A DNA stretch of 64,000 nucleotides, from NCBI RefSeq assembly GCF_022601675.1, contig NZ_JAKVIL010000002.1, positions 248,001 through 312,000 on the forward strand, written 5' to 3'. Below are positions 1 to 64,000 of the stretch, in pieces (position 1 is the first letter of the stretch; the number at the start of each line of letters is the position of its first letter). This DNA is from Ancylobacter gelatini (GTDB lineage Bacteria > Pseudomonadota > Alphaproteobacteria > Rhizobiales > Xanthobacteraceae). The notes under the pieces are model-generated. The model was given only the letters and a program-made list of their open reading frames with translations. It was not told the origin of the DNA and made no database searches. The translations under genes were made by a program, and so were the position numbers.

Positions 1-1
1 G

Positions 2-259
2 CAGGGGATGGAACAGGCTGGACCAAGAATCGTCTTTCCGCCGGACGGGGCGGATCTGGAGCGCATCGCGGACGAGCCGCTGGCGCTGAAGGTCGATGGC
101 GGGGTCGGCCCCTTCACCGTGCTGGTGGACGGTTTGCCGTCCAGCACCGGTTTCGGGGGCACCCAGCTATCCTGGCAACCGCGGGGCGCGGGTTTCACGC
201 GCCTTACGGTCATGGACGCCGCCGGCTATAGCGACAGCGTCAACCTGCGTATCCGCTAG
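2..259 (+). CDS. pbpC: Penicillin-binding protein 1C, C-terminal fragment (5' end outside window)
   Basis: The frame is open from the first bases of the window to a TAG at 257-259, so only the last 85 residues are seen. They resemble the small beta-sandwich that ends PBP1C proteins (BiPBP_C): the IVFPPDGA start, a DGLP turn, SWQP, and a final segment like RLTVMDAAG. PBP1C is an inner-membrane peptidoglycan glycosyltransferase/transpeptidase whose catalytic domains would lie upstream. The ATG at 8 is internal to the domain and is unlikely to be the true start. The identification rests on one short domain, so a different protein carrying the same domain is possible. Confidence 0.6.
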   Translation, partial: QGMEQAGPRIVFPPDGADLERIADEPLALKVDGGVGPFTVLVDGLPSSTGFGGTQLSWQPRGAGFTRLTVMDAAGYSDSVNLRIR

Positions 260-292
260 CGCGCATCCTCGACGAGGACGCCGCGCAACGGC

Positions 293-499
293 TCAGCGGC
301 CGTTGACGGCAGCGGCAGCGATGTCCTGACGGGTCAGGCCGCGGCTGGCGAGAGCAGCGTCGGACAGGCGGGACAGGGCTTCATAGCGCGCAGCGATGCG
401 ACGACCTTCACCGAGAGCGTCGAAGAACGCGACGATGGTGTCGAGGACACGCGAAGAGAAGTCCGGGGAAGTGCGGTTGGTGAGAGAAATGGTGCTCAT
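293..499 (-). CDS. DUF1127 (YjiS-like) small protein
   Basis: This is a 68-residue protein starting at ATG 499, with an AAGGAG ribosome-binding site 7 bases upstream. The C-terminal half has the DUF1127 pattern: a helix with ARYEALSRLSD, then LASRGLTRQDIA. Proteins of this family are short, abundant in alphaproteobacteria, and in some species act in phosphate or carbon regulation and RNA turnover; the role here is unknown. A longer reading from 571 in the same frame adds 24 residues without family similarity and has no ribosome-binding site, so the shorter start was chosen. It is monocistronic and convergent with the upstream pbpC fragment. Confidence 0.8.
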   Translation of the reverse strand: MSTISLTNRTSPDFSSRVLDTIVAFFDALGEGRRIAARYEALSRLSDAALASRGLTRQDIAAAAVNGR

Positions 500-972
500 C
501 GGAGGCTCCTTGCATTCAGTATGCCAGCAATATAGCGAGCCTGACGCAGTGCAAAAGACGGAATGCTGCATGGCAGCAATGAATCTGACGCATGGTTATC
601 CCGCCGCCGGCGACCTGTGCCGAGGTTTCTAGATACCATCAGCGGATTTCGATTAACATAAATGGCATAAAGATACCATTTTGGTAACCTATGGCTGCAT
701 TTCTGAGGGGAGGGCGTGCGATTTAGGCATGTCTCCAGCGCGTGCGCGTTTCGACGGCATGCCGGACATAAAGGCGGTCTCATCGACGGCCAGGGCCGGC
801 CGGCTTGCGGCGCGGCATTCGCGGGTTTCCCACAGTTGGGGACGCGATCGTCGGGCCGTGAGCGGAAGGGGCTTGATCTCCCGCCCGTAGATCGCTAGAG
901 GAACGCCCCACGAACACCTTTTGGTGTCGCGCCGGCCCTCGGAGCCTCTGCCTCCCGCCGCGTCGACCCGAT
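500..972. other. Gene-poor stretch upstream of tRNA-Gln
   Basis: No convincing gene was found in about 470 bases. Short ORFs here have no family features and overlap on both strands. The first part should hold the promoter of the DUF1127 gene. The later part should hold the tRNA promoter; a small hairpin (ACACC-TTTT-GGTGT, about 916-932) sits some 40 bases before the tRNA. Confidence 0.5.
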
Positions 973-1046
973 TGGGGGATAGTTTAACGGTAGAACTGCG
1001 GACTCTGACTCCGTTAGTCCTGGTTCGAATCCAGGTCCCCCAGCCA
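973..1046 (+). tRNA. tRNA-Gln (anticodon CTG)
   Basis: The sequence folds as a cloverleaf. The acceptor arms are TGGGGGA (973-979) and TCCCCCA (1036-1042), followed by discriminator G1043 and an encoded CCA (1044-1046). The anticodon stem GCGGA/TCCGT closes a seven-base loop CTCTGAC, which puts CTG at the anticodon and reads CAG codons for glutamine. The T arm has the standard GGTTCGAATCC loop. The D arm contains AGTTTAACGGTAGAAC. There is no sign of an integrated element at its 3' end. Confidence 0.95.
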
Positions 1047-1189
1047 CTCTCTCCACTTTTTCCAGCGACATGTGCCCCGGGCGTCGGCGTCCGGGGTTGA
1101 TGCTGGCCATGGCCATCCTCCACCCCCTGGGTTATCTCTGGCGTGTGTCGAGTAACGCCCTGCCGGGCCCTTGCCGGAGATGCCGCGCC

Positions 1190-1480
1190 ATGCGCACCGC
1201 CCTTCTCGTTCTCCCGCTCGCCCTGATGGCGGCGCCCGCGATGGCGCAGTCGATGCCAAATTCGCTGAACATGACCTGCGCCAGCGCGCGCGAATTGGTG
1301 CGGCGGGAAGGGGCGGTGGTGATCGGCACCGGGCCGGTGATCTATGAGCGCTACGTGGCGAACCGGGGCTACTGCACGGTCGGCCAGCAGACCGAGCCGG
1401 CCTGGGTTCAGACCGCCGATCAGGAGCAGTGCTACATCGGCAGCCGCTGCCGCGAGCACACGATCAAGAAGAAGCGCTGA
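1190..1480 (+). CDS. Small secreted hypothetical protein
   Basis: This 96-residue protein begins with a clear Sec signal peptide: a basic MRT start, a run of Leu/Ala/Val to about residue 18, and a likely AMA-Q cleavage site. The mature part has four cysteines that could form two disulfides and a lysine-rich tail. No family is recognised. Similar short Cys-containing periplasmic proteins are common in Hyphomicrobiales and usually uncharacterised. The frame is open further upstream to 1070, but only the start at 1190 gives a proper signal peptide. It ends 12 bases before the convergent porin gene. Confidence 0.6.
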   Translation: MRTALLVLPLALMAAPAMAQSMPNSLNMTCASARELVRREGAVVIGTGPVIYERYVANRGYCTVGQQTEPAWVQTADQEQCYIGSRCREHTIKKKR

Positions 1481-1492
1481 AACCGTTGCCGT

Positions 1493-2770
1493 TCAGAACA
1501 GTCGCTGCGCCATCAGCAGCAACTGCTGGGCCTGCTGAGAGCCGCCGGTCAGGCCGGCGCCGGGGGCTATGCCACCCTGAGCCTCGATGACGTTGTAATC
1601 ATATTGCAGGATCAGCGAGAAGGCGGGCAGCGGCGACCACACGATATTGCCGCCGACATTGTAATTGATGCCGTGTGACGCGCTGTCGCCGAGCGGTGTC
1701 GCCGCGTCGTTCAGGTCGTAGCGCGCATAGCCGCCGAACAGCGTGCTCTGCCAGGTGTCGCTCCAGTTGTGCAGCAACTGGGCGGTGACGTTCCAGCCGC
1801 TCACCCGCGACAGCGCGCCGTCGGCACCGATATAGGCGTCAGGTGGCGCGAACGCGCCGCTGGGATCGATCAGGCCGAGATAGGATGTCGCGCCGTCCGT
1901 GTAGGCGGTCTGCAGATAGAGCGTGTCTCCGGCCCCGAGCGCGGGCAGGTTGAACATGATCCCGGCCTGAAGCGCATAGCCCCAGTCTTCCGAGGTGCCG
2001 GCGCGCACCGGCGAACCCTCCAATGCCGTGACCGACGCACGGATCTGGTGCAGCGCGCCGGAAAGCTGGAACTGGCCCCAGTCGCCTGACTGACTGATGG
2101 CGGCGACCAGCTCCGGCAGATCGCTGGATTGGGTCACGCCGGCGCCGAGGCGCGGATCACCCTCGCTCACGCCGGCCGCGCGCAGGGCGGCATCTTCCAG
2201 CGACAGCGTCGCCGCCCAGCCGTTCGCGAGGTTCCAGCGATAGGCGCCGATGGTGGTCTGCTGCTGGTCGCCAATGGTCGCGGGATCGGTGCCGAGTACG
2301 TTCTGGTTGGCGTAGAAATCGAAGATGGACTGCGTCTTGCCGAAGGTGAAGCCGGCGAATTCGACATGGGCATCCCAGATGTCGACCTCGGTGGCGGGCG
2401 GGCCGCTGCCCCATTCCTCCGCGCCGCGATATTGCAGGCGGATCTCCATGTAGGAGCGCAGCGTGCCGTAGTCGGTCGCGTCGCGGGCATCCAGCACCAG
2501 CCCGTAGGTCGCGATTGAATAGGTCTCGGCGTCGGCCGGCGGATAGTCGGTGTAGCTGTTGTAATAGCCTTCGGCCCAGACATAGCCGCCGAGCCGCAGG
2601 CAGGTATCGGTGCCGGGCACGACATAGAAGCCCGAGCCCGAGGTGGTGCATTTGCGGAGCGTGCCGGCCGGCCGCTCCTGTCCGGGAACATCGCCTGCGA
2701 GGGCTGCGCCGGGCAGGGCGGCGATTGCGAGCAGAAGGAGAGGGCTGCGAACCGGAACCACCAACCTCAT
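1493..2770 (-). CDS. Outer-membrane porin (rhizobial Omp2b/RopA family)
   Basis: This 425-residue protein has a Sec signal peptide ending near ALA-GD (about residue 25). The mature N-terminus is typical of the alphaproteobacterial porin family: KCTTSGSGFYVVPGTDTC, then LRLGGYVWAEG. The rest alternates polar and apolar residues as in a beta-barrel, with many GYN/WxxT-type strands, and ends in a phenylalanine (RLF), as outer-membrane barrel proteins do for BAM recognition. It should form a 16-stranded trimeric diffusion channel. It is divergent from the cardiolipin synthase gene, with about 130 bases between the two. A high-confidence family call; substrate preference cannot be read from sequence. 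Confidence 0.88.
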   Translation of the reverse strand: MRLVVPVRSPLLLLAIAALPGAALAGDVPGQERPAGTLRKCTTSGSGFYVVPGTDTCLRLGGYVWAEGYYNSYTDYPPADAETYSIATYGLVLDARDATDYGTLRSYMEIRLQYRGAEEWGSGPPATEVDIWDAHVEFAGFTFGKTQSIFDFYANQNVLGTDPATIGDQQQTTIGAYRWNLANGWAATLSLEDAALRAAGVSEGDPRLGAGVTQSSDLPELVAAISQSGDWGQFQLSGALHQIRASVTALEGSPVRAGTSEDWGYALQAGIMFNLPALGAGDTLYLQTAYTDGATSYLGLIDPSGAFAPPDAYIGADGALSRVSGWNVTAQLLHNWSDTWQSTLFGGYARYDLNDAATPLGDSASHGINYNVGGNIVWSPLPAFSLILQYDYNVIEAQGGIAPGAGLTGGSQQAQQLLLMAQRLF

Positions 2771-2904
2771 CGACCTCTCAACCCCGCCATGCCGGCCCTT
2801 TCCCGATCCGCCAGCGCGCCCGCGCCGGCCCTGTTGCGAGCGCGCTGTGCCCGCCGCTCTTGTGCTTTAATGGACAACCGAACCCCGTGGTGGCCTTTTT
2901 GACA

Positions 2905-4350
2905 ATGCACTATTCCGCCTATCTGCCCTGGATCCTCGCGCTCGGTCAGCTCGCGCTGCAGGCGATTTATGTCATGCGGGCGCTGTTGCGGCCACATCGC
3001 GAGCCGGCCTCCCGGCTCGCCTGGGTGGTGGTAATCCTGGTGGCGCCGTTCATCGGCGTGGTGGCCTATGTGCTGTTCGGCGAGACCAATGTCGGCCGGC
3101 GGCGTATCGCCCGGCTGCGCGCGGCGCTGAGGCGCCTGCCACCGCTGGGCAGCCTCACCGCCGGCATGGTGGAGGCGCAGGTACCCGAGCATTATGCCGG
3201 GGTGTTCCGCGTCGGTCATTCCATCAGCGGACATCCGCCGGTGGGGGGCAACACGGCGGCGCTGATGGCCGATTCGGCCGCGGGCATCGATTCGATCGTC
3301 GCCGATATCGATGGCGCGAAGGAAAGCGTGCACCTGCTGTTCTACATCTGGCTGGCCGACGGCAGCGGGGTCAAGGTCGCCGAGGCGGTGAAGCGCGCGG
3401 CCGCGCGGGGCGTCGCCTGCCGGATCATGGCGGACGATCTCGGCTCGCGGGCCTTCATCCGCTCGGTGCACTGGAAGGAGATGGAGCAGGCCGGGGCGAA
3501 GATGGCGCGCGCGCTGCCGATCGGCTTCCCGCTGTCGCGTCCGTTCAAGGGGCGCATCGATATGCGCAACCATCGCAAGATCGTGGTGATCGACAATCGC
3601 GTCACCTATTGCGGCAGCCAGAACTGCGCGGATGCCGCCTTCGCCATCAAGGCGAAGTTCGCGCCCTGGGTCGACATTCTGGTGCGGCTGGAAGGGCCGG
3701 TGGTGCGGCAGAACCAGCATCTGTTCGCCAGCGACTGGATGGCGCATGTGAACGAAGATCTGAGCGGCCTGCTGCGCCAGCCGCTCGACGTGCCGTCCGC
3801 CGGCTTCCCCGCGCAGGTGATCGGCACCGGGGCGGCGGTGCGCTATTCGGCCATGCCGGAAATCTTCGTCTCGCTGATGAACGCGGCGCGGCGCGAACTG
3901 GTGATCACGACCCCCTATTACGTGCCGGACGAACCGATCCAGGCCGCGCTCTGCTCGGCCGCGCGTCGCGGCGTCGCCACCACCGTCATTTTTCCCAAGC
4001 GCAATGATTCGTGGATCGTGGCGGCGGCGAGCCATTCCTATTATCGGGAACTGCTCGATGCCGGCGTGCGCATCCACGAATATGTTGGCGGGCTGCTGCA
4101 CACGAAGTCGCTCACGGTGGATGGCGAGACCGCGCTGTTCGGCTCGGCCAACATGGACCGGCGTTCCTTCGAGCTGAACTCGGAGAACAATATCCTGTGC
4201 TACGACGAGGCCTTCACCTGCGTGCTTCGCGAGCGCCAGCAACGCTATCTCGACAGTTCCGAGGAAGTTCGGGCGGCGCATGTCGACGGCTGGAACCGCC
4301 GGCGGCGGCTGTGGAACAATACCATCGCGATGCTCGGGCCGGTGCTGTGA
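2905..4350 (+). CDS. cls: Cardiolipin synthase (phospholipase D type)
   Basis: The protein has 481 residues with two N-terminal membrane helices (about 5-25 and 38-58) and two phospholipase D domains. The catalytic HxKxxxxD motifs are complete: H223/K225/D230, followed by GSQN, and H399/K401/D406, followed by GSANMD. The enzyme condenses two phosphatidylglycerols into cardiolipin and glycerol at the inner membrane. The frame is open back to 2515, but that upstream part lies opposite the porin gene. The ATG at 2905 gives the normal family length, and nearby in-frame TTG and GTG codons (2887-2899) remain possible starts. Confidence 0.92.
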   Translation: MHYSAYLPWILALGQLALQAIYVMRALLRPHREPASRLAWVVVILVAPFIGVVAYVLFGETNVGRRRIARLRAALRRLPPLGSLTAGMVEAQVPEHYAGVFRVGHSISGHPPVGGNTAALMADSAAGIDSIVADIDGAKESVHLLFYIWLADGSGVKVAEAVKRAAARGVACRIMADDLGSRAFIRSVHWKEMEQAGAKMARALPIGFPLSRPFKGRIDMRNHRKIVVIDNRVTYCGSQNCADAAFAIKAKFAPWVDILVRLEGPVVRQNQHLFASDWMAHVNEDLSGLLRQPLDVPSAGFPAQVIGTGAAVRYSAMPEIFVSLMNAARRELVITTPYYVPDEPIQAALCSAARRGVATTVIFPKRNDSWIVAAASHSYYRELLDAGVRIHEYVGGLLHTKSLTVDGETALFGSANMDRRSFELNSENNILCYDEAFTCVLRERQQRYLDSSEEVRAAHVDGWNRRRRLWNNTIAMLGPVL

Positions 4351-4502
4351 GAGGGCGGCCTGCCTGTGTCGCCGGGCGGGCCTGCGCCAAAGCCGATTGC
4401 GCCGACGCTGGCGAATGCTACATTTCATGTTGAGTGTTGAATAATTTGAACCCGGAATCGCCTCGGCGGCCGGGTGGACGGCTTCGGCCGGGGATTTCAG
4501 AA

Positions 4503-5672
4503 ATGGTCGACGAGGCCGATACGCCGCCGGGACGTCCGGCGGCCGGGGAGCGGGTGGCTTCACCGCCGCCGCGCGACGAGCGCGCGCATGTACAGGGGCC
4601 GCCGGGCCATGGTCGCGGGCGTCCGTGGCGCGGACGGCGCGGCCAGCCCTATCCCGCCGGCGGCGGGCGGACGCATGTCGATGACGGCTGCTACGCGGCG
4701 CTCGATCTCGGCACCAATAATTGCCGCCTGCTGATTGCCCGGCCCACCGCCACCGGCTTTCGCGTGGTGGACGCGTTCTCGCGCATCGTGCGGCTCGGCG
4801 AGGGGCTGATCGGCTCCGGCCGGCTGGGCGACGCCGCGATGACGCGGGCCATCGACGCCCTGAATGTCTGCTCGGCCAAGATCGGTGCCCGGCGCATCGC
4901 CGACGGCCGGCTGATCGCCACGGAAGCCTGCCGTTCCGCGGCCAATGGCGACGCGTTCATCGCCCGCGTCGAGCGCGAGACCGGGCTGAAGCTGGAAATC
5001 GTGGACCGCGAGACCGAGGCGCGGCTGGCGGCTGCGGGCTGTACACCTCTGGTGGACCCGACCTCCGACGGCGCGGTGCTGTTCGATATCGGTGGCGGCT
5101 CGACCGAAGTGGTGTGGCTCGACCGGGTGGAAACCTGCGATGTCGGCCCGCCCGCCGCGGTGATCCGTGCCTGGGTCTCGGTGCCGCTGGGCGTCGTCAC
5201 GGTGGCCGAGCGGCATGGCGGCGTGCAGGTGACGCGCGCCAATTTCGAGGCGATGGTCAATGAGTTCCGGCCGCATCTCGACAGTTTCGTCGCGGCGGTG
5301 GGGCCGCATAATTGCGGCAGGCTGCATCTTCTCGGCACCTCGGGAACGGTGACGACCATTGCCGGCGTGCATCTCGACCTGCCGCGCTATGATCGCTCGC
5401 AGGTCGACGGCACCTGGCTCGATGCCGAGCAGGTGCGCGTGGTGGTCGACCGGCTGCTGGCCATGCCGTTCTCCGAGCGCGCGGCCAATCCCTGCATCGG
5501 CGCCGAGCGCGCCGATCTGGTACTGGCGGGCTGCGCGATACTGGAAGCGGTGCGCCGCGCCTTTCCCTGCGACCGGCTGCGTGTGGCCGACCGGGGCTTG
5601 CGCGAGGGCATATTGGTGGAACTGATGCGCGCGGACGGCGTGTGGCGAGAGACGGCCGAGGCGGGATCGTGA
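4503..5672 (+). CDS. Ppx/GppA family phosphatase (exopolyphosphatase-like)
   Basis: An actin-like ATPase-fold protein. The core starts with [16 protein letters not shown] (phosphate-binding loop 1) and contains [14 protein letters not shown] (loop 2) and [13 protein letters not shown]. Family members release phosphate from polyphosphate or hydrolyse pppGpp. About 55 residues before the core are rich in Pro, Gly and Arg (a [11 protein letters not shown] stretch) and look disordered; similar basic extensions occur in rhizobial homologues. The frame is open to a GTG at 4434, so the start is uncertain. The gene overlaps rlmE by four bases (GTGA), which suggests translational coupling. Confidence 0.85.
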
Positions 5673-6391
5673 ACGAGAAGAAGACACCCGGCAAGCAGCA
5701 GGGCGCCGCCGCCACCACGGAGGCGCGCCCGCTGAAGGTGCGTCTCAAGAAGGCCCGCTCGCTGTCCAATTCCTCGCAGAAATGGCTGCAGCGCCAGCTC
5801 AACGACCCTTATGTCGCTCGGGCGAAGCGCGAGGGCTGGCGCTCGCGCGCGGCCTTCAAGCTGATCGAGATCGACGACAAGGTAAAGATCCTCAAGCCCG
5901 GTCTTCGGGTGGTGGATCTGGGTGCGGCGCCGGGCGGCTGGAGCCAGGTCGCGGCGCAGCGCGTGAAATCCGAGGACGGCAACGGCAAGGTGGTCGCCAT
6001 CGATCTTCTCGAGGTCGAGCCGATTTCCGGCGTGCAGTTCGAGCAGCTCGACTTCCTCAAGGACGACGCGCCGGCGCGGTTGATGGAGATGCTCGGCGGG
6101 CCGGCCGATGTGGTGATGAGCGACATGGCGGCGAACACCACCGGCCACAAGGCGACCGACCATCTGCGCATCGTCGGGCTGGTGGAACTGGCGATCGACT
6201 TCGCGCGGCAGGTGCTGGCGCCGGGCGGCGCCTTCGTCGCCAAGGTGTTCCAGGGCGGCACCGAGGGCACGCTGCTGGCGGACATGAAGCGCGACTTCAC
6301 CACGGTGAAACATGTGAAGCCGCAGGCCAGCCGTCAGGATTCCGCCGAACTCTATGTGGTGGCGACCGGGTTCAGGGGCCGCGCCGAATAG
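5669..6391 (+). CDS. rlmE: 23S rRNA (uridine-2'-O-)-methyltransferase RlmE (FtsJ/RrmJ)
   Basis: This protein has 240 residues. It methylates the 2'-O of U2552 (E. coli numbering) in the A-loop of 23S rRNA during late 50S assembly. The class I SAM-binding site [15 protein letters not shown] is present, as is the catalytic K-D-K-E set: Lys in SRAAFKL, Asp in [10 protein letters not shown], Lys in VAKVFQGG and Glu in [11 protein letters not shown]. The basic N-terminal extension (about 45 residues) is normal in Rhizobiales. The GTG start at 5669 overlaps the stop of the upstream phosphatase gene and has a GAGGCGGG-like binding site. An in-frame GTG at 5642 is less likely. Confidence 0.93.
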
Positions 6392-6401
6392 GCCACCCTC
6401 C

Positions 6402-9661
<3,260 letters not shown>

Positions 9662-9674
9662 GCCGCTTCATCGT

Positions 9675-9710
9675 CCCGCCGGCGCCGGATTTCCCGGTGC
9701 CGGCGGGTTT
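9675..9710 (+). terminator. Rho-independent terminator after guaB
   Basis: A 14-bp GC-rich stem (left arm 9675-9688, right arm 9694-9707, 13 Watson-Crick pairs and one G-U) closes a 5-base loop and is followed by TTT. It starts 13 bases after the guaB stop. The T-run is short, so termination may be partial. Confidence 0.7.
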
Positions 9711-9741
9711 CGCGTTCCGGGTTGATCGGGGAGACCGTGCC

Positions 9742-10173
9742 GTGAGCGTCGCTGCCATTCTGCTGCCGGTCTTCGTGCTGGTGTTTCTGGCCTTCGCGCT
9801 GCTCCTCCTGCTCGGCGGGCGGCGCAAGGCCGCGCTCGCGGCCGGCGAGGTGGACCTCGAACAGGCACCGCTGGACGACCGCGCATGGCCGGCCAGCGTG
9901 CGGCAGGCGAGCAACGCCTTCCGCAACCAGTTCGAGCTGCCGGTGCTGTTCTATGCGGTGGTGACGCTGGCGCTGGTGACCCGCAAGGCCGACATCGGTT
10001 TTGTGGTCCTGTCCTGGATTTTTGTTCTGTCGCGGTTCGGCCAGGCTTTCGTGCATGTCACCTCGAATGACGTGCGCTGGCGGTTCCTGTCTTTTGTCAT
10101 CGGTTTCGGCGCGCTTGTGCTGATGTGGGTGCTGTTCGCGCTCGCCATCCTGCTCGCGCCGGTGATCCCGTGA
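9742..10173 (+). CDS. MAPEG-family membrane protein
   Basis: This protein has 143 residues and four predicted membrane helices, matching the MAPEG fold (membrane-associated proteins in eicosanoid and glutathione metabolism). The family motif region is visible as RQASNAFRNQFELPVLFYAV between helices 1 and 2, with SRFGQAFVHV later. Bacterial members are often glutathione transferase-like, but their substrates are generally unknown. The GTG start at 9742 follows CGGGGAGA; a longer frame begins inside the guaB terminator and was rejected. The gene is 10 bases before the RNA methyltransferase gene, probably co-transcribed with it. Confidence 0.8.
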   Translation: MSVAAILLPVFVLVFLAFALLLLLGGRRKAALAAGEVDLEQAPLDDRAWPASVRQASNAFRNQFELPVLFYAVVTLALVTRKADIGFVVLSWIFVLSRFGQAFVHVTSNDVRWRFLSFVIGFGALVLMWVLFALAILLAPVIP

Positions 10174-10183
10174 AGGTGCTTGA

Positions 10184-11482
10184 ATGACCCCCGCCGCCCG
10201 GCTGTCCGCCGCCATCGATGTGATCGCCACGCTTGTCACTGAGCGCCGCCCGGCTGCGGACGTGCTGAAGGACTGGGGACGCAGCCACCGCTTTGCCGGC
10301 TCGGGCGACCGTGCGGCCGTTTCCTCGCTGGTCTATGACGTGCTGCGCCGCCGCGCCTCCGCCGGCTGGCTGATGGGCTCGGAGGAGGCGCGCGCTCTGG
10401 CGCTGGGCACGCTCAAGCTGGCGCGCGGCATGGACGCCGACGCGATCGCCGCCCTGTGCGACGGTTCGCGCTTCGCGCCCGAACCGTTGAGCGAGCGCGA
10501 GGCCGAGCGTCTTGCCGCCGGTTCGCTGGAAGGCGCGCCCGCTTATGTCGAGGGCGATTACCCGGAATGGCTCGACGCCTCGCTGGCGGCGGTGTTCGGC
10601 GAGGAGCGCGCGCTGGAAGGCGTGGCGCTGGCCGAACGCGCGCCGCTCGATTTGCGCGTCAACACGCTGAAGGCCGACCGGGACAAGGCGGCGCAGGCGC
10701 TCGCCCATCTCGGTGTGACGCCGGGTGCGTGGTCGCCGCTCGCCCTGCGCATCGTGCTGGAGGCCGACGGCAAGGCCCCCGCGCTGACCGCCGAGCCGGC
10801 CTATGTGAAGGGCCAGGTGGAAATCCAGGACGAGGGCTCGCAGATCGCCGCCATCCTCGCCGCCCCGCCCCGCGGCGGGCAGGTGCTGGACCTGTGCGCC
10901 GGCGGTGGCGGCAAGACGCTGGAATTCGCCAGCCTGATGGACAATGCCGGCCAGCTCTACGCCTATGATGACGACATCCGCCGCCTCGCCCCGATCCATG
11001 AGCGGCTCCAGCGCGCCGGCGCCCGCAATGTGCAGGTGCGCAGCCCGCGCGGGCCGGCCGACGTGCTTGCCGACCTTGAGGCCCGCATGGACCTCGTTCT
11101 GGTCGATGCGCCCTGCACCGGCACCGGCACATGGCGCCGAAACCCGGACGCCAAGTGGCGCATGCGCCCCGGTGCGCTTGTCGAGCGCATCAAGGACCAG
11201 ACTGAAATCCTCGACACCGCCGCCCGTTATGTGAAGCCCGGCGGGCGGCTGGCCTATGTCACCTGCTCGCTGCTCGACGAGGAGAATGGCGCGCAGATCC
11301 GCGATTTTCTCACCCGCCATTCTGAGTTCCGCATCATTCCGCCCGCGGAGACGGTGCTGGCGCTCGGCGAGCGCGGCATCCTGCTGCGGCAGGCGGCGCT
11401 GGCGCGCGAGGAGGGGCTGCTGCTCACCCCGCGCCGCACCGGAACGGACGGCTTCTTCATCGCCATGCTGGCGCGCTCATGA
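10184..11482 (+). CDS. RsmB/NOP-family RNA (cytosine-5) methyltransferase
   Basis: The 432-residue protein has a helical N-terminal RNA-binding part and a class I SAM-dependent catalytic domain. Visible motifs are the SAM site VLDLCAGGGGKTLEF, motif IV DAPCTGTGTWRRNPD with the PC dipeptide, and motif VI VTCSLLDEENG with the catalytic TC cysteine. RsmB makes m5C967 in 16S rRNA. Alphaproteobacteria have several paralogues, so the exact target base is not certain. It follows the MAPEG gene by 10 bases. Confidence 0.88.
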   Translation: MTPAARLSAAIDVIATLVTERRPAADVLKDWGRSHRFAGSGDRAAVSSLVYDVLRRRASAGWLMGSEEARALALGTLKLARGMDADAIAALCDGSRFAPEPLSEREAERLAAGSLEGAPAYVEGDYPEWLDASLAAVFGEERALEGVALAERAPLDLRVNTLKADRDKAAQALAHLGVTPGAWSPLALRIVLEADGKAPALTAEPAYVKGQVEIQDEGSQIAAILAAPPRGGQVLDLCAGGGGKTLEFASLMDNAGQLYAYDDDIRRLAPIHERLQRAGARNVQVRSPRGPADVLADLEARMDLVLVDAPCTGTGTWRRNPDAKWRMRPGALVERIKDQTEILDTAARYVKPGGRLAYVTCSLLDEENGAQIRDFLTRHSEFRIIPPAETVLALGERGILLRQAALAREEGLLLTPRRTGTDGFFIAMLARS

Positions 11483-11645
11483 GCGGGCGGGCGACATTCG
11501 CGACAGCGATGGCCGCCGCGCCGGCCGGCATTACTGCGCATGAGCCGCACCTCTCCGCCATCCGTGGGCGCTATTCATCGCCTTCGAGCCTTGCGCGCGC
11601 TGCGTCGCTTTACCCGTCCGCCGCCTCTCACTAGAAGATCTCGCC

Positions 11646-13241
11646 ATGACACATCCCGCCATGACTGACACCGCCGAGACCGTCGACGCCGCCGAGCACG
11701 ACACCATCCTCATCATCGACTTCGGCAGCCAGGTGACGCAGCTCATCGCGCGCCGTGTGCGCGAGGAGGGGGTCTATTCGGAGATCGTGCCGTTCCAGAG
11801 TGCGGCGGAGGCGGTGCGGCGGCTCAAGCCTGTCGGCATCATCTTTTCCGGCGGTCCGGCCTCGGTGCTCGATGCCGGCAGCCCGCGCGCGCCGCAGGAG
11901 GCCTTCGATGCCGGCGTGCCGATCCTCGCCATCTGCTACGGCCAGCAGACCTGCGCGCTGCAGCTCGGCGGCGAGGTCGAGGGCGGCCATGCCGCGGAGT
12001 TCGGCCGCGCCGAGGTGACGATCCACAAGGCGAGCGCGCTCTATGACGGTGTGTGGGAAGTTGGCAGCCACTACCCGGTGTGGATGAGCCATGGCGACCG
12101 CGTGACCCGCCTGCCGGAAGGCTTCGAAGTCGTGGCGACGTCCGAGAACGCGCCCTTCGCCATTGCGGTGAATGAGGGCCGGCGCATCTACACCACCATG
12201 TTCCACCCGGAAGTGGTGCACACCCCGCATGGCGCGGCGCTGCTGCGCAACTTCGTGCGCAGGATTTCAGGTGCCAGCGGCGATTGGGGCATGAAGGCCT
12301 ATCGCGACGAATCGATCCGCCGCATCCGCGAGCAGGTGGGCTCGGAGCGTGTGATCTGCGGGCTTTCCGGCGGCGTGGATTCCTCGGTGGCGGCGGTGCT
12401 GATCCATGAGGCGATAGGCGATCAGCTCACCTGCGTGTTCGTCGACCACGGCCTGCTGCGCCTCGGCGAGGCGGAACGCGTGGTGACGCTGTTCCGTGAT
12501 GCCTACAACATTCCGCTCGTCCATGTGGATGCCTCCGAGATGTTCCTCGGCGCGCTGGAAGGCGTGACCGACCCGGAGGTGAAGCGCAAGACCATCGGCA
12601 AGCTGTTCATCGACGTGTTCGAGGACGAGGCCAGGAAGATCGGCGGCGCGAAGTTCCTCGCCCAGGGCACGCTCTACCCCGACGTGATCGAAAGCGTGAG
12701 CTTCACCGGCGGGCCTTCGGTGACGATCAAGAGCCACCACAATGTCGGTGGCCTGCCCGAGCGCATGAACATGAAGCTCGTCGAGCCGCTGCGCGAATTG
12801 TTCAAGGACGAGGTGCGCGCGCTCGGCCGCGAGCTGGGGTTGCCGGAAGTGTTCGTCGGTCGCCACCCGTTCCCTGGACCGGGCCTCGCCATCCGCTGCC
12901 CGGGCGAGATCACCCGCGAGAAGCTGGATATCCTGCGCCTCGCCGACGAGATCTACCTCGAGGAAATCCGCCGCGGTGGGCTCTATGACGAAATCTGGCA
13001 GGCTTTCGCGGTGATCCTTCCGGTGAAGACCGTCGGCGTGATGGGTGACTACCGCACCTATGACTATGTGGTGGGCCTGCGCGCGGTGACCTCGGTCGAC
13101 GGCATGACGGCGGATTTCTACCCCTTCGACATGTCCTTCCTCGGCCGCGTGGCGACGCGGATCGTCAACGAGGTGAAGGGCGTGAACCGCGTGGTCTACG
13201 ACGTGACCAGCAAGCCGCCGGGGACGATCGAGTGGGAGTGA
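11646..13241 (+). CDS. guaA: GMP synthase (glutamine-hydrolysing)
   Basis: This is a 531-residue two-domain enzyme converting XMP to GMP with ATP and glutamine. The N-terminal class I amidotransferase has the catalytic triad Cys97 (AICYG), His187 and Glu189 (FHPEV). The ATP pyrophosphatase domain begins with the PP-loop SGGVDSS at 241-247. The C-terminal dimerisation domain ends in the usual IEWE. A second ATG at 11661 is an equally possible start. The last 19 bases are part of the attachment repeat of the island that follows. The stop and C-terminus are intact, so insertion did not damage the gene. Confidence 0.97.
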
Positions 13242-13276
13242 ACTAGGGTGGTTTCAGACCATCCCGCGTCGTGCCA
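13223..13276 (+). repeat. Left attachment site (attL) at guaA 3' end
   Basis: This direct repeat matches 30057-30110 at 44 of 54 positions without gaps. It spans the last guaA codons (TIEWE and stop) and the following 35 bases, including a small hairpin around GGGTGGT-TTCAG-ACCATCC. Differences cluster at guaA wobble positions and in the hairpin arms, as expected if the two copies came from different species. Confidence 0.8.
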
Positions 13277-13356
13277 GAAATCGCAGCAACCCTCTGTCTA
13301 GCAACGATTTTTCTTCCTACCCCGTATCACTGCATGTCACCCCAGCCGGACCACTT

Positions 13357-13433
13357 TGTTGGTACTGATGGTGGTATAGCGCAGGATGGTCGAGAAACGG
13401 GCTTCCGGTACCAACAGCGCCTGTTGATGGTAT
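13357..13433. promoter_or_regulatory. Repeated TGTTGGTA motifs: candidate integrase arm-type sites (left end)
   Basis: TGTTGGTAC (13357) and TGGTGGTAT (13369) lie in direct orientation 12 bases apart. A further copy on the minus strand (13408-13416) and a looser plus-strand copy (13422-13433) form an inverted pair just before the integrase start. The same motif occurs twice, again 12 bases apart, at the right end of the island (29980-30001). Binding by the integrase or excisionase is an inference from the placement. Confidence 0.5.
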
Positions 13434-13462
13434 CCGTTCGCCCCTCGATCGGATGCGGATTT

Positions 13463-14812
13463 ATGAGCGAACTCACTGATAAAGAACTGAAAAATCTCAA
13501 GCCGAGGGCCAAGCTCTACAAGGTGACGGACCGCGATGGGATGTACGCGGCCGTCACCCCGACCGGCGTGGTCTCGTTCCGGTATCAGTACCGGGTGAAC
13601 GGGCGGCAGGAGGTCTTGACCATCGGCCGATATAGGGCCGAGGCGACGCGCAAGCTGACACGGGCTCCCGACGCCCTGGAATACGGAATGGAGGTGTCGC
13701 TTGCGGAGGCGAGGGCACTTCTGGCGCGCGCTCGGCGTCAAGTCGAGCGGGGCGAGTCGCCGTCGAAGGCCAAGGTCGAAAAGCGGACAGCGTCGGCGGA
13801 AGCGTTCACGTTCGGTGCGTGGGCAGAGGCCTATTTCAAGCACAAAGCCGATCCCAAGTCCGGGGCCGAGAAGCTGGCTGACAGCACCCTGGCAATGCGC
13901 CGATCCGTCTATGATCGCGCCATCGCGGGAGAGTTATCGAAGCTCAAATTGGGGGAGGTGACGCCGCAACGCCTTAAACATCTGTGCGACAAGGTTAAGG
14001 AGAAGCGCGGGCCGGCCGTCGCCGTGCATGTCCGCGAGGTCGTGTTGCTGGTGTTCCGCCATGCCCAGGGAAGCGGGCTGGACGTGAGTAACCCGGCCGA
14101 GTCGATCCGCACCAGCGCCATCGCCACTTTCGAGCCGCGCGAGCGCGCCCTTTCGCCCTCCGAGGTTCGCGCGGTCCTGGCGGCCTTGGATCATGTGTCG
14201 GCGGCGCCCACGCTGCGCTTGGCGGTGAAGTTCGTCCTGCTGACCGGCGTCCGCAAGTCGGAGTTCATCGACGCCACATGGAAGGAAATCGACTTCGCCG
14301 CCGCGCGCTGGACGATCCCGGCCGAGCGCATGAAGGCCGGCAAGTCGCATGTAGTTCCGCTGAGCGATCAGGCTCTCGACATTCTGACGGTGTTTCGCAC
14401 CATGTTCGGAGCCAGCCGATACCTGCACCCCGGCCGATACGACAGCGATACGCCGATCAGCAATGCCACCCTCAACCGCGTGATCGACACGGTGGTGGAG
14501 CGAATCCGGGAAACTGATCCTGATTTTCAGAGCTTCGGCGTTCACGATCTCCGTCGCACATTCTCGACCGGCCTGAACCGCGCCAAGTTCGATGATCGCT
14601 GGATCGAGATGAGCTTGGCCCACGCGCCCCGGAACCGGATCGCGGCCGTCTACAATGTGAACCGCTACCTCGCCGAGCGGAAGATCATGCTCCAGTGCTG
14701 GGCTGACATGCTCGACGCTTGGGTAGACGGGCGATCCGCAAAGGAGCTGATCGCTGACGCGAAGCGACGATCCGCCGAGGTTCATGATGACGCATTGGAT
14801 GATGATCTCTGA
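13463..14812 (+). CDS. int: Tyrosine recombinase (P4-type integrase)
   Basis: This 449-residue integrase has an N-terminal arm-binding domain (about 1-105, with SFRYQYRVNGRQE and LTIGRY), a SAM-like core-binding domain (about 110-215) and a C-terminal catalytic domain. The catalytic residues are complete: Arg264 in TGVRKSE, His361 and Arg364 in HDLRRTF, His387, and the nucleophile Tyr397 in AAVYN. It should catalyse integration and excision of the island at the guaA 3' end, 190 bases upstream. The ATG at 13463 was chosen because the longer frame (from 13271) runs through the attachment and arm-site region. Confidence 0.92.
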   Translation: MSELTDKELKNLKPRAKLYKVTDRDGMYAAVTPTGVVSFRYQYRVNGRQEVLTIGRYRAEATRKLTRAPDALEYGMEVSLAEARALLARARRQVERGESPSKAKVEKRTASAEAFTFGAWAEAYFKHKADPKSGAEKLADSTLAMRRSVYDRAIAGELSKLKLGEVTPQRLKHLCDKVKEKRGPAVAVHVREVVLLVFRHAQGSGLDVSNPAESIRTSAIATFEPRERALSPSEVRAVLAALDHVSAAPTLRLAVKFVLLTGVRKSEFIDATWKEIDFAAARWTIPAERMKAGKSHVVPLSDQALDILTVFRTMFGASRYLHPGRYDSDTPISNATLNRVIDTVVERIRETDPDFQSFGVHDLRRTFSTGLNRAKFDDRWIEMSLAHAPRNRIAAVYNVNRYLAERKIMLQCWADMLDAWVDGRSAKELIADAKRRSAEVHDDALDDDL

Positions 14813-14838
14813 ACGAGGTGCTTCCCCCGCCCATTTCG

Positions 14839-15045
14839 TCAGTTGTTGCCATTGGTGATCCGCCACCTCGGCGGATCAGCAACCCATTGGTTGATGTCGG
14901 ATTCCCGCCATCCGGCGCCGTTGGTGCTGATCCTGAGCTGGGCGGGGAAGGTACCCTCGGCAATCTTGCGGTAGATGGTGGACCGTGACAGCCCGGTACG
15001 GGCAAGGACGGTCTTCAGGCGGATGATACGCTCTGGTGTCTGCAT
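14839..15045 (-). CDS. AlpA-family regulator (excisionase-like)
   Basis: The 68-residue protein has a winged helix-turn-helix typical of AlpA/phage excisionase proteins: IIRLKTVLARTGLSRSTIYRKIAEGTFP, then WRESDINQWV (motif described in short; residues about 7-54). Such proteins activate integrase expression or direct excision of P4-type elements. It is convergent with the integrase gene, 26 bases away, which supports a role in excision of this island. Confidence 0.85.
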   Translation of the reverse strand: MQTPERIIRLKTVLARTGLSRSTIYRKIAEGTFPAQLRISTNGAGWRESDINQWVADPPRWRITNGNN

Positions 15046-15174
15046 GGCGGTGCTGCCTCGTGCTGAATGCGCCTGATGGCGCCTGCTCCAGACAAGGCAT
15101 GGGATCGCCGACCGGCAAGAGGATGAACGGCGCCGGTGTGGCGTGGCGAACCGGTGGCGGTAGATCGGACGGGT

Positions 15175-18132
15175 CTAGAGACCGAGGCCTCGGCTGCGGT
15201 CGAAGTCGATGCCGTGGCTGCGGGCAAGCTCACGGCCCAGACTGCGTCCGGTTTCAAAGCTGATGCCGAGTTCCTTCTTGCGAGCGGCAAGCAGGGATTC
15301 GAGCTGCGGATCGCGCTCTAGGCTCCGCGCCATGTCGCCCATCTGGATGCGGGTCGCCTTGTAGCCGGAGTAGTCGCCGTCGCTGTACTGGTGCTGACGC
15401 TGTCGGTCGAGCTTCTGCCAGCGCTCGACGAAGCGATCGGCACGGCGCTCCGGATCGGTGCGGATTTCGGTTTCAAGCTGGAGGGCGCGGATGGTGCGAT
15501 TGAGCTTGCCGTCGGCCGCCTCGTGCACCAGCTCCGGGTTCTTCTCATAGGCGGCTTCCGCATCGCGCCAGCCATGGGGCCGCACCTCGTCGAAGGCCTT
15601 GCGGGCGTCGGCCAGCTCACGCAGCTGTTCGGGCGTGCCCTGTCCGGTTGCGTCGGCGGTGGTGAGGATCGCGTCCCACGCCCGGGCATGCCGGATGAGC
15701 GCGCGGGTTCTCGCCCGGCGCAGTACCGCCTCCGGATCCTCGGGAGCCTCCTGCGCGAGCGGCCGGGCTTTGTTTCCGAGCTCTTCGCGTAGGGCTGGCG
15801 CTTCCCGTCCCGCGGCCACCGACGGCCTGAGCGTGTCGACGAGGTCGCGCAGCTTCTCCGGAACCTTGTGCACGATCTCCACGACCCGCTGGCGGAAAGT
15901 GATGCCGCGGCGCTCGGCATAGGCCTGCGCCGGTTCGGACTGCGCGTAGTCCGAGGCCATGTCCTTGGCCCGGTCGCGCGATAGGGTGCGCACCAGCCGG
16001 TCCCCATCGGCGAAGTCGTCACGGCCATAGTGCAGTTCCATCCCGTCGCGATGACGCGACAGCGCGACGTAGCTGGAATGGGCATCCATGCCGGGCGTGG
16101 CCAGCAAATGGGCGCGGTCGACCGTCATGCCCTGCGCCTTGTGGATGGTGGCGGCATAGCCGTGATCGATGCGGTCATAATCCTTCAGCTCGAAGGAGAT
16201 TGATCGGCCATCATCAATACGCACGGACATGGACTGCGCGCTGACCTCTTCGAGGGTGCCGAGCGTGCCGTTCTTCACCCCAAGCCCACGCTCGTTCTGT
16301 AGGAACATCACGCGGTCGCCGCTGGCGAAGGAACGTTCCCCGCGCTCCACGGTGACGCGCACCTCCTCACCGAGATCGCCCGCCTCCCGCATCCGCGCGC
16401 GGGCGGCCTGGTTGAGCGCGCGTACCTCGTCATTGGTGTGAGTGAGGATGATGCGGCTGCGGTCTGGCGCGGCCTGCCGGTCGCGGTCCCAGCGGTCGAT
16501 CAACTCATCGCGCGCCTGCTCCCGCGTTTGCGCGGCATGCACCATGCCGCTCCTCTCATAGGCCTGGATGGCCTCGCCGATCCAGCCGGTCGCCAGATCG
16601 CGCGTGGCATCGCGCTGCCAGCTCTCGCGCTGGCGGCGGACCTCGCTGATCTCGGCGCCGCCATGACGCTCGACGAGCGAGCGGAAGGCGGCGCCCGCCT
16701 CGATGGATTGCAGCTGCTGCGGATCGCCGACCAGCACCACCTTGGCGCCGGCATCCGCGGCATGGGAGAGCACGCGCTCCAGCTGACGCGTGCCGACCAT
16801 GCCGGCCTCGTCGATCACCAGAACATCACGCGACGTAAGCCTATCCCGGCCCTGGCCCCAGCCATGTTCAAGGCTGGCGATCGTTTGGGATGTGATGCCC
16901 GATCCGCTCTCCAGATTCTCCGCCGCGATGCCGGACAGCGCGACGCCGCGCACCTCCAGGCCGGCCGCTTCCCAGGCCTCGCGCGCCACACCCAGCATGG
17001 CGCTCTTCCCCGTCCCGGCATAACCGACGACGATGCCGAGATCGCGGGTGCCGGTGATGCGCGACAGCGCGTCAGACTGCTCACCGGAGAGAACAAGCCC
17101 GCGCTCTTCGGCACGCGCCAGAGCGGCATTCTTGTCGGTATCATTCACTGCGTGGCGTTCGCGCTCCACCATGAGTTCAGTAGCCCTATGCAGGCGCTGC
17201 TCAGCTTCGATCATCTGCCGCGTGGTGAAGCGATCTTCGCCCCGCCCATCCTTGCCGAGCTCGACGAGATCGGGCGCACGGCCAATGGCGCCCATCACCT
17301 CGTTGAACTGCTCGATGCCGTCACTGTGACGGTGCGCGAACCGCGCCATGTCGCGCCGAGTGAAAGTCGATTGCTGATGGGTGATCGCCTCCAGTGCCAG
17401 TGACGGATCAGTGATGATGCGCGCGCCATTGCCGCGCGCGATCTCGCGATGAACCTCCGCCCGATCGGCCGCCTCGATCCCTTCCGCTTCGATGCGTTGC
17501 GCGGGCGCGCCGATCTGGCTCTGCGGCTCCAGTGCGATGCCCTGGGCTTCCAGGCTGCGATGATCGATGCGCGCGTCGATGTCGAGCTCGGCCAGCCGCT
17601 CATTGATGAGCGCGGCCCAGCGTTCGCGCCAGCGCTCGACCATCTCGGTCGCGTTCCACTCCCGCACCTTCGGACCGAAGGTGTCCTCTTCCACCGAGCG
17701 CATGGTGAGCATGACATGGGCATGGGGTTTGGCCATGCCGTCCTCACCGACATCCCAATGCACATTGAGATCGGCAACCATTCCGAGATCGACAAACTCC
17801 GCCTCGACGAAGTCGCGGGCGAGCGCGATGCCCTGCGCCTCGCTCATCTCACGCGGCAGGGCGAACTCGACCTCGCGGGCGAGCTGCGCATCCTTGCGCA
17901 GCTCGAAGGCCTCGACATCGTTCCAGAGCCGCTCGCGGTCGCGCCACGCCTCGGGTGCCCCGTCCGGCATCAACACCTCGGAATGCACGACGCCGCGCTT
18001 GGAGGAGAAGTCCTGGACGCGATCGATCCGCGCATCGCGCAGCCGACTAGCAGATCGGTATGCCGCGGACGCCACCGCACTGGAGCCGGCCTTGCGGCCG
18101 ATGACCTTGACGTGAAGATGATAGATCGCCAT
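15175..18132 (-). CDS. traA: Ti-type conjugative relaxase/helicase TraA
   Basis: The 985-residue protein begins with a MobA/MobL relaxase domain (about 1-230) with candidate catalytic Tyr25 in AAYRSASRL and the metal-binding histidine motif around H135 and PHAHVML (146-152). A RecD/TraI-like helicase follows, with Walker A GYAGTGKS near 370-378, Walker B VLVIDEAGMVG, and late motif HKAQGMTVDRAH. It would nick oriT and unwind the transferred strand. It is shorter than the Ti plasmid TraA (about 1100 residues), with the loss in the C-terminal region, but no motif is missing. It is divergent from traC and traD, the same arrangement as on Ti plasmids. Confidence 0.92.
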   Translation of the reverse strand: MAIYHLHVKVIGRKAGSSAVASAAYRSASRLRDARIDRVQDFSSKRGVVHSEVLMPDGAPEAWRDRERLWNDVEAFELRKDAQLAREVEFALPREMSEAQGIALARDFVEAEFVDLGMVADLNVHWDVGEDGMAKPHAHVMLTMRSVEEDTFGPKVREWNATEMVERWRERWAALINERLAELDIDARIDHRSLEAQGIALEPQSQIGAPAQRIEAEGIEAADRAEVHREIARGNGARIITDPSLALEAITHQQSTFTRRDMARFAHRHSDGIEQFNEVMGAIGRAPDLVELGKDGRGEDRFTTRQMIEAEQRLHRATELMVERERHAVNDTDKNAALARAEERGLVLSGEQSDALSRITGTRDLGIVVGYAGTGKSAMLGVAREAWEAAGLEVRGVALSGIAAENLESGSGITSQTIASLEHGWGQGRDRLTSRDVLVIDEAGMVGTRQLERVLSHAADAGAKVVLVGDPQQLQSIEAGAAFRSLVERHGGAEISEVRRQRESWQRDATRDLATGWIGEAIQAYERSGMVHAAQTREQARDELIDRWDRDRQAAPDRSRIILTHTNDEVRALNQAARARMREAGDLGEEVRVTVERGERSFASGDRVMFLQNERGLGVKNGTLGTLEEVSAQSMSVRIDDGRSISFELKDYDRIDHGYAATIHKAQGMTVDRAHLLATPGMDAHSSYVALSRHRDGMELHYGRDDFADGDRLVRTLSRDRAKDMASDYAQSEPAQAYAERRGITFRQRVVEIVHKVPEKLRDLVDTLRPSVAAGREAPALREELGNKARPLAQEAPEDPEAVLRRARTRALIRHARAWDAILTTADATGQGTPEQLRELADARKAFDEVRPHGWRDAEAAYEKNPELVHEAADGKLNRTIRALQLETEIRTDPERRADRFVERWQKLDRQRQHQYSDGDYSGYKATRIQMGDMARSLERDPQLESLLAARKKELGISFETGRSLGRELARSHGIDFDRSRGLGL

Positions 18133-18162
18133 CGCGATCCGAACATCACCACGGCGAAGCGC

Positions 18163-18196
18163 ACGTCGGAACGACGTATAAGCGCGCCCTCCCTCG
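18163..18196. promoter_or_regulatory. oriT: Candidate origin of transfer (oriT), IncQ/Ti type
   Basis: Between the divergent traA and traC genes there is a perfect 6-bp inverted repeat ACGTCG-GAA-CGACGT (18163-18177) followed directly by ATAAGCGCGCCCTCCC (18178-18193). IncQ plasmids and Ti plasmids have an inverted repeat followed by a TAAGTGCGCCCT-type nic region in the same position between their mobilisation genes. The nick would be expected near the end of the GCGCCCT stretch. The site was identified by motif and location only. Confidence 0.75.
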
Positions 18197-18304
18197 AAAA
18201 AATCTCGGGAGCGACGAGCCCATCCCAGTCTGTCCTGGCAACATTACAGCCCTCCGCAACCCGCTCAACTATCATCACCTCATCGATTGCTGATGGAGAT
18301 GATC

Positions 18305-18631
18305 ATGCGCAAGCCACGGGATTTCGATACGGAGCTGAAGGCACTCGAAGACAAGGCACGACAGCTCAAGGCCCGCAAAGTACAGCAGCTCGGCGACCTG
18401 GTGATCGCCACCGGCGCCGACGCGCTCACGGCGGAGGAATTGGCCGGCGCCCTGCTCGTGCTGGCCGAGACCAAAGACCCCGGAAGGATGGAGGCGTGGG
18501 CGCGACGGGGCGCGGCGTTCTTTCACGGAAGGGCACGCCGATCTACAACATCAGCTGAGAACAACGATGTCAGCCCTCCGACGCAACCGGGCGGCACACA
18601 ACCGCCATCAGGCAGCACGGGCGCGGCATGA
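18305..18631 (+). CDS. traC: Conjugal transfer protein TraC
   Basis: A 108-residue protein whose first 65 residues resemble TraC of Ti plasmids: a charged coiled coil (ELKALEDKARQLKARKVQ) followed by QLGDLVIATGADALTAEELAGALL (residues about 25-48). TraC is thought to be a relaxosome accessory protein binding near oriT. The C-terminus is a Thr/Pro/Gly-rich tail. Several ATGs precede the chosen one (18293, 18299); the start at 18305 has GGAG at 7-10 bases. The 3' end overlaps traD. Confidence 0.75.
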   Translation: MRKPRDFDTELKALEDKARQLKARKVQQLGDLVIATGADALTAEELAGALLVLAETKDPGRMEAWARRGAAFFHGRARRSTTSAENNDVSPPTQPGGTQPPSGSTGAA

Positions 18632-18899
18632 CATGCGCGACTGGCAGGTCGAACGCCGCAGGCGCACCCGGCATCTGATCGAGCTCGGCGGGCTCGTCGT
18701 CAAGTCGGGCGTCGTTGAACTGACCGGTGACGACCGCGCCGTGATCTATGGCGCGCTGCTCTGGATTGCGAACAAGCTCAGAGGTGACGATAGCGAACGG
18801 GCGCGCAGCCTTTGGACGGCTAAGGGAACGCATGCGTTCGATACGATACGCGACGGTGGCAATCTCGCTGCCAAGCCGGGCCAATCAAATGGGGAGTGA
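18567..18899 (+). CDS. traD: Conjugal transfer protein TraD
   Basis: A 110-residue protein with the TraD core: an arginine-rich helix (VERRRRTRHL) followed by IELGGLVVKSGVVELTGDDR and YGALLWIANKL. Ti-type TraD is a small relaxosome protein next to TraC and is unrelated to the F-plasmid coupling protein of the same name. The start is uncertain: ATG 18567 overlaps traC by 65 bases, while ATG 18633 just follows the traC stop and gives an 88-residue protein closer to the Ti family length. Neither has a strong ribosome-binding site. Confidence 0.75.
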   Translation: MSALRRNRAAHNRHQAARARHDMRDWQVERRRRTRHLIELGGLVVKSGVVELTGDDRAVIYGALLWIANKLRGDDSERARSLWTAKGTHAFDTIRDGGNLAAKPGQSNGE

Positions 18900-19089
18900 G
18901 CGATGGTGCGCGGCGCGGAGACCCCATGTATCGCAGCGCCGCTCGCCATCGCATGACGATGCTGCGGGTGCCAGCGCCTTGGCTATTGGTAGATAGGGCC
19001 ACTTTTTCCTTGCCTCACATGGCGACATTAACCATTCATTGACTGGAAAAGTCCGATCAACGGGCAATCTTGGATCGGGGGAATGCGTC

Positions 19090-20763
19090 GTGCCACGAGC
19101 GAGAAAGCCGGGGAGCAAGAATAGTGCAACAAAGGCCGTAAAGCCCGACCCTTCAATAGCTGCAACACTTTTCGCGGCGGCTGATAAGCTGCGCGGAAAT
19201 ATGGATGCCGCTGAATATAAGCACGTCGCACTCGGCCTGATCTTCCTGAAGTATATCTCCGATCGCTTTGATGTCCGCATGGCTGAGGTCAAGGCTAATC
19301 CGGAAGAGGCGTCCCTGCTCGACGATCCTGACGCCGCCCGCGATCTTATCATCAGTGAAGGTATCTTCTTCGTGCCGGAGCGGGCTCGCTGGACCTTTCT
19401 CAAGGAAAGCGCCACCAGCACCAAGCCGACCATCGGCGAATTGGTCGATCAGGCCATGATCGCCATCGAAGCGGAAAACCCCACGCTCAAGGGCGTGCTT
19501 ACTAAGAACTACGCTCGGCAGGAGCTGGATCAGACCAAGCTGGGCGAGGTGCTGAAACTATTCTCGGACATCAAGTTCGAGGATGCGCATCACGGGCAGG
19601 ACGTGCTGGGTAGGGTCTACGAGTATTTCCTCGGCGAGTTCGCCAAGTTGGAGGGCAAGCGCGGGGGGCAGTATTACACGGCGGGTTGCGTAGTGAAGCT
19701 GCTGGTCGCCATGCTAGAGCCTTTCAAGGGCCGCGTTTACGATCCCTGCTGCGGGTCGGGCGGAATGTTCGTGCAGTCCGAGCGCTTCGTGGAGGAGCAC
19801 GCCGGAAAGCACGCCGACCCAAAGAAGGCGCGCGACCAGATCGCCGTCTATGGGCAGGAGAGCAACGCCACCACGTGGCGGCTTGCCAAGATGAACCTCG
19901 CCATCCGCGGCATCGAGGCGAATCTTGGCTCCAAGTGGGCGGACACCTTCCACGAGGACCTGCACAAGGGCCTGATGGCGAAGTATGTCCTTGCCAATCC
20001 GCCCTTCAACGACAGCGACTGGGGCGGAGATAAGCTGAAGGGTGACACCCGCTGGCGCTATGGCGTGCCGCCGGCGGGCAACGCCAACTTCGCTTGGCTC
20101 CAGCACATTATCCACCACCTCGCGCCGGATGGATATGCAGGCGTGGTGCTGGCCAACGGCTCGCTCTCCAGCCAGCAATCTGGCGAGGGTGAGATACGCC
20201 GCGCGCTGATCGAAGGCATCACGGTTGGCGAGGGTGGTCGGCAAATCCACTACCCCGGCCTTGTGGACTGCATCGTGGCGCTGCCAGGCCAGCTCTTCTC
20301 CACCACGCAGATACCCGTCTGCCTGTGGTTCCTCAGCCGCGACAAGTCAAACGGCCTCTCGCGCGACAAGAAGCTGCGCGACCGGACGAACGAGATCCTG
20401 TTTATCGATGCGCGGGGCCTTGGCGCTATGGTCTCGCGCACATTAAAGGAGCTCACCAGCGAGGGCGAAGGCAACGACATCGACAAGATCGCCGACACCT
20501 ATCATGCATGGCGCGAAGTCAGCGGGCACTATCAGGACATACCCGGGTTCGCCAAGTCCGCTACGATCGAGGAGGTGGCGGCGCAGGGCTTCGTGCTCAC
20601 GCCGGGGCGCTATGTCGGCACCGAGGCGGCAGAGGAAGACGAAGAGGGCTTCGACGCCAAGATGGCCCGGCTGACCACAGCCCTTTGCGAGCAAATGGCC
20701 AAGGGGGTGAAGCTGGACGAGCGCATCCGCAATGCGCTGGCGGAGGTCGGCCATGGCTGGTGA
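19090..20763 (+). CDS. hsdM: Type I restriction-modification DNA methyltransferase subunit (HsdM)
   Basis: The 557-residue protein has the HsdM N-terminal helical domain (about 20-170) and an N6-adenine methyltransferase domain. Motif I is [10 protein letters not shown] (218-227) and motif IV is NPPF (303-306). With HsdS it forms the M2S methylase protecting host DNA, and with HsdR the full restriction enzyme. The GTG start at 19090 has GGGGGA seven bases upstream; a TTG at 19039 in the same frame lacks a site. It overlaps hsdS by 11 bases. Confidence 0.95.
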
Positions 20764-22048
20764 ATGGGAGATAGTGGAATTCGGGCAAGTCAATGACATC
20801 TTCGACGGACCGCATGCCACCCCCCAATTCAGTGACGAAGGGCCGATTTTTCTTGGCATTGATGCACTTGACGACGGCCGGCTAGACCTCTCGCAAACTC
20901 GGCACGTAACAGATCAAGTCTTCTTGGACTGGACAAGGCGTGTGGTGCCACAGTCTGGCGATCTGGTGTTCTCCTATGAGACCCGGATTGGTCAGGCGGC
21001 GCTTATACCAGAGGGCCTTAAGTGCTGTCTTGGTCGCCGTTTGGCGCTGGTTCGTCCGAAGTCCGATGCGGTCAACAGCCAGTACCTACTCTACTATTTT
21101 CTGGGCCCTGGCTTCCAAGAGCATCTTCGGGCCCATACGAAGCCTGGAAGCACTGTCGACCGCATCCACCTCAAGGACTTTCCGAGCTTCCCGCTCGTTT
21201 TGCCGCCCCGGCCGTACCAAGACGCTATCGCCAACCTACTCGGCTCCCTCGACGACAAGATCGAGTTGAACCGGCGCATGGCGGCGACGCTGGAGGAGAT
21301 GGCGCAGGCGCTATTCAAGAGTTGGTTCGTGGACTTCGACCCTGTCCGCGCCAAGGCCGAGGGCCGGGCCCCCGGCCTTCCTGCCGCCGCCGCCGCCCTG
21401 TTCCCCGACAGGTTCGGAGACGACGGCCTACCGGAAGGGTGGAGCAAGGCATCGCTTCTTGACCATGCCCGTCTCATATCTGGCGGCACTCCGAAGACCG
21501 AAGAGCCGACATATTGGGGCGGTCCTATTCTGTGGGCCAGTGCGAAGGATGTCAGCCGGTGCGCTGACCGGTTTCTCACAGTCACCGAACGCACGATTAC
21601 ACGTCGCGGGTTAGAAGAAAGCGCCACTCGCATGGTGCCTGCCCTGTCAACAGTTGTTGTGGCGCGCGGTGCAACGACGGGACGGCATTGTCTGTTTGGG
21701 CGCGAAATGGCCATGAACCAAACCTGCTATGCGCTTCACTCGGAGGCGGAAAGACCGTTTTGGCTTGCCTGCACATTCTCGGCGCTGGTCGCAGAGTTGG
21801 TGCATGGCGCCCATGGCTCTGTGTTCGACACGATCACCACCACGACACTTCAAACAGCAAAGATCGTCCACGGTAGCGACGAGGTCATTTCTGCGTTCGA
21901 GCGTTTCGTTCAGCCCATCTACGAGCGGATTCTCAGCCTTGTGGAAGAAGCAGCGGCATTGCGCGCCCTCCGTGACACCCTGCTGCCCAAGCTCATTTCC
22001 GGCGAACTCCGCATCAAGGACGCCAGCAAAGCCGTGGAGGCGGCCTGA
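20753..22048 (+). CDS. hsdS: Type I restriction-modification specificity subunit (HsdS)
   Basis: The 431-residue protein has two target-recognition domains (about 1-150 and 225-375), each followed by a conserved helical spacer. The central spacer has [18 protein letters not shown] and the typical [18 protein letters not shown], and the C-terminal one ends [15 protein letters not shown]. It reads the bipartite DNA target and bridges HsdM and HsdR. The two recognition domains are dissimilar, so an asymmetric target is expected. It overlaps hsdM by 11 bases and is followed 3 bases later by the Abi_C-like gene. Confidence 0.93.
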
Positions 22049-22051
22049 GGC

Positions 22052-22747
22052 ATGCCCTACACGCTTCAGATGCTGCGCGCGCTCATAGACGCCCACCCTG
22101 ACCGGGCCGAGCCCCTGCGCATCCATATCGAGGCGCTGGAGCGCAGCATAGAGAGCCAACCCGCCTTCTGCCTCCAGAGCGTGCGCACACTGTTCGAGGC
22201 CGCGCACGCCACCATCGGCCCGCATCTTGGCATCACCTTCGGCAAGGATGAACAGTTCCATCAGCGCACGCGTACGCTGCTGAACGCTATGGACTTCTCG
22301 GTCGCGGATCACCCCGAGGCTGTAAAGATCAACGAGACCATCACGCGTCTGCTGGGCAGCATCAATGGTGCGGCTCACGCCCTCGCTGAACTGAGCAACA
22401 TCCCCAACATGCGCCATGGCGGATCGCTTGACTGGGGCACCCTCCAGCGCCAGCACGCACTTATGCTTGGCGGCCTTTCCGACAGCCTCGTGGCGTTTCT
22501 GTTCGATGTTGCCTGGAGCCGTGCCGCCCCGGACGGAGCACCCGGGGACAAGCCCGGCTATGACGATCACGACGCCTTCAACGCTCACATTGATGACGAG
22601 TACGACGCGATCGAGATTGCGGGTGCGACCTTCGTCCCGAGCTATGTGCTGTTCCACCTCGACGAGACCGCCTACGATGCGGCACGTCTCGACTGGGAGG
22701 CTGAACGAGACGAGGACAAACATGCGGGCGAGGAGGCCGCTGCATGA
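22052..22747 (+). CDS. Abi_C-like protein encoded inside the type I RM operon
   Basis: A 231-residue protein without membrane segments. The middle (about 85-165) resembles the abortive-infection C-terminal domain (Abi_C): a helical region ending in NMRHGGSLDW, then a long helix with the pattern ALMLGGLSDSLVAFLFDV. The C-terminal 60 residues are very acidic (PGYDDHDAFNAHIDDEYDA). Abi_C proteins are often found next to type I systems and have been linked to phage exclusion, but a biochemical role here is not known. It lies 3 bases after hsdS and 150 bases before hsdR, so it is in the same transcript. Confidence 0.55.
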   Translation: MPYTLQMLRALIDAHPDRAEPLRIHIEALERSIESQPAFCLQSVRTLFEAAHATIGPHLGITFGKDEQFHQRTRTLLNAMDFSVADHPEAVKINETITRLLGSINGAAHALAELSNIPNMRHGGSLDWGTLQRQHALMLGGLSDSLVAFLFDVAWSRAAPDGAPGDKPGYDDHDAFNAHIDDEYDAIEIAGATFVPSYVLFHLDETAYDAARLDWEAERDEDKHAGEEAAA

Positions 22748-22888
22748 CGCGTCGCCGTCAGACCGGAACTGTTGCGCTGGGCGCGTGAGCGCGCAGGTGT
22801 CTTGGCAGCTGACGAGTTGACGGGGCGCTTCCCCAAGCTCCCTGAGTGGGAAGCAGGTGATACAAGGCCAACGCTGAAGCAGTTGACC
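22748..22888 (+). pseudogene. Remnant of an XRE/ImmA-IrrE-type gene
   Basis: In the frame of hsdR, between the preceding stop (22745-22747) and hsdR, the translation reads like the N-terminus of the HTH plus ImmA/IrrE metallopeptidase proteins found beside many type I RM loci: VRPELLRWARERAGV, FPKLPEWEAGD and PTLKQL are all present. After about 47 codons the similarity stops and the frame runs on into hsdR. No metallopeptidase HEXXH part is present anywhere nearby. This is a deletion remnant. It could still be translated as an N-terminal extension of HsdR. Confidence 0.7.
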
Positions 22889-22897
22889 GGAGGGCAC

Positions 22898-25800
22898 ATG
22901 AGCGACATCAACCCTATGCCTTCCGACAGTCCATGCATCGATCTGGCCGAGGAAGCTGTCGAGTTGGCGGCGCTCTCGTGGTTCGAGTTGCTTGGTTGGC
23001 GGAGCGTGCCAGGTGACTATCTCGCACCGAATGGGCCAATGGGTGCGCGGGCGGACTACCGCGAAGCGATCCTGGAACCTGAGCTGCGCAGCGCCATTGC
23101 CTCTCTGAACCCCGAGGCAACCGCCGACATGGTCAACTCGGCAGTGCTCAAGATCAAGGCGTCGCAGAGCCAGGACCTTATCGAGAACAACCGCCTGTTC
23201 CACCCGTTACTCGTCAGCGGTGTGCCGGTCGAGGTGAACGAGAAGGGCACCACGCGCACCATCGGTATCAAGATCATCGATCAGGAGAGCCCGGGGGCCA
23301 ACAGGCTGTTGGTTGCCAACCAGTTCATCGTAAAGGGCGAGAAGGGCACGGTGCGCGCGGACGTCACCGTTTTCATCAACGGCTTACCGGTAGCGGTTCT
23401 CGAGTTGAAGAGTCCATCGGACGCCTCCGCTACACTGGACAAGGCTCACAGCCAGTTGACGACCTACAAGACGAGGGCGCCGGAGCTCATGCGCACCAAC
23501 CAGGTGCTTGTGATCAGCGACGGCAGCAACGCACGCATCGGGTCACTGACAGCTCAACTGGACCGCTTCGTCCCATGGAGGACGATCGACGGTGTGGGCA
23601 TTGATGACGCGCGGCGTTCTGAGCTTGAAGTTCTGATCCGTGGCGTGTTTGCGCCCGAGAACTTTATCGAGCTAATTTGCGATTTCATCGCTTTCGAGAT
23701 TAAGGACGGCACGGTCAAGTCCAAGAAGCTCGCCGCCTATCACCAATTCCATGCCGTGCGGAAGGCACTCGCTTCGACCCTAGCCGCGTCCCAGTCCGGC
23801 ACCCTTAAGGGCGGCGTCGTCTGGCATACGCAGGGTTCCGGGAAATCGTTGACCATGCTGTTCTTCGTGCGGCAGCTCCAGCTTGCCAAGGCGCTGAGGA
23901 ACCCCACCATTGTGCTGGTAACCGACCGCAACGACCTCGACGGTCAGCTCTTCGGCACGTTTGTCGATCATGGTGCAGCCCTTCGCATGACGCCCACGCA
24001 GGCAGAGACGTCGGAAGAGATGCGCCGCTTGCTTGCAGTTGATATCGGCGGTCTGGTCTTCACGACCATCCAGCGTTTCAGGGGCGAGGACGGCTCGCAC
24101 CCCCTCCTTACCGACCGCAGCAACGTTATTGTCATCGCAGACGAGGCGCACCGCACACAGTACGGCTTCAAGAAGCGCTACGTGGAACGCGACGGCGGCA
24201 TGAGGGAGGCCGTAGGGTTTGCCGACTACCTCAGACAAGCCCTCCCTAAAGCTACGGTCGTGGGCTTCACAGGCACGCCAATCGAAGAGCGAGATCGCGA
24301 TACCTACGCCACATTCGGGGATGTCATCGATACCTACGACATGACCCGTGCCGTGCAGGACAATGCGACGGTCCCGATCCATTACACCGCTCGACTTGCC
24401 CGTCTACACTTAGCACTAGACGATGGCCAACGTGCGCAGCTTGATGCGCTGGCTGAGGAACTGGCCGAAGGTGATGACGCCGCCGTAGAGCGCATCAAAG
24501 GCAAGCTCGCACGTTTCGAGGAGGTAGTGGGCGCACCAGAGCGCGTTGCCCAGATCGCGGCCGATGTGGTGGACCACTTCGACAGGCGGCGCGATGCCAT
24601 GGCAGGTGGCAAGGGGATGATCGTCACAGTCAGCCGCCGTGTCGCCGTGATGCTCTATGACGAGATCGCCAAGCTTCGTCCCGCTTGGGTTTCAGCCGAC
24701 ACCCGCGATGATAGATCGGGCCTCATGAAGGTGGTGATCACAGGCAACCGCGCGGACGATCCCCAACCGCTGCAACCCCACCTGCGCACGAAAGCCCGGC
24801 TGGAGGCGCTGGCGTCCCGGTTCAAAGAGCCCTCTTCCGGCTTCGATCTGGTGATCGTTCGTGACATGTGGCTGACCGGGTTCGATGCGCCTTCCCTACA
24901 CACACTTTACATCGACAAGCCGATGCGTGGTCACGGCCTCATGCAGGCGATCGCACGGGTCAACAGGGTCTGGGGTGACAAGCCCGGTGGGTTAGTAGTC
25001 GACTATCTCGGGATCGGTGCCGAATTGAAGGAGGCCTTAGAGAAGTATACCCAGGGCGACCGCGACCAAGTGCGCATGGACCCCGATGAAGCTGCGCGTC
25101 AAACACTCACGTTGCTTGAAAGTGCCTTGGCGCTGCTGGATGGCGTTGACTGGCAGGTTTTTTTCTCTGCGCCGCCAACTACACGACTGACGATCCTTAA
25201 GCAATGCCTCGAGCACTTGCTGGCGACAGGCAGACGTGATGGCTTTATCGAGACTGGGTTCAAGCTGGAAGTGGCCTATGCGATCAGCGCTGGCGACGAC
25301 CGGGTCAAGGAGCGCGCGCACGAGATTGCAATGGTCGTGGCGCTGCGGGCAAACTTGGCGAAGTACACAATGGGCGCGGGACGGAGCCGCGCTACGGTGG
25401 AGAGCGACATCCGACAGCTGCTGTCGAAGGCGGTGATGGCGGACGGTATCCTTGACGTGTTCAAATCCGCAGGGCTGGAGCAACCGGACCTCTCCATCTT
25501 CTCAGACGAGTTTCTTGCCGAGGTGCGCGGCACCAAGCAGAAAAACCTCGCTGTTGAGACGTTGCGCCGCCTCCTTGCCGATGAGATCAAGGCCAACGCT
25601 CGGACCAACATCATCCAGTCTCAGAAGTTGAGCGAGCGTTTGGACGAGACACTCCGCAAGTACCACAACCGTGCCGTTGACAGTGTGCAGGTCATCGAAG
25701 AATTGATCGCGCTCGCAAATGACATCAGAGCCCATGTAGTGCGGGCGACTGAATTAGGGTTGTCGCAGGAAGAAGTAGCTTTCTATGAGGCGCTGGCCGA

Positions 25801-26041
25801 AAATGGATCGGCGCGAGAATTGATGGCCCATGATACGTTGCGCACGCTGGCAAGGCTCTTGGTGGAGACTATCCGCGCATCGGCGACCATAGACTGGACC
25901 CGGAAAGAAGGTGTTCGCGCCAAGATGCGCATTGAGGTGCGGAAGCTGCTCGCTCGTTATGGCTATCCACCAGACCTCCAGAAAGCCGCGGTTGACTTGG
26001 TTGTCCGTCAAGCCGAGGCCATCGCTGTCGACTGGGGTTAA
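22898..26041 (+). CDS. hsdR: Type I restriction enzyme motor/endonuclease subunit (HsdR)
   Basis: The 1047-residue protein has an N-terminal PD-(D/E)xK nuclease (Asp155, Glu169, Lys171 in VAVLELK), followed by a superfamily 2 translocase with Walker A WHTQGSGKS near 309-317, DEAH at 415-418 and motif III GFTGTPI. The C-terminal third is helical, for binding the methylase. It cleaves unmodified DNA far from the target after ATP-driven translocation. The ATG at 22898 has GGAGGG seven bases upstream. The same frame is open to 22748 through a remnant of another gene, which is not part of the normal protein. Confidence 0.95.
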   Translation: MSDINPMPSDSPCIDLAEEAVELAALSWFELLGWRSVPGDYLAPNGPMGARADYREAILEPELRSAIASLNPEATADMVNSAVLKIKASQSQDLIENNRLFHPLLVSGVPVEVNEKGTTRTIGIKIIDQESPGANRLLVANQFIVKGEKGTVRADVTVFINGLPVAVLELKSPSDASATLDKAHSQLTTYKTRAPELMRTNQVLVISDGSNARIGSLTAQLDRFVPWRTIDGVGIDDARRSELEVLIRGVFAPENFIELICDFIAFEIKDGTVKSKKLAAYHQFHAVRKALASTLAASQSGTLKGGVVWHTQGSGKSLTMLFFVRQLQLAKALRNPTIVLVTDRNDLDGQLFGTFVDHGAALRMTPTQAETSEEMRRLLAVDIGGLVFTTIQRFRGEDGSHPLLTDRSNVIVIADEAHRTQYGFKKRYVERDGGMREAVGFADYLRQALPKATVVGFTGTPIEERDRDTYATFGDVIDTYDMTRAVQDNATVPIHYTARLARLHLALDDGQRAQLDALAEELAEGDDAAVERIKGKLARFEEVVGAPERVAQIAADVVDHFDRRRDAMAGGKGMIVTVSRRVAVMLYDEIAKLRPAWVSADTRDDRSGLMKVVITGNRADDPQPLQPHLRTKARLEALASRFKEPSSGFDLVIVRDMWLTGFDAPSLHTLYIDKPMRGHGLMQAIARVNRVWGDKPGGLVVDYLGIGAELKEALEKYTQGDRDQVRMDPDEAARQTLTLLESALALLDGVDWQVFFSAPPTTRLTILKQCLEHLLATGRRDGFIETGFKLEVAYAISAGDDRVKERAHEIAMVVALRANLAKYTMGAGRSRATVESDIRQLLSKAVMADGILDVFKSAGLEQPDLSIFSDEFLAEVRGTKQKNLAVETLRRLLADEIKANARTNIIQSQKLSERLDETLRKYHNRAVDSVQVIEELIALANDIRAHVVRATELGLSQEEVAFYEALAENGSARELMAHDTLRTLARLLVETIRASATIDWTRKEGVRAKMRIEVRKLLARYGYPPDLQKAAVDLVVRQAEAIAVDWG

Positions 26042-26491
26042 AGCTCTGCATCGCTGTATGAGCTGACTTCGCTCCCAAAAAACTTCTGTTGTGAGCATTA
26101 CTTAAATTCCAGCTTGTTCATTGGAGCGCTCCAGCGAAAATATAGTGATCATGGCTATCCGTTGTGGCCCGCTGGAGAAGAGTCGAACTGCAGCACGTGG
26201 CTCGAACGCACCGCGTAAGTTTGATTTCTTAGCCCGGCTATCCGAAGCCGGCCGGTCCGCTCCCGGCCCCGATTGCGCAGTTGCATTGGTAAGGGAAGTC
26301 CGGTGCGGTGACTGGCAGGGAGGCGCGAACCGTCTGCAGCTAGCAAAGGGGCTACGGTAGCGCGCTACGATAGTGGGTGAAATGTTGGAGCGAGGTGCCG
26401 TGTCGACTTCCTTGAGACCTTCGCTTCGCCGCAGATTCGAAGACGTGGGTGCAAATTGGCATCTGCTATGACGAAGGTCAGGAGGTGCGAA
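26042..26491. other. Gene-poor stretch after hsdR
   Basis: About 450 bases contain only short unsupported ORFs. Base composition changes from GC-rich to more balanced near the end, where the promoter and AGGAGGT-like binding site of the next gene are found. No terminator hairpin or repeat was evident. Confidence 0.5.
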
Positions 26492-27454
26492 ATGGACATT
26501 AATTTTAGGCTCGCAAGCCAACTGGTCGACGACCTCGAGGTACTTCTTGAACGTCACGAAATAAGCATTCCTAAAGACCCCGTGACACAAATCGACATGC
26601 TGAGCACCTGGCGAGTTCTCAGAGCTCACGAAAACAAATCTATCTTGCGCCCAGTAGACGAACGTCCACTTCTGGCATCGGCAGCGATGCTGGCGGATCA
26701 GGCGGCTAAAATCCTAGCGGTTAAAGAACACCCAGACTTCCCCAAACTCCTCCCTCATCTCAACAAGCTGTCGGAGGGCGCAATCAATATCGGCCTACCG
26801 CCAACATTCCACCACGATGCCTCGAACAAATTCTCCGAACTGTACTGGGCATGTCTCTGTATGGCCAAGGGCGACCGAGTCGAGGTTGATGATCCGGACG
26901 CGTCAAGCGGCGGAACCAATCCCGACGTCATCGCAATCTCTGGCGGTCGAAAGATTGGTTATGCTCTCAAGACCGTTAGGTCGAAGGCGCCCATGACGCT
27001 TTTTGAAAATCTGGAAAAGGCTGTCGATCAAATAGAGCGCGCTGATGTAGACATCGGCTTTCCCGTGCTCAATCTCACCCCACAGTTCGAGCTAGACGAA
27101 GTTTGGCCGCTAGGATTTTCCTGGCCCAACTACATTGTCCCAGGACTTTTATTCGGCGAGAAGATAAAAGGGCTACTTGCCGACATGTGTCGATATGTGG
27201 GCGGCAGCTCGATGAACGAATTATTCGAAGGGAAGAAGTCTGTCCCCGCATGCGTCGCGTTCTGCTTCGCTCCAACGTCCGTCATTCACGATACCCTCAT
27301 AACGCCCGTCTCAACATCGCTTAAGATTATGATGTTTATTATCTTGACTGATGCCGATGTGGAGACGGTGAATGCGAGCGAGATCAAAGCGCTAAATGAC
27401 GTGATGCAATCGATAGTAGGGCAACACCCGCAGAGCGCCCTTGGGGACTCCTAG
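26492..27454 (+). CDS. Unknown protein with possible PD-(D/E)xK-like nuclease core
   Basis: This 320-residue protein starts at ATG 26492, with GGAGGT at a good distance. No family was recognised. Residues about 112-165 run helix (KFSELYWACLCMA), strand (RVEV), strand NPDVIAIS with Asp145, then strand KIGYALKTV with Lys160. This is the order of a PD-(D/E)xK nuclease core, but the usual acidic residue two before the lysine is Ala158. Glu172 or Glu175 in the next helix could substitute, as in enzymes with a migrated glutamate. There are no signal or membrane segments. Its codon use is less GC-biased than its neighbours, and it follows a type I RM operon, so a defence role is plausible but unproven. 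Confidence 0.5.
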   Translation: MDINFRLASQLVDDLEVLLERHEISIPKDPVTQIDMLSTWRVLRAHENKSILRPVDERPLLASAAMLADQAAKILAVKEHPDFPKLLPHLNKLSEGAINIGLPPTFHHDASNKFSELYWACLCMAKGDRVEVDDPDASSGGTNPDVIAISGGRKIGYALKTVRSKAPMTLFENLEKAVDQIERADVDIGFPVLNLTPQFELDEVWPLGFSWPNYIVPGLLFGEKIKGLLADMCRYVGGSSMNELFEGKKSVPACVAFCFAPTSVIHDTLITPVSTSLKIMMFIILTDADVETVNASEIKALNDVMQSIVGQHPQSALGDS

Positions 27455-27602
27455 TTTTCGAATCTTGGATGATGCCATAGCCCGTGAAGGTCGGGTCCCA
27501 ATTTTCGGCAGGATCGGCCCGGGTCCGAACATGGCTTTGTACTGATCGTGCAGCGCCATCTAATGTCCGTCTTCGTTCTCACACAGCTAAAGCACGTCCA
27601 GC

Positions 27603-27789
27603 TTAATCCGGCTCATTTCCTGCGCCTTTAGAGTAGTTTGCGCATTCGGCTGGCGTGAATGCGCCCAGAAGCGCACCGACGGCGTTATGAGGCGCTTACG
27701 GTTCGTTCGGCCCTGGCTCTCAGGAGTGCCTTAAGCTTGGACAAGGCATTCTCGATCGGGTTGAAGTCCGGGCTGGAGGGCGGCGGTGG
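27603..27789 (-). pseudogene. IS630-family transposase C-terminal remnant
   Basis: On the minus strand, from about 27789, the translation has the IS630 signature PDFNPIENALSKLKALLR (the DDE glutamate region), then AERTV. After a +1 shift it continues with NAVGALLGAFTPAECANY to a stop at 27603, matching the usual end of IS630 transposases. Only about 60 codons remain and they contain a frameshift. The first two catalytic aspartates and both ends of the element are missing. The upstream part is fused in frame to the ORF starting at 28500. Confidence 0.75.
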
Positions 27790-28500
27790 GGCCGCGTCTA
27801 CCGCGTTTCCTGCGCCGGCATCGGAAACACTGCTTAAAGGAGTGAGGCCAACTGCATCGTGACGCTGTAGCTGCATCAAGCGCGCAACATCACTGCGCAT
27901 CCGCCGCAGCTCTGGCCAGGGAAAATGCCGACCCTCGGCGCCGTCGGCGCCGACGGCAATGAGGACGTCAAGCTTCGCCGTAAGACCAACCAAAGAGGTG
28001 GCCTCTGCAGCAAAGAGCCTCGCGATCAAGCGTTCTTCATCGGCGGAAGCTGCCGCCTCTTCCTGTTTGGTGGCGGTGTAGCCAATGGCGCGGTCCGCGT
28101 CGTCCCAGAGCCGTTGATGCGTGCGCAGCGCGGCAAGCACTTCGTCACGGCGCGCGCAAAGCGACGGCAGATCGGCCGCAAGCTCATCGAATTGCCGCAG
28201 GGAGGCGATCCGCATTGGTGACGGCAATTCGTCTGCAGCAAGAACCGCCTGCGGAAACCCAACCGTCCGCGCCAGTTCGGATTCCAATCTCTGCTGTTTC
28301 CGGCACAGAGCGAGCGTGCGCCGATGCGCGGCGCGCCACGCTTTCCACGCGAGCACCGTGGCATCCGTTTCGCTGTCATCCAGCGGCACGGCCGAAGACG
28401 AACTGTTGAAGGAGGTGCCGCCGATCGTCATCAGGGCGGCAGAGAGAACGTCCCTCCGGGATGGCCGGGACAGACTCGTGCTAATCTCAGAATCAGCCAT
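27685..28500 (-). CDS. Hypothetical protein with twin-arginine-like start, fused to transposase tail
   Basis: The ORF encodes 271 residues. The N-terminus has a twin-arginine-like SRRDVLSAALM sequence, though the following hydrophobic stretch is short. Residues about 45-215 are helical and charged, with no recognised domain. The last 34 residues are an IS630 transposase fragment, so the original C-terminus of this protein has been replaced. It may be a disrupted gene rather than a functional one. It is divergent from the small XRE regulator at 28669. Confidence 0.45.
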   Translation of the reverse strand: MADSEISTSLSRPSRRDVLSAALMTIGGTSFNSSSSAVPLDDSETDATVLAWKAWRAAHRRTLALCRKQQRLESELARTVGFPQAVLAADELPSPMRIASLRQFDELAADLPSLCARRDEVLAALRTHQRLWDDADRAIGYTATKQEEAAASADEERLIARLFAAEATSLVGLTAKLDVLIAVGADGAEGRHFPWPELRRMRSDVARLMQLQRHDAVGLTPLSSVSDAGAGNAVDAAPPPPSSPDFNPIENALSKLKALLRARAERTVSAS

Positions 28501-28638
28501 GATCCGAGCTCCACACAGCTTGGGTTGCGGTTAGGCTGTGTGGGGTGTTCCACCACCCTGCGCAGCCGTCTTGGCGGCCGTCCTAAGGAAGGCGGCCGCG
28601 CCAGAGGCTATACCAAGAACGTCAAACGTCAACTCTTT

Positions 28639-28656
28639 TGGCATCATATGATGCCA
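28639..28656. promoter_or_regulatory. Perfect 18-bp palindrome before the XRE gene
   Basis: TGGCATCATATGATGCCA is fully self-complementary (9-bp arms, no spacer) and ends 12 bases before the start codon at 28669. This is a typical size and place for an operator bound by a small dimeric HTH protein, so autoregulation is likely. Confidence 0.65.
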
Positions 28657-28668
28657 TTGGCCTAATTC

Positions 28669-28920
28669 ATGATACTTACAAGTGACCAAATCCGTGCTGC
28701 GCGAGCCCTGCTGAAATGGGATCAGAAGGCGTTAGCTCAGGCCTCGAAAGTGTCTCTCGCGACCATCAAGCGATTAGAGCCTCTGTCCGGTCCGATCACA
28801 GCTAATGCCGTGACGATTGATGCGCTGCGCCGGGCGTTGGAAGCCGCTGGGATCGAGTTCATTCCCGAGAACGGTGGCGGCGCGGGTGTGCGCTTCCAGA
28901 AGCCGGCGGCATCTGATTGA
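28669..28920 (+). CDS. Small XRE-family HTH transcriptional regulator
   Basis: An 83-residue protein that is almost entirely one lambda-repressor-like helix-turn-helix: TSDQIRAARALLKWDQKAL, QASKVSLATIKRLE, and ALRRALEAAGIEFIPENGGG (residues about 5-72). The C-terminal ALEAAGIEFIPENG phrase is common in stand-alone HTH proteins of rhizobial islands. A perfect palindrome lies directly upstream, suggesting it represses itself. Other targets are unknown. Confidence 0.85.
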   Translation: MILTSDQIRAARALLKWDQKALAQASKVSLATIKRLEPLSGPITANAVTIDALRRALEAAGIEFIPENGGGAGVRFQKPAASD

Positions 28921-29032
28921 CGCCCGATCTATGGCACCTCCTTGAGGCGCACGGTTCTTTGGCGGATAAGCTGGAAGCACCCTCCCATTCGTGAGTACCT
29001 TCGGTCTTTCAGTCGGCGGCCAGGCAAGTCCG

Positions 29033-29404
29033 TCAAATCAAGTCGTCGACCGTCACCGATAGGGCGTCGGCGATCTTCTTGAGCGTTGCCACGGTGCCGT
29101 CGCGCTTCCCGGTTTCGATCTGCGATAGGAAGGCCTGCGCGATGCCGGCTTTCTCGGCGAGTGAGCTCGCGGACAGGCCACGGTGCTCCCGCCAAACGCG
29201 GATGGCATTTTCCCCGGCCACAAGTCGATCGACAATGGCAGCGGGCACGAGTTCCTCTTCACCGCTGGCGAGGCGTTCCTTGAAACGGCGCACGGTCGCG
29301 ATGTCAGCGGCGTCCTCAGCGGCAGCGACGAGCGCTTCATAGTCGGCCTCCGGCAGGACAACCAGACGGTCGCCGGCGGGGGTGGTGATGATCTGGGTGT
29401 TCAT
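29033..29404 (-). CDS. XRE-family antitoxin
   Basis: The 123-residue protein has an N-terminal part like Phd/YefM-linker antitoxins (TPAGDRLVVLPEADYEAL) and a C-terminal HTH (LSASSLAEKAGIAQAFLSQIE, about residues 77-97). It follows the toxin gene by 17 bases, with AGGAGGGC as its binding site. It should neutralise the RelE toxin by direct binding and repress the operon through the palindrome upstream of the toxin gene. The toxin-first gene order matches HigBA-like systems. Confidence 0.85.
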   Translation of the reverse strand: MNTQIITTPAGDRLVVLPEADYEALVAAAEDAADIATVRRFKERLASGEEELVPAAIVDRLVAGENAIRVWREHRGLSASSLAEKAGIAQAFLSQIETGKRDGTVATLKKIADALSVTVDDLI

Positions 29405-29421
29405 GGCGGCCCTCCTTGGCC

Positions 29422-29676
29422 TCAATCGTAGACATTCCCGCGCGGGGCAACCCGGATGATCGAGATCACGCGCCCATCTTCAGCGAAGACGACACGCCAG
29501 TCGCCGATCCGCAGCCGATAGACGCCCGGCTCACCCTTCAGGGTCTTGACGTTGTTCGCTAGGCTCGCCGGATCGGCAGCATACTGCGCGATCTTGCCCA
29601 TGATCGTCTCAGCGACGTTCCGAGGCATCCTCCGCAGGACGCGTAGGGCGTCTTTGCTGTAAGCGATCTCTTTCAT
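29422..29676 (-). CDS. RelE/ParE-superfamily toxin
   Basis: An 84-residue protein with the RelE fold pattern: KEIAYSKDALRVLRRMP, then LKGEPGVYRLRIGDWRVVFA and a closing strand VISIIRVAPRG. The conserved arginine cluster around YRLRIGDWRVVF is what RelE enzymes use to bind ribosomal A-site mRNA. It likely blocks translation by mRNA cleavage when the antitoxin is lost, helping retain the island. The start at 29676 gives MKEIAYS; an ATG two codons upstream is possible. Confidence 0.85.
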   Translation of the reverse strand: MKEIAYSKDALRVLRRMPRNVAETIMGKIAQYAADPASLANNVKTLKGEPGVYRLRIGDWRVVFAEDGRVISIIRVAPRGNVYD

Positions 29677-29686
29677 AAGCACGATG

Positions 29687-29724
29687 TAGCATATTGCTAT
29701 AAAAATTTCTATAGCAGAATGCTA
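29687..29724. promoter_or_regulatory. Inverted repeat operator of the toxin-antitoxin operon
   Basis: Two 15-base arms (29687-29701, TAGCATATTGCTATA, and 29710-29724) are complementary at 13 of 15 positions around an 8-base spacer. The repeat starts 11 bases before the toxin start codon and is AT-rich, so it probably overlaps the promoter. It is a good candidate for binding by the XRE antitoxin or toxin-antitoxin complex. Confidence 0.65.
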
Positions 29725-30056
29725 ACACACGAAAGCGTCCCCTTTCTGCGCGCACTGAGGAATCGCACTCTGACTTTCGCCTTGAGAGAGGGCAATCTCA
29801 ACGGTAGCGTGGAGATGTAGCAGTCGAAGCTATCGGCGAAGATTGGTGACGAAGTGGAAGCGGCATTCCTTCCAGCTTCGCTTTTTTAGTTCGCATGCTG
29901 CGGACGTTCGTTTACGATGCGAATGCGCTCATGGTTGTAAGTCTAGCTATTTATAATCTAAGAATTTTGAGCCTGTATTCTGTTGGTATTGCTGTTGGTA
30001 TCAATTTCAGGTGCGGGCGGAAAGCTGAATGAATACAATCGTCGCTCACCCCTATT
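29725..30056. other. AT-rich right end of the island without genes
   Basis: About 330 bases with no supported ORF and visibly lower GC content than the flanks (for example 29935-29970). The stretch probably carries the toxin-antitoxin promoter at its left and integrase accessory sites at its right. Confidence 0.5.
29980..30001 (+). promoter_or_regulatory. Two CTGTTGGTAT direct repeats: candidate arm-type sites (right end)
   Basis: The 10-mer CTGTTGGTAT occurs at 29980-29989 and 29992-30001 with a 12-base period. The same motif and spacing occur just inside the left attachment site. The pair lies 55 bases inside the right repeat. Confidence 0.5.
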
Positions 30057-30110
30057 GACCATCGAGTGGGAATGAATTAAGGCCGTTTCAGGCCGTCCCG
30101 CTCCGTGCCA
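30057..30110 (+). repeat. Right attachment site (attR) with a copy of the guaA 3' end
   Basis: It aligns without gaps to 13223-13276 (44 of 54 identical). It still encodes TIEWE plus a stop in the guaA frame, with synonymous changes (for example GAA instead of GAG for the last Glu). Confidence 0.8.
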
Positions 30111-30127
30111 CATGTCGCACGATCTCG

Positions 30128-30289
30128 CCGGCGTCATTTCGTTCCGGTATCAGTACCGGGTGAACGGGCGGCAGGAGGTCTTGGCCATCGGCCGCTATAG
30201 CGCCGAGGCGGCGCGCTGACACTGCTCGCGCGCGTTCGGCGTCAGGTCGAGCGGGTCGAGACGCCGTCGAAAGCCAAGATGGAGAAGCG
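30128..30289 (+). pseudogene. Remnant of a second integrase, outside attR
   Basis: 30128-30216 matches codons 34-63 of the island integrase almost base for base, including a run of 44 identical bases (from CGTTCCGG at about 30139 to GGTCTTG at about 30183). A deletion of roughly 70 bases then joins it to a second matching segment (about 30221-30289, codons 87-110). The junction creates an in-frame TGA. The start, the catalytic domain and the rest of that element are gone. The neighbouring attachment repeat lies only 66 bases to the left, so the 5' part of this integrase was also deleted. Confidence 0.85.
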
Positions 30290-30418
30290 CCCTCGGCCCG
30301 CTCCGCCCTCTCGCAAACGCAGTGCAGCCGCGGGGCCGCGACGGCTTTCAGGACGGGTCGTCGCCGTTGCTTCATCGCCCGTTCTCGCGGCCCATCGCCC
30401 ACCAGCCGGAGCAGAACC

Positions 30419-31360
30419 ATGACAACCGATACCCGCCTTCTCGGAGGTGAGCAGCCGCGTGACTTCATCGGCTATGGCCCCGATGTGCCTGCCGTGACGT
30501 GGCCGGGTGGAGCGGTACTCGCTGTCAATCTTGTGCTCAACTATGAAGAGGGCGCCGAATATTGCTGGCGGGAAGACGGGCGCAACGACAATTGGGGCGA
30601 GTACAATATTCCCGAGAGACCGCCGGTGCGCGACCTGGGGACGGAGACGCATTTCGAGTATGGCAGCCGAGCCGGCATATGGCGTATCGCCCGGCTTTTG
30701 GACCGCACCGGGATTCCCATCACCGTGTCCGCCTGCGCCGTCGCGCTTGAGCGCAATCCGGCGGTCGCGCGCTGGATGAATGCGCGCGGTCACGACCTGC
30801 TCGGGCATGGGCTGCGCTGGACGGAGATCCCCACGCTCTCGCGCGAGGAGGAGGAGCGCCAGTTGCACGCCGCCATCGCGCTCTATCGGCAGGTGGCCGG
30901 CCGGCGGCCCTTGGGCTGGAATTGCCGCTCCTTCCCGAGCGTGCACACCCGTGATCTGCTCGTGAGGGAGAAAGGTTTCCTCTACACCTCCGATCCCTGC
31001 AACGACGACGTGCCCTATTTCGTCGACCATGCCGGCACGCGGCTGCTGGTCGTGCCCTATTCCAAGACGCTGAACGACAGCCGGTATCTGGTCGCCCCCG
31101 GCTACGCCAATCCCCATGATTTCGCCGAGGACTGCCGGCGCGCGGTCGATTATCTGGTCGACGAGGCCAGCGAGATCGGCGGACGCATGTTGACCATCGG
31201 CATCCACGCCCGCTGGACCGGCCAGCCTAACCGGGCCTCGGCGCTGCGCGACATCATCGAGCATGTGCAGCGCACGCCCGGCGCCGCCTTCATGCGCCGT
31301 GACGACATCGCCCGACACTGGATGTCCATCGATCAGGGAGCGGAGGAGGCGCGCGCCTGA
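30419..31360 (+). CDS. Polysaccharide deacetylase-family hydrolase (PuuE allantoinase-like)
   Basis: The 313-residue protein belongs to the carbohydrate esterase 4 / NodB superfamily, closest in pattern to PuuE-type allantoinases: the N-terminal GPDVPAVTWPGGAVLAVNLV, NYEEGAE in place of the usual first motif, GHGLRW for the histidine motif, and HARWTGQPNRA near the end. PuuE opens allantoin in purine breakdown; other members deacylate sugars or amides. No other ureide genes are adjacent, so the substrate is open. It lies just beyond the island boundary and is intact. Confidence 0.8.
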   Translation: MTTDTRLLGGEQPRDFIGYGPDVPAVTWPGGAVLAVNLVLNYEEGAEYCWREDGRNDNWGEYNIPERPPVRDLGTETHFEYGSRAGIWRIARLLDRTGIPITVSACAVALERNPAVARWMNARGHDLLGHGLRWTEIPTLSREEEERQLHAAIALYRQVAGRRPLGWNCRSFPSVHTRDLLVREKGFLYTSDPCNDDVPYFVDHAGTRLLVVPYSKTLNDSRYLVAPGYANPHDFAEDCRRAVDYLVDEASEIGGRMLTIGIHARWTGQPNRASALRDIIEHVQRTPGAAFMRRDDIARHWMSIDQGAEEARA

Positions 31361-31709
31361 TGGCCCGCCGCCGCCGGTCTTGTTTCAACCGTTGACATCG
31401 ACGCCGCCGACGTCGGCCCTGGCGAGGCCGTCATCTGCGCGGCGAACGCGTTTGATCGTCAATAGTGATGTTCAGCGAAGCCGATTCATCCGAGTAGAGG
31501 CAGCCGACGTTGCTCGGCCTGTTTCACTCGGTCCCGAGTGTCGTTGTCGGATGACGATGGTCCCGGCGATACATGTCGCGGATGATCGTCAAACAGCTCC
31601 CCCGAGATTGTCTCGCCCTGTCCCGATCGCGCCGCCCCATACGGTTTGTTACAATTTTTCCCAGCAGCGAAAAGGCGATGGCGGTATGTAAAAGGCGTGG
31701 AGCCCGCCT
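31361..31709. other. Intergenic region before the two-component operon
   Basis: About 350 bases with no supported gene. It contains a short palindrome CACTCG-GTCC-CGAGTG (31525-31540) that could be the stem of a weak terminator or an operator, and an AT-rich patch around 31640-31655 that may be the promoter of the response regulator gene. Confidence 0.45.
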
Positions 31710-32429
31710 ATGGATGCCGTACCTCACATCGCTATCGTCGACGACCATCGCGACATCCGCGACCTGGTCGGCAAATATCTGCACCGGCATGGCTATCGCA
31801 CATCGCTGGCGGAAAGCGCCGCCGCCTTCCGTCGGCTGATGGAGCGCAACGCCTTCGATCTGGTGGTGCTCGATGTGATGATGCCGGGCGAGGACGGGCT
31901 GTCCCTTTGCCGGTATCTGCGTGAATCCACCAACCTCCCGGTGATCATGCTGACCGCGATGGCGGAAGAAACCGATCGGATCGTCGGCCTGGAACTCGGC
32001 GCCGACGACTATCTCTCCAAGCCGTTCAACCCACGCGAATTGCTGGCGCGCATCAAGGCGGTGCTCCGGCGGGTGCAGAGCCTGCCGCCGCAGCGCGGGC
32101 AACTCAAGGCCAAGGAGCTCGGGTTCGATCGCTGGGTGCTGAATGTCGGACGGCGCGAGTTGATCGATCCGGAGGGGCTCGCCGTCCCGCTGAGCACGGC
32201 GGAGTTCCGGCTTTTGAGCGTGTTCCTCGATCATGCCGGGCTGGTGCTGAGCCGCGACCAGTTGCTCGACCTCACAGTGGGTCGCAGCGCCGAGCCTTTT
32301 GACCGGGCGATCGACAACCAGGTCAGCCGGCTGCGCAAGAAGATCGAGGTCGACCCCCGGTCCCCGGTCATCATCAAGACGCATTGGGGCGGCGGCTACA
32401 GCTTCTCGGTCGAGGTCCACGGCCAATGA
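31710..32429 (+). CDS. OmpR/PhoB-family response regulator
   Basis: This 239-residue protein has a receiver domain (1-120) with the acidic pocket Asp11/Asp12, the phosphorylation site Asp55 in LVVLDVMMPG, Thr82 and Lys104 in LSKPF. The C-terminal winged helix DNA-binding domain (about 135-235) ends with the typical THWGGGYSF. It is phosphorylated by the kinase encoded by the overlapping downstream gene (ATGA). Its targets are not known; the divergent-tail neighbours are the Sox genes. Confidence 0.93.
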   Translation: MDAVPHIAIVDDHRDIRDLVGKYLHRHGYRTSLAESAAAFRRLMERNAFDLVVLDVMMPGEDGLSLCRYLRESTNLPVIMLTAMAEETDRIVGLELGADDYLSKPFNPRELLARIKAVLRRVQSLPPQRGQLKAKELGFDRWVLNVGRRELIDPEGLAVPLSTAEFRLLSVFLDHAGLVLSRDQLLDLTVGRSAEPFDRAIDNQVSRLRKKIEVDPRSPVIIKTHWGGGYSFSVEVHGQ

Positions 32430-33994
32430 ACGGGATCTGGAACCGCAGCCTGACGGCCCGCTTCGTCGCGGTGGTGCTGCTGGCGCTCGCCGTGTCGCAA
32501 GGCATCAGCTTCCTGCTGTTCACCGACGAGATCGGCGGCGCTCTCGTGCGGGCGGCCAAGACGGAATTTCTGAGCCGCACCGCCTCGGTGGCGCAGGTGC
32601 TGGAGACAACCCCGCCGGCCGTGCAGCAGGATATCCTTCAGGCGAGCGGCACCAGCTATACCCGCTTCTGGGTGTCGCCGACCTTCCCCGGCGATGTCGA
32701 GAGCTGGCGGCAGGAGGCGAAGGAGAAGCTCGCGGAGCCGCTGCCGACGCTGGCCAATCTCGCCGGCAGCGAGGCGGGTGGCGACAAGGCCGCGGCGGCG
32801 CCTGCGCCAAACCCGCCGCCCGCCTCGAACCCGGTTCCGCAACCAGCGATGGCGGCGGGCGCGTCGACGGGGGCGGTGAGCGGCGCTCCCTACAGCACCT
32901 GGCTCGATCTTCCGGCACATGCCTGGCCACTCTCGCGGGCGGCCAAGTTCATGTACTGGGGCGATTCCGGCGGCATGGGCCTTGCCGTGCAACTGAAGGA
33001 CGGCTCCTGGCTCAACAGCGCCTTCGCCAAGAAGATGGCGAACAGCATGTGGACCGCCCGCTCGCTGATCTCGCTGGCGGTGACGGCGATCGTCCTTTCG
33101 CTGTGCGCCGCCTTCATCGCCCGCACCATGACCAAGCCGATGCGGCGCCTCGCGGTGGCCGCGGAAGCGCTCGGGCGGGGTGAGAGCGTTGAGCCGCTGG
33201 CCGAGAGGGGGCCGGACGACATCCGGCACACGGCGGTGGCGTTCAATCTCATGCAGTCGCGGCTGCAACGCTTTGTCGAGGACCGCACCCGCATGCTGGC
33301 GGCGATCGGGCACGATCTGCGCACGCCGATTACCTCGCTGCGGCTGCGCGCCGAATTTGTCTCCGATGACGAGACCCGCGAGAAGATGCTCGACACGCTC
33401 GACGAACTTCGCGCCATGACCGAGGCGACCCTGGCCTTCTCGCGCGAGCAGGCGACCGAGGAGGTCACGCGCAATGTGGATCTGACCGCGCTGGTCGGCA
33501 GCCTGTGCGACGATCTGGTCGAACTCGGCCATGACGTGACCTGCGCCGACGCTCCGCAGTTCAGCTATCGCTGCCGGCCGGACGCGCTGAAGCGGGCCAT
33601 CCGCAATCTGGTCGAGAACGCGGTGCGTTACGGCGAGCGCGCGCGCGTCTCGCTGCGGACGACACCCCAGGCGATCGAGATCGTGGTCGAGGATGACGGT
33701 CCGGGGATTCCGGCCGATGCGGTCGAGAAGGTGTTCGAGCCGTTCTTCCGCATGGAGCACTCGCGCAATCGCGAAACCGGCGGGATAGGTCTCGGCCTGT
33801 CGATCTCGCGCAACATGGTGCGGCACCATGGCGGCGACATCATCCTTGCCAACACCGGCACGGGCCTGCGCGTCACGATCAGCCTGCCTCCCACGGCGGC
33901 GGCAGCTTCACCATCGGAGCCGAAGGGCTCGGCGCGCTCCCTGCGCCGGCCCGGTCTGGCCATCGGTGCACCCCGGCGCACTCCGGCGGAATGA
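32426..33994 (+). CDS. Sensor histidine kinase (EnvZ-like)
   Basis: The 522-residue membrane kinase has two transmembrane helices (about 12-32 and 213-233), which enclose a periplasmic sensor region of about 180 residues. That region holds an unusual Ala/Pro-rich segment (about 120-148). A HAMP domain follows, then the dimerisation helix with His296 in IGHDLRTP, the N box NLVENAVRYG, the G1 box DDGPGIP and the G2 box GGIGLGLSIS. The start at 32426 overlaps the response regulator stop by four bases. The C-terminal tail is long and basic. Confidence 0.92.
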   Translation: MNGIWNRSLTARFVAVVLLALAVSQGISFLLFTDEIGGALVRAAKTEFLSRTASVAQVLETTPPAVQQDILQASGTSYTRFWVSPTFPGDVESWRQEAKEKLAEPLPTLANLAGSEAGGDKAAAAPAPNPPPASNPVPQPAMAAGASTGAVSGAPYSTWLDLPAHAWPLSRAAKFMYWGDSGGMGLAVQLKDGSWLNSAFAKKMANSMWTARSLISLAVTAIVLSLCAAFIARTMTKPMRRLAVAAEALGRGESVEPLAERGPDDIRHTAVAFNLMQSRLQRFVEDRTRMLAAIGHDLRTPITSLRLRAEFVSDDETREKMLDTLDELRAMTEATLAFSREQATEEVTRNVDLTALVGSLCDDLVELGHDVTCADAPQFSYRCRPDALKRAIRNLVENAVRYGERARVSLRTTPQAIEIVVEDDGPGIPADAVEKVFEPFFRMEHSRNRETGGIGLGLSISRNMVRHHGGDIILANTGTGLRVTISLPPTAAAASPSEPKGSARSLRRPGLAIGAPRRTPAE

Positions 33995-34017
33995 GGCGTT
34001 CCGCCGGCCGGAAGCTG

Positions 34018-34791
34018 CTAGGGGCGGACGCCCGGCGTTTCCAGGGCCATGCCGGCGGCACGCTGCATCAGGTAGAGCTCCAGCGCGACGAGTTCGTCGG
34101 AGCCCGCGGCGAAGGGCTGGGCCCGCACCCCGACCATGCAGTTGCGCATGCGGCGCTGCAGGGAGCCGACGCCCTGCCATTCCAGGCGATAGATCGGATA
34201 GGCCGTCGGATGCGCCTGCGTCACCGCGCTGCCGGCCAGGCGTCCCTGCCAATGGTCGTCATGGCAGTTGGCGCAGGCGAGGTCGAGTTGGCCCATCCGC
34301 GTGGTGAAGATCTGCCGCCCGGTCTCCCGGAACGGATCGAGACCGGGCTCGGTCGGCGGCGCGATCGGCAGGCCGCGCGATTGGTGGGCGACAAAGGTGG
34401 CAAGGGCCAGCATCTCGTCGCTCTCCCGCGCCAGAGACGGCGCATCCTGCCGTTCGGCGCGGCACTGGTTGATGCGGCCCGCGAGGTCGATCGGCTTGCC
34501 GCTGGCCGGGTCGAGTGCGGGATAGCGGGCCGCGACGCCGCGCATGCTTGCCGCTTCGCCGTGGCAGCCGGCGCAGGATTGGTTCGATCGGCCGGCCTTC
34601 CGGTCCCAGAGTTCCGCCCCTTGCAGCACCCAGAGCATGCCGGGATTGCTGGCATCGTCCGCCTGCATGGCCTGGGTCTCCGGCGCCATGAAGTCGCGCC
34701 CGGAGCGGGGCTCGAAGGGCAGGGGGGCCTGCGCCGCCACGGGGGTGGCCAGCAGGGCGATGGCGATGAGGCTCGCAGTCGGCCGCAACAT
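34018..34791 (-). CDS. soxA: SoxA, dihaem c-type cytochrome of the thiosulfate-oxidising complex
   Basis: A 257-residue periplasmic protein with a Sec signal peptide. Two haem sites CxxCH are at 73-77 and 173-177. Cys110 and Cys218 (RRMRNCMVGVRAQ) fit the axial cysteine ligands; in SoxAX the second one carries the persulfide. SoxAX couples thiosulfate to the SoxY cysteine with release of two electrons. The start codon overlaps the soxZ stop. It is the last gene of the minus-strand sox operon, and the usual next gene, soxB, is absent. Confidence 0.88.
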   Translation of the reverse strand: MLRPTASLIAIALLATPVAAQAPLPFEPRSGRDFMAPETQAMQADDASNPGMLWVLQGAELWDRKAGRSNQSCAGCHGEAASMRGVAARYPALDPASGKPIDLAGRINQCRAERQDAPSLARESDEMLALATFVAHQSRGLPIAPPTEPGLDPFRETGRQIFTTRMGQLDLACANCHDDHWQGRLAGSAVTQAHPTAYPIYRLEWQGVGSLQRRMRNCMVGVRAQPFAAGSDELVALELYLMQRAAGMALETPGVRP

Positions 34792-35111
34792 CAGCTCACC
34801 GCAATCTCGGCGCTGGCCGTCACCGTCTCCCCCTGATCGTCGGTCCAGGCAAAGCCGACCGGGCCGCTTTCCGCGGCGCGGAGGCTGAACGACACGAACG
34901 GGTTTGCCGAGACGGCCGGGGAAAAATCGGCCGCGAACACCTCCCCGCCGCCATAGGTGCAGACGAAGCGCGTGATGATGCGCCGGGGAATCGCCACCCC
35001 GTTTGCGCCCATGCGGTAGCCCGTCTCCATCGGGTGGGCGATCATCGCGCGGATATCGACAATGTCGCCGCGTTTCGCGGCCTTGGGCACGCTGACGAGC
35101 GCCTTGGTCAT
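34791..35111 (-). CDS. soxZ: SoxZ, thiosulfate carrier partner
   Basis: The 106-residue immunoglobulin-like protein fits SoxZ in length and pattern: VPKAAKRGDIVDIRAMIAHPMETGYR near the start (residues 7-32), then FSPAVSANPFVSFSLRA and GETVTASAEI. It has no signal peptide, as expected, because SoxZ is exported as a complex with SoxY. The four-base overlap with soxY supports coupled translation of the SoxYZ dimer. Confidence 0.9.
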   Translation of the reverse strand: MTKALVSVPKAAKRGDIVDIRAMIAHPMETGYRMGANGVAIPRRIITRFVCTYGGGEVFAADFSPAVSANPFVSFSLRAAESGPVGFAWTDDQGETVTASAEIAVS

Positions 35112-35593
35112 GTCAGGTCCTCGATGCAGGCGGCGAGCGTGACGATGACATTGGCGTCGCTCGACCAGTAGGTGCCGTCGCTGAGCTCGGCGACCGCGAT
35201 GATGGTCTGGGAAGTGGCGAGGCGGATGCGGGTGGCGATGCGCGCGCGGCCGTTGCGCGGGCCGAGGTGGAAGATCGCGACATCGGCCTGCGGGTTCTTC
35301 TGGTTGAACAGGCCGATGCGGCGCACATGCGCCGCTGGCGTCATCGGGCTGTCGACCTCGACTGTGACGCCGACCGCATTGCCATTTTCCACCAGCGGCG
35401 GCACGGTCAGCGTCACCCGGCCCGCCTTGACGGGCGCGCCCCCGGAGAAGCCGGCGACCGCCTCCTCAAGCGAGGGGCGCGCGAGTGCCCTTAAGGGCAT
35501 GGCCAGCACGAGGAGGCCGGCCGCACCGGCGAGTAGGGCGCGCCGATCCAGCTGTGTGCCTCCAGCAATGTCCGGCGTGGCGGTGTCGCCCAT
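35108..35593 (-). CDS. soxY: SoxY-like sulfur carrier with atypical C-terminus
   Basis: The 161-residue protein has a twin-arginine signal (LDRRALLAGAAGLLVLAM) and the SoxY beta-sandwich (VKAGRVTLTVPPLVENGNAV, then GLFNQKNPQADVAIFHLGP). In well-studied SoxY proteins the chain ends with a GGCGG swinging arm whose cysteine carries the substrate. Here the end is TLAACIEDLT: a single cysteine, Cys156, followed by five residues, and no glycine arm. It might still carry sulfur, or it might serve another reaction. It lies 4 bases after soxX and overlaps soxZ. Confidence 0.82.
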   Translation of the reverse strand: MGDTATPDIAGGTQLDRRALLAGAAGLLVLAMPLRALARPSLEEAVAGFSGGAPVKAGRVTLTVPPLVENGNAVGVTVEVDSPMTPAAHVRRIGLFNQKNPQADVAIFHLGPRNGRARIATRIRLATSQTIIAVAELSDGTYWSSDANVIVTLAACIEDLT

Positions 35594-35597
35594 TGGG

Positions 35598-36068
35598 TCA
35601 CTCCTTCAGCGTCACGAGATAGGCCACGAGATGTTCGATCTCGGCGGCCTCCAGCAGCGGCTTGCCCTGCCAGTCCGGGGCGACGCGCACCCCTTCGCGG
35701 ACCACGTAATAGGACGGCATGAGGCTGTCCGGGTTGAGCCGCTTCATGTCGACGATGCGCAACCGTATCTGGGCCTCGCTGAGCCGGGAACCGATGCCGG
35801 CAAGGCTGGGTGCCAGCGTGCCCTGGAGCGGTACGGCGATGGAAGGCGCGCCATGGCACAGGATGCAGAGGCTGCGGTGCCGCTCCGCGATCAATGCCTG
35901 CCCGAGCGCCGGGTCGCCGCGCTGGCCTGCGAGTGGCCCGTCGATGGCGTCGTCCGAGACGATGTAGGATGCCAATTCCCGCGTAATCCTGTCCTCGGCG
36001 CGCACCAGGCCCTGTTGCCCGCAGACGAGGGCAAGGGCGGCACAGGCCCCCACCGCCGGGCGCCTCAT
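35598..36068 (-). CDS. soxX: SoxX, monohaem c-type cytochrome
   Basis: The 156-residue protein has a signal peptide and one haem-binding motif CILCH (68-72). Met117 in the sequence SLMPSYY is the likely sixth ligand, as in SoxX. It pairs with SoxA and passes electrons on to a small cytochrome c. The ATG at 36068 overlaps the soxF stop by four bases. A longer reading of this frame, into the soxF gene, was rejected because the signal peptide begins at 36068. Confidence 0.85.
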   Translation of the reverse strand: MRRPAVGACAALALVCGQQGLVRAEDRITRELASYIVSDDAIDGPLAGQRGDPALGQALIAERHRSLCILCHGAPSIAVPLQGTLAPSLAGIGSRLSEAQIRLRIVDMKRLNPDSLMPSYYVVREGVRVAPDWQGKPLLEAAEIEHLVAYLVTLKE

Positions 36069-37381
36069 CCGAAGGCCTCCAGTGTGATCGTCTCGAACCA
36101 CGCTTCGCCATAGGCGGCCTCCTCGGTCCGCACGGCCATTGGCGCGTCGAGCGCAGAGGTGCCGCCGGCCCCCTCGACCTCGGCGAGAAGGCCGTCTTTC
36201 GGGCGGTAGACGCCGGCGATCGAAATGCCGTAATCGGGAGCGAGCAGGCTGTAGCAGGTGTTGATGAGCGTCGGCTCGCCGGGCGGTTCCCCGCGCAGCA
36301 GCGCGATGACGGCACTGGCGCAGACCTTGGCTTGCGCGTTGGCGGTGAAGGCGGATTTCGGCATCGCCCCGCCAATGGCGGCATCGCCGATCACGTGGAC
36401 ATTGGGCACGAGAAGCGATTCGAAGGTGACGGGATCGACCGGGCACCAGCCCGTGGCATCGGCGACGCCGGCCAGAGTGGCGATGGCACCCGCCCGCTGC
36501 GGAGGAATGATGTTCGCCACCGCCGCCCGATGCTCGCCGAACTCCGTGCGCAGCGTCCGCGTCGTGGCATCGACTTCGGTCACGCCGCCCCCGAAGGACT
36601 GCCCGATCCACTCGATCATGCCAGGATAAAGCGCCGCCCAGCCGGCCTCGAAGAGGCGCTGCTTGGAGAAGGCGTCCTTGCGGTCGAGAATGAGGATCTT
36701 CGAGCGCGGCTTGTGCGTCTTGAGATAGTGCGCGATCAGGCTCGCGCGTTCATAGGGGCCGGGGGGACAGCGAAAGGGATTGGCCGGCACGGCGATGACC
36801 ACGAGCCCGCCATCGTCCATGGCTTCCAGCTGACGGCGCAGCAGCAGCGTCTGCTCGCCAGCCTTCCAGGCATGCGGCATCAGTTCGGCCGCGGCCGCGT
36901 CATAGCCGGGAATAGCGTCGAAGCGCAGGTCGATACCCGGCGCGACGACAAGGCGGTCATAGCTCAGCCGCACCTCGTCGGCGAGCACGACCCGGCGCTG
37001 CTCCGGCTCGATCCGCACCGCCCTCTGCGGCACATGGACGATGCCTTCCGCCTCAATCCTCGCGTAGCCGAAATGCTGAGCCTCCATAGAGCGCACGCCG
37101 GCAATCACGGCATTGCTCAGTGGACAGGCAGTGTAATGCGGGCTGGGCTCGACGAGCGCCATCGCGATGCGCGGATCCTCCGCCTTGATGGCACGCGCGG
37201 CGCTGGCGCCGGCGAAGCCGCCGCCGATCACCACGACGCGCGGCGCCGCCTGCGCGCGCACGGCCGGGCTGCCGAGCGCCGTGAAGGCGCCGGCCGCCAG
37301 CCCCCGCAGCAGGCTTCTACGGCTGAGCGGGAGCGCTGCCGCCGGCGGCGAAATAATCGGCGAGGGCGCGGGTTTCCTCAT
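36065..37381 (-). CDS. soxF: Flavocytochrome c sulfide dehydrogenase flavoprotein subunit (SoxF/FccB)
   Basis: The 438-residue protein has a twin-arginine signal (LSRRSLLRGLAAG) and a Rossmann FAD site VVVIGGGFAGASAARAI. The two cysteines of the redox-active disulfide can be placed in HYTACPLSN and INTCYSLL, and the second FAD motif is VHVIGDAAIGGAMPKSA. It should oxidise sulfide in the periplasm and pass electrons to the partner cytochrome. An earlier start (37399) is possible. It overlaps the 3' end of the cytochrome gene by 65 bases in another frame. Confidence 0.88.
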   Translation of the reverse strand: MRKPAPSPIISPPAAALPLSRRSLLRGLAAGAFTALGSPAVRAQAAPRVVVIGGGFAGASAARAIKAEDPRIAMALVEPSPHYTACPLSNAVIAGVRSMEAQHFGYARIEAEGIVHVPQRAVRIEPEQRRVVLADEVRLSYDRLVVAPGIDLRFDAIPGYDAAAAELMPHAWKAGEQTLLLRRQLEAMDDGGLVVIAVPANPFRCPPGPYERASLIAHYLKTHKPRSKILILDRKDAFSKQRLFEAGWAALYPGMIEWIGQSFGGGVTEVDATTRTLRTEFGEHRAAVANIIPPQRAGAIATLAGVADATGWCPVDPVTFESLLVPNVHVIGDAAIGGAMPKSAFTANAQAKVCASAVIALLRGEPPGEPTLINTCYSLLAPDYGISIAGVYRPKDGLLAEVEGAGGTSALDAPMAVRTEEAAYGEAWFETITLEAFG

Positions 37382-37622
37382 CGCTGAAACCTTTCGCAAT
37401 GCGGGTCATCACGGTCGAGCGGCGCTCGCCCGAGCGGAAGGCCGCCATCTGCGCCACGATCTGCTCGGCCGGCTGACCGTTCAGGCTCGGCACCGGCCCG
37501 CTGGTGGCGGTGCGTGGATGGCAGCCCGAGCACGAGGCCGCCCCGCGCGGCGGCGCCGCCTCTGCCGGCGCGGCAAATATGAGCAGTCCCAGCGCCGGCA
37601 GCATGAGAGAAAACAGGCGCAT
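37317..37622 (-). CDS. soxE: Small c-type cytochrome (SoxE/FccA-like)
   Basis: This 101-residue protein has a Sec signal peptide (to about residue 22) and one haem site CSGCH (31-35), with Met72 in STVMTRIAKGF as the possible sixth ligand. The pattern matches the class I cytochrome subunit of flavocytochrome c, next to the flavoprotein gene. It directly follows the molybdenum hydroxylase gene (overlap of 1 base), so it could also accept electrons from that enzyme. Confidence 0.82.
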   Translation of the reverse strand: MRLFSLMLPALGLLIFAAPAEAAPPRGAASCSGCHPRTATSGPVPSLNGQPAEQIVAQMAAFRSGERRSTVMTRIAKGFSDEETRALADYFAAGGSAPAQP

Positions 37623-39811
37623 CAGACAAGCTCGTGGTTCTTGAGCGGCAGTGTGCGGTAGCGCGTGCCGGTGGCGGCGAACAGCGCGTTGAGCACCGCC
37701 GGCGCCGCAACGGCGATGGTCGGCTCGCCCACCCCGCCCCAGAAGCCGCCGGACGGCAGCATGATGGTCTCCACCGCCGGCATCTGCGCCATGCGCAACA
37801 CCTCATAGGTGTCGAAATTCTCCTGCTCCATCCGCCCGCCGGCCAATGTGCATTCGCCATAGAGGCAGGCGGAGAGGCCATAGACGAAGGAGCCCTCGAC
37901 CTGCCGCTCGACCTGCGCCGGATTGACCACATGGCCGGGGTCGGTGGCGGCGACGATGCGGTGGATCTTCAGCTCGCCATCCTCCACCGACACTTCGGCG
38001 GCGGCGGCGACATAGGAGCCGAACCCCATGATCTGGCCGAGGCCGCGGAAGCGGCCGGCAGCCGGCGGGGTCTCCCAGCCGATGCCGTTGGCCGCCGCTT
38101 CCAGCACCGCCAGGTGCCTGGGATGGTTCGCCATCAGCTTGCGTCGGAAGGCGAGTGGCTCGGCACCGGCCGCGTGGGCCAGCTCGTCGATGAAGCATTC
38201 CACATAGATGGCATTTTGATTGAGGTTCACCCCACGCCAGAAGCCCGGCGGCACCGGCGGGTTGCGCATGGCGTGGTCGATCAGGAGGTTGGGGACGGTA
38301 TAGGCGAGGTGGCCCTCCGGCAGGTTCGCCGTCAGCCCCTGGAACACGACCGGGTCCATGCCGCCCTGCATGCCCTCCGGCCGCACCGCGGCGAGGATCG
38401 ACTGGCCGGAAATGCGCAGGTGAAGCGCGGCAAGGTTGCCGTCCGCGTCCAGCGCCCCCGTCAGCTTCGCCTGCGTGGTCGGGTGATAGGCGCCGTGCAG
38501 CATGTCCTCCTCGCGGGTCCACAGCAGCTTCACCGGGGTGCCCGGCATCTGCTTTGCGATGCTGACCGACTGGCGGACATAGTCCTGGAAATTACCGCGC
38601 CGGCCAAAGCCGCCGCCGAGATGGATCTTGTAGATTTCGCACTGGCCGACCGGAAGTCCGGCGGCCTCGGCGGCGGCGGCGAGGCTGGCTTCGCCGTTCT
38701 GCGTCGGCACCCACACCTCGCATTTGTCCGCCGTCCAGAGCGCGGTGGCGTTCATCGGCTCCATGGTGGCGTGGTTCTGGTAGGGAAAGGCATAGGTCGC
38801 GGTCACGACCTTGCCCCCGGCGGCCGCGACGCGGGCGAGTTCCGCCCTGGCATCGCCCTGGCTGTTGCCGATGAAGGCCTCGTCGGCTTCCAGCCCTTCC
38901 GCCAGCAGGGCGCGGATGTCGGCGCTGGTGAGGTCCTTGTTGGGGCCTTCGTCCCAGGTGATCGGCAGCGCATCGAGCGCCGTCTTGGCCCGCCACCAGG
39001 TATCGGCGACGACGGCGACCGAGCGCTCGTCGACCCGCACCACCTTCTTGACACCCGGCATCGTCTCGATCGCCGCCGCGTCGAAGCTCGCCAGCGTGCC
39101 GCCGAAGACAGGGCAGGCCTTGATGGCGGCGTTGAGCATGCCGGGGAGCTTGAGGTCGGCCCCGTAGACCTGCCGCCCCGTGAGCTTGTCGACCGTGTCG
39201 AGGCGCGGCAATGGCTTGCCGGCGATCTTCCAGTCCTTGGGGTCCTTGAGCGTGACCTCGGCCGGCGGCGTCAGGCGGCCCGCCGCTTCCGCCACCTCGC
39301 CATAGCGCAGCGTGCGCCCGCTCGGGCCGTGGGTGATGACGCTGTCGGCCGCGGTGCAGTCGCCGGCGGGCACGCCCCACTGCGTGGCTGCGGCGGTGAT
39401 GAGCATGTGGCGCGCGGCGGCGCCGCCCTTGCGCACATAGTCATGGGAATCGCGGATGCCCCGGCTGCCGCCGGTGGAATAGCTGCCCCAGACGCGGTCG
39501 CGGCGCAGGTTCTCGCCCGGCGGCGGATATTCGGTGGTGACCTTCGACCAGTCGCATTCCAGCTCCTCGGCCACCAGCTGCGCGAGACCGGTCAGCGTTC
39601 CCTGGCCCATCTCGGAGCGGGCGATGCGGATGGCGACGGTATCGTCCGGCTTCACCACCACCCAGGCATTGACCTCGGGAGCCACGGCTGCGGCGTCCTG
39701 CGCCAGCGCCGTACCGGCAAACGGGATGTGGAAGCCGAGCGACAGGCCGCCCAGAGTGGCGGCGGAGCCGACGATGAAATTGCGGCGCGAGACCGATTGA
39801 CGGATGCTCAT
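37622..39811 (-). CDS. Xanthine dehydrogenase-family molybdopterin subunit (IorB/CoxL-like), copy 1
   Basis: The 729-residue protein has a twin-arginine signal (VSRRNFIVGSAATLGG), so the enzyme is periplasmic. Molybdenum cofactor-binding regions are recognisable (SEMGQGTLTGLAQ, GGGFGRRGNFQDYV, PPGFWRGVNLNQNAIYVE). The catalytic glutamate lies in GGVGEPTIAVAAP near the C-terminus. It pairs with the 2Fe-2S protein encoded just upstream. No FAD subunit is present, as in isoquinoline oxidoreductase and periplasmic aldehyde dehydrogenases that use cytochrome c. The substrate, probably an aldehyde or N-heterocycle, is not determined. The next gene is a cytochrome c. Confidence 0.88.
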   Translation of the reverse strand: MSIRQSVSRRNFIVGSAATLGGLSLGFHIPFAGTALAQDAAAVAPEVNAWVVVKPDDTVAIRIARSEMGQGTLTGLAQLVAEELECDWSKVTTEYPPPGENLRRDRVWGSYSTGGSRGIRDSHDYVRKGGAAARHMLITAAATQWGVPAGDCTAADSVITHGPSGRTLRYGEVAEAAGRLTPPAEVTLKDPKDWKIAGKPLPRLDTVDKLTGRQVYGADLKLPGMLNAAIKACPVFGGTLASFDAAAIETMPGVKKVVRVDERSVAVVADTWWRAKTALDALPITWDEGPNKDLTSADIRALLAEGLEADEAFIGNSQGDARAELARVAAAGGKVVTATYAFPYQNHATMEPMNATALWTADKCEVWVPTQNGEASLAAAAEAAGLPVGQCEIYKIHLGGGFGRRGNFQDYVRQSVSIAKQMPGTPVKLLWTREEDMLHGAYHPTTQAKLTGALDADGNLAALHLRISGQSILAAVRPEGMQGGMDPVVFQGLTANLPEGHLAYTVPNLLIDHAMRNPPVPPGFWRGVNLNQNAIYVECFIDELAHAAGAEPLAFRRKLMANHPRHLAVLEAAANGIGWETPPAAGRFRGLGQIMGFGSYVAAAAEVSVEDGELKIHRIVAATDPGHVVNPAQVERQVEGSFVYGLSACLYGECTLAGGRMEQENFDTYEVLRMAQMPAVETIMLPSGGFWGGVGEPTIAVAAPAVLNALFAATGTRYRTLPLKNHELV

Positions 39812-39821
39812 GGCGCTCTCC

Positions 39822-40280
39822 TCAGCCGGCCTTGCCTTCGGCCGCCATATGGATGGCGGCGCGAACGCGGTTATAGGTGCCGCAACGGCAGATATTGGTG
39901 ATCTCGGCATTGATGTCGTCGTCGCTCGGCGCCGGATTGGTCTCCAGCAGGCTGGCGACGGCCATGATCATGCCGGTCTGGCAATAGCCGCACTGGGGAA
40001 CGTCGAGCGCGAGCCAGGCCTTCTGCACCGGGTGGGAGCCATCCGGCGACAGGCCCTCGATGGTGACGATCTTCTGGTCCGCCTCGATGGCGGAGACCGG
40101 CATCACGCAGGAGCGCGTCGCCACGCCGTCAATATGAACCGTGCAGGCGCCGCACTGGGCGATGCCGCAGCCGAACTTGGTGCCGGTCAGGCCGATCTGC
40201 TCGCGCAGTACCCAGAGAAGCGGCGTGTCGGGCTCGACCTCGACCGCGTGCGTCTGCCCGTTGACGGTGAGCTGGACCAT
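39822..40280 (-). CDS. (2Fe-2S) subunit of molybdenum hydroxylase, copy 1
   Basis: A 152-residue protein with a plant-ferredoxin-type cluster in the N-terminal half ([15 protein letters not shown]) and the helical second cluster near the Mo site ([12 protein letters not shown] and [11 protein letters not shown]). It carries electrons out of the molybdopterin subunit encoded 10 bases downstream. It has no export signal and would be carried by the Tat-exported large subunit. The start at 40280 has GGGAGGTCATC upstream. It is the first gene of the operon that runs into the sox genes. Confidence 0.92.
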
Positions 40281-40508
40281 GATGACCTCCCGGCTGGAGA
40301 AACGGTGTATGCCGCGTGCGGCGTTCGGCCTGCGCCCGGCATGTCGCGGGCGGGCGTTCTTCGACGTCGTCACGCTAGGCGGGCGGTGTCGCAGAAGCGT
40401 GCCGCCTGCCATGCCGATTGTCGCGAGGTGTCGCGTCCGCAGCGGCTGATAAGAATTGATACAAACTGCGGCCGCGTTCTCGCGGGGCGTGGGATGGCGG
40501 GGAGCGCC

Positions 40509-41435
40509 TTAGCCTGCCGCGGAGCGGCCGGCGGGCGTCTCGACCGCGAAATACCCCGCACCGCGGAGATCGTTCAGCAGTTCCGCACCCGTGGGGGCCC
40601 AGCCGAGACGATCCTGTGTCCATGCGCTGGAAACCGGCTGGTGCATCGACGCGAAGTCGAGGAACCAGCCGAAATGAGCGCGCGCATCGTCCCCCGTCAG
40701 TGAGACGCAGGGCAGGCCGAGGCCCGCCGCGATCGCCCGTGCGATCTCACGGAACGGGATGCCCGGTTCGGCCGCCGCGTGGAAGGTGGCGGCGCAGGGG
40801 CCCTGTTCGACCGCGAGGCGGAAGGCGCGCGCGGCGTCGCTCACATGCACGGCGGGCCACGCATTGTCGCCCTCGCCGGGATAGGCCGAGCGCGCATTGC
40901 GCCGCGCCATGGCGATCAGCATCGGCACGAAGCCGTGGTCGCCCTCGCCATGCACGCTTGGCGGCAGGCGCATGATGGCCGCGGGGATGCCCCGCGCGGA
41001 GAGGCGCCGCGCTGTACTGTCGGAGGCGCGGGGATAGGCTGCCGAAGGCGGGGGCGCGACGTCGCTCTCAACGGCCGGGCGGCCCCCGGCGCCGAGCCCC
41101 GCAAGGCCGGCGGTAACGACAAGCGGCTTCCGCGTGCCTTCGATCGCGGCGCCGAGGGCCTCGATCGCCGCGCCATCGATCGCGCAGGCTTCGGCAAACC
41201 GCGCGAAGTCATGCACGAAGCCGGTATGGATGACCGCATCACAGCTCTGCGCGCCCTCGCGAAGCGTGTCGGGAGCCGCGAGGTCGCCGCGCAGCACGTC
41301 GGCACCCGCCCGCCCGAGCGCCGCCGCGCCGCGATCCGAGCGCGCGAGCCCCAGAACCTGATGGCCCTGAGCCAGCAGCTCGGCCGTCACGGCCGAGCCG
41401 ATAAAACCGGTCGCGCCGGTCACAAATACACGCAT
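40509..41435 (-). CDS. NAD(P)-dependent epimerase/dehydratase (extended SDR)
   Basis: The 308-residue protein has the Rossmann motif VTGATGFIGSAV and other features of atypical extended SDRs: HTGFVHDFARF, IMRLPPSVHGEGDHGFVPML and YPGEGDNAWPAVHVSDAARA. The usual YxxxK is modified (AYPRASDS), as in several members of the SDR_a5 group, so the reaction is uncertain. It is divergent from the MmyB-type regulator, with 78 bases between, and probably controlled by it. Confidence 0.85.
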   Translation of the reverse strand: MRVFVTGATGFIGSAVTAELLAQGHQVLGLARSDRGAAALGRAGADVLRGDLAAPDTLREGAQSCDAVIHTGFVHDFARFAEACAIDGAAIEALGAAIEGTRKPLVVTAGLAGLGAGGRPAVESDVAPPPSAAYPRASDSTARRLSARGIPAAIMRLPPSVHGEGDHGFVPMLIAMARRNARSAYPGEGDNAWPAVHVSDAARAFRLAVEQGPCAATFHAAAEPGIPFREIARAIAAGLGLPCVSLTGDDARAHFGWFLDFASMHQPVSSAWTQDRLGWAPTGAELLNDLRGAGYFAVETPAGRSAAG

Positions 41436-41500
41436 GGCTGTTCTCCTTCTTGCCGGGAAGGAGGTTATGCGGCAGAGTTTATCCAGTTAAATACGTGATC

Positions 41501-41514
41501 TTATACGGGTATAA
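41501..41514. promoter_or_regulatory. Palindrome at the start codon of the MmyB-type regulator
   Basis: TTATAC-GG-GTATAA is a perfect 14-bp palindrome whose last base is the A of the ATG at 41514. It sits in the 78-base region between this gene and the divergent SDR gene, so it could serve both promoters. Confidence 0.5.
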
Positions 41515-42350
41515 TGACTAACATATCGGTCGGCACCTGCGATGCGAACCGCCTTGGCGCCTTTCTGAAGGATCGCCGTCAAAGGCTCGATGCTGCCGCG
41601 CTCGGGCTGGGCGGACGCCGCCGGACGCCGGGTCTGCGGCGCGAGGAGGTCGCCCAGCGGGCCCATATCAGCACCACCTGGTACACCTGGCTCGAACAGG
41701 GGCGCGGCGGTGCTCCCTCGACCCGCGTGCTCGACAGTCTCGCCCATGCGCTCATGATGACGGAGGCGGAGCGCGAGCATCTGTTCCTGGTTGGCCTGGG
41801 CCACCCGCCCAAGACCCGTGCCGTTTCGCAGGAAGGCATCTCCGCGCGCCTGCAGCGCTTCCTCGATGCCATGCCGATGATCCCGGCGACCGTCGCCACC
41901 GCGACCTGGGACATCATCGGCTGGAACCACGCGGCGCGAATGGCTCTCTCGGATTACGAAGCGCTCGCGCCCGAGGCGCGCAATATCCTGCGACGGATGT
42001 TCCTCGATCCGGCGACACGCGCGGCCCAGGGCGATTGGGAGTCGGTCGCGCGCTTCCTTGTGGCGACCTTCCGCGCCGAGACCGCGCGCAGCGGCGAAAA
42101 TCCCCGCGCGGCCGAGCTGGTTGCGGAACTCTCCGCCAGCAGCCCGGACTTCGTTCGCCTGTGGAGTGAGAACGGCGTCACGATCACCGGCGAAGGAGCC
42201 AAGACCATCCGTCACCGCGTCGTCGGCGAGATCAGCTTCGAGTTTTCGTCCTTCGCAATCGACGGGCGGCCGGATCTCAGGCTGCTGGTTTATGTCCCGT
42301 CCGGCGCCGCCGATACCGAGAAGATGCGACAGCTCTGCGGTGGGGAGTGA
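41514..42350 (+). CDS. MmyB-type XRE transcriptional regulator
   Basis: The 278-residue protein has an N-terminal HTH (LGAFLKDRRQRL, TPGLRREEVAQRAHIS, TWYTWLEQGRG) and a C-terminal MmyB-like ligand-binding domain (WDIIGWNHAARMAL, then FVRLWSENGV). This family usually represses an adjacent, divergently transcribed short-chain dehydrogenase gene and responds to fatty-acid-like ligands. Exactly this arrangement is seen with the SDR gene at 40509-41435. Confidence 0.9.
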   Translation: MTNISVGTCDANRLGAFLKDRRQRLDAAALGLGGRRRTPGLRREEVAQRAHISTTWYTWLEQGRGGAPSTRVLDSLAHALMMTEAEREHLFLVGLGHPPKTRAVSQEGISARLQRFLDAMPMIPATVATATWDIIGWNHAARMALSDYEALAPEARNILRRMFLDPATRAAQGDWESVARFLVATFRAETARSGENPRAAELVAELSASSPDFVRLWSENGVTITGEGAKTIRHRVVGEISFEFSSFAIDGRPDLRLLVYVPSGAADTEKMRQLCGGE

Positions 42351-42408
42351 GGCGCGCACGTCTCGCTGCGCCCCTCGTCCACATCCTCGCGCCCAACAGG
42401 TGGAGCCG

Positions 42409-44625
42409 TCAGCCGGCCAGTGCCGCCTTCACCCGCTCCGGCAGGAATGGATAGTGCCGCAGCCGCACCCCGCCCGTCAGCCGCGCGACCGCATTGGCGA
42501 TGGCCGGCCCGATCGGCGGCAGCCCGACCTCGCCGATGCCGGCCGGCTTGTTCTCCGGTGTCGGCGTCACCGTGACATGGATGCGCGGCATCTCCGACAT
42601 GCGCAGGATGCGGTAGGTGTCGAAATTGCCTTCCTGCACCTCGCCGGCGACGATGTTGATCTGCTCGTAAAGTGCATGGCTGGCGCCGAAGACGATCGCG
42701 CCGGTGATCTGGGCCTCGATGTTGCGCGGCTGCACGGCGACGCCCGGATCGACCACGCACCACACCTCATGCAGGCGGATCTCGCCGCTCTCCCTGTCCA
42801 GCGACACCTCGACGACCTCGGCGCAATGCGCGCCGAAGGCGTCGGTATAGGCGAGCCCGAGAGCCCGTCCTTCGCGGGGCCGCCGCCAGTCGGCCAGCGC
42901 GGCGACCGCCTCGATCACCTTCTGCGCCCGCGGCTGGCCGCTCAGCAATTCCAGCCGGAGCGCCACCGGATCGTCGCCTCTGGCAGCCGCGATTTCGTCG
43001 AGGGTGCATTCGACACCGAAATTGTTCTGGCCATAGCCCACCCCGCGCCAGAAGCCGACATCGCGCCCGCTGTCCTGCCGGATGAACTCCACCAGATGGG
43101 CCGGAACGCGATAGTTGAAGAGCGTGCCGTCGGTGACGACGGTATCGAGCCCGCCCTCGCTCTGAAACAGCTGAGGCAGGGTGCGGGCAAAGATGGAGTC
43201 GGCAACCACGCGGTGGCGCCAGCCGACGATGTTGCCCGATCCGTCGAGCCCGACCTCGACGTGCTGGGCCGCGAGCGGGCGGTATTTGCCGTGCCGGACA
43301 TCGTCCTCGCGGCTCCAGACCACCTTCACCGGGCGACCCTCGACCTCTTTGGCGAGCCGCACCGCGTCGGTGATGAAATCCTCCTCGGCCCGCCGGCCGA
43401 AACCGCCGCCAAGCAGCGTGGCATGGACCGTCACCTTGTCCGGCGTGGTTCCCGCTGCGGCCGCCGCGAAACGTTGCGTCGCTGTCGGCCCCTGCGTCGG
43501 CGCCCAGACCTCCACCGTGTCGCCGGACACGCGCGCCGTCGCATTCATCGGCTCCATGGTGGCGTGATGGACATGGTCGGTCAGATAGTCGGCGACGATC
43601 ACGCGGGCCGCGCCGGCGATGGCGGCGGGCGCGTTGCCCTCCGCGCGCGCCGGCACGCCGGTGCGGGAGAGATCGCGGCCGACATCGCGGTAGGCGTCGG
43701 CGAGGGCCGCGCTCTCGTAGCGGCGCACCCGCGAAGCGGTGCTCCATGTAACGACCAGCGCGTCCTTGGCCCGGCGCACCGCATCGGTACTCTCGCCGAG
43801 AATGCCGACGCCATAGGGCAGGGGCACGATGCCGACGATGCCCTTCACGGCCCTGGCCGCTTCATCGTCGATCCGCTCCGGGCGCTCGCCCGGCACCGGC
43901 GGACGCAGCACGGCACCGTGGAGCATGCCGGGCAGATCGACATCGATTCCGAACCGGGCCGAACCGTCGACCTTGGAGGGCACGTCGACCCGGTCAACGT
44001 CATGGCGGCCGATATAGCGCCACTGGGCGGCGGGCTTGAGGTCGGCCTCGCTGGCCTGCGGCAGCGGATCGGGCAGCAGGCCGGTCGCGGCGATCTGGCC
44101 ATAGGAAAGAGAGCGCCCGCTGCCGGCGTGAACGACACGGCCGGGCTCGGTCGCAAGTTCGCTCACCGGCAGGCCAAGCTGCGCGGCGGCGCCGGCCAGA
44201 AGCACCTTGCGGGTCTGCGCGCCGGCGAGGCGCAGCAGCGAATAATAGCCGCGAACCGTCTCGCTGCCCCCGGTCAGCTGGATGCCGTAAAAGCCGGGAT
44301 TGCCATAGGTCTCGGCGTCGGAAGGCGCCTGGATGATGCGCACCTTCTCCCAGTCGGCGTCCATGTCCTCGGCAATCAGCAGGGGCAGGGCGGTCTTCAC
44401 GCCCTGGCCCATCTCGACGGCGGGTGAGATGAGGTTGACCGTGCCGTCGGCTTCGATGGTCACCCAGGCATTGGGTGCGAGGCCGCCGGCCGTGGCGACC
44501 TCGGCGGCGGCGCGGGCGACCGAGGCGAGGCCGCCAAAGGCCACCGCGATGCCCGCGCCTCCCAGCGTGACGAGAAAGCTGCGCCGTGAGAGAGCCGCCG
44601 CGTGCGGCTGGAGACGTTCCGACAT
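42409..44625 (-). CDS. Xanthine dehydrogenase-family molybdopterin subunit, copy 2
   Basis: The 738-residue protein has a twin-arginine signal (LSRRSFLVTLGGAGIAV) and the same architecture as the copy in the sox operon but is only moderately similar. Motifs include AVEMGQGVKTALPL, GGGFGRRAEEDFIT, VGFWRGVGYGQNNFGVE, and the catalytic glutamate in GIGEVGLPPIGPAI. It pairs with the 2Fe-2S protein encoded 3 bases upstream. A periplasmic aldehyde or heterocycle oxidising role is inferred from the family. No FAD subunit or cytochrome is next to it. Confidence 0.88.
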   Translation of the reverse strand: MSERLQPHAAALSRRSFLVTLGGAGIAVAFGGLASVARAAAEVATAGGLAPNAWVTIEADGTVNLISPAVEMGQGVKTALPLLIAEDMDADWEKVRIIQAPSDAETYGNPGFYGIQLTGGSETVRGYYSLLRLAGAQTRKVLLAGAAAQLGLPVSELATEPGRVVHAGSGRSLSYGQIAATGLLPDPLPQASEADLKPAAQWRYIGRHDVDRVDVPSKVDGSARFGIDVDLPGMLHGAVLRPPVPGERPERIDDEAARAVKGIVGIVPLPYGVGILGESTDAVRRAKDALVVTWSTASRVRRYESAALADAYRDVGRDLSRTGVPARAEGNAPAAIAGAARVIVADYLTDHVHHATMEPMNATARVSGDTVEVWAPTQGPTATQRFAAAAAGTTPDKVTVHATLLGGGFGRRAEEDFITDAVRLAKEVEGRPVKVVWSREDDVRHGKYRPLAAQHVEVGLDGSGNIVGWRHRVVADSIFARTLPQLFQSEGGLDTVVTDGTLFNYRVPAHLVEFIRQDSGRDVGFWRGVGYGQNNFGVECTLDEIAAARGDDPVALRLELLSGQPRAQKVIEAVAALADWRRPREGRALGLAYTDAFGAHCAEVVEVSLDRESGEIRLHEVWCVVDPGVAVQPRNIEAQITGAIVFGASHALYEQINIVAGEVQEGNFDTYRILRMSEMPRIHVTVTPTPENKPAGIGEVGLPPIGPAIANAVARLTGGVRLRHYPFLPERVKAALAG

Positions 44626-44628
44626 GGT

Positions 44629-45081
44629 TCAGCCCTCCTGCGCCGCGCGCTCGATGGCGCGCAAAATGCGGTCGTAGGTGCCGCAGCGGCACAGATTGCC
44701 GTCCATATGGGCGACGATTTCATCGCGGCTGGGGTGCGGATTGCGCGCCAGAAGCCCGGCGGCCTGCATGATCTGGCCCGACTGGCAGTAGCCGCATTGC
44801 GGTGCCTGTTCGGCAATCCAGGCTTTCTGAAGCGGGTGGCCGGCATCGGGCGCAAGCCCCTCGATGGTGGTCACCTGGCGCCCCGCCACATCCTGCAAAT
44901 GGGTCTGGCAGGAGCGTGTGGGCTCGCCATCGACATGCACGGTGCAGGCCCCGCAAACGGCGATGCCGCAGCCGAATTTCGTCCCGGTGAGCTTGAGCTG
45001 ATCGCGGATGATCCACAGGAGCGGCGTGTCCGGTTCGGCGGCAACGTCGACGGTCCGTCCGTTGATGGTAAAGGCTGTCAT
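44629..45081 (-). CDS. (2Fe-2S) subunit of molybdenum hydroxylase, copy 2
   Basis: The 150-residue protein has both iron-sulfur cluster motifs: [15 protein letters not shown] and [12 protein letters not shown] with [11 protein letters not shown]. It is the electron-transfer partner of the large subunit encoded next in the operon. The start at 45081 was selected by alignment to the family N-terminus ([13 protein letters not shown]); 20 extra upstream codons in the frame have no similarity. Confidence 0.9.
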
Positions 45082-45147
45082 GGTGAGTGCCCGGTGTTCA
45101 GCTGGGAATGGTCGGACGGCGACGGCGGTGCGGCTGGGCACGGCCCC

Positions 45148-45501
45148 TCAATGAAACGAGTGGCGGTGCGCGCTGTCCTGGCGGCGCGCCTCCTGCACGA
45201 GGAACAGCGGGCGTGCCGATCCGGCGCAGGACGGCTGTGACGGATCGGCGATGCCGGGCCCGGCCGGTGCCGGTTCGTCATCGTCCCCGGCAGCGAAGAC
45301 GGGTGTGCACACGCGATAGGTCGCCTGCAGGGCCGGCGGTGCGTGCGGTGGGGCTTTGTCCGCAAGCGCGGGGACGAACACGAGCAGGCTGACGGCAAGC
45401 GCGCACAGCGTCCCTTCCACCAGCAGCACATCGCCGAGCCGGGCTCGCCTCCCGAGACGCCGGAGGTAGTCCGGCTCCCGGTCTTCGTTTCGCTTGGTCA
45501 T
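45148..45501 (-). CDS. Hypothetical single-pass membrane protein
   Basis: This 117-residue protein has a basic N-terminus (RRLGRRARLGD) and one hydrophobic segment (about 27-47) that could be a signal anchor, followed by a Pro/Ala-rich region with two cysteines and a His-rich end. No family is recognised. It lies 66 bases upstream of the molybdenum hydroxylase pair on the same strand and may be co-transcribed. The ATG at 45501 has GGAGGGACC upstream. Confidence 0.5.
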   Translation of the reverse strand: MTKRNEDREPDYLRRLGRRARLGDVLLVEGTLCALAVSLLVFVPALADKAPPHAPPALQATYRVCTPVFAAGDDDEPAPAGPGIADPSQPSCAGSARPLFLVQEARRQDSAHRHSFH

Positions 45502-45687
45502 GATGGTCCCTCCTGTGGGCGGACGAACGGGGTTCTGCACCTCGTCGTCCCGGTCGTAAGGAAGGCTAGCGGGCACTTGTCGCGCAGTTTGCGCTGCCGG
45601 AGGGCGATTTTGTCGTGACCTGTCGCGAGCGCCGGGCGCGCTTACGAAGTGTTACAATTGGCCTTCGCTGCCGTGCCGCGCGCTCCG

Positions 45688-46275
45688 TCAGCTCCGCGGG
45701 CCAGCTGTTTTCCTGAGCCGGTAGACGGCAGCCGGCGGCAGGTTTGCCAGCGTTCCCCCCATGTATTCCGCCGTCAGGCCGAGATGGTCGAGCACGCGCG
45801 ATGGCACGGGACAGCGCGGGCCATAGGTGAACTGGTAGAACGCGCCGTCCGGCCGCATCTTGTCGAAGGCGCCGATCAGGATGGCCATCACCTTGCGCGG
45901 GGCGATGGACAGGAGCGGCAGGCCGCTGACCACGGCACCGGCCGGCCGGCCCTCGAACAGTTCCACGGTCCGTAGCCGCGCGGCATCCATCCACAGCGTG
46001 CGCGCACCGGGGTAGCGGGCCTGGAGCACGACGGCGAATTCCGAGCCGGCTTCGATCAGGGCGAGATCCTCCTGCCGGATGCCGCGCGCCAGCAAGGCGC
46101 GGGTGAAGGCCCCGGTGCCCGGGCCAAGCTCGATGACCGGGCCGGTATCGCGCGAGATTTCGCGGGTGATGAGGCTCGCAAGGGCGCGGCCCGACGGCGC
46201 GATGGCCGCGACGCGACGGGGGCTGCGGAGCCAGGCCTGGAAGAAGCTGAGTGTTTCGGCGATGGGCTGGTTCAT
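45688..46275 (-). CDS. SAM-dependent methyltransferase (phospholipid N-methyltransferase-like)
   Basis: A 195-residue class I methyltransferase. The SAM site is VIELGPGTGAFTRALL, followed by LALIEAGSEFAVVL. The N-terminus FFQAWLRSPRRVAAIAPSGRALA and the later SGLPLLSI and GAFYQFTYGP are typical of the PmtA-like group in Rhizobiales that methylates phosphatidylethanolamine, though related proteins methylate other substrates. The frame is open 90 codons upstream without similarity. Confidence 0.75.
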   Translation of the reverse strand: MNQPIAETLSFFQAWLRSPRRVAAIAPSGRALASLITREISRDTGPVIELGPGTGAFTRALLARGIRQEDLALIEAGSEFAVVLQARYPGARTLWMDAARLRTVELFEGRPAGAVVSGLPLLSIAPRKVMAILIGAFDKMRPDGAFYQFTYGPRCPVPSRVLDHLGLTAEYMGGTLANLPPAAVYRLRKTAGPRS

Positions 46276-46417
46276 TGCGGGAAATGCCTCTTGCTGCGGG
46301 CACACCGTCGCGCTGCGCGGGTGCCGCCATGGGGACGCGAGGGATCGTCGGCGCCCGAGGCGCGAGACGGTCCGTGATGTCAGGAAGGAAAGGGGGGCGG
46401 GCGAGCGGGGGCGCCGG

Positions 46418-47734
46418 TCAGCGCCGGCCGAAGGCGGCCGCGATGCGCCGGTTGGCGATGAGCATGGCGAGGGCGGTGGCGATGCTCGCGACCGGAACCG
46501 CCAACATGCCGAGAGCCAGTCCATTGGGGATGTGCGCGGCCGTCGCCGCATCGCTGACGAGGCCGACGATGAGCGGTCCGAGTGCCGGGCCCATCAGCCC
46601 GGAGCCGACCATGACGATGCTGGTGGCCTGCGCCTCCTTGCCTTTTCCGGCAACGAGATGCGCGGCGCCGAACGCCCATGGCAGCATGAAGCTGAAGGAC
46701 AGCATGCCCGGCACCAGCAGGGCGACGGCCACCCAGCCGAGGGGGGCGAACAACGCCGCCGATGTGGTCACGCTGGCGATCAGGAACAGGATGGCGGGCG
46801 GGCCCAGCACCCGGCCGCTGCCGGACTGCACCGCGCGGTCGAACATGCGTCCGCCGATGACCGTTCCGAAAATTCCCATCAGTCCCTGCAGCAGCCCGAA
46901 GGCGAGCCCCGCCTGCGACGCGGTGAATCCATGGACGCGCATCAGGAAGGGGGCCGCGAAGGCATAGAACGGGGCCGAGGCGAAGCCGACCGCGATCGCG
47001 GCGACGAAAAGCCAGCGAAAGGCCGGCGTCGCCAGCAGCCGCGCGCTGGAGCGCAGGAACGTGTCGCCATTGGCGGTGGACTGCCGCAGCGGCAGCATCG
47101 GGCCGATGACGAGGAAAGCCAGCAGGCCGATGGCACCGCCAATGGCCCCCGCGCCGATCAGCGCCACCCGCCAGCCCAGGGCGTCGGCCACCGCGCCCCC
47201 GGCGGCGAACCCCACCATCGCCCCGATCGGCATGCCCATGGCAAACAGCCCGATCGCGAGGCCGCGTCGTTCGGGCCGGATCTTCCGGGCGATGATGGCG
47301 TGACCCGCCGGGAAGGCGCCCGCCTCTCCCGAGGCGACGCCGAAGCGGGTCAGCGCCAGCATGAGGAAGCTCGCGGCCGCCCCGCCGAGCGCCGTCATCG
47401 CGCTCCAGACAAGGATGCAGCCGACAAGCACGACGCGCGGCGAGCCGCGATCCGCCGCACGGGCGAGCGGCAGTGAAAGCAGGGTGTAGCAGATGGCGAA
47501 CGGGATGCCGGTCAGCAGACCGATCTGCGTGTCATTCAGGGAAAGGTCGAGCCGGATGGCCTCGGCCATGATGAAAGGCAGAATCCGATCGACTTGTGAA
47601 ATGGTGCTTACGAGGAAAAGTGTCAAAAGTATTGCATATCCATGCGCGCCACTCACGTATTCGCTACCGGAAGCGGCGGGTGGATAGCGGATATCCTTTA
47701 TGGCATCTATTGATCTCGCGGCAGTTTCAGTCAT
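46418..47734 (-). CDS. MFS transporter
   Basis: The 438-residue protein has 12 predicted membrane helices and the MFS loop LPLARAADRGSPRVV (motif A-like) with a central loop after helix 6. The first helix contains the sequence STISQVDRILPFIMAEAI, common in the spinster and anion:cation symporter groups. It probably imports an organic acid, but the substrate cannot be predicted. It is divergent from the AraC regulator, 51 bases away. Confidence 0.82.
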   Translation of the reverse strand: MTETAARSIDAIKDIRYPPAASGSEYVSGAHGYAILLTLFLVSTISQVDRILPFIMAEAIRLDLSLNDTQIGLLTGIPFAICYTLLSLPLARAADRGSPRVVLVGCILVWSAMTALGGAAASFLMLALTRFGVASGEAGAFPAGHAIIARKIRPERRGLAIGLFAMGMPIGAMVGFAAGGAVADALGWRVALIGAGAIGGAIGLLAFLVIGPMLPLRQSTANGDTFLRSSARLLATPAFRWLFVAAIAVGFASAPFYAFAAPFLMRVHGFTASQAGLAFGLLQGLMGIFGTVIGGRMFDRAVQSGSGRVLGPPAILFLIASVTTSAALFAPLGWVAVALLVPGMLSFSFMLPWAFGAAHLVAGKGKEAQATSIVMVGSGLMGPALGPLIVGLVSDAATAAHIPNGLALGMLAVPVASIATALAMLIANRRIAAAFGRR

Positions 47735-47785
47735 CCTGAGCAGGCTCCTAGCTGGGTCGCACCACTAAGCTAGAAGGAGTGGCCG

Positions 47786-48829
47786 ATGGTCAGAATGCCC
47801 GAACCGTCAATAAATCTGCCTATTCCTCCAGCCGCCCCTCCGCTTCCCATCAGGGGGGAGCGGGCCGGCCGGGGGCAGAACGAACCGGAGGCGTATGTGT
47901 CGTCATCGCTGTTTGAGGCCGTCACCGACTACATCGACAGCAAGGGTGGCGGGCAGGGCCTGTTCACGACACCGATGTCGGGGGTCAACTTCATTCGCTC
48001 CTTCCAGGAAGTGATGCCCCACCGCAAGGTCTACCAGCCCTCGCTCTGCGTGGTGCTTCAGGGAGCGAAGCAGATCCTCTTCGGCGGCGATACGCTCGAC
48101 TATGGCCGCATGGAATGCCTTGTCGTCAGCATAGAACTGCCGGCGGCCGGCCGCATCATTACCGCCAGCGCCGACGAGCCCTTCGTCGGCCTCACCATCG
48201 ATCTCGATGTCGCGGTCATCCGGGACATGGTGCAGGGGATGGACGACCTGTCGGAGGAGGATGTCAGCAGCGGCCCCTGCGTGTTCGTGGCCGACGTGGA
48301 TGAGCCGCTGGCGGAATGCATCCACCGTCTGGTGCGGATGTCGCACACGCCGAAAGCCGTCCCCATCCTCTATCCCTCGGTGATGCGCGATATCTGCTAC
48401 TGGTTGCTCAGCGGCCCGCACGGCGCCGAGGTCCGCAAGCTGTCGCTGCCGGCGTCGGCGACCGAGCGGGTCGCCACGGCCATCCATCTCATCCGCGCGA
48501 ACATCGCCCAGCCGATGCGGGTGGAGCAGCTCGCGGATGCGGCGCGCATGAGCCCGTCATCCTTCCATCAGCATTTCAAGGCACTGACCTCGATGACGCC
48601 GCTGCAATACCAGAAGCAGTTGCGGCTGCTGGAGGCGCGGCGCCTCATGGTCGCGAATGCCGCCAGCGTCGCCGATGCGTCGTACAAGGTCGGCTATGAA
48701 AGCGCCTCCCAGTTCAGCCGCGAATACTCCCGGATGTTTGGGATCGCCCCGAAGCGCGACGTGTTGAACCAGCATCGCCTGTATCGCTCGCTGACCGGCC
48801 GCGACCTGCCCACCGCCCCCATGCCCTGA
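47786..48829 (+). CDS. AraC-family transcriptional regulator
   Basis: The 347-residue protein has an N-terminal AraC_N-type cupin domain (about 55-220, with YQPSLCVVLQGAKQILFG and ECLVVSIELPAAG) and two C-terminal HTH motifs (about 238-335: VEQLADAARMSPSSFHQHFKAL and VADASYKVGYESASQFSREY, the latter 20 residues). It probably controls the divergent MFS transporter gene. The first 35 residues are Pro-rich and a later start is possible. Confidence 0.9.
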   Translation: MVRMPEPSINLPIPPAAPPLPIRGERAGRGQNEPEAYVSSSLFEAVTDYIDSKGGGQGLFTTPMSGVNFIRSFQEVMPHRKVYQPSLCVVLQGAKQILFGGDTLDYGRMECLVVSIELPAAGRIITASADEPFVGLTIDLDVAVIRDMVQGMDDLSEEDVSSGPCVFVADVDEPLAECIHRLVRMSHTPKAVPILYPSVMRDICYWLLSGPHGAEVRKLSLPASATERVATAIHLIRANIAQPMRVEQLADAARMSPSSFHQHFKALTSMTPLQYQKQLRLLEARRLMVANAASVADASYKVGYESASQFSREYSRMFGIAPKRDVLNQHRLYRSLTGRDLPTAPMP

Positions 48830-48856
48830 CACCACGCAACCCTCGCGCCTCGATCG

Positions 48857-48900
48857 CGCCCCGCCTGTCAGCCGATGCCGGCCTGACCGCGGGGCGTTTT
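48857..48900 (+). terminator. Rho-independent terminator after the AraC gene
   Basis: CGCCCCGC (48857-48864) pairs with GCGGGGCG (48889-48896) and is followed by TTTT. The 24-base loop can itself form a short inner hairpin. It starts 28 bases after the stop codon. Confidence 0.7.
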
Positions 48901-49214
48901 CGTTCGCGCCGCGAGCCGGTCCCGCCCCCGGGCTTCACCCGCTGCGACCGTTGGCGGAGGCCGCGACGCGCGGGTGCTCGAATGGAGGATCAGGCAGATT
49001 TTTTGCGCGTTCCGGCATTCGTCCCCGTTCCGCCGGCGCGTAACCTTTCCGCTCGTTGACAGCTCAGGTCACGGCCGGCGGGTGTCGCCGGCGACGGATC
49101 AACTCGGGTGGCGCCACCGCAGGGTGGGCGCGGCGGCGCGGGCCGCTGGCCATCATCCTGCCCGGTGACCGGACACGGATCCCCGGCGGCCATCCCCTGG
49201 AACAGGAATTCCCC
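48901..49214. other. Intergenic region before DUF2147 gene
   Basis: About 310 bases downstream of the terminator. No supported gene was found; an ORF starting at 49056 only becomes protein-like at the signal peptide (49215). Confidence 0.5.
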
Positions 49215-49685
49215 ATGCTCAGCTTTGTGATGAGACACGTGCTGGCCGCCGGTCTCGCGGCCGCCACAGCCACGCTTCCCTCCGGCCACGCGACGGCCCA
49301 GGCCACCTCGGCGCACCAGATCATCGGGGTCTGGGAAGCCATGGACGGCGGTATCAAGCTCGAGATTTTCGACGCCGGCGGCAGCTATGCGGCGCGCATG
49401 CTCTATGGCCGGCTGCTGGTGGAGGCTGACGGCAAGACGTTCAAGAAAGACACGCTGAACCCCGATCCCGCGCTGCGCGGCCGGTCGCTGGAGCGGGCCG
49501 TGGTCATGACCGATCTCGCATGGGACGAGCGCGACCGCCGCTGGGAAGGCGGGAATTTCTACAGCGGCGCGACCGGCCGCACCGTATCCGCGCAGGCGGA
49601 ACTGGTGGGCGACACGATGGAAGTCCGCGCCTATGTCGGTGCGCCCCTGCTCGGCCAGACCATCGTGTTCCGGCGCGTGCCCTGA
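49215..49685 (+). CDS. DUF2147 secreted protein
   Basis: The 156-residue protein has a Sec signal peptide (likely cut after ATAQA, about residue 29-30) and a DUF2147 domain: IIGVWEAMDGGIKLEIFDAG near the start and GRSLERAVVMTDLAWDE, then WEGGNFYSGATGRTVSA. DUF2147 proteins are small periplasmic lipocalin-like proteins of unknown function; GFYSG/NFYSG-type motifs are characteristic. An alternative start is 15 bases downstream (ATG 49230). Confidence 0.82.
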   Translation: MLSFVMRHVLAAGLAAATATLPSGHATAQATSAHQIIGVWEAMDGGIKLEIFDAGGSYAARMLYGRLLVEADGKTFKKDTLNPDPALRGRSLERAVVMTDLAWDERDRRWEGGNFYSGATGRTVSAQAELVGDTMEVRAYVGAPLLGQTIVFRRVP

Positions 49686-49856
49686 CCCCGGCGGTTTGTA
49701 CGAATAGGCAGATTTTCGTGCTCGCCATGGCGCGGCCGTCAAGCCTCACGCCACGCCTCGCGCCACGCCTCACTCTCACGCCAGACCTCTCTGCCGGACG
49801 CGCCGTGTCGCCTGACGCGGCGCGTTTCCGGCTCCACTCAGAACCAGCATGGATCC

Positions 49857-50777
49857 ATGATGACACATTGGACAACGCGGGACATTCCCCCGCAACACGG
49901 GCGCTCGGCCATTGTCACCGGCACGGGCGGGCTCGGCTATGAGACGGCTCTCGCTCTTGCGCGTGCCGGGGCGAGCGTGGTGATCGTCGGACGAAATCCG
50001 GCGAGAGGTGCGGCTGCCGTGGCCGCCATCGGCAAGCAGGTGCCGGACGCGCAGCTTCGCTTCGGCGAGGTTGACCTCGCCAGCCTCGCCTCGATCTCCG
50101 CATTCGCCGCCCGGCTTTCCGGAGAGCAGGACAGTCTCGATCTTCTCGTCAACAATGCCGGCGTCATGACCCCGCCGAAGCGCTGCGTGACGCATGACGG
50201 CTTCGAACTCCAGTTCGGCACCAATTATCTCAGCCACTTCGCGCTTACCGCGCATCTGCTGCCGTTGCTGAAGAGGGGGCACCAGCCGCGCGTCATAACC
50301 GTGGGCAGTGTCGCGGCCCGCCGCGGCGCCATCGATTTCGACGATCTGCAGGCCGAGCGCAGCTACCGGCCATTCCCCGTCTACGCCCAGTCGAAGCTCG
50401 CCTGCCTTATGTTCGCCTTCGAACTGAGCCGGCGCAGCCGGGCGAGGGGATGGGGCGTTGACAGCCTGGCGGCGCATCCCGGCCTGTCGCGCACCAATCT
50501 CCTCTACAACGCGCCCGGCCGGCAGCCGCTGGGCACCTACATGATGCGCCGCACCTTGCGCTTCCTGCTCCAGTCCGCGGCGCAGGGCGCGCTGCCGACG
50601 CTGTTTGCCGCCACCGATCCGGGCGCGCGCGACGGCGCTCACTATGGCCCCGACCGGCTGTGGGGCACACGCGGCCACCCGGCAGAGGAGACGCCGCCCG
50701 CGCAGGCACGCGACGCCGCCGTGGCTGCGCGGCTCTGGCAGATATCCGAGGAGTTGGCCGGGGTCCGTTACGAGTAG
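49857..50777 (+). CDS. Short-chain dehydrogenase/reductase
   Basis: The 306-residue Rossmann protein has the cofactor motif TGTGGLGYETALALA (TGxxxGxG), NNAGVM and the catalytic S-Y-K set with Ser in VGSVAARRG and YAQSK. The pattern and length resemble the retinol dehydrogenase/protochlorophyllide reductase-like SDR group. The natural substrate is unknown. The 170 bases upstream include imperfect CACGCCTC repeats (49745-49783). Confidence 0.85.
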   Translation: MMTHWTTRDIPPQHGRSAIVTGTGGLGYETALALARAGASVVIVGRNPARGAAAVAAIGKQVPDAQLRFGEVDLASLASISAFAARLSGEQDSLDLLVNNAGVMTPPKRCVTHDGFELQFGTNYLSHFALTAHLLPLLKRGHQPRVITVGSVAARRGAIDFDDLQAERSYRPFPVYAQSKLACLMFAFELSRRSRARGWGVDSLAAHPGLSRTNLLYNAPGRQPLGTYMMRRTLRFLLQSAAQGALPTLFAATDPGARDGAHYGPDRLWGTRGHPAEETPPAQARDAAVAARLWQISEELAGVRYE

Positions 50778-51127
50778 CGGCGACGGGGCGGCGGCCACGG
50801 CGCGCGGAACGTTTTGCTGTTGAGCGAGACAAAAGCGCTTGATCTTTCGCTGTGCATGATCATAGATGATATAGGATATTGCATTTAAGGAGCCGTTCGG
50901 AGCCTTGAGTGGAGGGCCGCCGCATGACCGCCGCTCCGTCGGTCTGGAATCGGGGGCTACCGGCGCGAGATCCCCTCCCTGCGTCGCATCGCGTGCGAGC
51001 GAAGGGAGGCAACGAGAACAAGAAGTGCGCCGTCCAAGGCGCACGTCGCCACATCGCAATTGCGCGCTGAACATCGCAGACGGCGAGAGGCCGTCGCGCG
51101 GGGCAGCGGCGCAGGGAGGAAAATGAC
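50778..51127. other. Promoter region of the tct operon
   Basis: About 350 bases without a gene. It contains the GntR operator-like site at 50866-50884 next to an AT-rich block that could be the promoter, leaving a long 5' leader of about 240 bases before tctC. A strong binding site (GGGAGGA, 51114-51120) precedes the GTG start. Confidence 0.5.
50866..50884. promoter_or_regulatory. Putative GntR operator upstream of tctC
   Basis: ATGATATAGGATATTGCAT shares 13 consecutive bases (in reverse complement ATATCCTATATCAT except for one base) with the site before the gntR gene and 14 of 19 positions with the site before the CoA-transferase gene. It lies 244 bases before the tctC start codon. Confidence 0.6.
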
Positions 51128-52150
51128 GTGAAAAATCAAGTGTTCCGTGCCGGCCTGCTCACGGCGACCGCGCTGGCCTTCGGCCTTACCGCTTCGGGTG
51201 CCGCTCTCGCGGAATGGAAGCCCGACCGTCCGGTCGAGCTGGTCGTGTCTGCCGGTCCGGGCGGTGGTTCGGACATCTTCACGCGCGTCGTGCAGGCCGC
51301 GCTGACCAAGAACTCGCTGGTGTCGACACCGCTTCTCGTCGTGAACAAGCCGGGCGGCTCCGGTTCCGAGGCGTTCGCCTATGCCGAGGACAATCCCGAC
51401 AGCCCGTACAAGCTCTATTTCGGCACCCAGGACGCTTATGTGCTGCCGCTCACCACCAAGGTGACCTACAGCATGAAGGACCTGAAGCCGCTGATGACCA
51501 TGGCGTCGGACGTGTTCATCCTGTGGACCAACCCGAAGGCTTCCGGCATCAATACCGCGCAGGAATTCGTCGAGAAGGCCAAGGCCGCCCCCGGCAAGGT
51601 GCGCATCTCCGGTGCCAAGGCAAAGGACGCCGACGAGACGCTGGTGACGTTGATCGAGCGCGCGGCCGGCATCGATCTCGCCTACATCCCCTACAAGAGC
51701 GGCAGCGAGGCGGCCATTCAGGTCGCGGGCGGCCATGTCGAGGCCAACACCAACAATCCGAGCGAGAGCCTGGAGCAGTGGAAGGCCGGCAACCAGAAGC
51801 CGCTCTGCGTCTTCACCAGCGAGCGCCTGGCGGACAAGACCGTCGTGGCTGATGGCGTGAGCTGGGCGGATATCCCGACCTGCGTCGAGGCCGGCATCAA
51901 TGTGAAGGACTTCCTCCAGCCGCGCACGGTGTGGATGGGCGCGAACGCGCCGGCCGAGGCGGCGGCCTATTACACCGACCTTCTGAAGAAGGTGGCCGAT
52001 ACGCCGGAGTTCAAGGATTACTCCACGCGCAACGTCCAGATCAACAAGGTGCTCGTCGGCGATGAATTCAACGCCTATGTCGCCGAACAGGTGAAGAACT
52101 ACGAGAAGATCTACAAGGATAACGGCTGGCTGCTGTCCTCCGGGCAGTAA
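51128..52150 (+). CDS. tctC: Tripartite tricarboxylate transporter substrate-binding protein (TctC)
   Basis: The 340-residue periplasmic protein has a Sec signal peptide (cut near ALA-EW, about residue 28) and the TctC/Bug fold: PVELVVSAGPGGGSDIFTR near the start and DLAYIPYKSGSEAAIQVAGG in the middle. It captures a carboxylate and delivers it to TctAB. The GTG start at 51128 is preceded by GGGAGGA at 7 bases; an ATG at 51123 is out of frame and stops at once. It is the first gene of the catabolic operon. Confidence 0.92.
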   Translation: MKNQVFRAGLLTATALAFGLTASGAALAEWKPDRPVELVVSAGPGGGSDIFTRVVQAALTKNSLVSTPLLVVNKPGGSGSEAFAYAEDNPDSPYKLYFGTQDAYVLPLTTKVTYSMKDLKPLMTMASDVFILWTNPKASGINTAQEFVEKAKAAPGKVRISGAKAKDADETLVTLIERAAGIDLAYIPYKSGSEAAIQVAGGHVEANTNNPSESLEQWKAGNQKPLCVFTSERLADKTVVADGVSWADIPTCVEAGINVKDFLQPRTVWMGANAPAEAAAYYTDLLKKVADTPEFKDYSTRNVQINKVLVGDEFNAYVAEQVKNYEKIYKDNGWLLSSGQ

Positions 52151-52203
52151 TCCCCGCTCGTCAGCCGCTACGGCGGTGTCCGTCCTCGTGGAGTTAAGTT
52201 CGG

Positions 52204-52731
52204 ATGGAAATATCCCGCAACACCATGGAAGTGGCTGCGGCCGCGACGACCGCCCTTGTCGGGGCGGTCGTCTGCTACGGCTCGCTTGAGAACGGTATTG
52301 CCTGGGGCGAGTCCGGGCCGCAGCCCGGCTACTTCCCCTTCTGCATCGGCAGCCTGATCGTCGCCGGCAGCCTTGCCAACATCGTCTACACGCTGTGGAA
52401 GGGCGCGGCGCGAGCATCCGCCGTCGGTCCGGCGGGCGAGGCTGCCGGCGTCGTCGCGGCCGAGCCGTTCATCGACGGCACGCGCCTGCGCCAGCTGGCG
52501 GCGTTCTTCCTGCCGATCCTGGCCATGGTCGTCATCTCGGCCGGGCTCGGTCTCTATATCGGCATGGCGCTGTACATCTTCTATGCCATGCGGGTGTCGG
52601 TAGGTTACCGCACCATCACCAGCCTGCTGATCTCCGCCGCAGTGGTGCTCATCAACTTCTTCATCTTCGAGACCGTCTTCCTGGTTCCGCTGCTCAAGGG
52701 ACCGATCCTCGAATATTTCGGCATCTACTGA
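52204..52731 (+). CDS. tctB: Tripartite tricarboxylate transporter small membrane subunit (TctB)
   Basis: A 175-residue protein with four predicted membrane helices (about 10-30, 42-62, 98-120 and 135-160), the length and topology of TctB. GPQPGYFPFCIGSLIVAGSL in the first third is characteristic of the family. It forms the membrane complex with TctA encoded 32 bases downstream. Confidence 0.9.
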   Translation: MEISRNTMEVAAAATTALVGAVVCYGSLENGIAWGESGPQPGYFPFCIGSLIVAGSLANIVYTLWKGAARASAVGPAGEAAGVVAAEPFIDGTRLRQLAAFFLPILAMVVISAGLGLYIGMALYIFYAMRVSVGYRTITSLLISAAVVLINFFIFETVFLVPLLKGPILEYFGIY

Positions 52732-52763
52732 AATAAAATCAAGAAGAGCTGAGGAAACGACCC

Positions 52764-54308
52764 ATGGGCAATTTCGGCCAATTGATGGATGGCTTCGCCA
52801 TCGCCCTTACGACACACCACATCATGGTGATGGTGATCGGTGTGCTGCTCGGCCTGGTGGTCGGCGTGCTGCCGGGCCTTGGCGCCCCGAATGGCGTGTC
52901 GCTGCTGCTGCCGCTGACCTTCACCATGGACCCGATCTCGGCGATCATCCTGCTGACCTCGATGTATTGGGGCGCGCTGTTCGGCGGCTCGACCACCTCC
53001 ATCCTGTTCAACATTCCCGGCGAGCCGTCCTCGGTGGCCACCACCTTCGACGGCTACCCCATGGCCAAGCGCGGCGAGGCGGTCCGGGCGCTGACGCTGG
53101 CGTTCTCCTCCGCGGGCTTCGGTGCGCTGGTCGGCGTCCTCGTCATCACCCTGCTGTCCGGCTGGGTGGCGAATTTCGCGCTGCGCTTTGGCTCCCCGGA
53201 ATATTTCGGCGTCTACTTCCTCGCCTTCGCCAGCTTCATCGGCATGTCCGGCGGCTCGCCGTTCAAGACGCTGGTGTGCATCATGCTGGGCCTTGCGGCC
53301 GGCACGGTCGGCATGGACACGATTTCCGGCGAGGGGCGGCTCACCTTCGGCATCGCCGATCTGACGCGCGGCATCTCGTTCCTGATCGTGGTCATCGGCC
53401 TGTTCGGGCTCGGCGAACTGCTGGTGACGGTCGATGAGGGCTACAAGTTCGACGGCGTTAAAGCCAAGCTCAGCCTGTCGGTCATCTTCCGCACGCTGCT
53501 GGAACTGCCGCGCTACTGGGTCACGCTGCTGCGCAGCGCGCTGGTGGGCTGCTGGATGGGCATCACCCCCGGCGGCCCGACCGCCGCCTCCTTCATGAGC
53601 TACGCGCTGGGCCGCCGTTTCTCGCGGCGCGGCAGGTTCTTCGGCAAGGGCGAGCCGGAAGGCATCGTCGCGCCGGAGACCGCGGACCACTCCGCCGGTT
53701 CCTGCGCCCTGCTGCCGATGCTGGCGCTCGGCGTTCCCGGCTCGGCCACGGCGGCCGTCATGATGGGCGGCCTGATGATCTGGGGCCTGTCGCCCGGCCC
53801 GATGCTGTTCACGACCCGTCCGGATTTCGTCTGGGGCCTCATCGCCTCGATGTATGCCGGCAACCTCATCGCCGTCGTGCTGGTGCTCACCACCGTCCCG
53901 CTGTTCGCCTTCATCCTGCGCGCGCCGTTCTCGGTGGTCGGGCCGCTGATCGCGATCATCTGCGTCATCGGCGCCTATACCGTGTCGAACCACATGTTCG
54001 ACGTGTGGCTGGCGCTGATCTTCGGCATCGTCGGCTACGTCTTCAAGAAGCTCGACTATCCGCTCGCGCCCTTCGTTCTCGCCGTGGTGCTGGGGGACAA
54101 GGCGGAGGATGCCTTCCGCCAGTCCATGCTGTCCTCCGGCGGCTCGCTCACTGTCTTCTTCGAGACGCCGCTGGTGGGAACGATGATGGGCCTGGGCATC
54201 CTGCTGCTGCTGCTTCCCCTGCTGTCGCTGCTGTTCGGCGCGATCTTCGGGCGCGGCGGCGGGGCGGATGCCGGGGAGGCGGCCGACCACCAGACGTCCC
54301 GACCCTAG
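52764..54308 (+). CDS. tctA: Tripartite tricarboxylate transporter large membrane subunit (TctA)
   Basis: The 514-residue protein has about 12 membrane helices and the TctA signatures GVLPGLGAPNGVSLLLPLTF and YWGALFGGSTTSILFNIPGE, and a second, repeated set near LPMLALGVPGSATAAVMMGG. It drives secondary transport of the substrate bound by TctC. The AGGAAA site precedes the ATG at 52764. The energy source is probably an ion gradient, from family knowledge. Confidence 0.95.
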   Translation: MGNFGQLMDGFAIALTTHHIMVMVIGVLLGLVVGVLPGLGAPNGVSLLLPLTFTMDPISAIILLTSMYWGALFGGSTTSILFNIPGEPSSVATTFDGYPMAKRGEAVRALTLAFSSAGFGALVGVLVITLLSGWVANFALRFGSPEYFGVYFLAFASFIGMSGGSPFKTLVCIMLGLAAGTVGMDTISGEGRLTFGIADLTRGISFLIVVIGLFGLGELLVTVDEGYKFDGVKAKLSLSVIFRTLLELPRYWVTLLRSALVGCWMGITPGGPTAASFMSYALGRRFSRRGRFFGKGEPEGIVAPETADHSAGSCALLPMLALGVPGSATAAVMMGGLMIWGLSPGPMLFTTRPDFVWGLIASMYAGNLIAVVLVLTTVPLFAFILRAPFSVVGPLIAIICVIGAYTVSNHMFDVWLALIFGIVGYVFKKLDYPLAPFVLAVVLGDKAEDAFRQSMLSSGGSLTVFFETPLVGTMMGLGILLLLLPLLSLLFGAIFGRGGGADAGEAADHQTSRP

Positions 54309-54389
54309 ACCCTCGCATCCAGCCGCGGCGCGATCTGGCGCTGTTTGCGGGATCAAGGTATCATAAAACCTCTATCAGTGAGTTGCGCC

Positions 54390-55613
54390 ATGTTCGGAGC
54401 CCTGCGTCTACCCCACACCATCCTCTTCGGCGGCGGCCAGCGTCACGTCATCGGTTCGGCGGCCGCGCGCTTGGGAACGCGCACGCTGGTGTGCACCGAT
54501 GCCCGCATGGCGCAACTCGCCGTCTTCGCCGACCTCCTCAAGGACCTTGAGGCGCACGGCGTCGAGGCACGGGTCTACGACCAGACCATCGCCGACCTGC
54601 CGATCGAATCGATCAAGGAGTGCGTGGCCGGCGTCGGCGACTTCAAGCCGGACAGCATCATCGGCATTGGCGGCGGCAGCTGCATCGACATGGCGAAGGT
54701 GGTCTCGGTGCTGCTCACCCATGGCGGCGAGCCCAGCGCCTATTACGGTGAATTCGCCGTTCCCGGTCCCGTCGTGCCGCTGATCGCGGTGCCCACCACC
54801 TCCGGCACCGGCTCCGAGGTCACCCCGGTCGCGGTCATCCTCGACAGCGCCCGCGGCACCAAGATCGGCATCGCCAGCCCGTACATCATCCCACACATGG
54901 CGGTGTGCGACCCCGAGTTGACCATGACCTGCCCGGTCGGCCTCACCGCCTGCTCGGGCGCGGATGCGCTGGCCCATGCCGTCGAGGCGTTCACCAGCAA
55001 GACCCGTCCGGCCGACGCGATGCTGACCGAACAGCACGTCTTCATCGGCAAGAACATGCTCTCGGACCACTTCGCCCGGCTCGCGGTCTCGAACGTGTTC
55101 CGCTATCTCGCCCGCGCCTGCAAGGACGGCAGCGATGTCGAGGCCCGCGAGGGCATGATGCTGGCCTCGCTGGCGGCCGGCTGCGCCTTCGGCACGGCGG
55201 GCACGGCGGCGGCCCATGCGCTGCAATATCCGGTCGGCAACCTCACCCACACCTCGCATGGCGATGGCGTCGGCGCGCTGCTGCCCTTCGTCATGCAGTT
55301 CAACCGCTCCGCCAGCCCGGACGCCTTTGCGGAACTGGCCGGCGTGGTGGGTCTCGGCGATGCGTCGATGAGCGCAGACCAGCGTTCGCAACTCTTCATC
55401 GACGAGGTGGCGCAGCTATTCGCCGACATCGGCATTCCCCGCTCGCTCCAGGCGCTCGGCCTTGCGTCGGGTCATGAGAACGACGTCGCCGCCGGCGCGC
55501 TGAAGGCCGAGAGGCTGGTGAAGAACAATCCGCGCCCGCTGGACCTCGCCGCGATGCTCCACATCACGCAGGCCGCCTTTGCCGGCGAGCGTGCCGCGCT
55601 GCGCAATCTCTGA
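54390..55613 (+). CDS. Iron-containing alcohol dehydrogenase (group III type)
   Basis: The protein has 407 residues from ATG 54390 (ORF open to 54345). NAD site: GIGGGSCIDMAKV, and PTTSGTGSEVTPVAVI. Metal ligands are provided by Asp and His in CSGADALAHAVEAF and by the histidines in THTSHGDGVGALLP. Such enzymes oxidise hydroxy acids or diols to (semi)aldehydes. Together with the next gene, a semialdehyde dehydrogenase, this fits oxidation of a hydroxyacid such as 4-hydroxybutyrate, though that substrate is an inference. Co-transcribed with the tct genes by position. Confidence 0.85.
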   Translation: MFGALRLPHTILFGGGQRHVIGSAAARLGTRTLVCTDARMAQLAVFADLLKDLEAHGVEARVYDQTIADLPIESIKECVAGVGDFKPDSIIGIGGGSCIDMAKVVSVLLTHGGEPSAYYGEFAVPGPVVPLIAVPTTSGTGSEVTPVAVILDSARGTKIGIASPYIIPHMAVCDPELTMTCPVGLTACSGADALAHAVEAFTSKTRPADAMLTEQHVFIGKNMLSDHFARLAVSNVFRYLARACKDGSDVEAREGMMLASLAAGCAFGTAGTAAAHALQYPVGNLTHTSHGDGVGALLPFVMQFNRSASPDAFAELAGVVGLGDASMSADQRSQLFIDEVAQLFADIGIPRSLQALGLASGHENDVAAGALKAERLVKNNPRPLDLAAMLHITQAAFAGERAALRNL

Positions 55614-55633
55614 CCATCATCGGGATACAGATC

Positions 55634-57148
55634 ATGTCGACCAACACCGCGCACCAGATGCCCGCCGATACCGGCGCCACCTATGTCGTTCCCGGCTTCG
55701 GGGCGAAGGAGTCCTTCCCGATTCCGACCGACCTGCTCATCGGCGACAACTGGGTCGCGGGGAGCGGGGAGGGCCGTATCGAGGTTCTCAACCCCGCCAC
55801 CGGCGCGGTGCTGACCTCGATCGCCGATGCGACCGTCGCTGACGGCATGGCCGCGGTCGACGCCGCGCAGGCCGCCGCCGCCTCCTGGGCCGCGACCCCG
55901 CCGCGCGCCCGCGCCGTCATCCTGCAGCGCTGCTTCCACGCCATGGTCGAGCATGCCGACTGGCTGGCACAGCTCATCTCTCTGGAGAACGGCAAGGCGC
56001 TGCCGGATGCGCGCTCCGAAGTCATGTACGCCGCCGAGTTCTTCCGCTGGTACGCGGAAGAGGCGGTGCGGATCAATGGCGACATCGGCATCGCCCCGGC
56101 CGGCGGCAACCGCATCATGGTGCAGTACCAGCCGATCGGCATCTCCCTGCTGATCACGCCGTGGAACTTCCCGGCGGCGATGGCGACCCGCAAGATCGCC
56201 CCGGCGCTGGCCGCCGGCTGCACCTGCATCCTCAAGCCGGCGGAAGAGACTCCGCTGACCGCGCTGGCGGTGGGCGAAATCCTGCGCCGCGCCGGGGTGC
56301 CGGCCGGCACGGTGAACATCATCAACACCTCCGACCCCGCGAGCGTGTGCAGCGCCATCCTGCGTGACCGCCGCGTGCGCAAGCTGTCCTTCACCGGCTC
56401 CACCGAAGTCGGCCGCATCCTGCTGCGCGAGGCTTCCTACAACATCATCAACTCGTCGATGGAACTGGGCGGCAACGCGCCGTTCCTGGTGCTGGACGAT
56501 GCCGATCTCGACGCCGCCATCGACGGCGCGATGATCGCCAAGATGCGCAATGCCGGCGAGGCCTGCACGGCGGCCAACCGCTTCTATGTGCAGGAGGGCA
56601 TCTATCCCGCTTTCGTCGACCGGCTGGTGGAGAAGATGGGCGCGCTGAAGCTTGGCGCGGGAACCGATGCTGCCACCCAGTGCGGCGCGATGATCAACGG
56701 CGCGGCGATCGACAAGATCGAGATGCTGGTGAGCGACGCGGTTGGCAAGGGCGCGCGCGTGCGGCTCGGCGGCAAGACGCCGGCGGGCGAGGGCTTCTTC
56801 TACCCGCCGTCGGTGCTCGACGAGGTGCCGCTGAACGCCGACCTGCTGCGCGAGGAGATTTTCGGGCCGGTCGCGGCGGTGGTGCCGTTCAAGGACATCG
56901 AAGATGCCGTGCGCATGGCCAACGACACCGAATACGGCCTCGCCGCCTATGTCTACACCGAGAACATGAAGCTCGGGCTTCAGCTTGCCGAGCGGCTGGA
57001 ATACGGCATGGTCGCGCTCAATCGCGGTCTGGTCTCCGATCCCGCCGCACCGTTCGGCGGCGTCAAGCAGAGCGGGCTCGGGCGCGAGGGTGCCCATCAC
57101 GGGCTGCTCGAATTCACCGAGGCCAAGTATATCGCGGTCAACTGGTGA
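55634..57148 (+). CDS. NAD(P)-dependent aldehyde dehydrogenase (succinate-semialdehyde dehydrogenase-like)
   Basis: The 504-residue protein is a full-length ALDH with the motifs ITPWNFPAAMATRKIAPALA, LSFTGSTEVGRILL, the general base Glu in MELGGNAPFLV and the catalytic Cys in NAGEACTAANRFYV, the layout of GabD-type enzymes. PFGGVKQSGLGREG is near the C-terminus. It should oxidise the aldehyde product of the preceding dehydrogenase to a dicarboxylate or acid. It lies 20 bases after the alcohol dehydrogenase gene. Confidence 0.9.
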   Translation: MSTNTAHQMPADTGATYVVPGFGAKESFPIPTDLLIGDNWVAGSGEGRIEVLNPATGAVLTSIADATVADGMAAVDAAQAAAASWAATPPRARAVILQRCFHAMVEHADWLAQLISLENGKALPDARSEVMYAAEFFRWYAEEAVRINGDIGIAPAGGNRIMVQYQPIGISLLITPWNFPAAMATRKIAPALAAGCTCILKPAEETPLTALAVGEILRRAGVPAGTVNIINTSDPASVCSAILRDRRVRKLSFTGSTEVGRILLREASYNIINSSMELGGNAPFLVLDDADLDAAIDGAMIAKMRNAGEACTAANRFYVQEGIYPAFVDRLVEKMGALKLGAGTDAATQCGAMINGAAIDKIEMLVSDAVGKGARVRLGGKTPAGEGFFYPPSVLDEVPLNADLLREEIFGPVAAVVPFKDIEDAVRMANDTEYGLAAYVYTENMKLGLQLAERLEYGMVALNRGLVSDPAAPFGGVKQSGLGREGAHHGLLEFTEAKYIAVNW

Positions 57149-57232
57149 CGATGGCCGGGTGGGCGGCGCGCGTCGCCCGCCCGCGCCATGACGGCCCCCG
57201 GCGGCGCGGCGTCGCTTGGTTGGAACGATGAG

Positions 57233-57251
57233 AACCTATATCTTATATCAT
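57233..57251. promoter_or_regulatory. Putative GntR operator before the gntR gene
   Basis: AACCTATATCTTATATCAT matches the inverted-repeat site before the CoA-transferase gene at 15 of 19 positions. It lies 22 bases before the ATG at 57274, consistent with autorepression. Confidence 0.65.
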
Positions 57252-57273
57252 CTTTGTTTTAGGTTTGATTCAC

Positions 57274-58059
57274 ATGGCCACCAGCACTCAGGATCCCCTG
57301 TCGTTTTCGCGGCTGGTGGCGCTCGACGACAAGCGTCCCACCTATCCGCAATCGCTGGTGGAACTGGCTTATGAGCAGCTCCTGTCCATGCTGGTGACGA
57401 TGAAGATCGCGCCGGGCGGGCATATCAGCATCGAGGCGCTGGCGCGGCAGCTCGAAATCTCGCAGACCCCGATCCGCGAGGCGCTGACGCTGCTGGAGGC
57501 GCAGAAGCTCGCCTACAAGATCCCCAATGTCGGCTTCCGGGCGGCGGAACTGCTGACCCGCCAGGAAGTGCACGACCTGTTCGAGCTGCGCCTGCTGATC
57601 GAGCCGGCGGCGGCGGCCTTCGCGGCGGAAAAGGCCAATGACGAGGCGCTGCGCGCGCTGGAAACGCTTGCCGAGGAAATGTCGCGCCAGCAGACCGGCA
57701 ATGAGCTGGCCTACGCCCAGTTCGCGGAAGGCGACGCGCGCCTGCACCAGCTGGTGACGGCGGCGAGCGGCAACCGCTTCATCGCGGAGACGGTCGAGGG
57801 CCTGCACGTCCATCTCCACATCTTCCGCTTCCTGTTCAGGACCAACGCCACCGCCAAGGCCGTGCAGGAGCATGAGGCGATCGTCAGTGCGCTTCTCGCG
57901 CGCGACCCGGCGGGCGCGGAACAGGCGATGCGCAACCATCTGCTGGCCTCGCGCGGGCGCATGACGCTGGCGCTGGACGAGCAGGAGCGTCTGGCCGGCG
58001 CCAACCTCTCGCCGGAGGGCGGCGGGCGCCCGCGTCGGGGCCGCGCGCGCAAGCGCTGA
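57274..58059 (+). CDS. GntR-family regulator with FCD domain
   Basis: The 261-residue protein has an N-terminal winged HTH (IEALARQLEISQTPIREAL, about 52-70) and a C-terminal all-helical FCD ligand-binding domain (LFELRLLIEPAAAAFAAEKA, then GDARLHQLVTAASGN and EHEAIVSALLARDPAGAE), whose Asp and His residues typically bind a metal and a carboxylate. Located between the uptake/dehydrogenase genes and the CoA-transferase genes, with matching sites before all three units, it is the likely local repressor that senses the substrate. Confidence 0.9.
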   Translation: MATSTQDPLSFSRLVALDDKRPTYPQSLVELAYEQLLSMLVTMKIAPGGHISIEALARQLEISQTPIREALTLLEAQKLAYKIPNVGFRAAELLTRQEVHDLFELRLLIEPAAAAFAAEKANDEALRALETLAEEMSRQQTGNELAYAQFAEGDARLHQLVTAASGNRFIAETVEGLHVHLHIFRFLFRTNATAKAVQEHEAIVSALLARDPAGAEQAMRNHLLASRGRMTLALDEQERLAGANLSPEGGGRPRRGRARKR

Positions 58060-58122
58060 AGGCGGCAGAAGCACGCGGCGAACCGCGATCACCGTTTGAC
58101 AGGGGTCCGCGTCGTAACTAAA

Positions 58123-58141
58123 ATCATATAGGATATATGAT
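58123..58141. promoter_or_regulatory. Putative GntR operator before the CoA-transferase gene
   Basis: ATCATATA-GGA-TATATGAT has perfect 8-bp inverted arms around a 3-base spacer. It is the most symmetric of three related sites in this region and lies 146 bases before the CoA-transferase start. Confidence 0.7.
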
Positions 58142-58286
58142 GCATCGCCCTCCCGATGAGGGCCGGAGCGTATAGTCGTGCATCCCCGCGCCGATGCGGT
58201 GCGCCGGGATGGAACAGGTCTCTTATCCCGGCGCGATGCGCGTTCCGCCGCGTTGCCGGGCAATGACATAATGGGAGGAATTGGTG

Positions 58287-59474
58287 ATGGCTCTGCCTCT
58301 ACAGGGCATCCGGGTGCTCGACATCTCGCAGGTGATGGCCGGGCCGTTCTGCTGCATGCTCTTGGCCGACATGGGCGCCGACGTCATCAAGATCGAGCCG
58401 CCGGGCACGGGCGATTCCACCCGCCATTCCATGGGCTTTCGGCTCAAGGGCTCCGACAGCCCCGGCTTTCTGGCGCTCAATCGCAACAAGCGCAGCATCA
58501 CGCTCGACCTCAAGTCGCCGGAAGACCGCGAGGTGCTCTACGCGCTGGTGAAGACCGCCGACGTGCTTGTCGAGAATGCCCGCCCCGGCGTCGCCTCGCG
58601 CCTCGGCATGGACTACGCCACGCTGAAGGCGATCAACCCGCGCCTCGTCTATGCCAGCATTTCCGGTTTCGGCCAGACCGGCCCGTGGTCGCAGCGGCCG
58701 GGCTTCGACCTGATCGCGCAGGCGGTGTCCGGCGTGCTCAGCTCCAACGGCTTCCCCGGCATGGAGCCGGCCAAGAACTCCATTGCGGTGGCCGATCTCG
58801 GCGCCGGCCTGTTCAGCGCCTACGCCATTCTGAGCGCGGTCATCGGCCGCCAGACCTCCGGCGAGGGCCAGCACATCGACGCGTCGCTGTTCGAGGCGGC
58901 GCTGGCGCTCTCGATCTGGGAGACCACGGAACTGTGGGGCACCGGCAAGTCGCCCGCGCCCATCGGCTCGGCCAACCGCATGTCCGCGCCCTATCAGGCG
59001 GTGGAAGCCGCCGATGGCTGGTTCGTCATTGGCGCCGCCAATCAGGGCCTGTGGCTGACCTTCCTGAAGGTGCTCGGCCGCGAGGAACTGCAGCAGGATG
59101 AGCGCTTCTCCACCAATGCCGCGCGTGTGCAGAACCGCATCGCGCTGATGGAGGAGCTGGCGCCGACCTTCCTCACCCGCACCCGCCAGGAATGGATCGA
59201 CGCGCTGATGGCGGCCGGCGTGCCGACGGCGCCGATCCTCGATTATGGCGAGGCGGTCGCCAGCGAGCAGGCCGAAGCGCGCCAGATGGTGCAGATGGTG
59301 CCGCACCCCGTCGAGGGCGAGTTCCGCGCGCTCGGCTTCCCGGTAAAGCTCAGCGCCACCCCGCAGGAAGTCCGCCTCCCGCCGCCGCTGCTCGATGAGC
59401 ATGGCGACGATATTCGCCGGGAACTGGTCCAAATGGGGCTGCTGTCGCAGTCGAAGACGAAGAGCGTGGCGTGA
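58287..59474 (+). CDS. Class III CoA-transferase (CaiB/BaiF family)
   Basis: The 395-residue protein has the family signature LPLQGIRVLDISQVMAGPF at the N-terminus, MGADVIKIEPPGTGD, and the catalytic Asp in VADLGAGLFSAYAIL. It moves CoA from an acyl-CoA donor to a carboxylic acid. Here it probably activates the acid made or imported by this gene set. The ATG at 58287 follows GGGAGGAATTG; GTG and TTG codons just upstream are also in frame. It overlaps the hydratase gene (ATGA-type). Confidence 0.92.
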   Translation: MALPLQGIRVLDISQVMAGPFCCMLLADMGADVIKIEPPGTGDSTRHSMGFRLKGSDSPGFLALNRNKRSITLDLKSPEDREVLYALVKTADVLVENARPGVASRLGMDYATLKAINPRLVYASISGFGQTGPWSQRPGFDLIAQAVSGVLSSNGFPGMEPAKNSIAVADLGAGLFSAYAILSAVIGRQTSGEGQHIDASLFEAALALSIWETTELWGTGKSPAPIGSANRMSAPYQAVEAADGWFVIGAANQGLWLTFLKVLGREELQQDERFSTNAARVQNRIALMEELAPTFLTRTRQEWIDALMAAGVPTAPILDYGEAVASEQAEARQMVQMVPHPVEGEFRALGFPVKLSATPQEVRLPPPLLDEHGDDIRRELVQMGLLSQSKTKSVA

Positions 59475-60256
59475 TGAGCACTCCCGGTATCGATTTCGAG
59501 AAGGCTGGCGACGTCGCCTTCGTCCGCTTCAACAACCCGTCGGCGCACAACGCCCTCACCAGCCAGATGTGGCACGACCTGCGCGACGCCGCGCTGGCGA
59601 TCGCGGAGGATCCCGCGATCCGCGTCGCGGTGTTCCGCGGCGTGGGCGGCAAGGCGTTCGTCTCCGGTACCGACATTTCCGGCTTCACCAAGTTCGCCAG
59701 CGGCGCCGACGGCGTGGCCTATGAGCGTGGCATCGATGAGTGCATGAGCGCGGTCGACGCCATCCCGGTCACGACCATCGCCGTGGTCGATGGCTGGGCG
59801 GTCGGCGGCGGGCTCAACATCGCCTCCGCCTGCGATTTCCGCCTCGCCACACCGGGCGCGCGCTTCGGCTCGCCCATCGGCCGCACGCTCGGTAATTGCC
59901 TGTCGGCGCTCAGCATGGCGCGCATCGGCGGCGCCATCGGCGTGCCGCTGGCCAAGCGCATGGTGCTGCTCGGCGAAATCATCACGGCCGAGGAAATGCT
60001 CGCCAAGGGCTTCCTGCTGAAGATCCTCGATGCGGGGGCGATGGAGGCGGAGGTCGAGGCGCTGTGCCGCCGCGCGGCCGAGAACGCGCCGCTGACCACC
60101 CGCGCCACCAAGGCCACGATCCGCAAGCTCTCCCTCGACCAACTGCCGGACATCGAGGCGATCGTCTCCGAGGTCTATGGCAGCGAGGATTTCCGCCGCG
60201 GCGTCGAGGCGTTCCTCGCCCGCACCAAGTCCGTTCCGACGTGGACCGGCAAATAG
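59474..60256 (+). CDS. Enoyl-CoA hydratase/isomerase family protein
   Basis: The 260-residue crotonase-fold protein has the oxyanion-hole segments GGKAFVSGTDISGF and VDGWAVGGGLNIASACDFRLA. Its reaction is not fixed by sequence: hydration, isomerisation or related chemistry on a CoA thioester. It is translationally coupled to the CoA-transferase, so both should act on the same acyl-CoA. The C-terminal part includes PLTTRATKATIRKL, typical of the family. Confidence 0.88.
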   Translation: MSTPGIDFEKAGDVAFVRFNNPSAHNALTSQMWHDLRDAALAIAEDPAIRVAVFRGVGGKAFVSGTDISGFTKFASGADGVAYERGIDECMSAVDAIPVTTIAVVDGWAVGGGLNIASACDFRLATPGARFGSPIGRTLGNCLSALSMARIGGAIGVPLAKRMVLLGEIITAEEMLAKGFLLKILDAGAMEAEVEALCRRAAENAPLTTRATKATIRKLSLDQLPDIEAIVSEVYGSEDFRRGVEAFLARTKSVPTWTGK

Positions 60257-60288
60257 ACGGCGGGATGTGAAGGACGCCGCCGGATCGC

Positions 60289-61035
60289 TCAGCGGTCCGG
60301 CTGCACCTCGTGCTCCAGCACCCGGCGGGTGACACGCCAGCCATTGAAATGGTGGGCGCGCAGCAATTCGCGCAGCAGCGGCCCCTGTCGCTGCTTGAGC
60401 GCCGCCACAATCTGCTCGTGCTCCATCACCGCGCGGGCCCAGCGCTCACTTACCCGGTTGCCGGCGAAGCGGTACAGCCGCACGCGCGCGCTTTCCACCC
60501 GGTAGACCCGCGACAGCGCCGGATTATGCGCGCAGTCGACAATGGTCTGGTGGATCTCCTGATTGATGCGGAAATAACCCATCAGGTCGCCCGCCCGCTG
60601 GCACGCCACCATGTCCTCGTGCCGGGCTTCCACCCGCGCGAATTCTTCCGCCGTGCCCCGCTCGCAGGCCGGCTCCGCCGCCACGCTTTCGAGGCCGGCG
60701 AGCAGTTCCATGGCGAGGTCGACCTCTTCCGGGGACAGCTTGGTCACCTGCGCGCCGCGATTGGGCACGATCTGCACCAGGCCTTCGGTTTCCAGAATCT
60801 TGAACGCCTCGCGCAGCGGCGTGCGGGTCACGCCGAGCCCCTCGGTCAGCATGCGCTCGGAGATGCGCCCGCCCGGCGGCAACTCGCCGGCCAGGATCAT
60901 GTCGCGGATGCGCTCGACGACATGGGTCGCGCTGCGCCCGCGCAGCGTGCGCGCCAGATCGGGAGCCAAATCAGCCATGTCGGTCGCCGGCTCGGGCGAC
61001 TGATCGGGAGTGGCAGGCTCGGTGAGTGATTGCAT
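60289..61035 (-). CDS. GntR-family regulator with FCD domain
   Basis: The 248-residue protein has a winged HTH (RISERMLTEGLGVTRTPLRE, about 57-76) and an FCD ligand-binding domain with NQEIHQTIVDCAHNPALSRV and EHEQIVAALKQRQG. It is convergent with the CoA-transferase operon and divergent from the third molybdenum hydroxylase operon, which starts about 440 bases away and is its most likely target. Confidence 0.9.
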   Translation of the reverse strand: MQSLTEPATPDQSPEPATDMADLAPDLARTLRGRSATHVVERIRDMILAGELPPGGRISERMLTEGLGVTRTPLREAFKILETEGLVQIVPNRGAQVTKLSPEEVDLAMELLAGLESVAAEPACERGTAEEFARVEARHEDMVACQRAGDLMGYFRINQEIHQTIVDCAHNPALSRVYRVESARVRLYRFAGNRVSERWARAVMEHEQIVAALKQRQGPLLRELLRAHHFNGWRVTRRVLEHEVQPDR

Positions 61036-61478
61036 GCAAACAGGCTGTCACATCGCAGATTAAATGTCCATTTCGATCGATCATTCCTGTGATTACATTC
61101 AATGGCGACGCGTTCGCATCGTCGACGCGTGCCGCTGATGCAATGTTGCTGTAAACGCCGCGCGACTGTCGGCACGTTATCGCGACTTGGCAGCCGGATG
61201 GGCGTTCGAGGTCTTCGAGCAACTGCGTCGCTTATGTCACTGCCGGCGGGCGCCCGGTCGAGATCTGCGGCGTCTTGGGCGCCGCCTCCGATCCCGCGCC
61301 CGGCCAGCGATAGGAATTCACCGGGTATGCCGCGCCTCACGGACTGGTGATTAGATGATGGCCATCAGCATAGCCTAGCTTCCGCCCCGGAGCGCATTCG
61401 ACTGCCGTCCACCCGCCGGGAAGCGGAGGGCGGCTTTTCCTGTTGCGCCCCTCATCCCGTGATGAAGAGGGCTCATCC
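61036..61478. other. Intergenic region between gntR and molybdenum hydroxylase operon
   Basis: About 440 bases without a supported gene. The promoter of the minus-strand gntR gene should lie around 61050-61110, where the sequence is AT-rich. A perfect 12-bp palindrome TGATGGCCATCA (61356-61367) sits 112 bases before the molybdenum hydroxylase genes and may be an operator. Confidence 0.5.
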
Positions 61479-61937
61479 ATGAAATTCACACTCAACGGAG
61501 CCGAGCACAGCATCGAGGCGGACGGCGACATGCCTCTGCTCTGGGCGCTGCGCGACGTCGTCGGCCTCACCGGCACCAAATTCGGCTGCGGCGTCGCGCT
61601 GTGCGGCGCCTGCACGGTCCATGTCGACGGAGCGCCGGTCCGCTCGTGCCAGACCACCGTGGCGGATGTCGAGGGCAAGAGCGTCACCACCATCGAGGGC
61701 GTCGCCGGCAGCGGCGAGGTCGGTCAGGCGGTGGTGGCGGCCTGGCGCAAGCTCGACGTGGTGCAGTGCGGCTACTGCCAGTCCGGGCAGATCATGTCCG
61801 CCGTCGGGCTGCTCAGCGAAAATCGCAAGCCGACCGATGACGATATCGACGCGGCCATGGACGGCAATGTCTGCCGCTGCGCCACCTATCAACGCATCCG
61901 CGCGGCGATCCACGACGCCGCCGCCAACCTCGCGTGA
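61479..61937 (+). CDS. (2Fe-2S) subunit of molybdenum hydroxylase, copy 3
   Basis: The 152-residue protein has cluster motifs [15 protein letters not shown] and [12 protein letters not shown] with [11 protein letters not shown]. It is the electron-carrying partner of the molybdopterin subunit whose gene starts 6 bases downstream. The ATG at 61479 gives the standard family start [10 protein letters not shown]; 12 upstream codons in the frame are not conserved. Confidence 0.92.
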
Positions 61938-61942
61938 TCGCC

Positions 61943-64000
61943 ATGCACCTCATCAAACCGGACCATTACCGCAAGATGCTGGCGGGCCAGCTGGCGGGCC
62001 AGTCGGCGGGCTCGGGCGAGCCGGTGGCGCCCTCGCGCCGCGGCTTCCTGCAGGGCGTCGCCGCCATCGGCGGCGCGCTGGTCATCGGCCTTCATCTGGA
62101 AACGGGCAAGGCGTTCGCCGCCGCCGCGAAAGACGGCCCGATGCCCAACGCCTTCGTGCGCATCGCCCCCGACAGCACCGTCACCGTGCTGATCAAGCAC
62201 CTCGACATGGGGCAGGGCGTGACCACCGGCCTCGCCACCATCGTCGCCGAGGAACTCGACGCCGACTGGAGCCAGATGCGCGCCGCCTTCGCGCCGGCCG
62301 ATGCGCTGCTCTACAACAATCTGGCGTTCGGCCCGGTGCAGGGCACGGGCGGCTCGACCTCCGTCGCCAATAGCTGGGAGCAACTGCGCAAGGCCGGCGC
62401 CGCCGCCCGCCACATGCTGGTCGCCGCCGCCGCCGAGAAATGGGGCGTGCCCGCTTCCAGCATCACCATCGACAAGGGCCGGCTGGCGAGCGGCAGCCAT
62501 TCCGGCAGCTTCGGCGAGTTTGCCGAGGCCGCCGCCAAACTGCCGGTGCCCACCGAGGTCACGCTCAAGGACCCGAAGGACTTCAGGCTGATCGGCACGC
62601 GCCTGCCGCGCCTCGATTCGGCCGACAAGACCGACGGCAAGGCGATCTACGCGCTCGACATCCGCCGTCCGGGCATGCTCACCGCGGTACTGCGCCGTCC
62701 GGACCGCTTCGGCGCCACGCTCAAGAGCTTCGACGCCACGGCGGCGAAGAAGGTGCCGGGCGTGGTCGAGGTGGTGGCGGTGCCCAACGGCATCGCGGTG
62801 CTCGCCACTAACACCTGGGCGGCGATCCAGGGCCGCGAGGCGCTGGCCGACATCGTCTGGGACGAGGCCAATGCCGAGATGCGCTCCACGCCCGAGCTGA
62901 TGACGGCCTACAAGCAGCTCGCCACCACGCCCGGCACGAGCGCCGCGAAGCGCGGCGATGCGGCCAAGGGCCTTTCGGGCGCCGCCAAGGTGATCGAGGC
63001 GGAGTTCGAGTTCCCCTATCTCGCCCACGCGCCGATGGAGCCGCTCAACTGCGTGATTGAGAAGACCGGCGACGGTGTGACCATCTGGACCGGCTCGCAG
63101 TTCCAGACCATCGAGCAGGCGGTGACCGCCGGCATCATGGGAATCAAGCTCGAGCAGGTGAAGATCGAGACGCTGTGGGCCGGTGGCTCCTTCGGGCGCC
63201 GGGCCAATCCGCCGGCCGACTATGTGGCGGAGGCGGCGACGATCCTCAAGGCCATTGACGGGCGCGCCCCGGTTCATCTGGTCTGGACCCGCGAGGACGA
63301 CATCAAGGGCGGCTATTACCGCCCCATGTTCTACCACAAGGTCCGCGCCGGGGTGACGGCGGACGGCAAGATCGCCGGCTGGGAACAGCAGATCGTCGGC
63401 CAGTCCTTCATCGTGGGCACGCCGTTCGAGGCGTTCATCGTCAAGAATGGCGTCGACGGCACCTCGGTCGAGGGCGCCTCCGACACCAATTACGACATCG
63501 GCAATTTCGCGGTGGACCTGCACACGGTTCCCTCGAAGGTGCCGACGCTGTGGTGGCGCTCGGTCGGCCACACCCACACCGCGCAGGCGGTGGAGGTGAT
63601 GATCGACGAACTCGCCCACGCCGCCGGCCGCGATCCGGTGGAGTTCCGCATGGAGCTGCTCAAGGACAAGCCGCGCCACGCCGCCGTGCTCAAGCTTCTG
63701 GCGGAAAAAGCGAATTGGGGTCCCAAGGCCGGGCAGGGCAAGGGCCGTGGCCTCGCGCTGCATGAGAGCTTCGACACGGTGGTCGGCAGCGTGATCGACG
63801 TCTCGGTGGTGGACGGCCAGATCAAGGTCGACAAGGTGATCTGCGCCGTAGATTGCGGCATCGCCATCAACCCGGACGTCATTGCCGCGCAGATCGAGGG
63901 CGGCGTCGGCTTCGGTCTCGGCGCCGCGCTGCATGACGAGATCACGCTCGACAAGGGGCTGGTGGAGCAGTCGAATTTCGACGGCTTCATTCCGCTGCGC
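61943..64000 (+). CDS. Xanthine dehydrogenase-family molybdopterin subunit, copy 3 (3' end outside window)
   Basis: The frame is open from ATG 61943 to the end of the window, 686 codons without a stop. The N-terminus has a twin-arginine signal ([20 protein letters not shown]). Family motifs include [20 protein letters not shown] (20 residues), [46 protein letters not shown] and [19 protein letters not shown]. The C-terminal catalytic glutamate region is beyond the edge. Only about 50 residues should be missing by comparison with the other two copies (729 and 738 residues). A GTG at 61934 is an alternative start. Confidence 0.9.

Follow-up and report, generated by a model that had tools for sequence, protein, structure and literature searches.

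The window, that is, the whole stretch of 64 kb of Ancylobacter gelatini DNA analyzed in this work, contains a block of genes encoded on the plus strand that begins with those of a tripartite tricarboxylate transporter: tctC, coding for the solute-binding protein (51128..52150; PF03401, 1.1e-21), tctB (52204..52731; PF07331, 4e-12), and tctA (52764..54308; PF01970, 5.2e-143). TctA, TctB, and TctC all scored above the Pfam cut-off and the transporter set is thus complete. Downstream lie the genes for an iron-containing alcohol dehydrogenase (FeADH, 54390..55613; PF00465, 6.8e-46) and an aldehyde dehydrogenase (ALDH, 55634..57148; PF00171, 1e-158), followed by gntR (57274..58059), the product of which carries the domains of the FCD subfamily of GntR regulators (GntR HTH, PF00392, 39 bits with a cut-off of 27, and FCD, PF07729, 92 bits with a cut-off of 24.3). 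The block then continues with the genes for a class III CoA-transferase (58287..59474; PF02515, 2.5e-133) and an enoyl-CoA hydratase/isomerase family protein (59471..60256; PF00378, 2.5e-35; NF004796, 295.1 bits with a cut-off of 272). A second GntR regulator is encoded after the block on the minus strand (60289-61035).

To describe the enzymes of the block, we compared them with the NCBIfam models and with solved structures. None of 17 models matched the FeADH at cut-off (the 4-hydroxybutyrate dehydrogenase model gave 197.7 bits, and 500 are required), and the same was true for the 7 models listed for the CoA-transferase. The best model for the ALDH was succinate-semialdehyde dehydrogenase (TIGR01780, 544.5 bits with a cut-off of 646), and no model reached the cut-off among the ALDH matches listed (25 of 44). 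Because no such model was at cut-off and the solved structures nearest to the block enzymes were generic, we do not name the substrate. Both dehydrogenases thus fall below the cut-offs of the models specific for a 4-hydroxybutyrate/succinate-semialdehyde pathway, and 4-hydroxybutyrate, lactone, and branched-acid routes were weighed and not adopted. No RNA element was found in the tctC leader; the only Rfam match, at 55797-55874 on the opposite strand, had an E value of 0.3 and was below the gathering score of its family.

The original prediction had proposed that a single operator motif precedes tctC, gntR, and the CoA-transferase gene, and its 3 sequences were indeed found at 50866, 57233, and 58123. 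With up to 2 mismatches allowed, the 14-mer pattern ATSATATARGATAT matched the window 4 times, each time at one of these 3 sites (0.12 expected from shuffles); the matches at 50859 and 50866 overlap each other. We next give the position of each site, none of which is assigned to a strand. The operator of the tctCBA-FeADH-ALDH unit (50858..50879) consists of the boxes ATCAT-AG-ATGAT-AT-AGGAT on a 7-bp grid, and starts 269 bp upstream of the start codon of tctC. The operator of gntR (57235..57252) contains the core ATCTTATATCAT at 57240-57251 and is located 22 bp 5' of the gntR start codon. That of the CoA-transferase unit (58122..58139) has the core ATCATATAGGAT at 58123-58134. The spaced pattern ATC[AC]T-N9-A[GT]GAT has 2 plus-strand fits in the window, at 50859 and 58123.

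The motif was also derived de novo from 43 regions upstream of genes at 16 related loci (16 CoA-transferase, 15 gntR, 8 tctC, and 4 FeADH regions). The window was excluded from this input. Expectation-maximisation recovered the motif CCTATATCATATATGATT with a log-likelihood ratio of 548, compared with 85-97 in 5 dinucleotide shuffles given equal effort. When the resulting matrix was run over the window, it scored 32.4 bits at 58122, which is the top score of the window, 30.0 bits at 57235, and 29.2 bits at 50858, while the best unrelated place reached 7.2 bits. The tctC site therefore stands where it had been predicted but in another register, since the best-scoring one begins 7 bp earlier (50858-50875, 29.2 bits, versus 50865-50882, 23.3 bits). 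At 16 CoA-transferase promoters (L012 left out) aligned on the core, the mean pairwise identity was 0.90 in the core and 0.32 in the flanks, the first value being inflated because the alignment was placed on the best match. The AT following GAT, which was not used for this placement, was invariant at these 16 promoters. The prediction had further described a palindrome with 8-bp arms and a 3-bp spacer, and this palindrome is perfect at 58123-58141. However, the last 4 bases of the 19 bp had a pairwise identity of only 0.2-0.5 in the same set and so lie outside the conserved element at the CoA-transferase promoters. This indicates that the conserved operator, as delimited by these alignments, is ATCNTATANGAT plus AT and not the 19-bp palindrome as a recognition unit. 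The 19-bp spacing, which 8 of 9 loci retain at tctC, may still be relevant there.

To examine the conservation of this arrangement, genome contigs were searched with the regulator. This gave 27 loci, of which 16 (L005-L020) encode a regulator 62-81% identical and 11 a distant one (26-36%). The presence of the regulator at the 16 related loci is built in because they were chosen through it; the distant loci were used only for the motif scan and the listing of helices. All of L005-L020 keep at least gntR, the CoA-transferase gene, and the enoyl-CoA hydratase gene together. Including the window, the core was present with at most 1 mismatch upstream of the CoA-transferase gene in 17 of 17 loci (15 exact) and upstream of gntR in 11 of 17, with 2 mismatches in 5 and no upstream site at gntR of L014. 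Upstream of tctC, ATCATAGATNATATAKGAT was found in 8 of the 9 loci, window included, with a TctC match of at least 40% identity. In L013, no site precedes the 42% identical tctC and one is located before FeADH instead. FeADH-ALDH has a separate operator copy in 3 Bosea loci, 2 of which (L011 and L019) have no TctCBA match at the block and an FeADH with its own site. In L014, no site lies immediately before FeADH, and the matrix matches before the first gene of an Ldh_2-FeADH-ALDH run. Other transporters are present in some relatives, for which reason the single substrate of the original prediction can only be tentative. Among the distant loci, L021-L029 had no match at 2 mismatches, while L030 had 1 and L031 had 4. 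Separately, the motif matrix gave a match of 15.2 bits in L099. With a threshold of E 1e-60, orthologues of the regulator were detected in 7 of 248 family genomes and 1 of 397 order genomes (samples of larger groups that include the genome of the window), which makes their distribution patchy. Altogether, the motif goes with the regulator and its putative target units in Ancylobacter, Bosea, Aureimonas/Aurantimonas, Falsochrobactrum, and a Sphingobium plasmid, and this comparison supports the proposal that one motif before 3 units would define a local GntR regulon.

The genome of the window comprises 4,308,108 bases (4.31 Mb) in 20 contigs. Counts across it were made by pattern matching, and the motif matrix was applied to the window and to selected loci. 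Rather than the many matches of equal quality against which the prediction had warned, exact ATSATATARGATAT matches were found at the 3 sites only, plus 1 with a single mismatch at C4:18255 (1 match for the reversed control pattern). This one-mismatch site, ATCGTATAGGATAT, is located approximately 140 bp 5' of the closest gntR paralogue (C4:18406, 43% identity), in a locus of this genome that contains diverging FeADH and GntR genes plus an ABC transporter. For this reason we consider that it backs the motif and do not count it as noise. The palindromic core ATCNTATANGAT occurs exactly at 2 places in the genome, 58123 in the CoA-transferase operator and C4:18255. With 1 mismatch it occurs at 13 more, 3 at the module and 10 elsewhere (control, 3 places), so that 5 of the 15 places with at most 1 mismatch are at the module or the paralogue. 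The 10 outlying places, compared with 3 for the control, could be extra weak targets or reflect an imperfect control. Open frames of at least 100 codons cover 9 of these 10 and also 4 of the 5 module/paralogue places, and hence do not separate the 2 groups. That the shared words are promoter elements or chance matches is extremely improbable: they do coincide in part with predicted -10 regions and are rich in AT within a GC-rich genome, but their exact copies in the genome are found only beside 2 related regulators, they are palindromic, they were recovered de novo without the window, and their flanks are far less alike than their core.

A promoter scan found 1 promoter, that of the CoA-transferase unit (TTGACA-N17-TAAAAT, 58096..58124, plus strand). 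Since shuffles average 1.0, this single prediction is weak by itself. An exact TTGACA is present at this position in 12 of the 17 loci, the other 5 having no such -35, and in these 12 the first base of the core falls between -4 and +4 nt of where the best -10 hexamer begins, although these hexamers agree with TATAAT at just 3-5 of 6 bases. In the window, the CoA-transferase operator overlaps the predicted -10 hexamer. No tctC or gntR promoter passed the scan. Activators mostly bind upstream of the -35 region, and both activating and repressing FCD regulators exist. Activation by the regulator, or both modes depending on position, is thus conceivable, the more so because the tctC operator is far from the start codon and the tctC promoter is not clear. 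It is nevertheless unlikely, as the CoA-transferase site overlaps the predicted -10 and the gntR site is immediately before its gene. Judging solely by the position of the sites, repression rather than activation is most likely.

We then considered which regulator would occupy the sites. The C4 paralogue has an operator that differs by a single mismatch from the window pattern and a recognition helix, SQTPIREAL, identical to that of the 57274 regulator, and the nearly identical operators in one genome make cross-binding possible. The 60289-61035 GntR adjoins the block in 6 related loci (L005-L007, L009, L017, and L020). That either of these FCD regulators, and not the 57274 protein, occupies the sites is however quite improbable. 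The 60289 GntR has Arg at the reading position and was not found by the block in L018, L008, and L010 (E 1e-15), where the motif is kept. Regarding the paralogue, we analyzed 30 genomes of the genus, including that of the window. A regulator match at E 1e-40 was obtained in 18, with the orthologue in 9 and the paralogue in 17. G005 has the orthologue and no paralogue at this threshold, yet it has sites upstream of all 3 units. Conversely, 7 of the 9 paralogue-only genomes have a site with at most 1 mismatch just upstream of the paralogue, and G008 has a related module of its own with matrix matches before TctC, ALDH, and GntR. In 5 of the 17 paralogue genomes (G008, G010, G011, G016, and G024), no site with at most 1 mismatch adjoins the paralogue; in G011 and G016 the matrix detects a more diverged site near it. 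In total, the pattern with at most 1 mismatch gave 55 matches in the genus (reversed control pattern, 14). Of these, 22 fell at the 9 loci with the orthologue, 12 upstream of a paralogue at a distance of up to 300 bp, 1 in another position at a paralogue locus, and 20 elsewhere. The exact matches numbered 12: orthologue loci held 10, and the other 2 were at a paralogue and, in G017, within a methyltransferase frame. Outside this order, the Sphingobium plasmid pSRL1 encodes a 57% identical regulator with the helix SQTPIREAL. The motif is present upstream of gntR and of the next gene of the plasmid, with FeADH and SSADH downstream, and a further match of 20.2 bits lies within a gene.

The operator ATCNTATANGAT lacks the TKGT/ACMA (GT/AC) boxes that are usual, although not universal, in FadR-type operators, and the regulator bears Gln64 where FadR and Atu1419 have Arg45, the commonest but not the only residue of the subfamily at this position. 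Among the 45 FCD regulators of the genome, Arg is found at this position in 39, Gln in 2, and Ile, Ala, Met, and Ser in 1 each; in 3 adjacent regulator pairs the neighbour could have been read, and both members were seen with Arg. The 2 Gln proteins are the 57274 regulator and the C4 paralogue, which adjoin the only 2 exact ATCNTATANGAT places. In 3 Bosea loci the helix reads SPTPIREAL. We counted base -3 of each half-site at 43 sites from the window and the related loci, a set that omits the gntR sites of L012 and L014 and the tctC site of L013. In the Gln loci (34 sites) this base was A 42, C 16, T 9, and G 1 times, and in the Pro loci (9 sites) C 17 times and A once. As an operator code this contrast is only suggestive because the Pro loci belong to a single genus. 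Moreover, the Gln-bearing paralogue has an operator, ATCGTATAGGAT, that was outside the count and carries G on one side. Near the SQT regulators of G010, G021, and G024 no matrix match exceeded 9.7 bits, so we rejected, as a rule, the use of this operator by all Gln-type regulators; related ATCCGAT boxes were seen there by eye. It is conceivable, but on balance doubtful, that these proteins form an FCD class with Gln or Pro for Arg45. Its operators would be inverted pairs, 12 bp or 19 bp long, of ATCNN/NNGAT boxes spaced on a 7-bp grid, with the G at -3 replaced by A (Gln) or C (Pro), and the class would travel as a cassette together with FeADH-ALDH modules and exchangeable transporters (TTT, TRAP, ABC, and MFS). 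The G in the operator of the Gln paralogue lowers the odds of this code class.

We compared this regulator with the closest known systems. Atu1419 of Agrobacterium fabrum is a GntR/FCD regulator of the VanR type whose Arg45 is reported to read the essential G3 of the operator ATGTATACAT (PMC7797058). The 2 systems share the GntR HTH and FCD domains, a short TATA-centred palindrome, sites at or near -10, and, as targets, the own gene and neighbouring catabolic genes. In contrast, Gln64 (Pro in Bosea) takes the place of Arg here, and G occupies the corresponding position in 1 of 86 half-sites of orthologue loci. FadR-subfamily sites are reported to have TKGT/ACMA boxes in which Arg prefers G, with NanR and BioR as exceptions, and weaker additional half-sites are described for GntR operators at a distance of 7-12 nt from the centre (Suvorova et al. 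2015, PMC4494728). The operator described here resembles those in being AT-rich, palindromic, and accompanied by weaker extra half-sites, but differs from the consensus given there in its boxes. E. coli NanR is reported to bind (GGTATA)3 as 3 dimers (PMC8012715). Like the repressor predicted here, it is of the GntR type and has a non-canonical operator of repeated boxes; these are direct 6-bp repeats in NanR, whereas in the present operator they are inverted and follow a 7-bp grid. The nearest solved sequence, PDB 7xp0 ('Probable transcriptional regulator'), covers residues 27-237 and thus both domains, is distant (E 3.7e-22), and has the helix ISRGPLREA, with Arg. Literature searches with the exact operator strings returned only papers unrelated by title and abstract, degenerate logos in figures being inaccessible to such searches, and no paper on this system was recognized by title or abstract among the matches listed for the regulator and module.

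The sequence itself shows the sites, where they lie and how far they are conserved, the families of the genes, and the substitution of Gln for Arg at the base-reading position; from this we infer binding, repression rather than activation, effector release, and a pathway. We propose, with a probability of roughly 0.85, that the 57274 GntR/FCD protein is a local repressor of gntR, tctCBA-FeADH-ALDH, and the CoA-transferase-enoyl-CoA hydratase unit, acting via ATCNTATANGAT-type operators near -10. A dimer would bind this sequence (usually ATATC-MTATAK-GATAT) at or near -10 and exclude RNA polymerase, and the extra half-boxes lying 7 bp further on, clearest at tctC, may draw in a second dimer. 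A carboxylate of the pathway, which could run from an alcohol or hydroxy acid through an aldehyde and an acid to a CoA thioester, would probably release the regulator. Comparison gives good support to the assignment as a putative FCD repressor regulon whose operator is non-canonical. If it is true, the operators of similar FCD regulators would become predictable and an uncharacterised catabolic module would gain a defined regulon. It would also provide a testable change of operator code in a very large family, in which the base-contacting residue and its base pair both depart from the textbook pattern.

A further related system, consisting of TctA/TctC, ALDH, GntR, and FeADH, lies in another Ancylobacter genome (G008:C1:72000-84000, locus L108), and matches to the matrix were found there upstream of TctC, ALDH, and GntR. 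In the genus genome G001, which carries only the paralogue of the regulator, a strong matrix match (23.9 bits) was detected on contig C4 (L110:4054-4071), approximately 300 bp upstream of an acetyl-CoA hydrolase/transferase gene. The A. gelatini genome itself gave a 15.2-bit match approximately 32 kb from the module, upstream of a possible gene (G000:C13:337497; L099:1496-1513), which could be a weak additional target or a chance occurrence.

This genome also holds a second, paralogous system on contig C4 (L036:6944-12628), in which the genes for FeADH and a Gln-type GntR (Gln at the Arg45 position of the recognition helix) are divergent, with a single putative operator in the intergenic gap between them, and an ABC transporter (ATPase, permease, and binding protein) follows the GntR gene. 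In the group of loci L046-L062, the search alignments of many paralogues cross 1 to 2 TGA codons close to the alignment end. Upstream of the gntR genes of other Gln-type (SQT) regulators, ATCCGAT-TTGATAT-CGGAT was found at loci L112 (5748) and L056, and a sequence resembling it at L111; by eye, all 3 also appear compatible with a grid of 7-bp boxes.

In the window, the putative tctC operator is separated from the start codon by a long gap of 248 bases (50880-51127), for which an Rfam search found no family. Likewise, in 7 relatives the operator starts 264 to 344 bp upstream of the tctC start codon. At the downstream end of the window (61479-63990, + strand), there are a [2Fe-2S] subunit-like frame and a molybdopterin aldehyde-oxidase-like frame, both likenesses being guesses made by eye; a family search of 2 frames other than these matched no family.

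Downstream of the enoyl-CoA hydratase gene, a 3-hydroxyisobutyrate-dehydrogenase-like gene is present in 3 of 3 related loci (L011, L014, and L016) and an amidohydrolase gene in L014 and L016. The transporter encoded downstream of the hydratase is of the TRAP type in L011 and L014 whereas it is a tripartite tricarboxylate transporter in L016, indicating that transporter type varies among loci.
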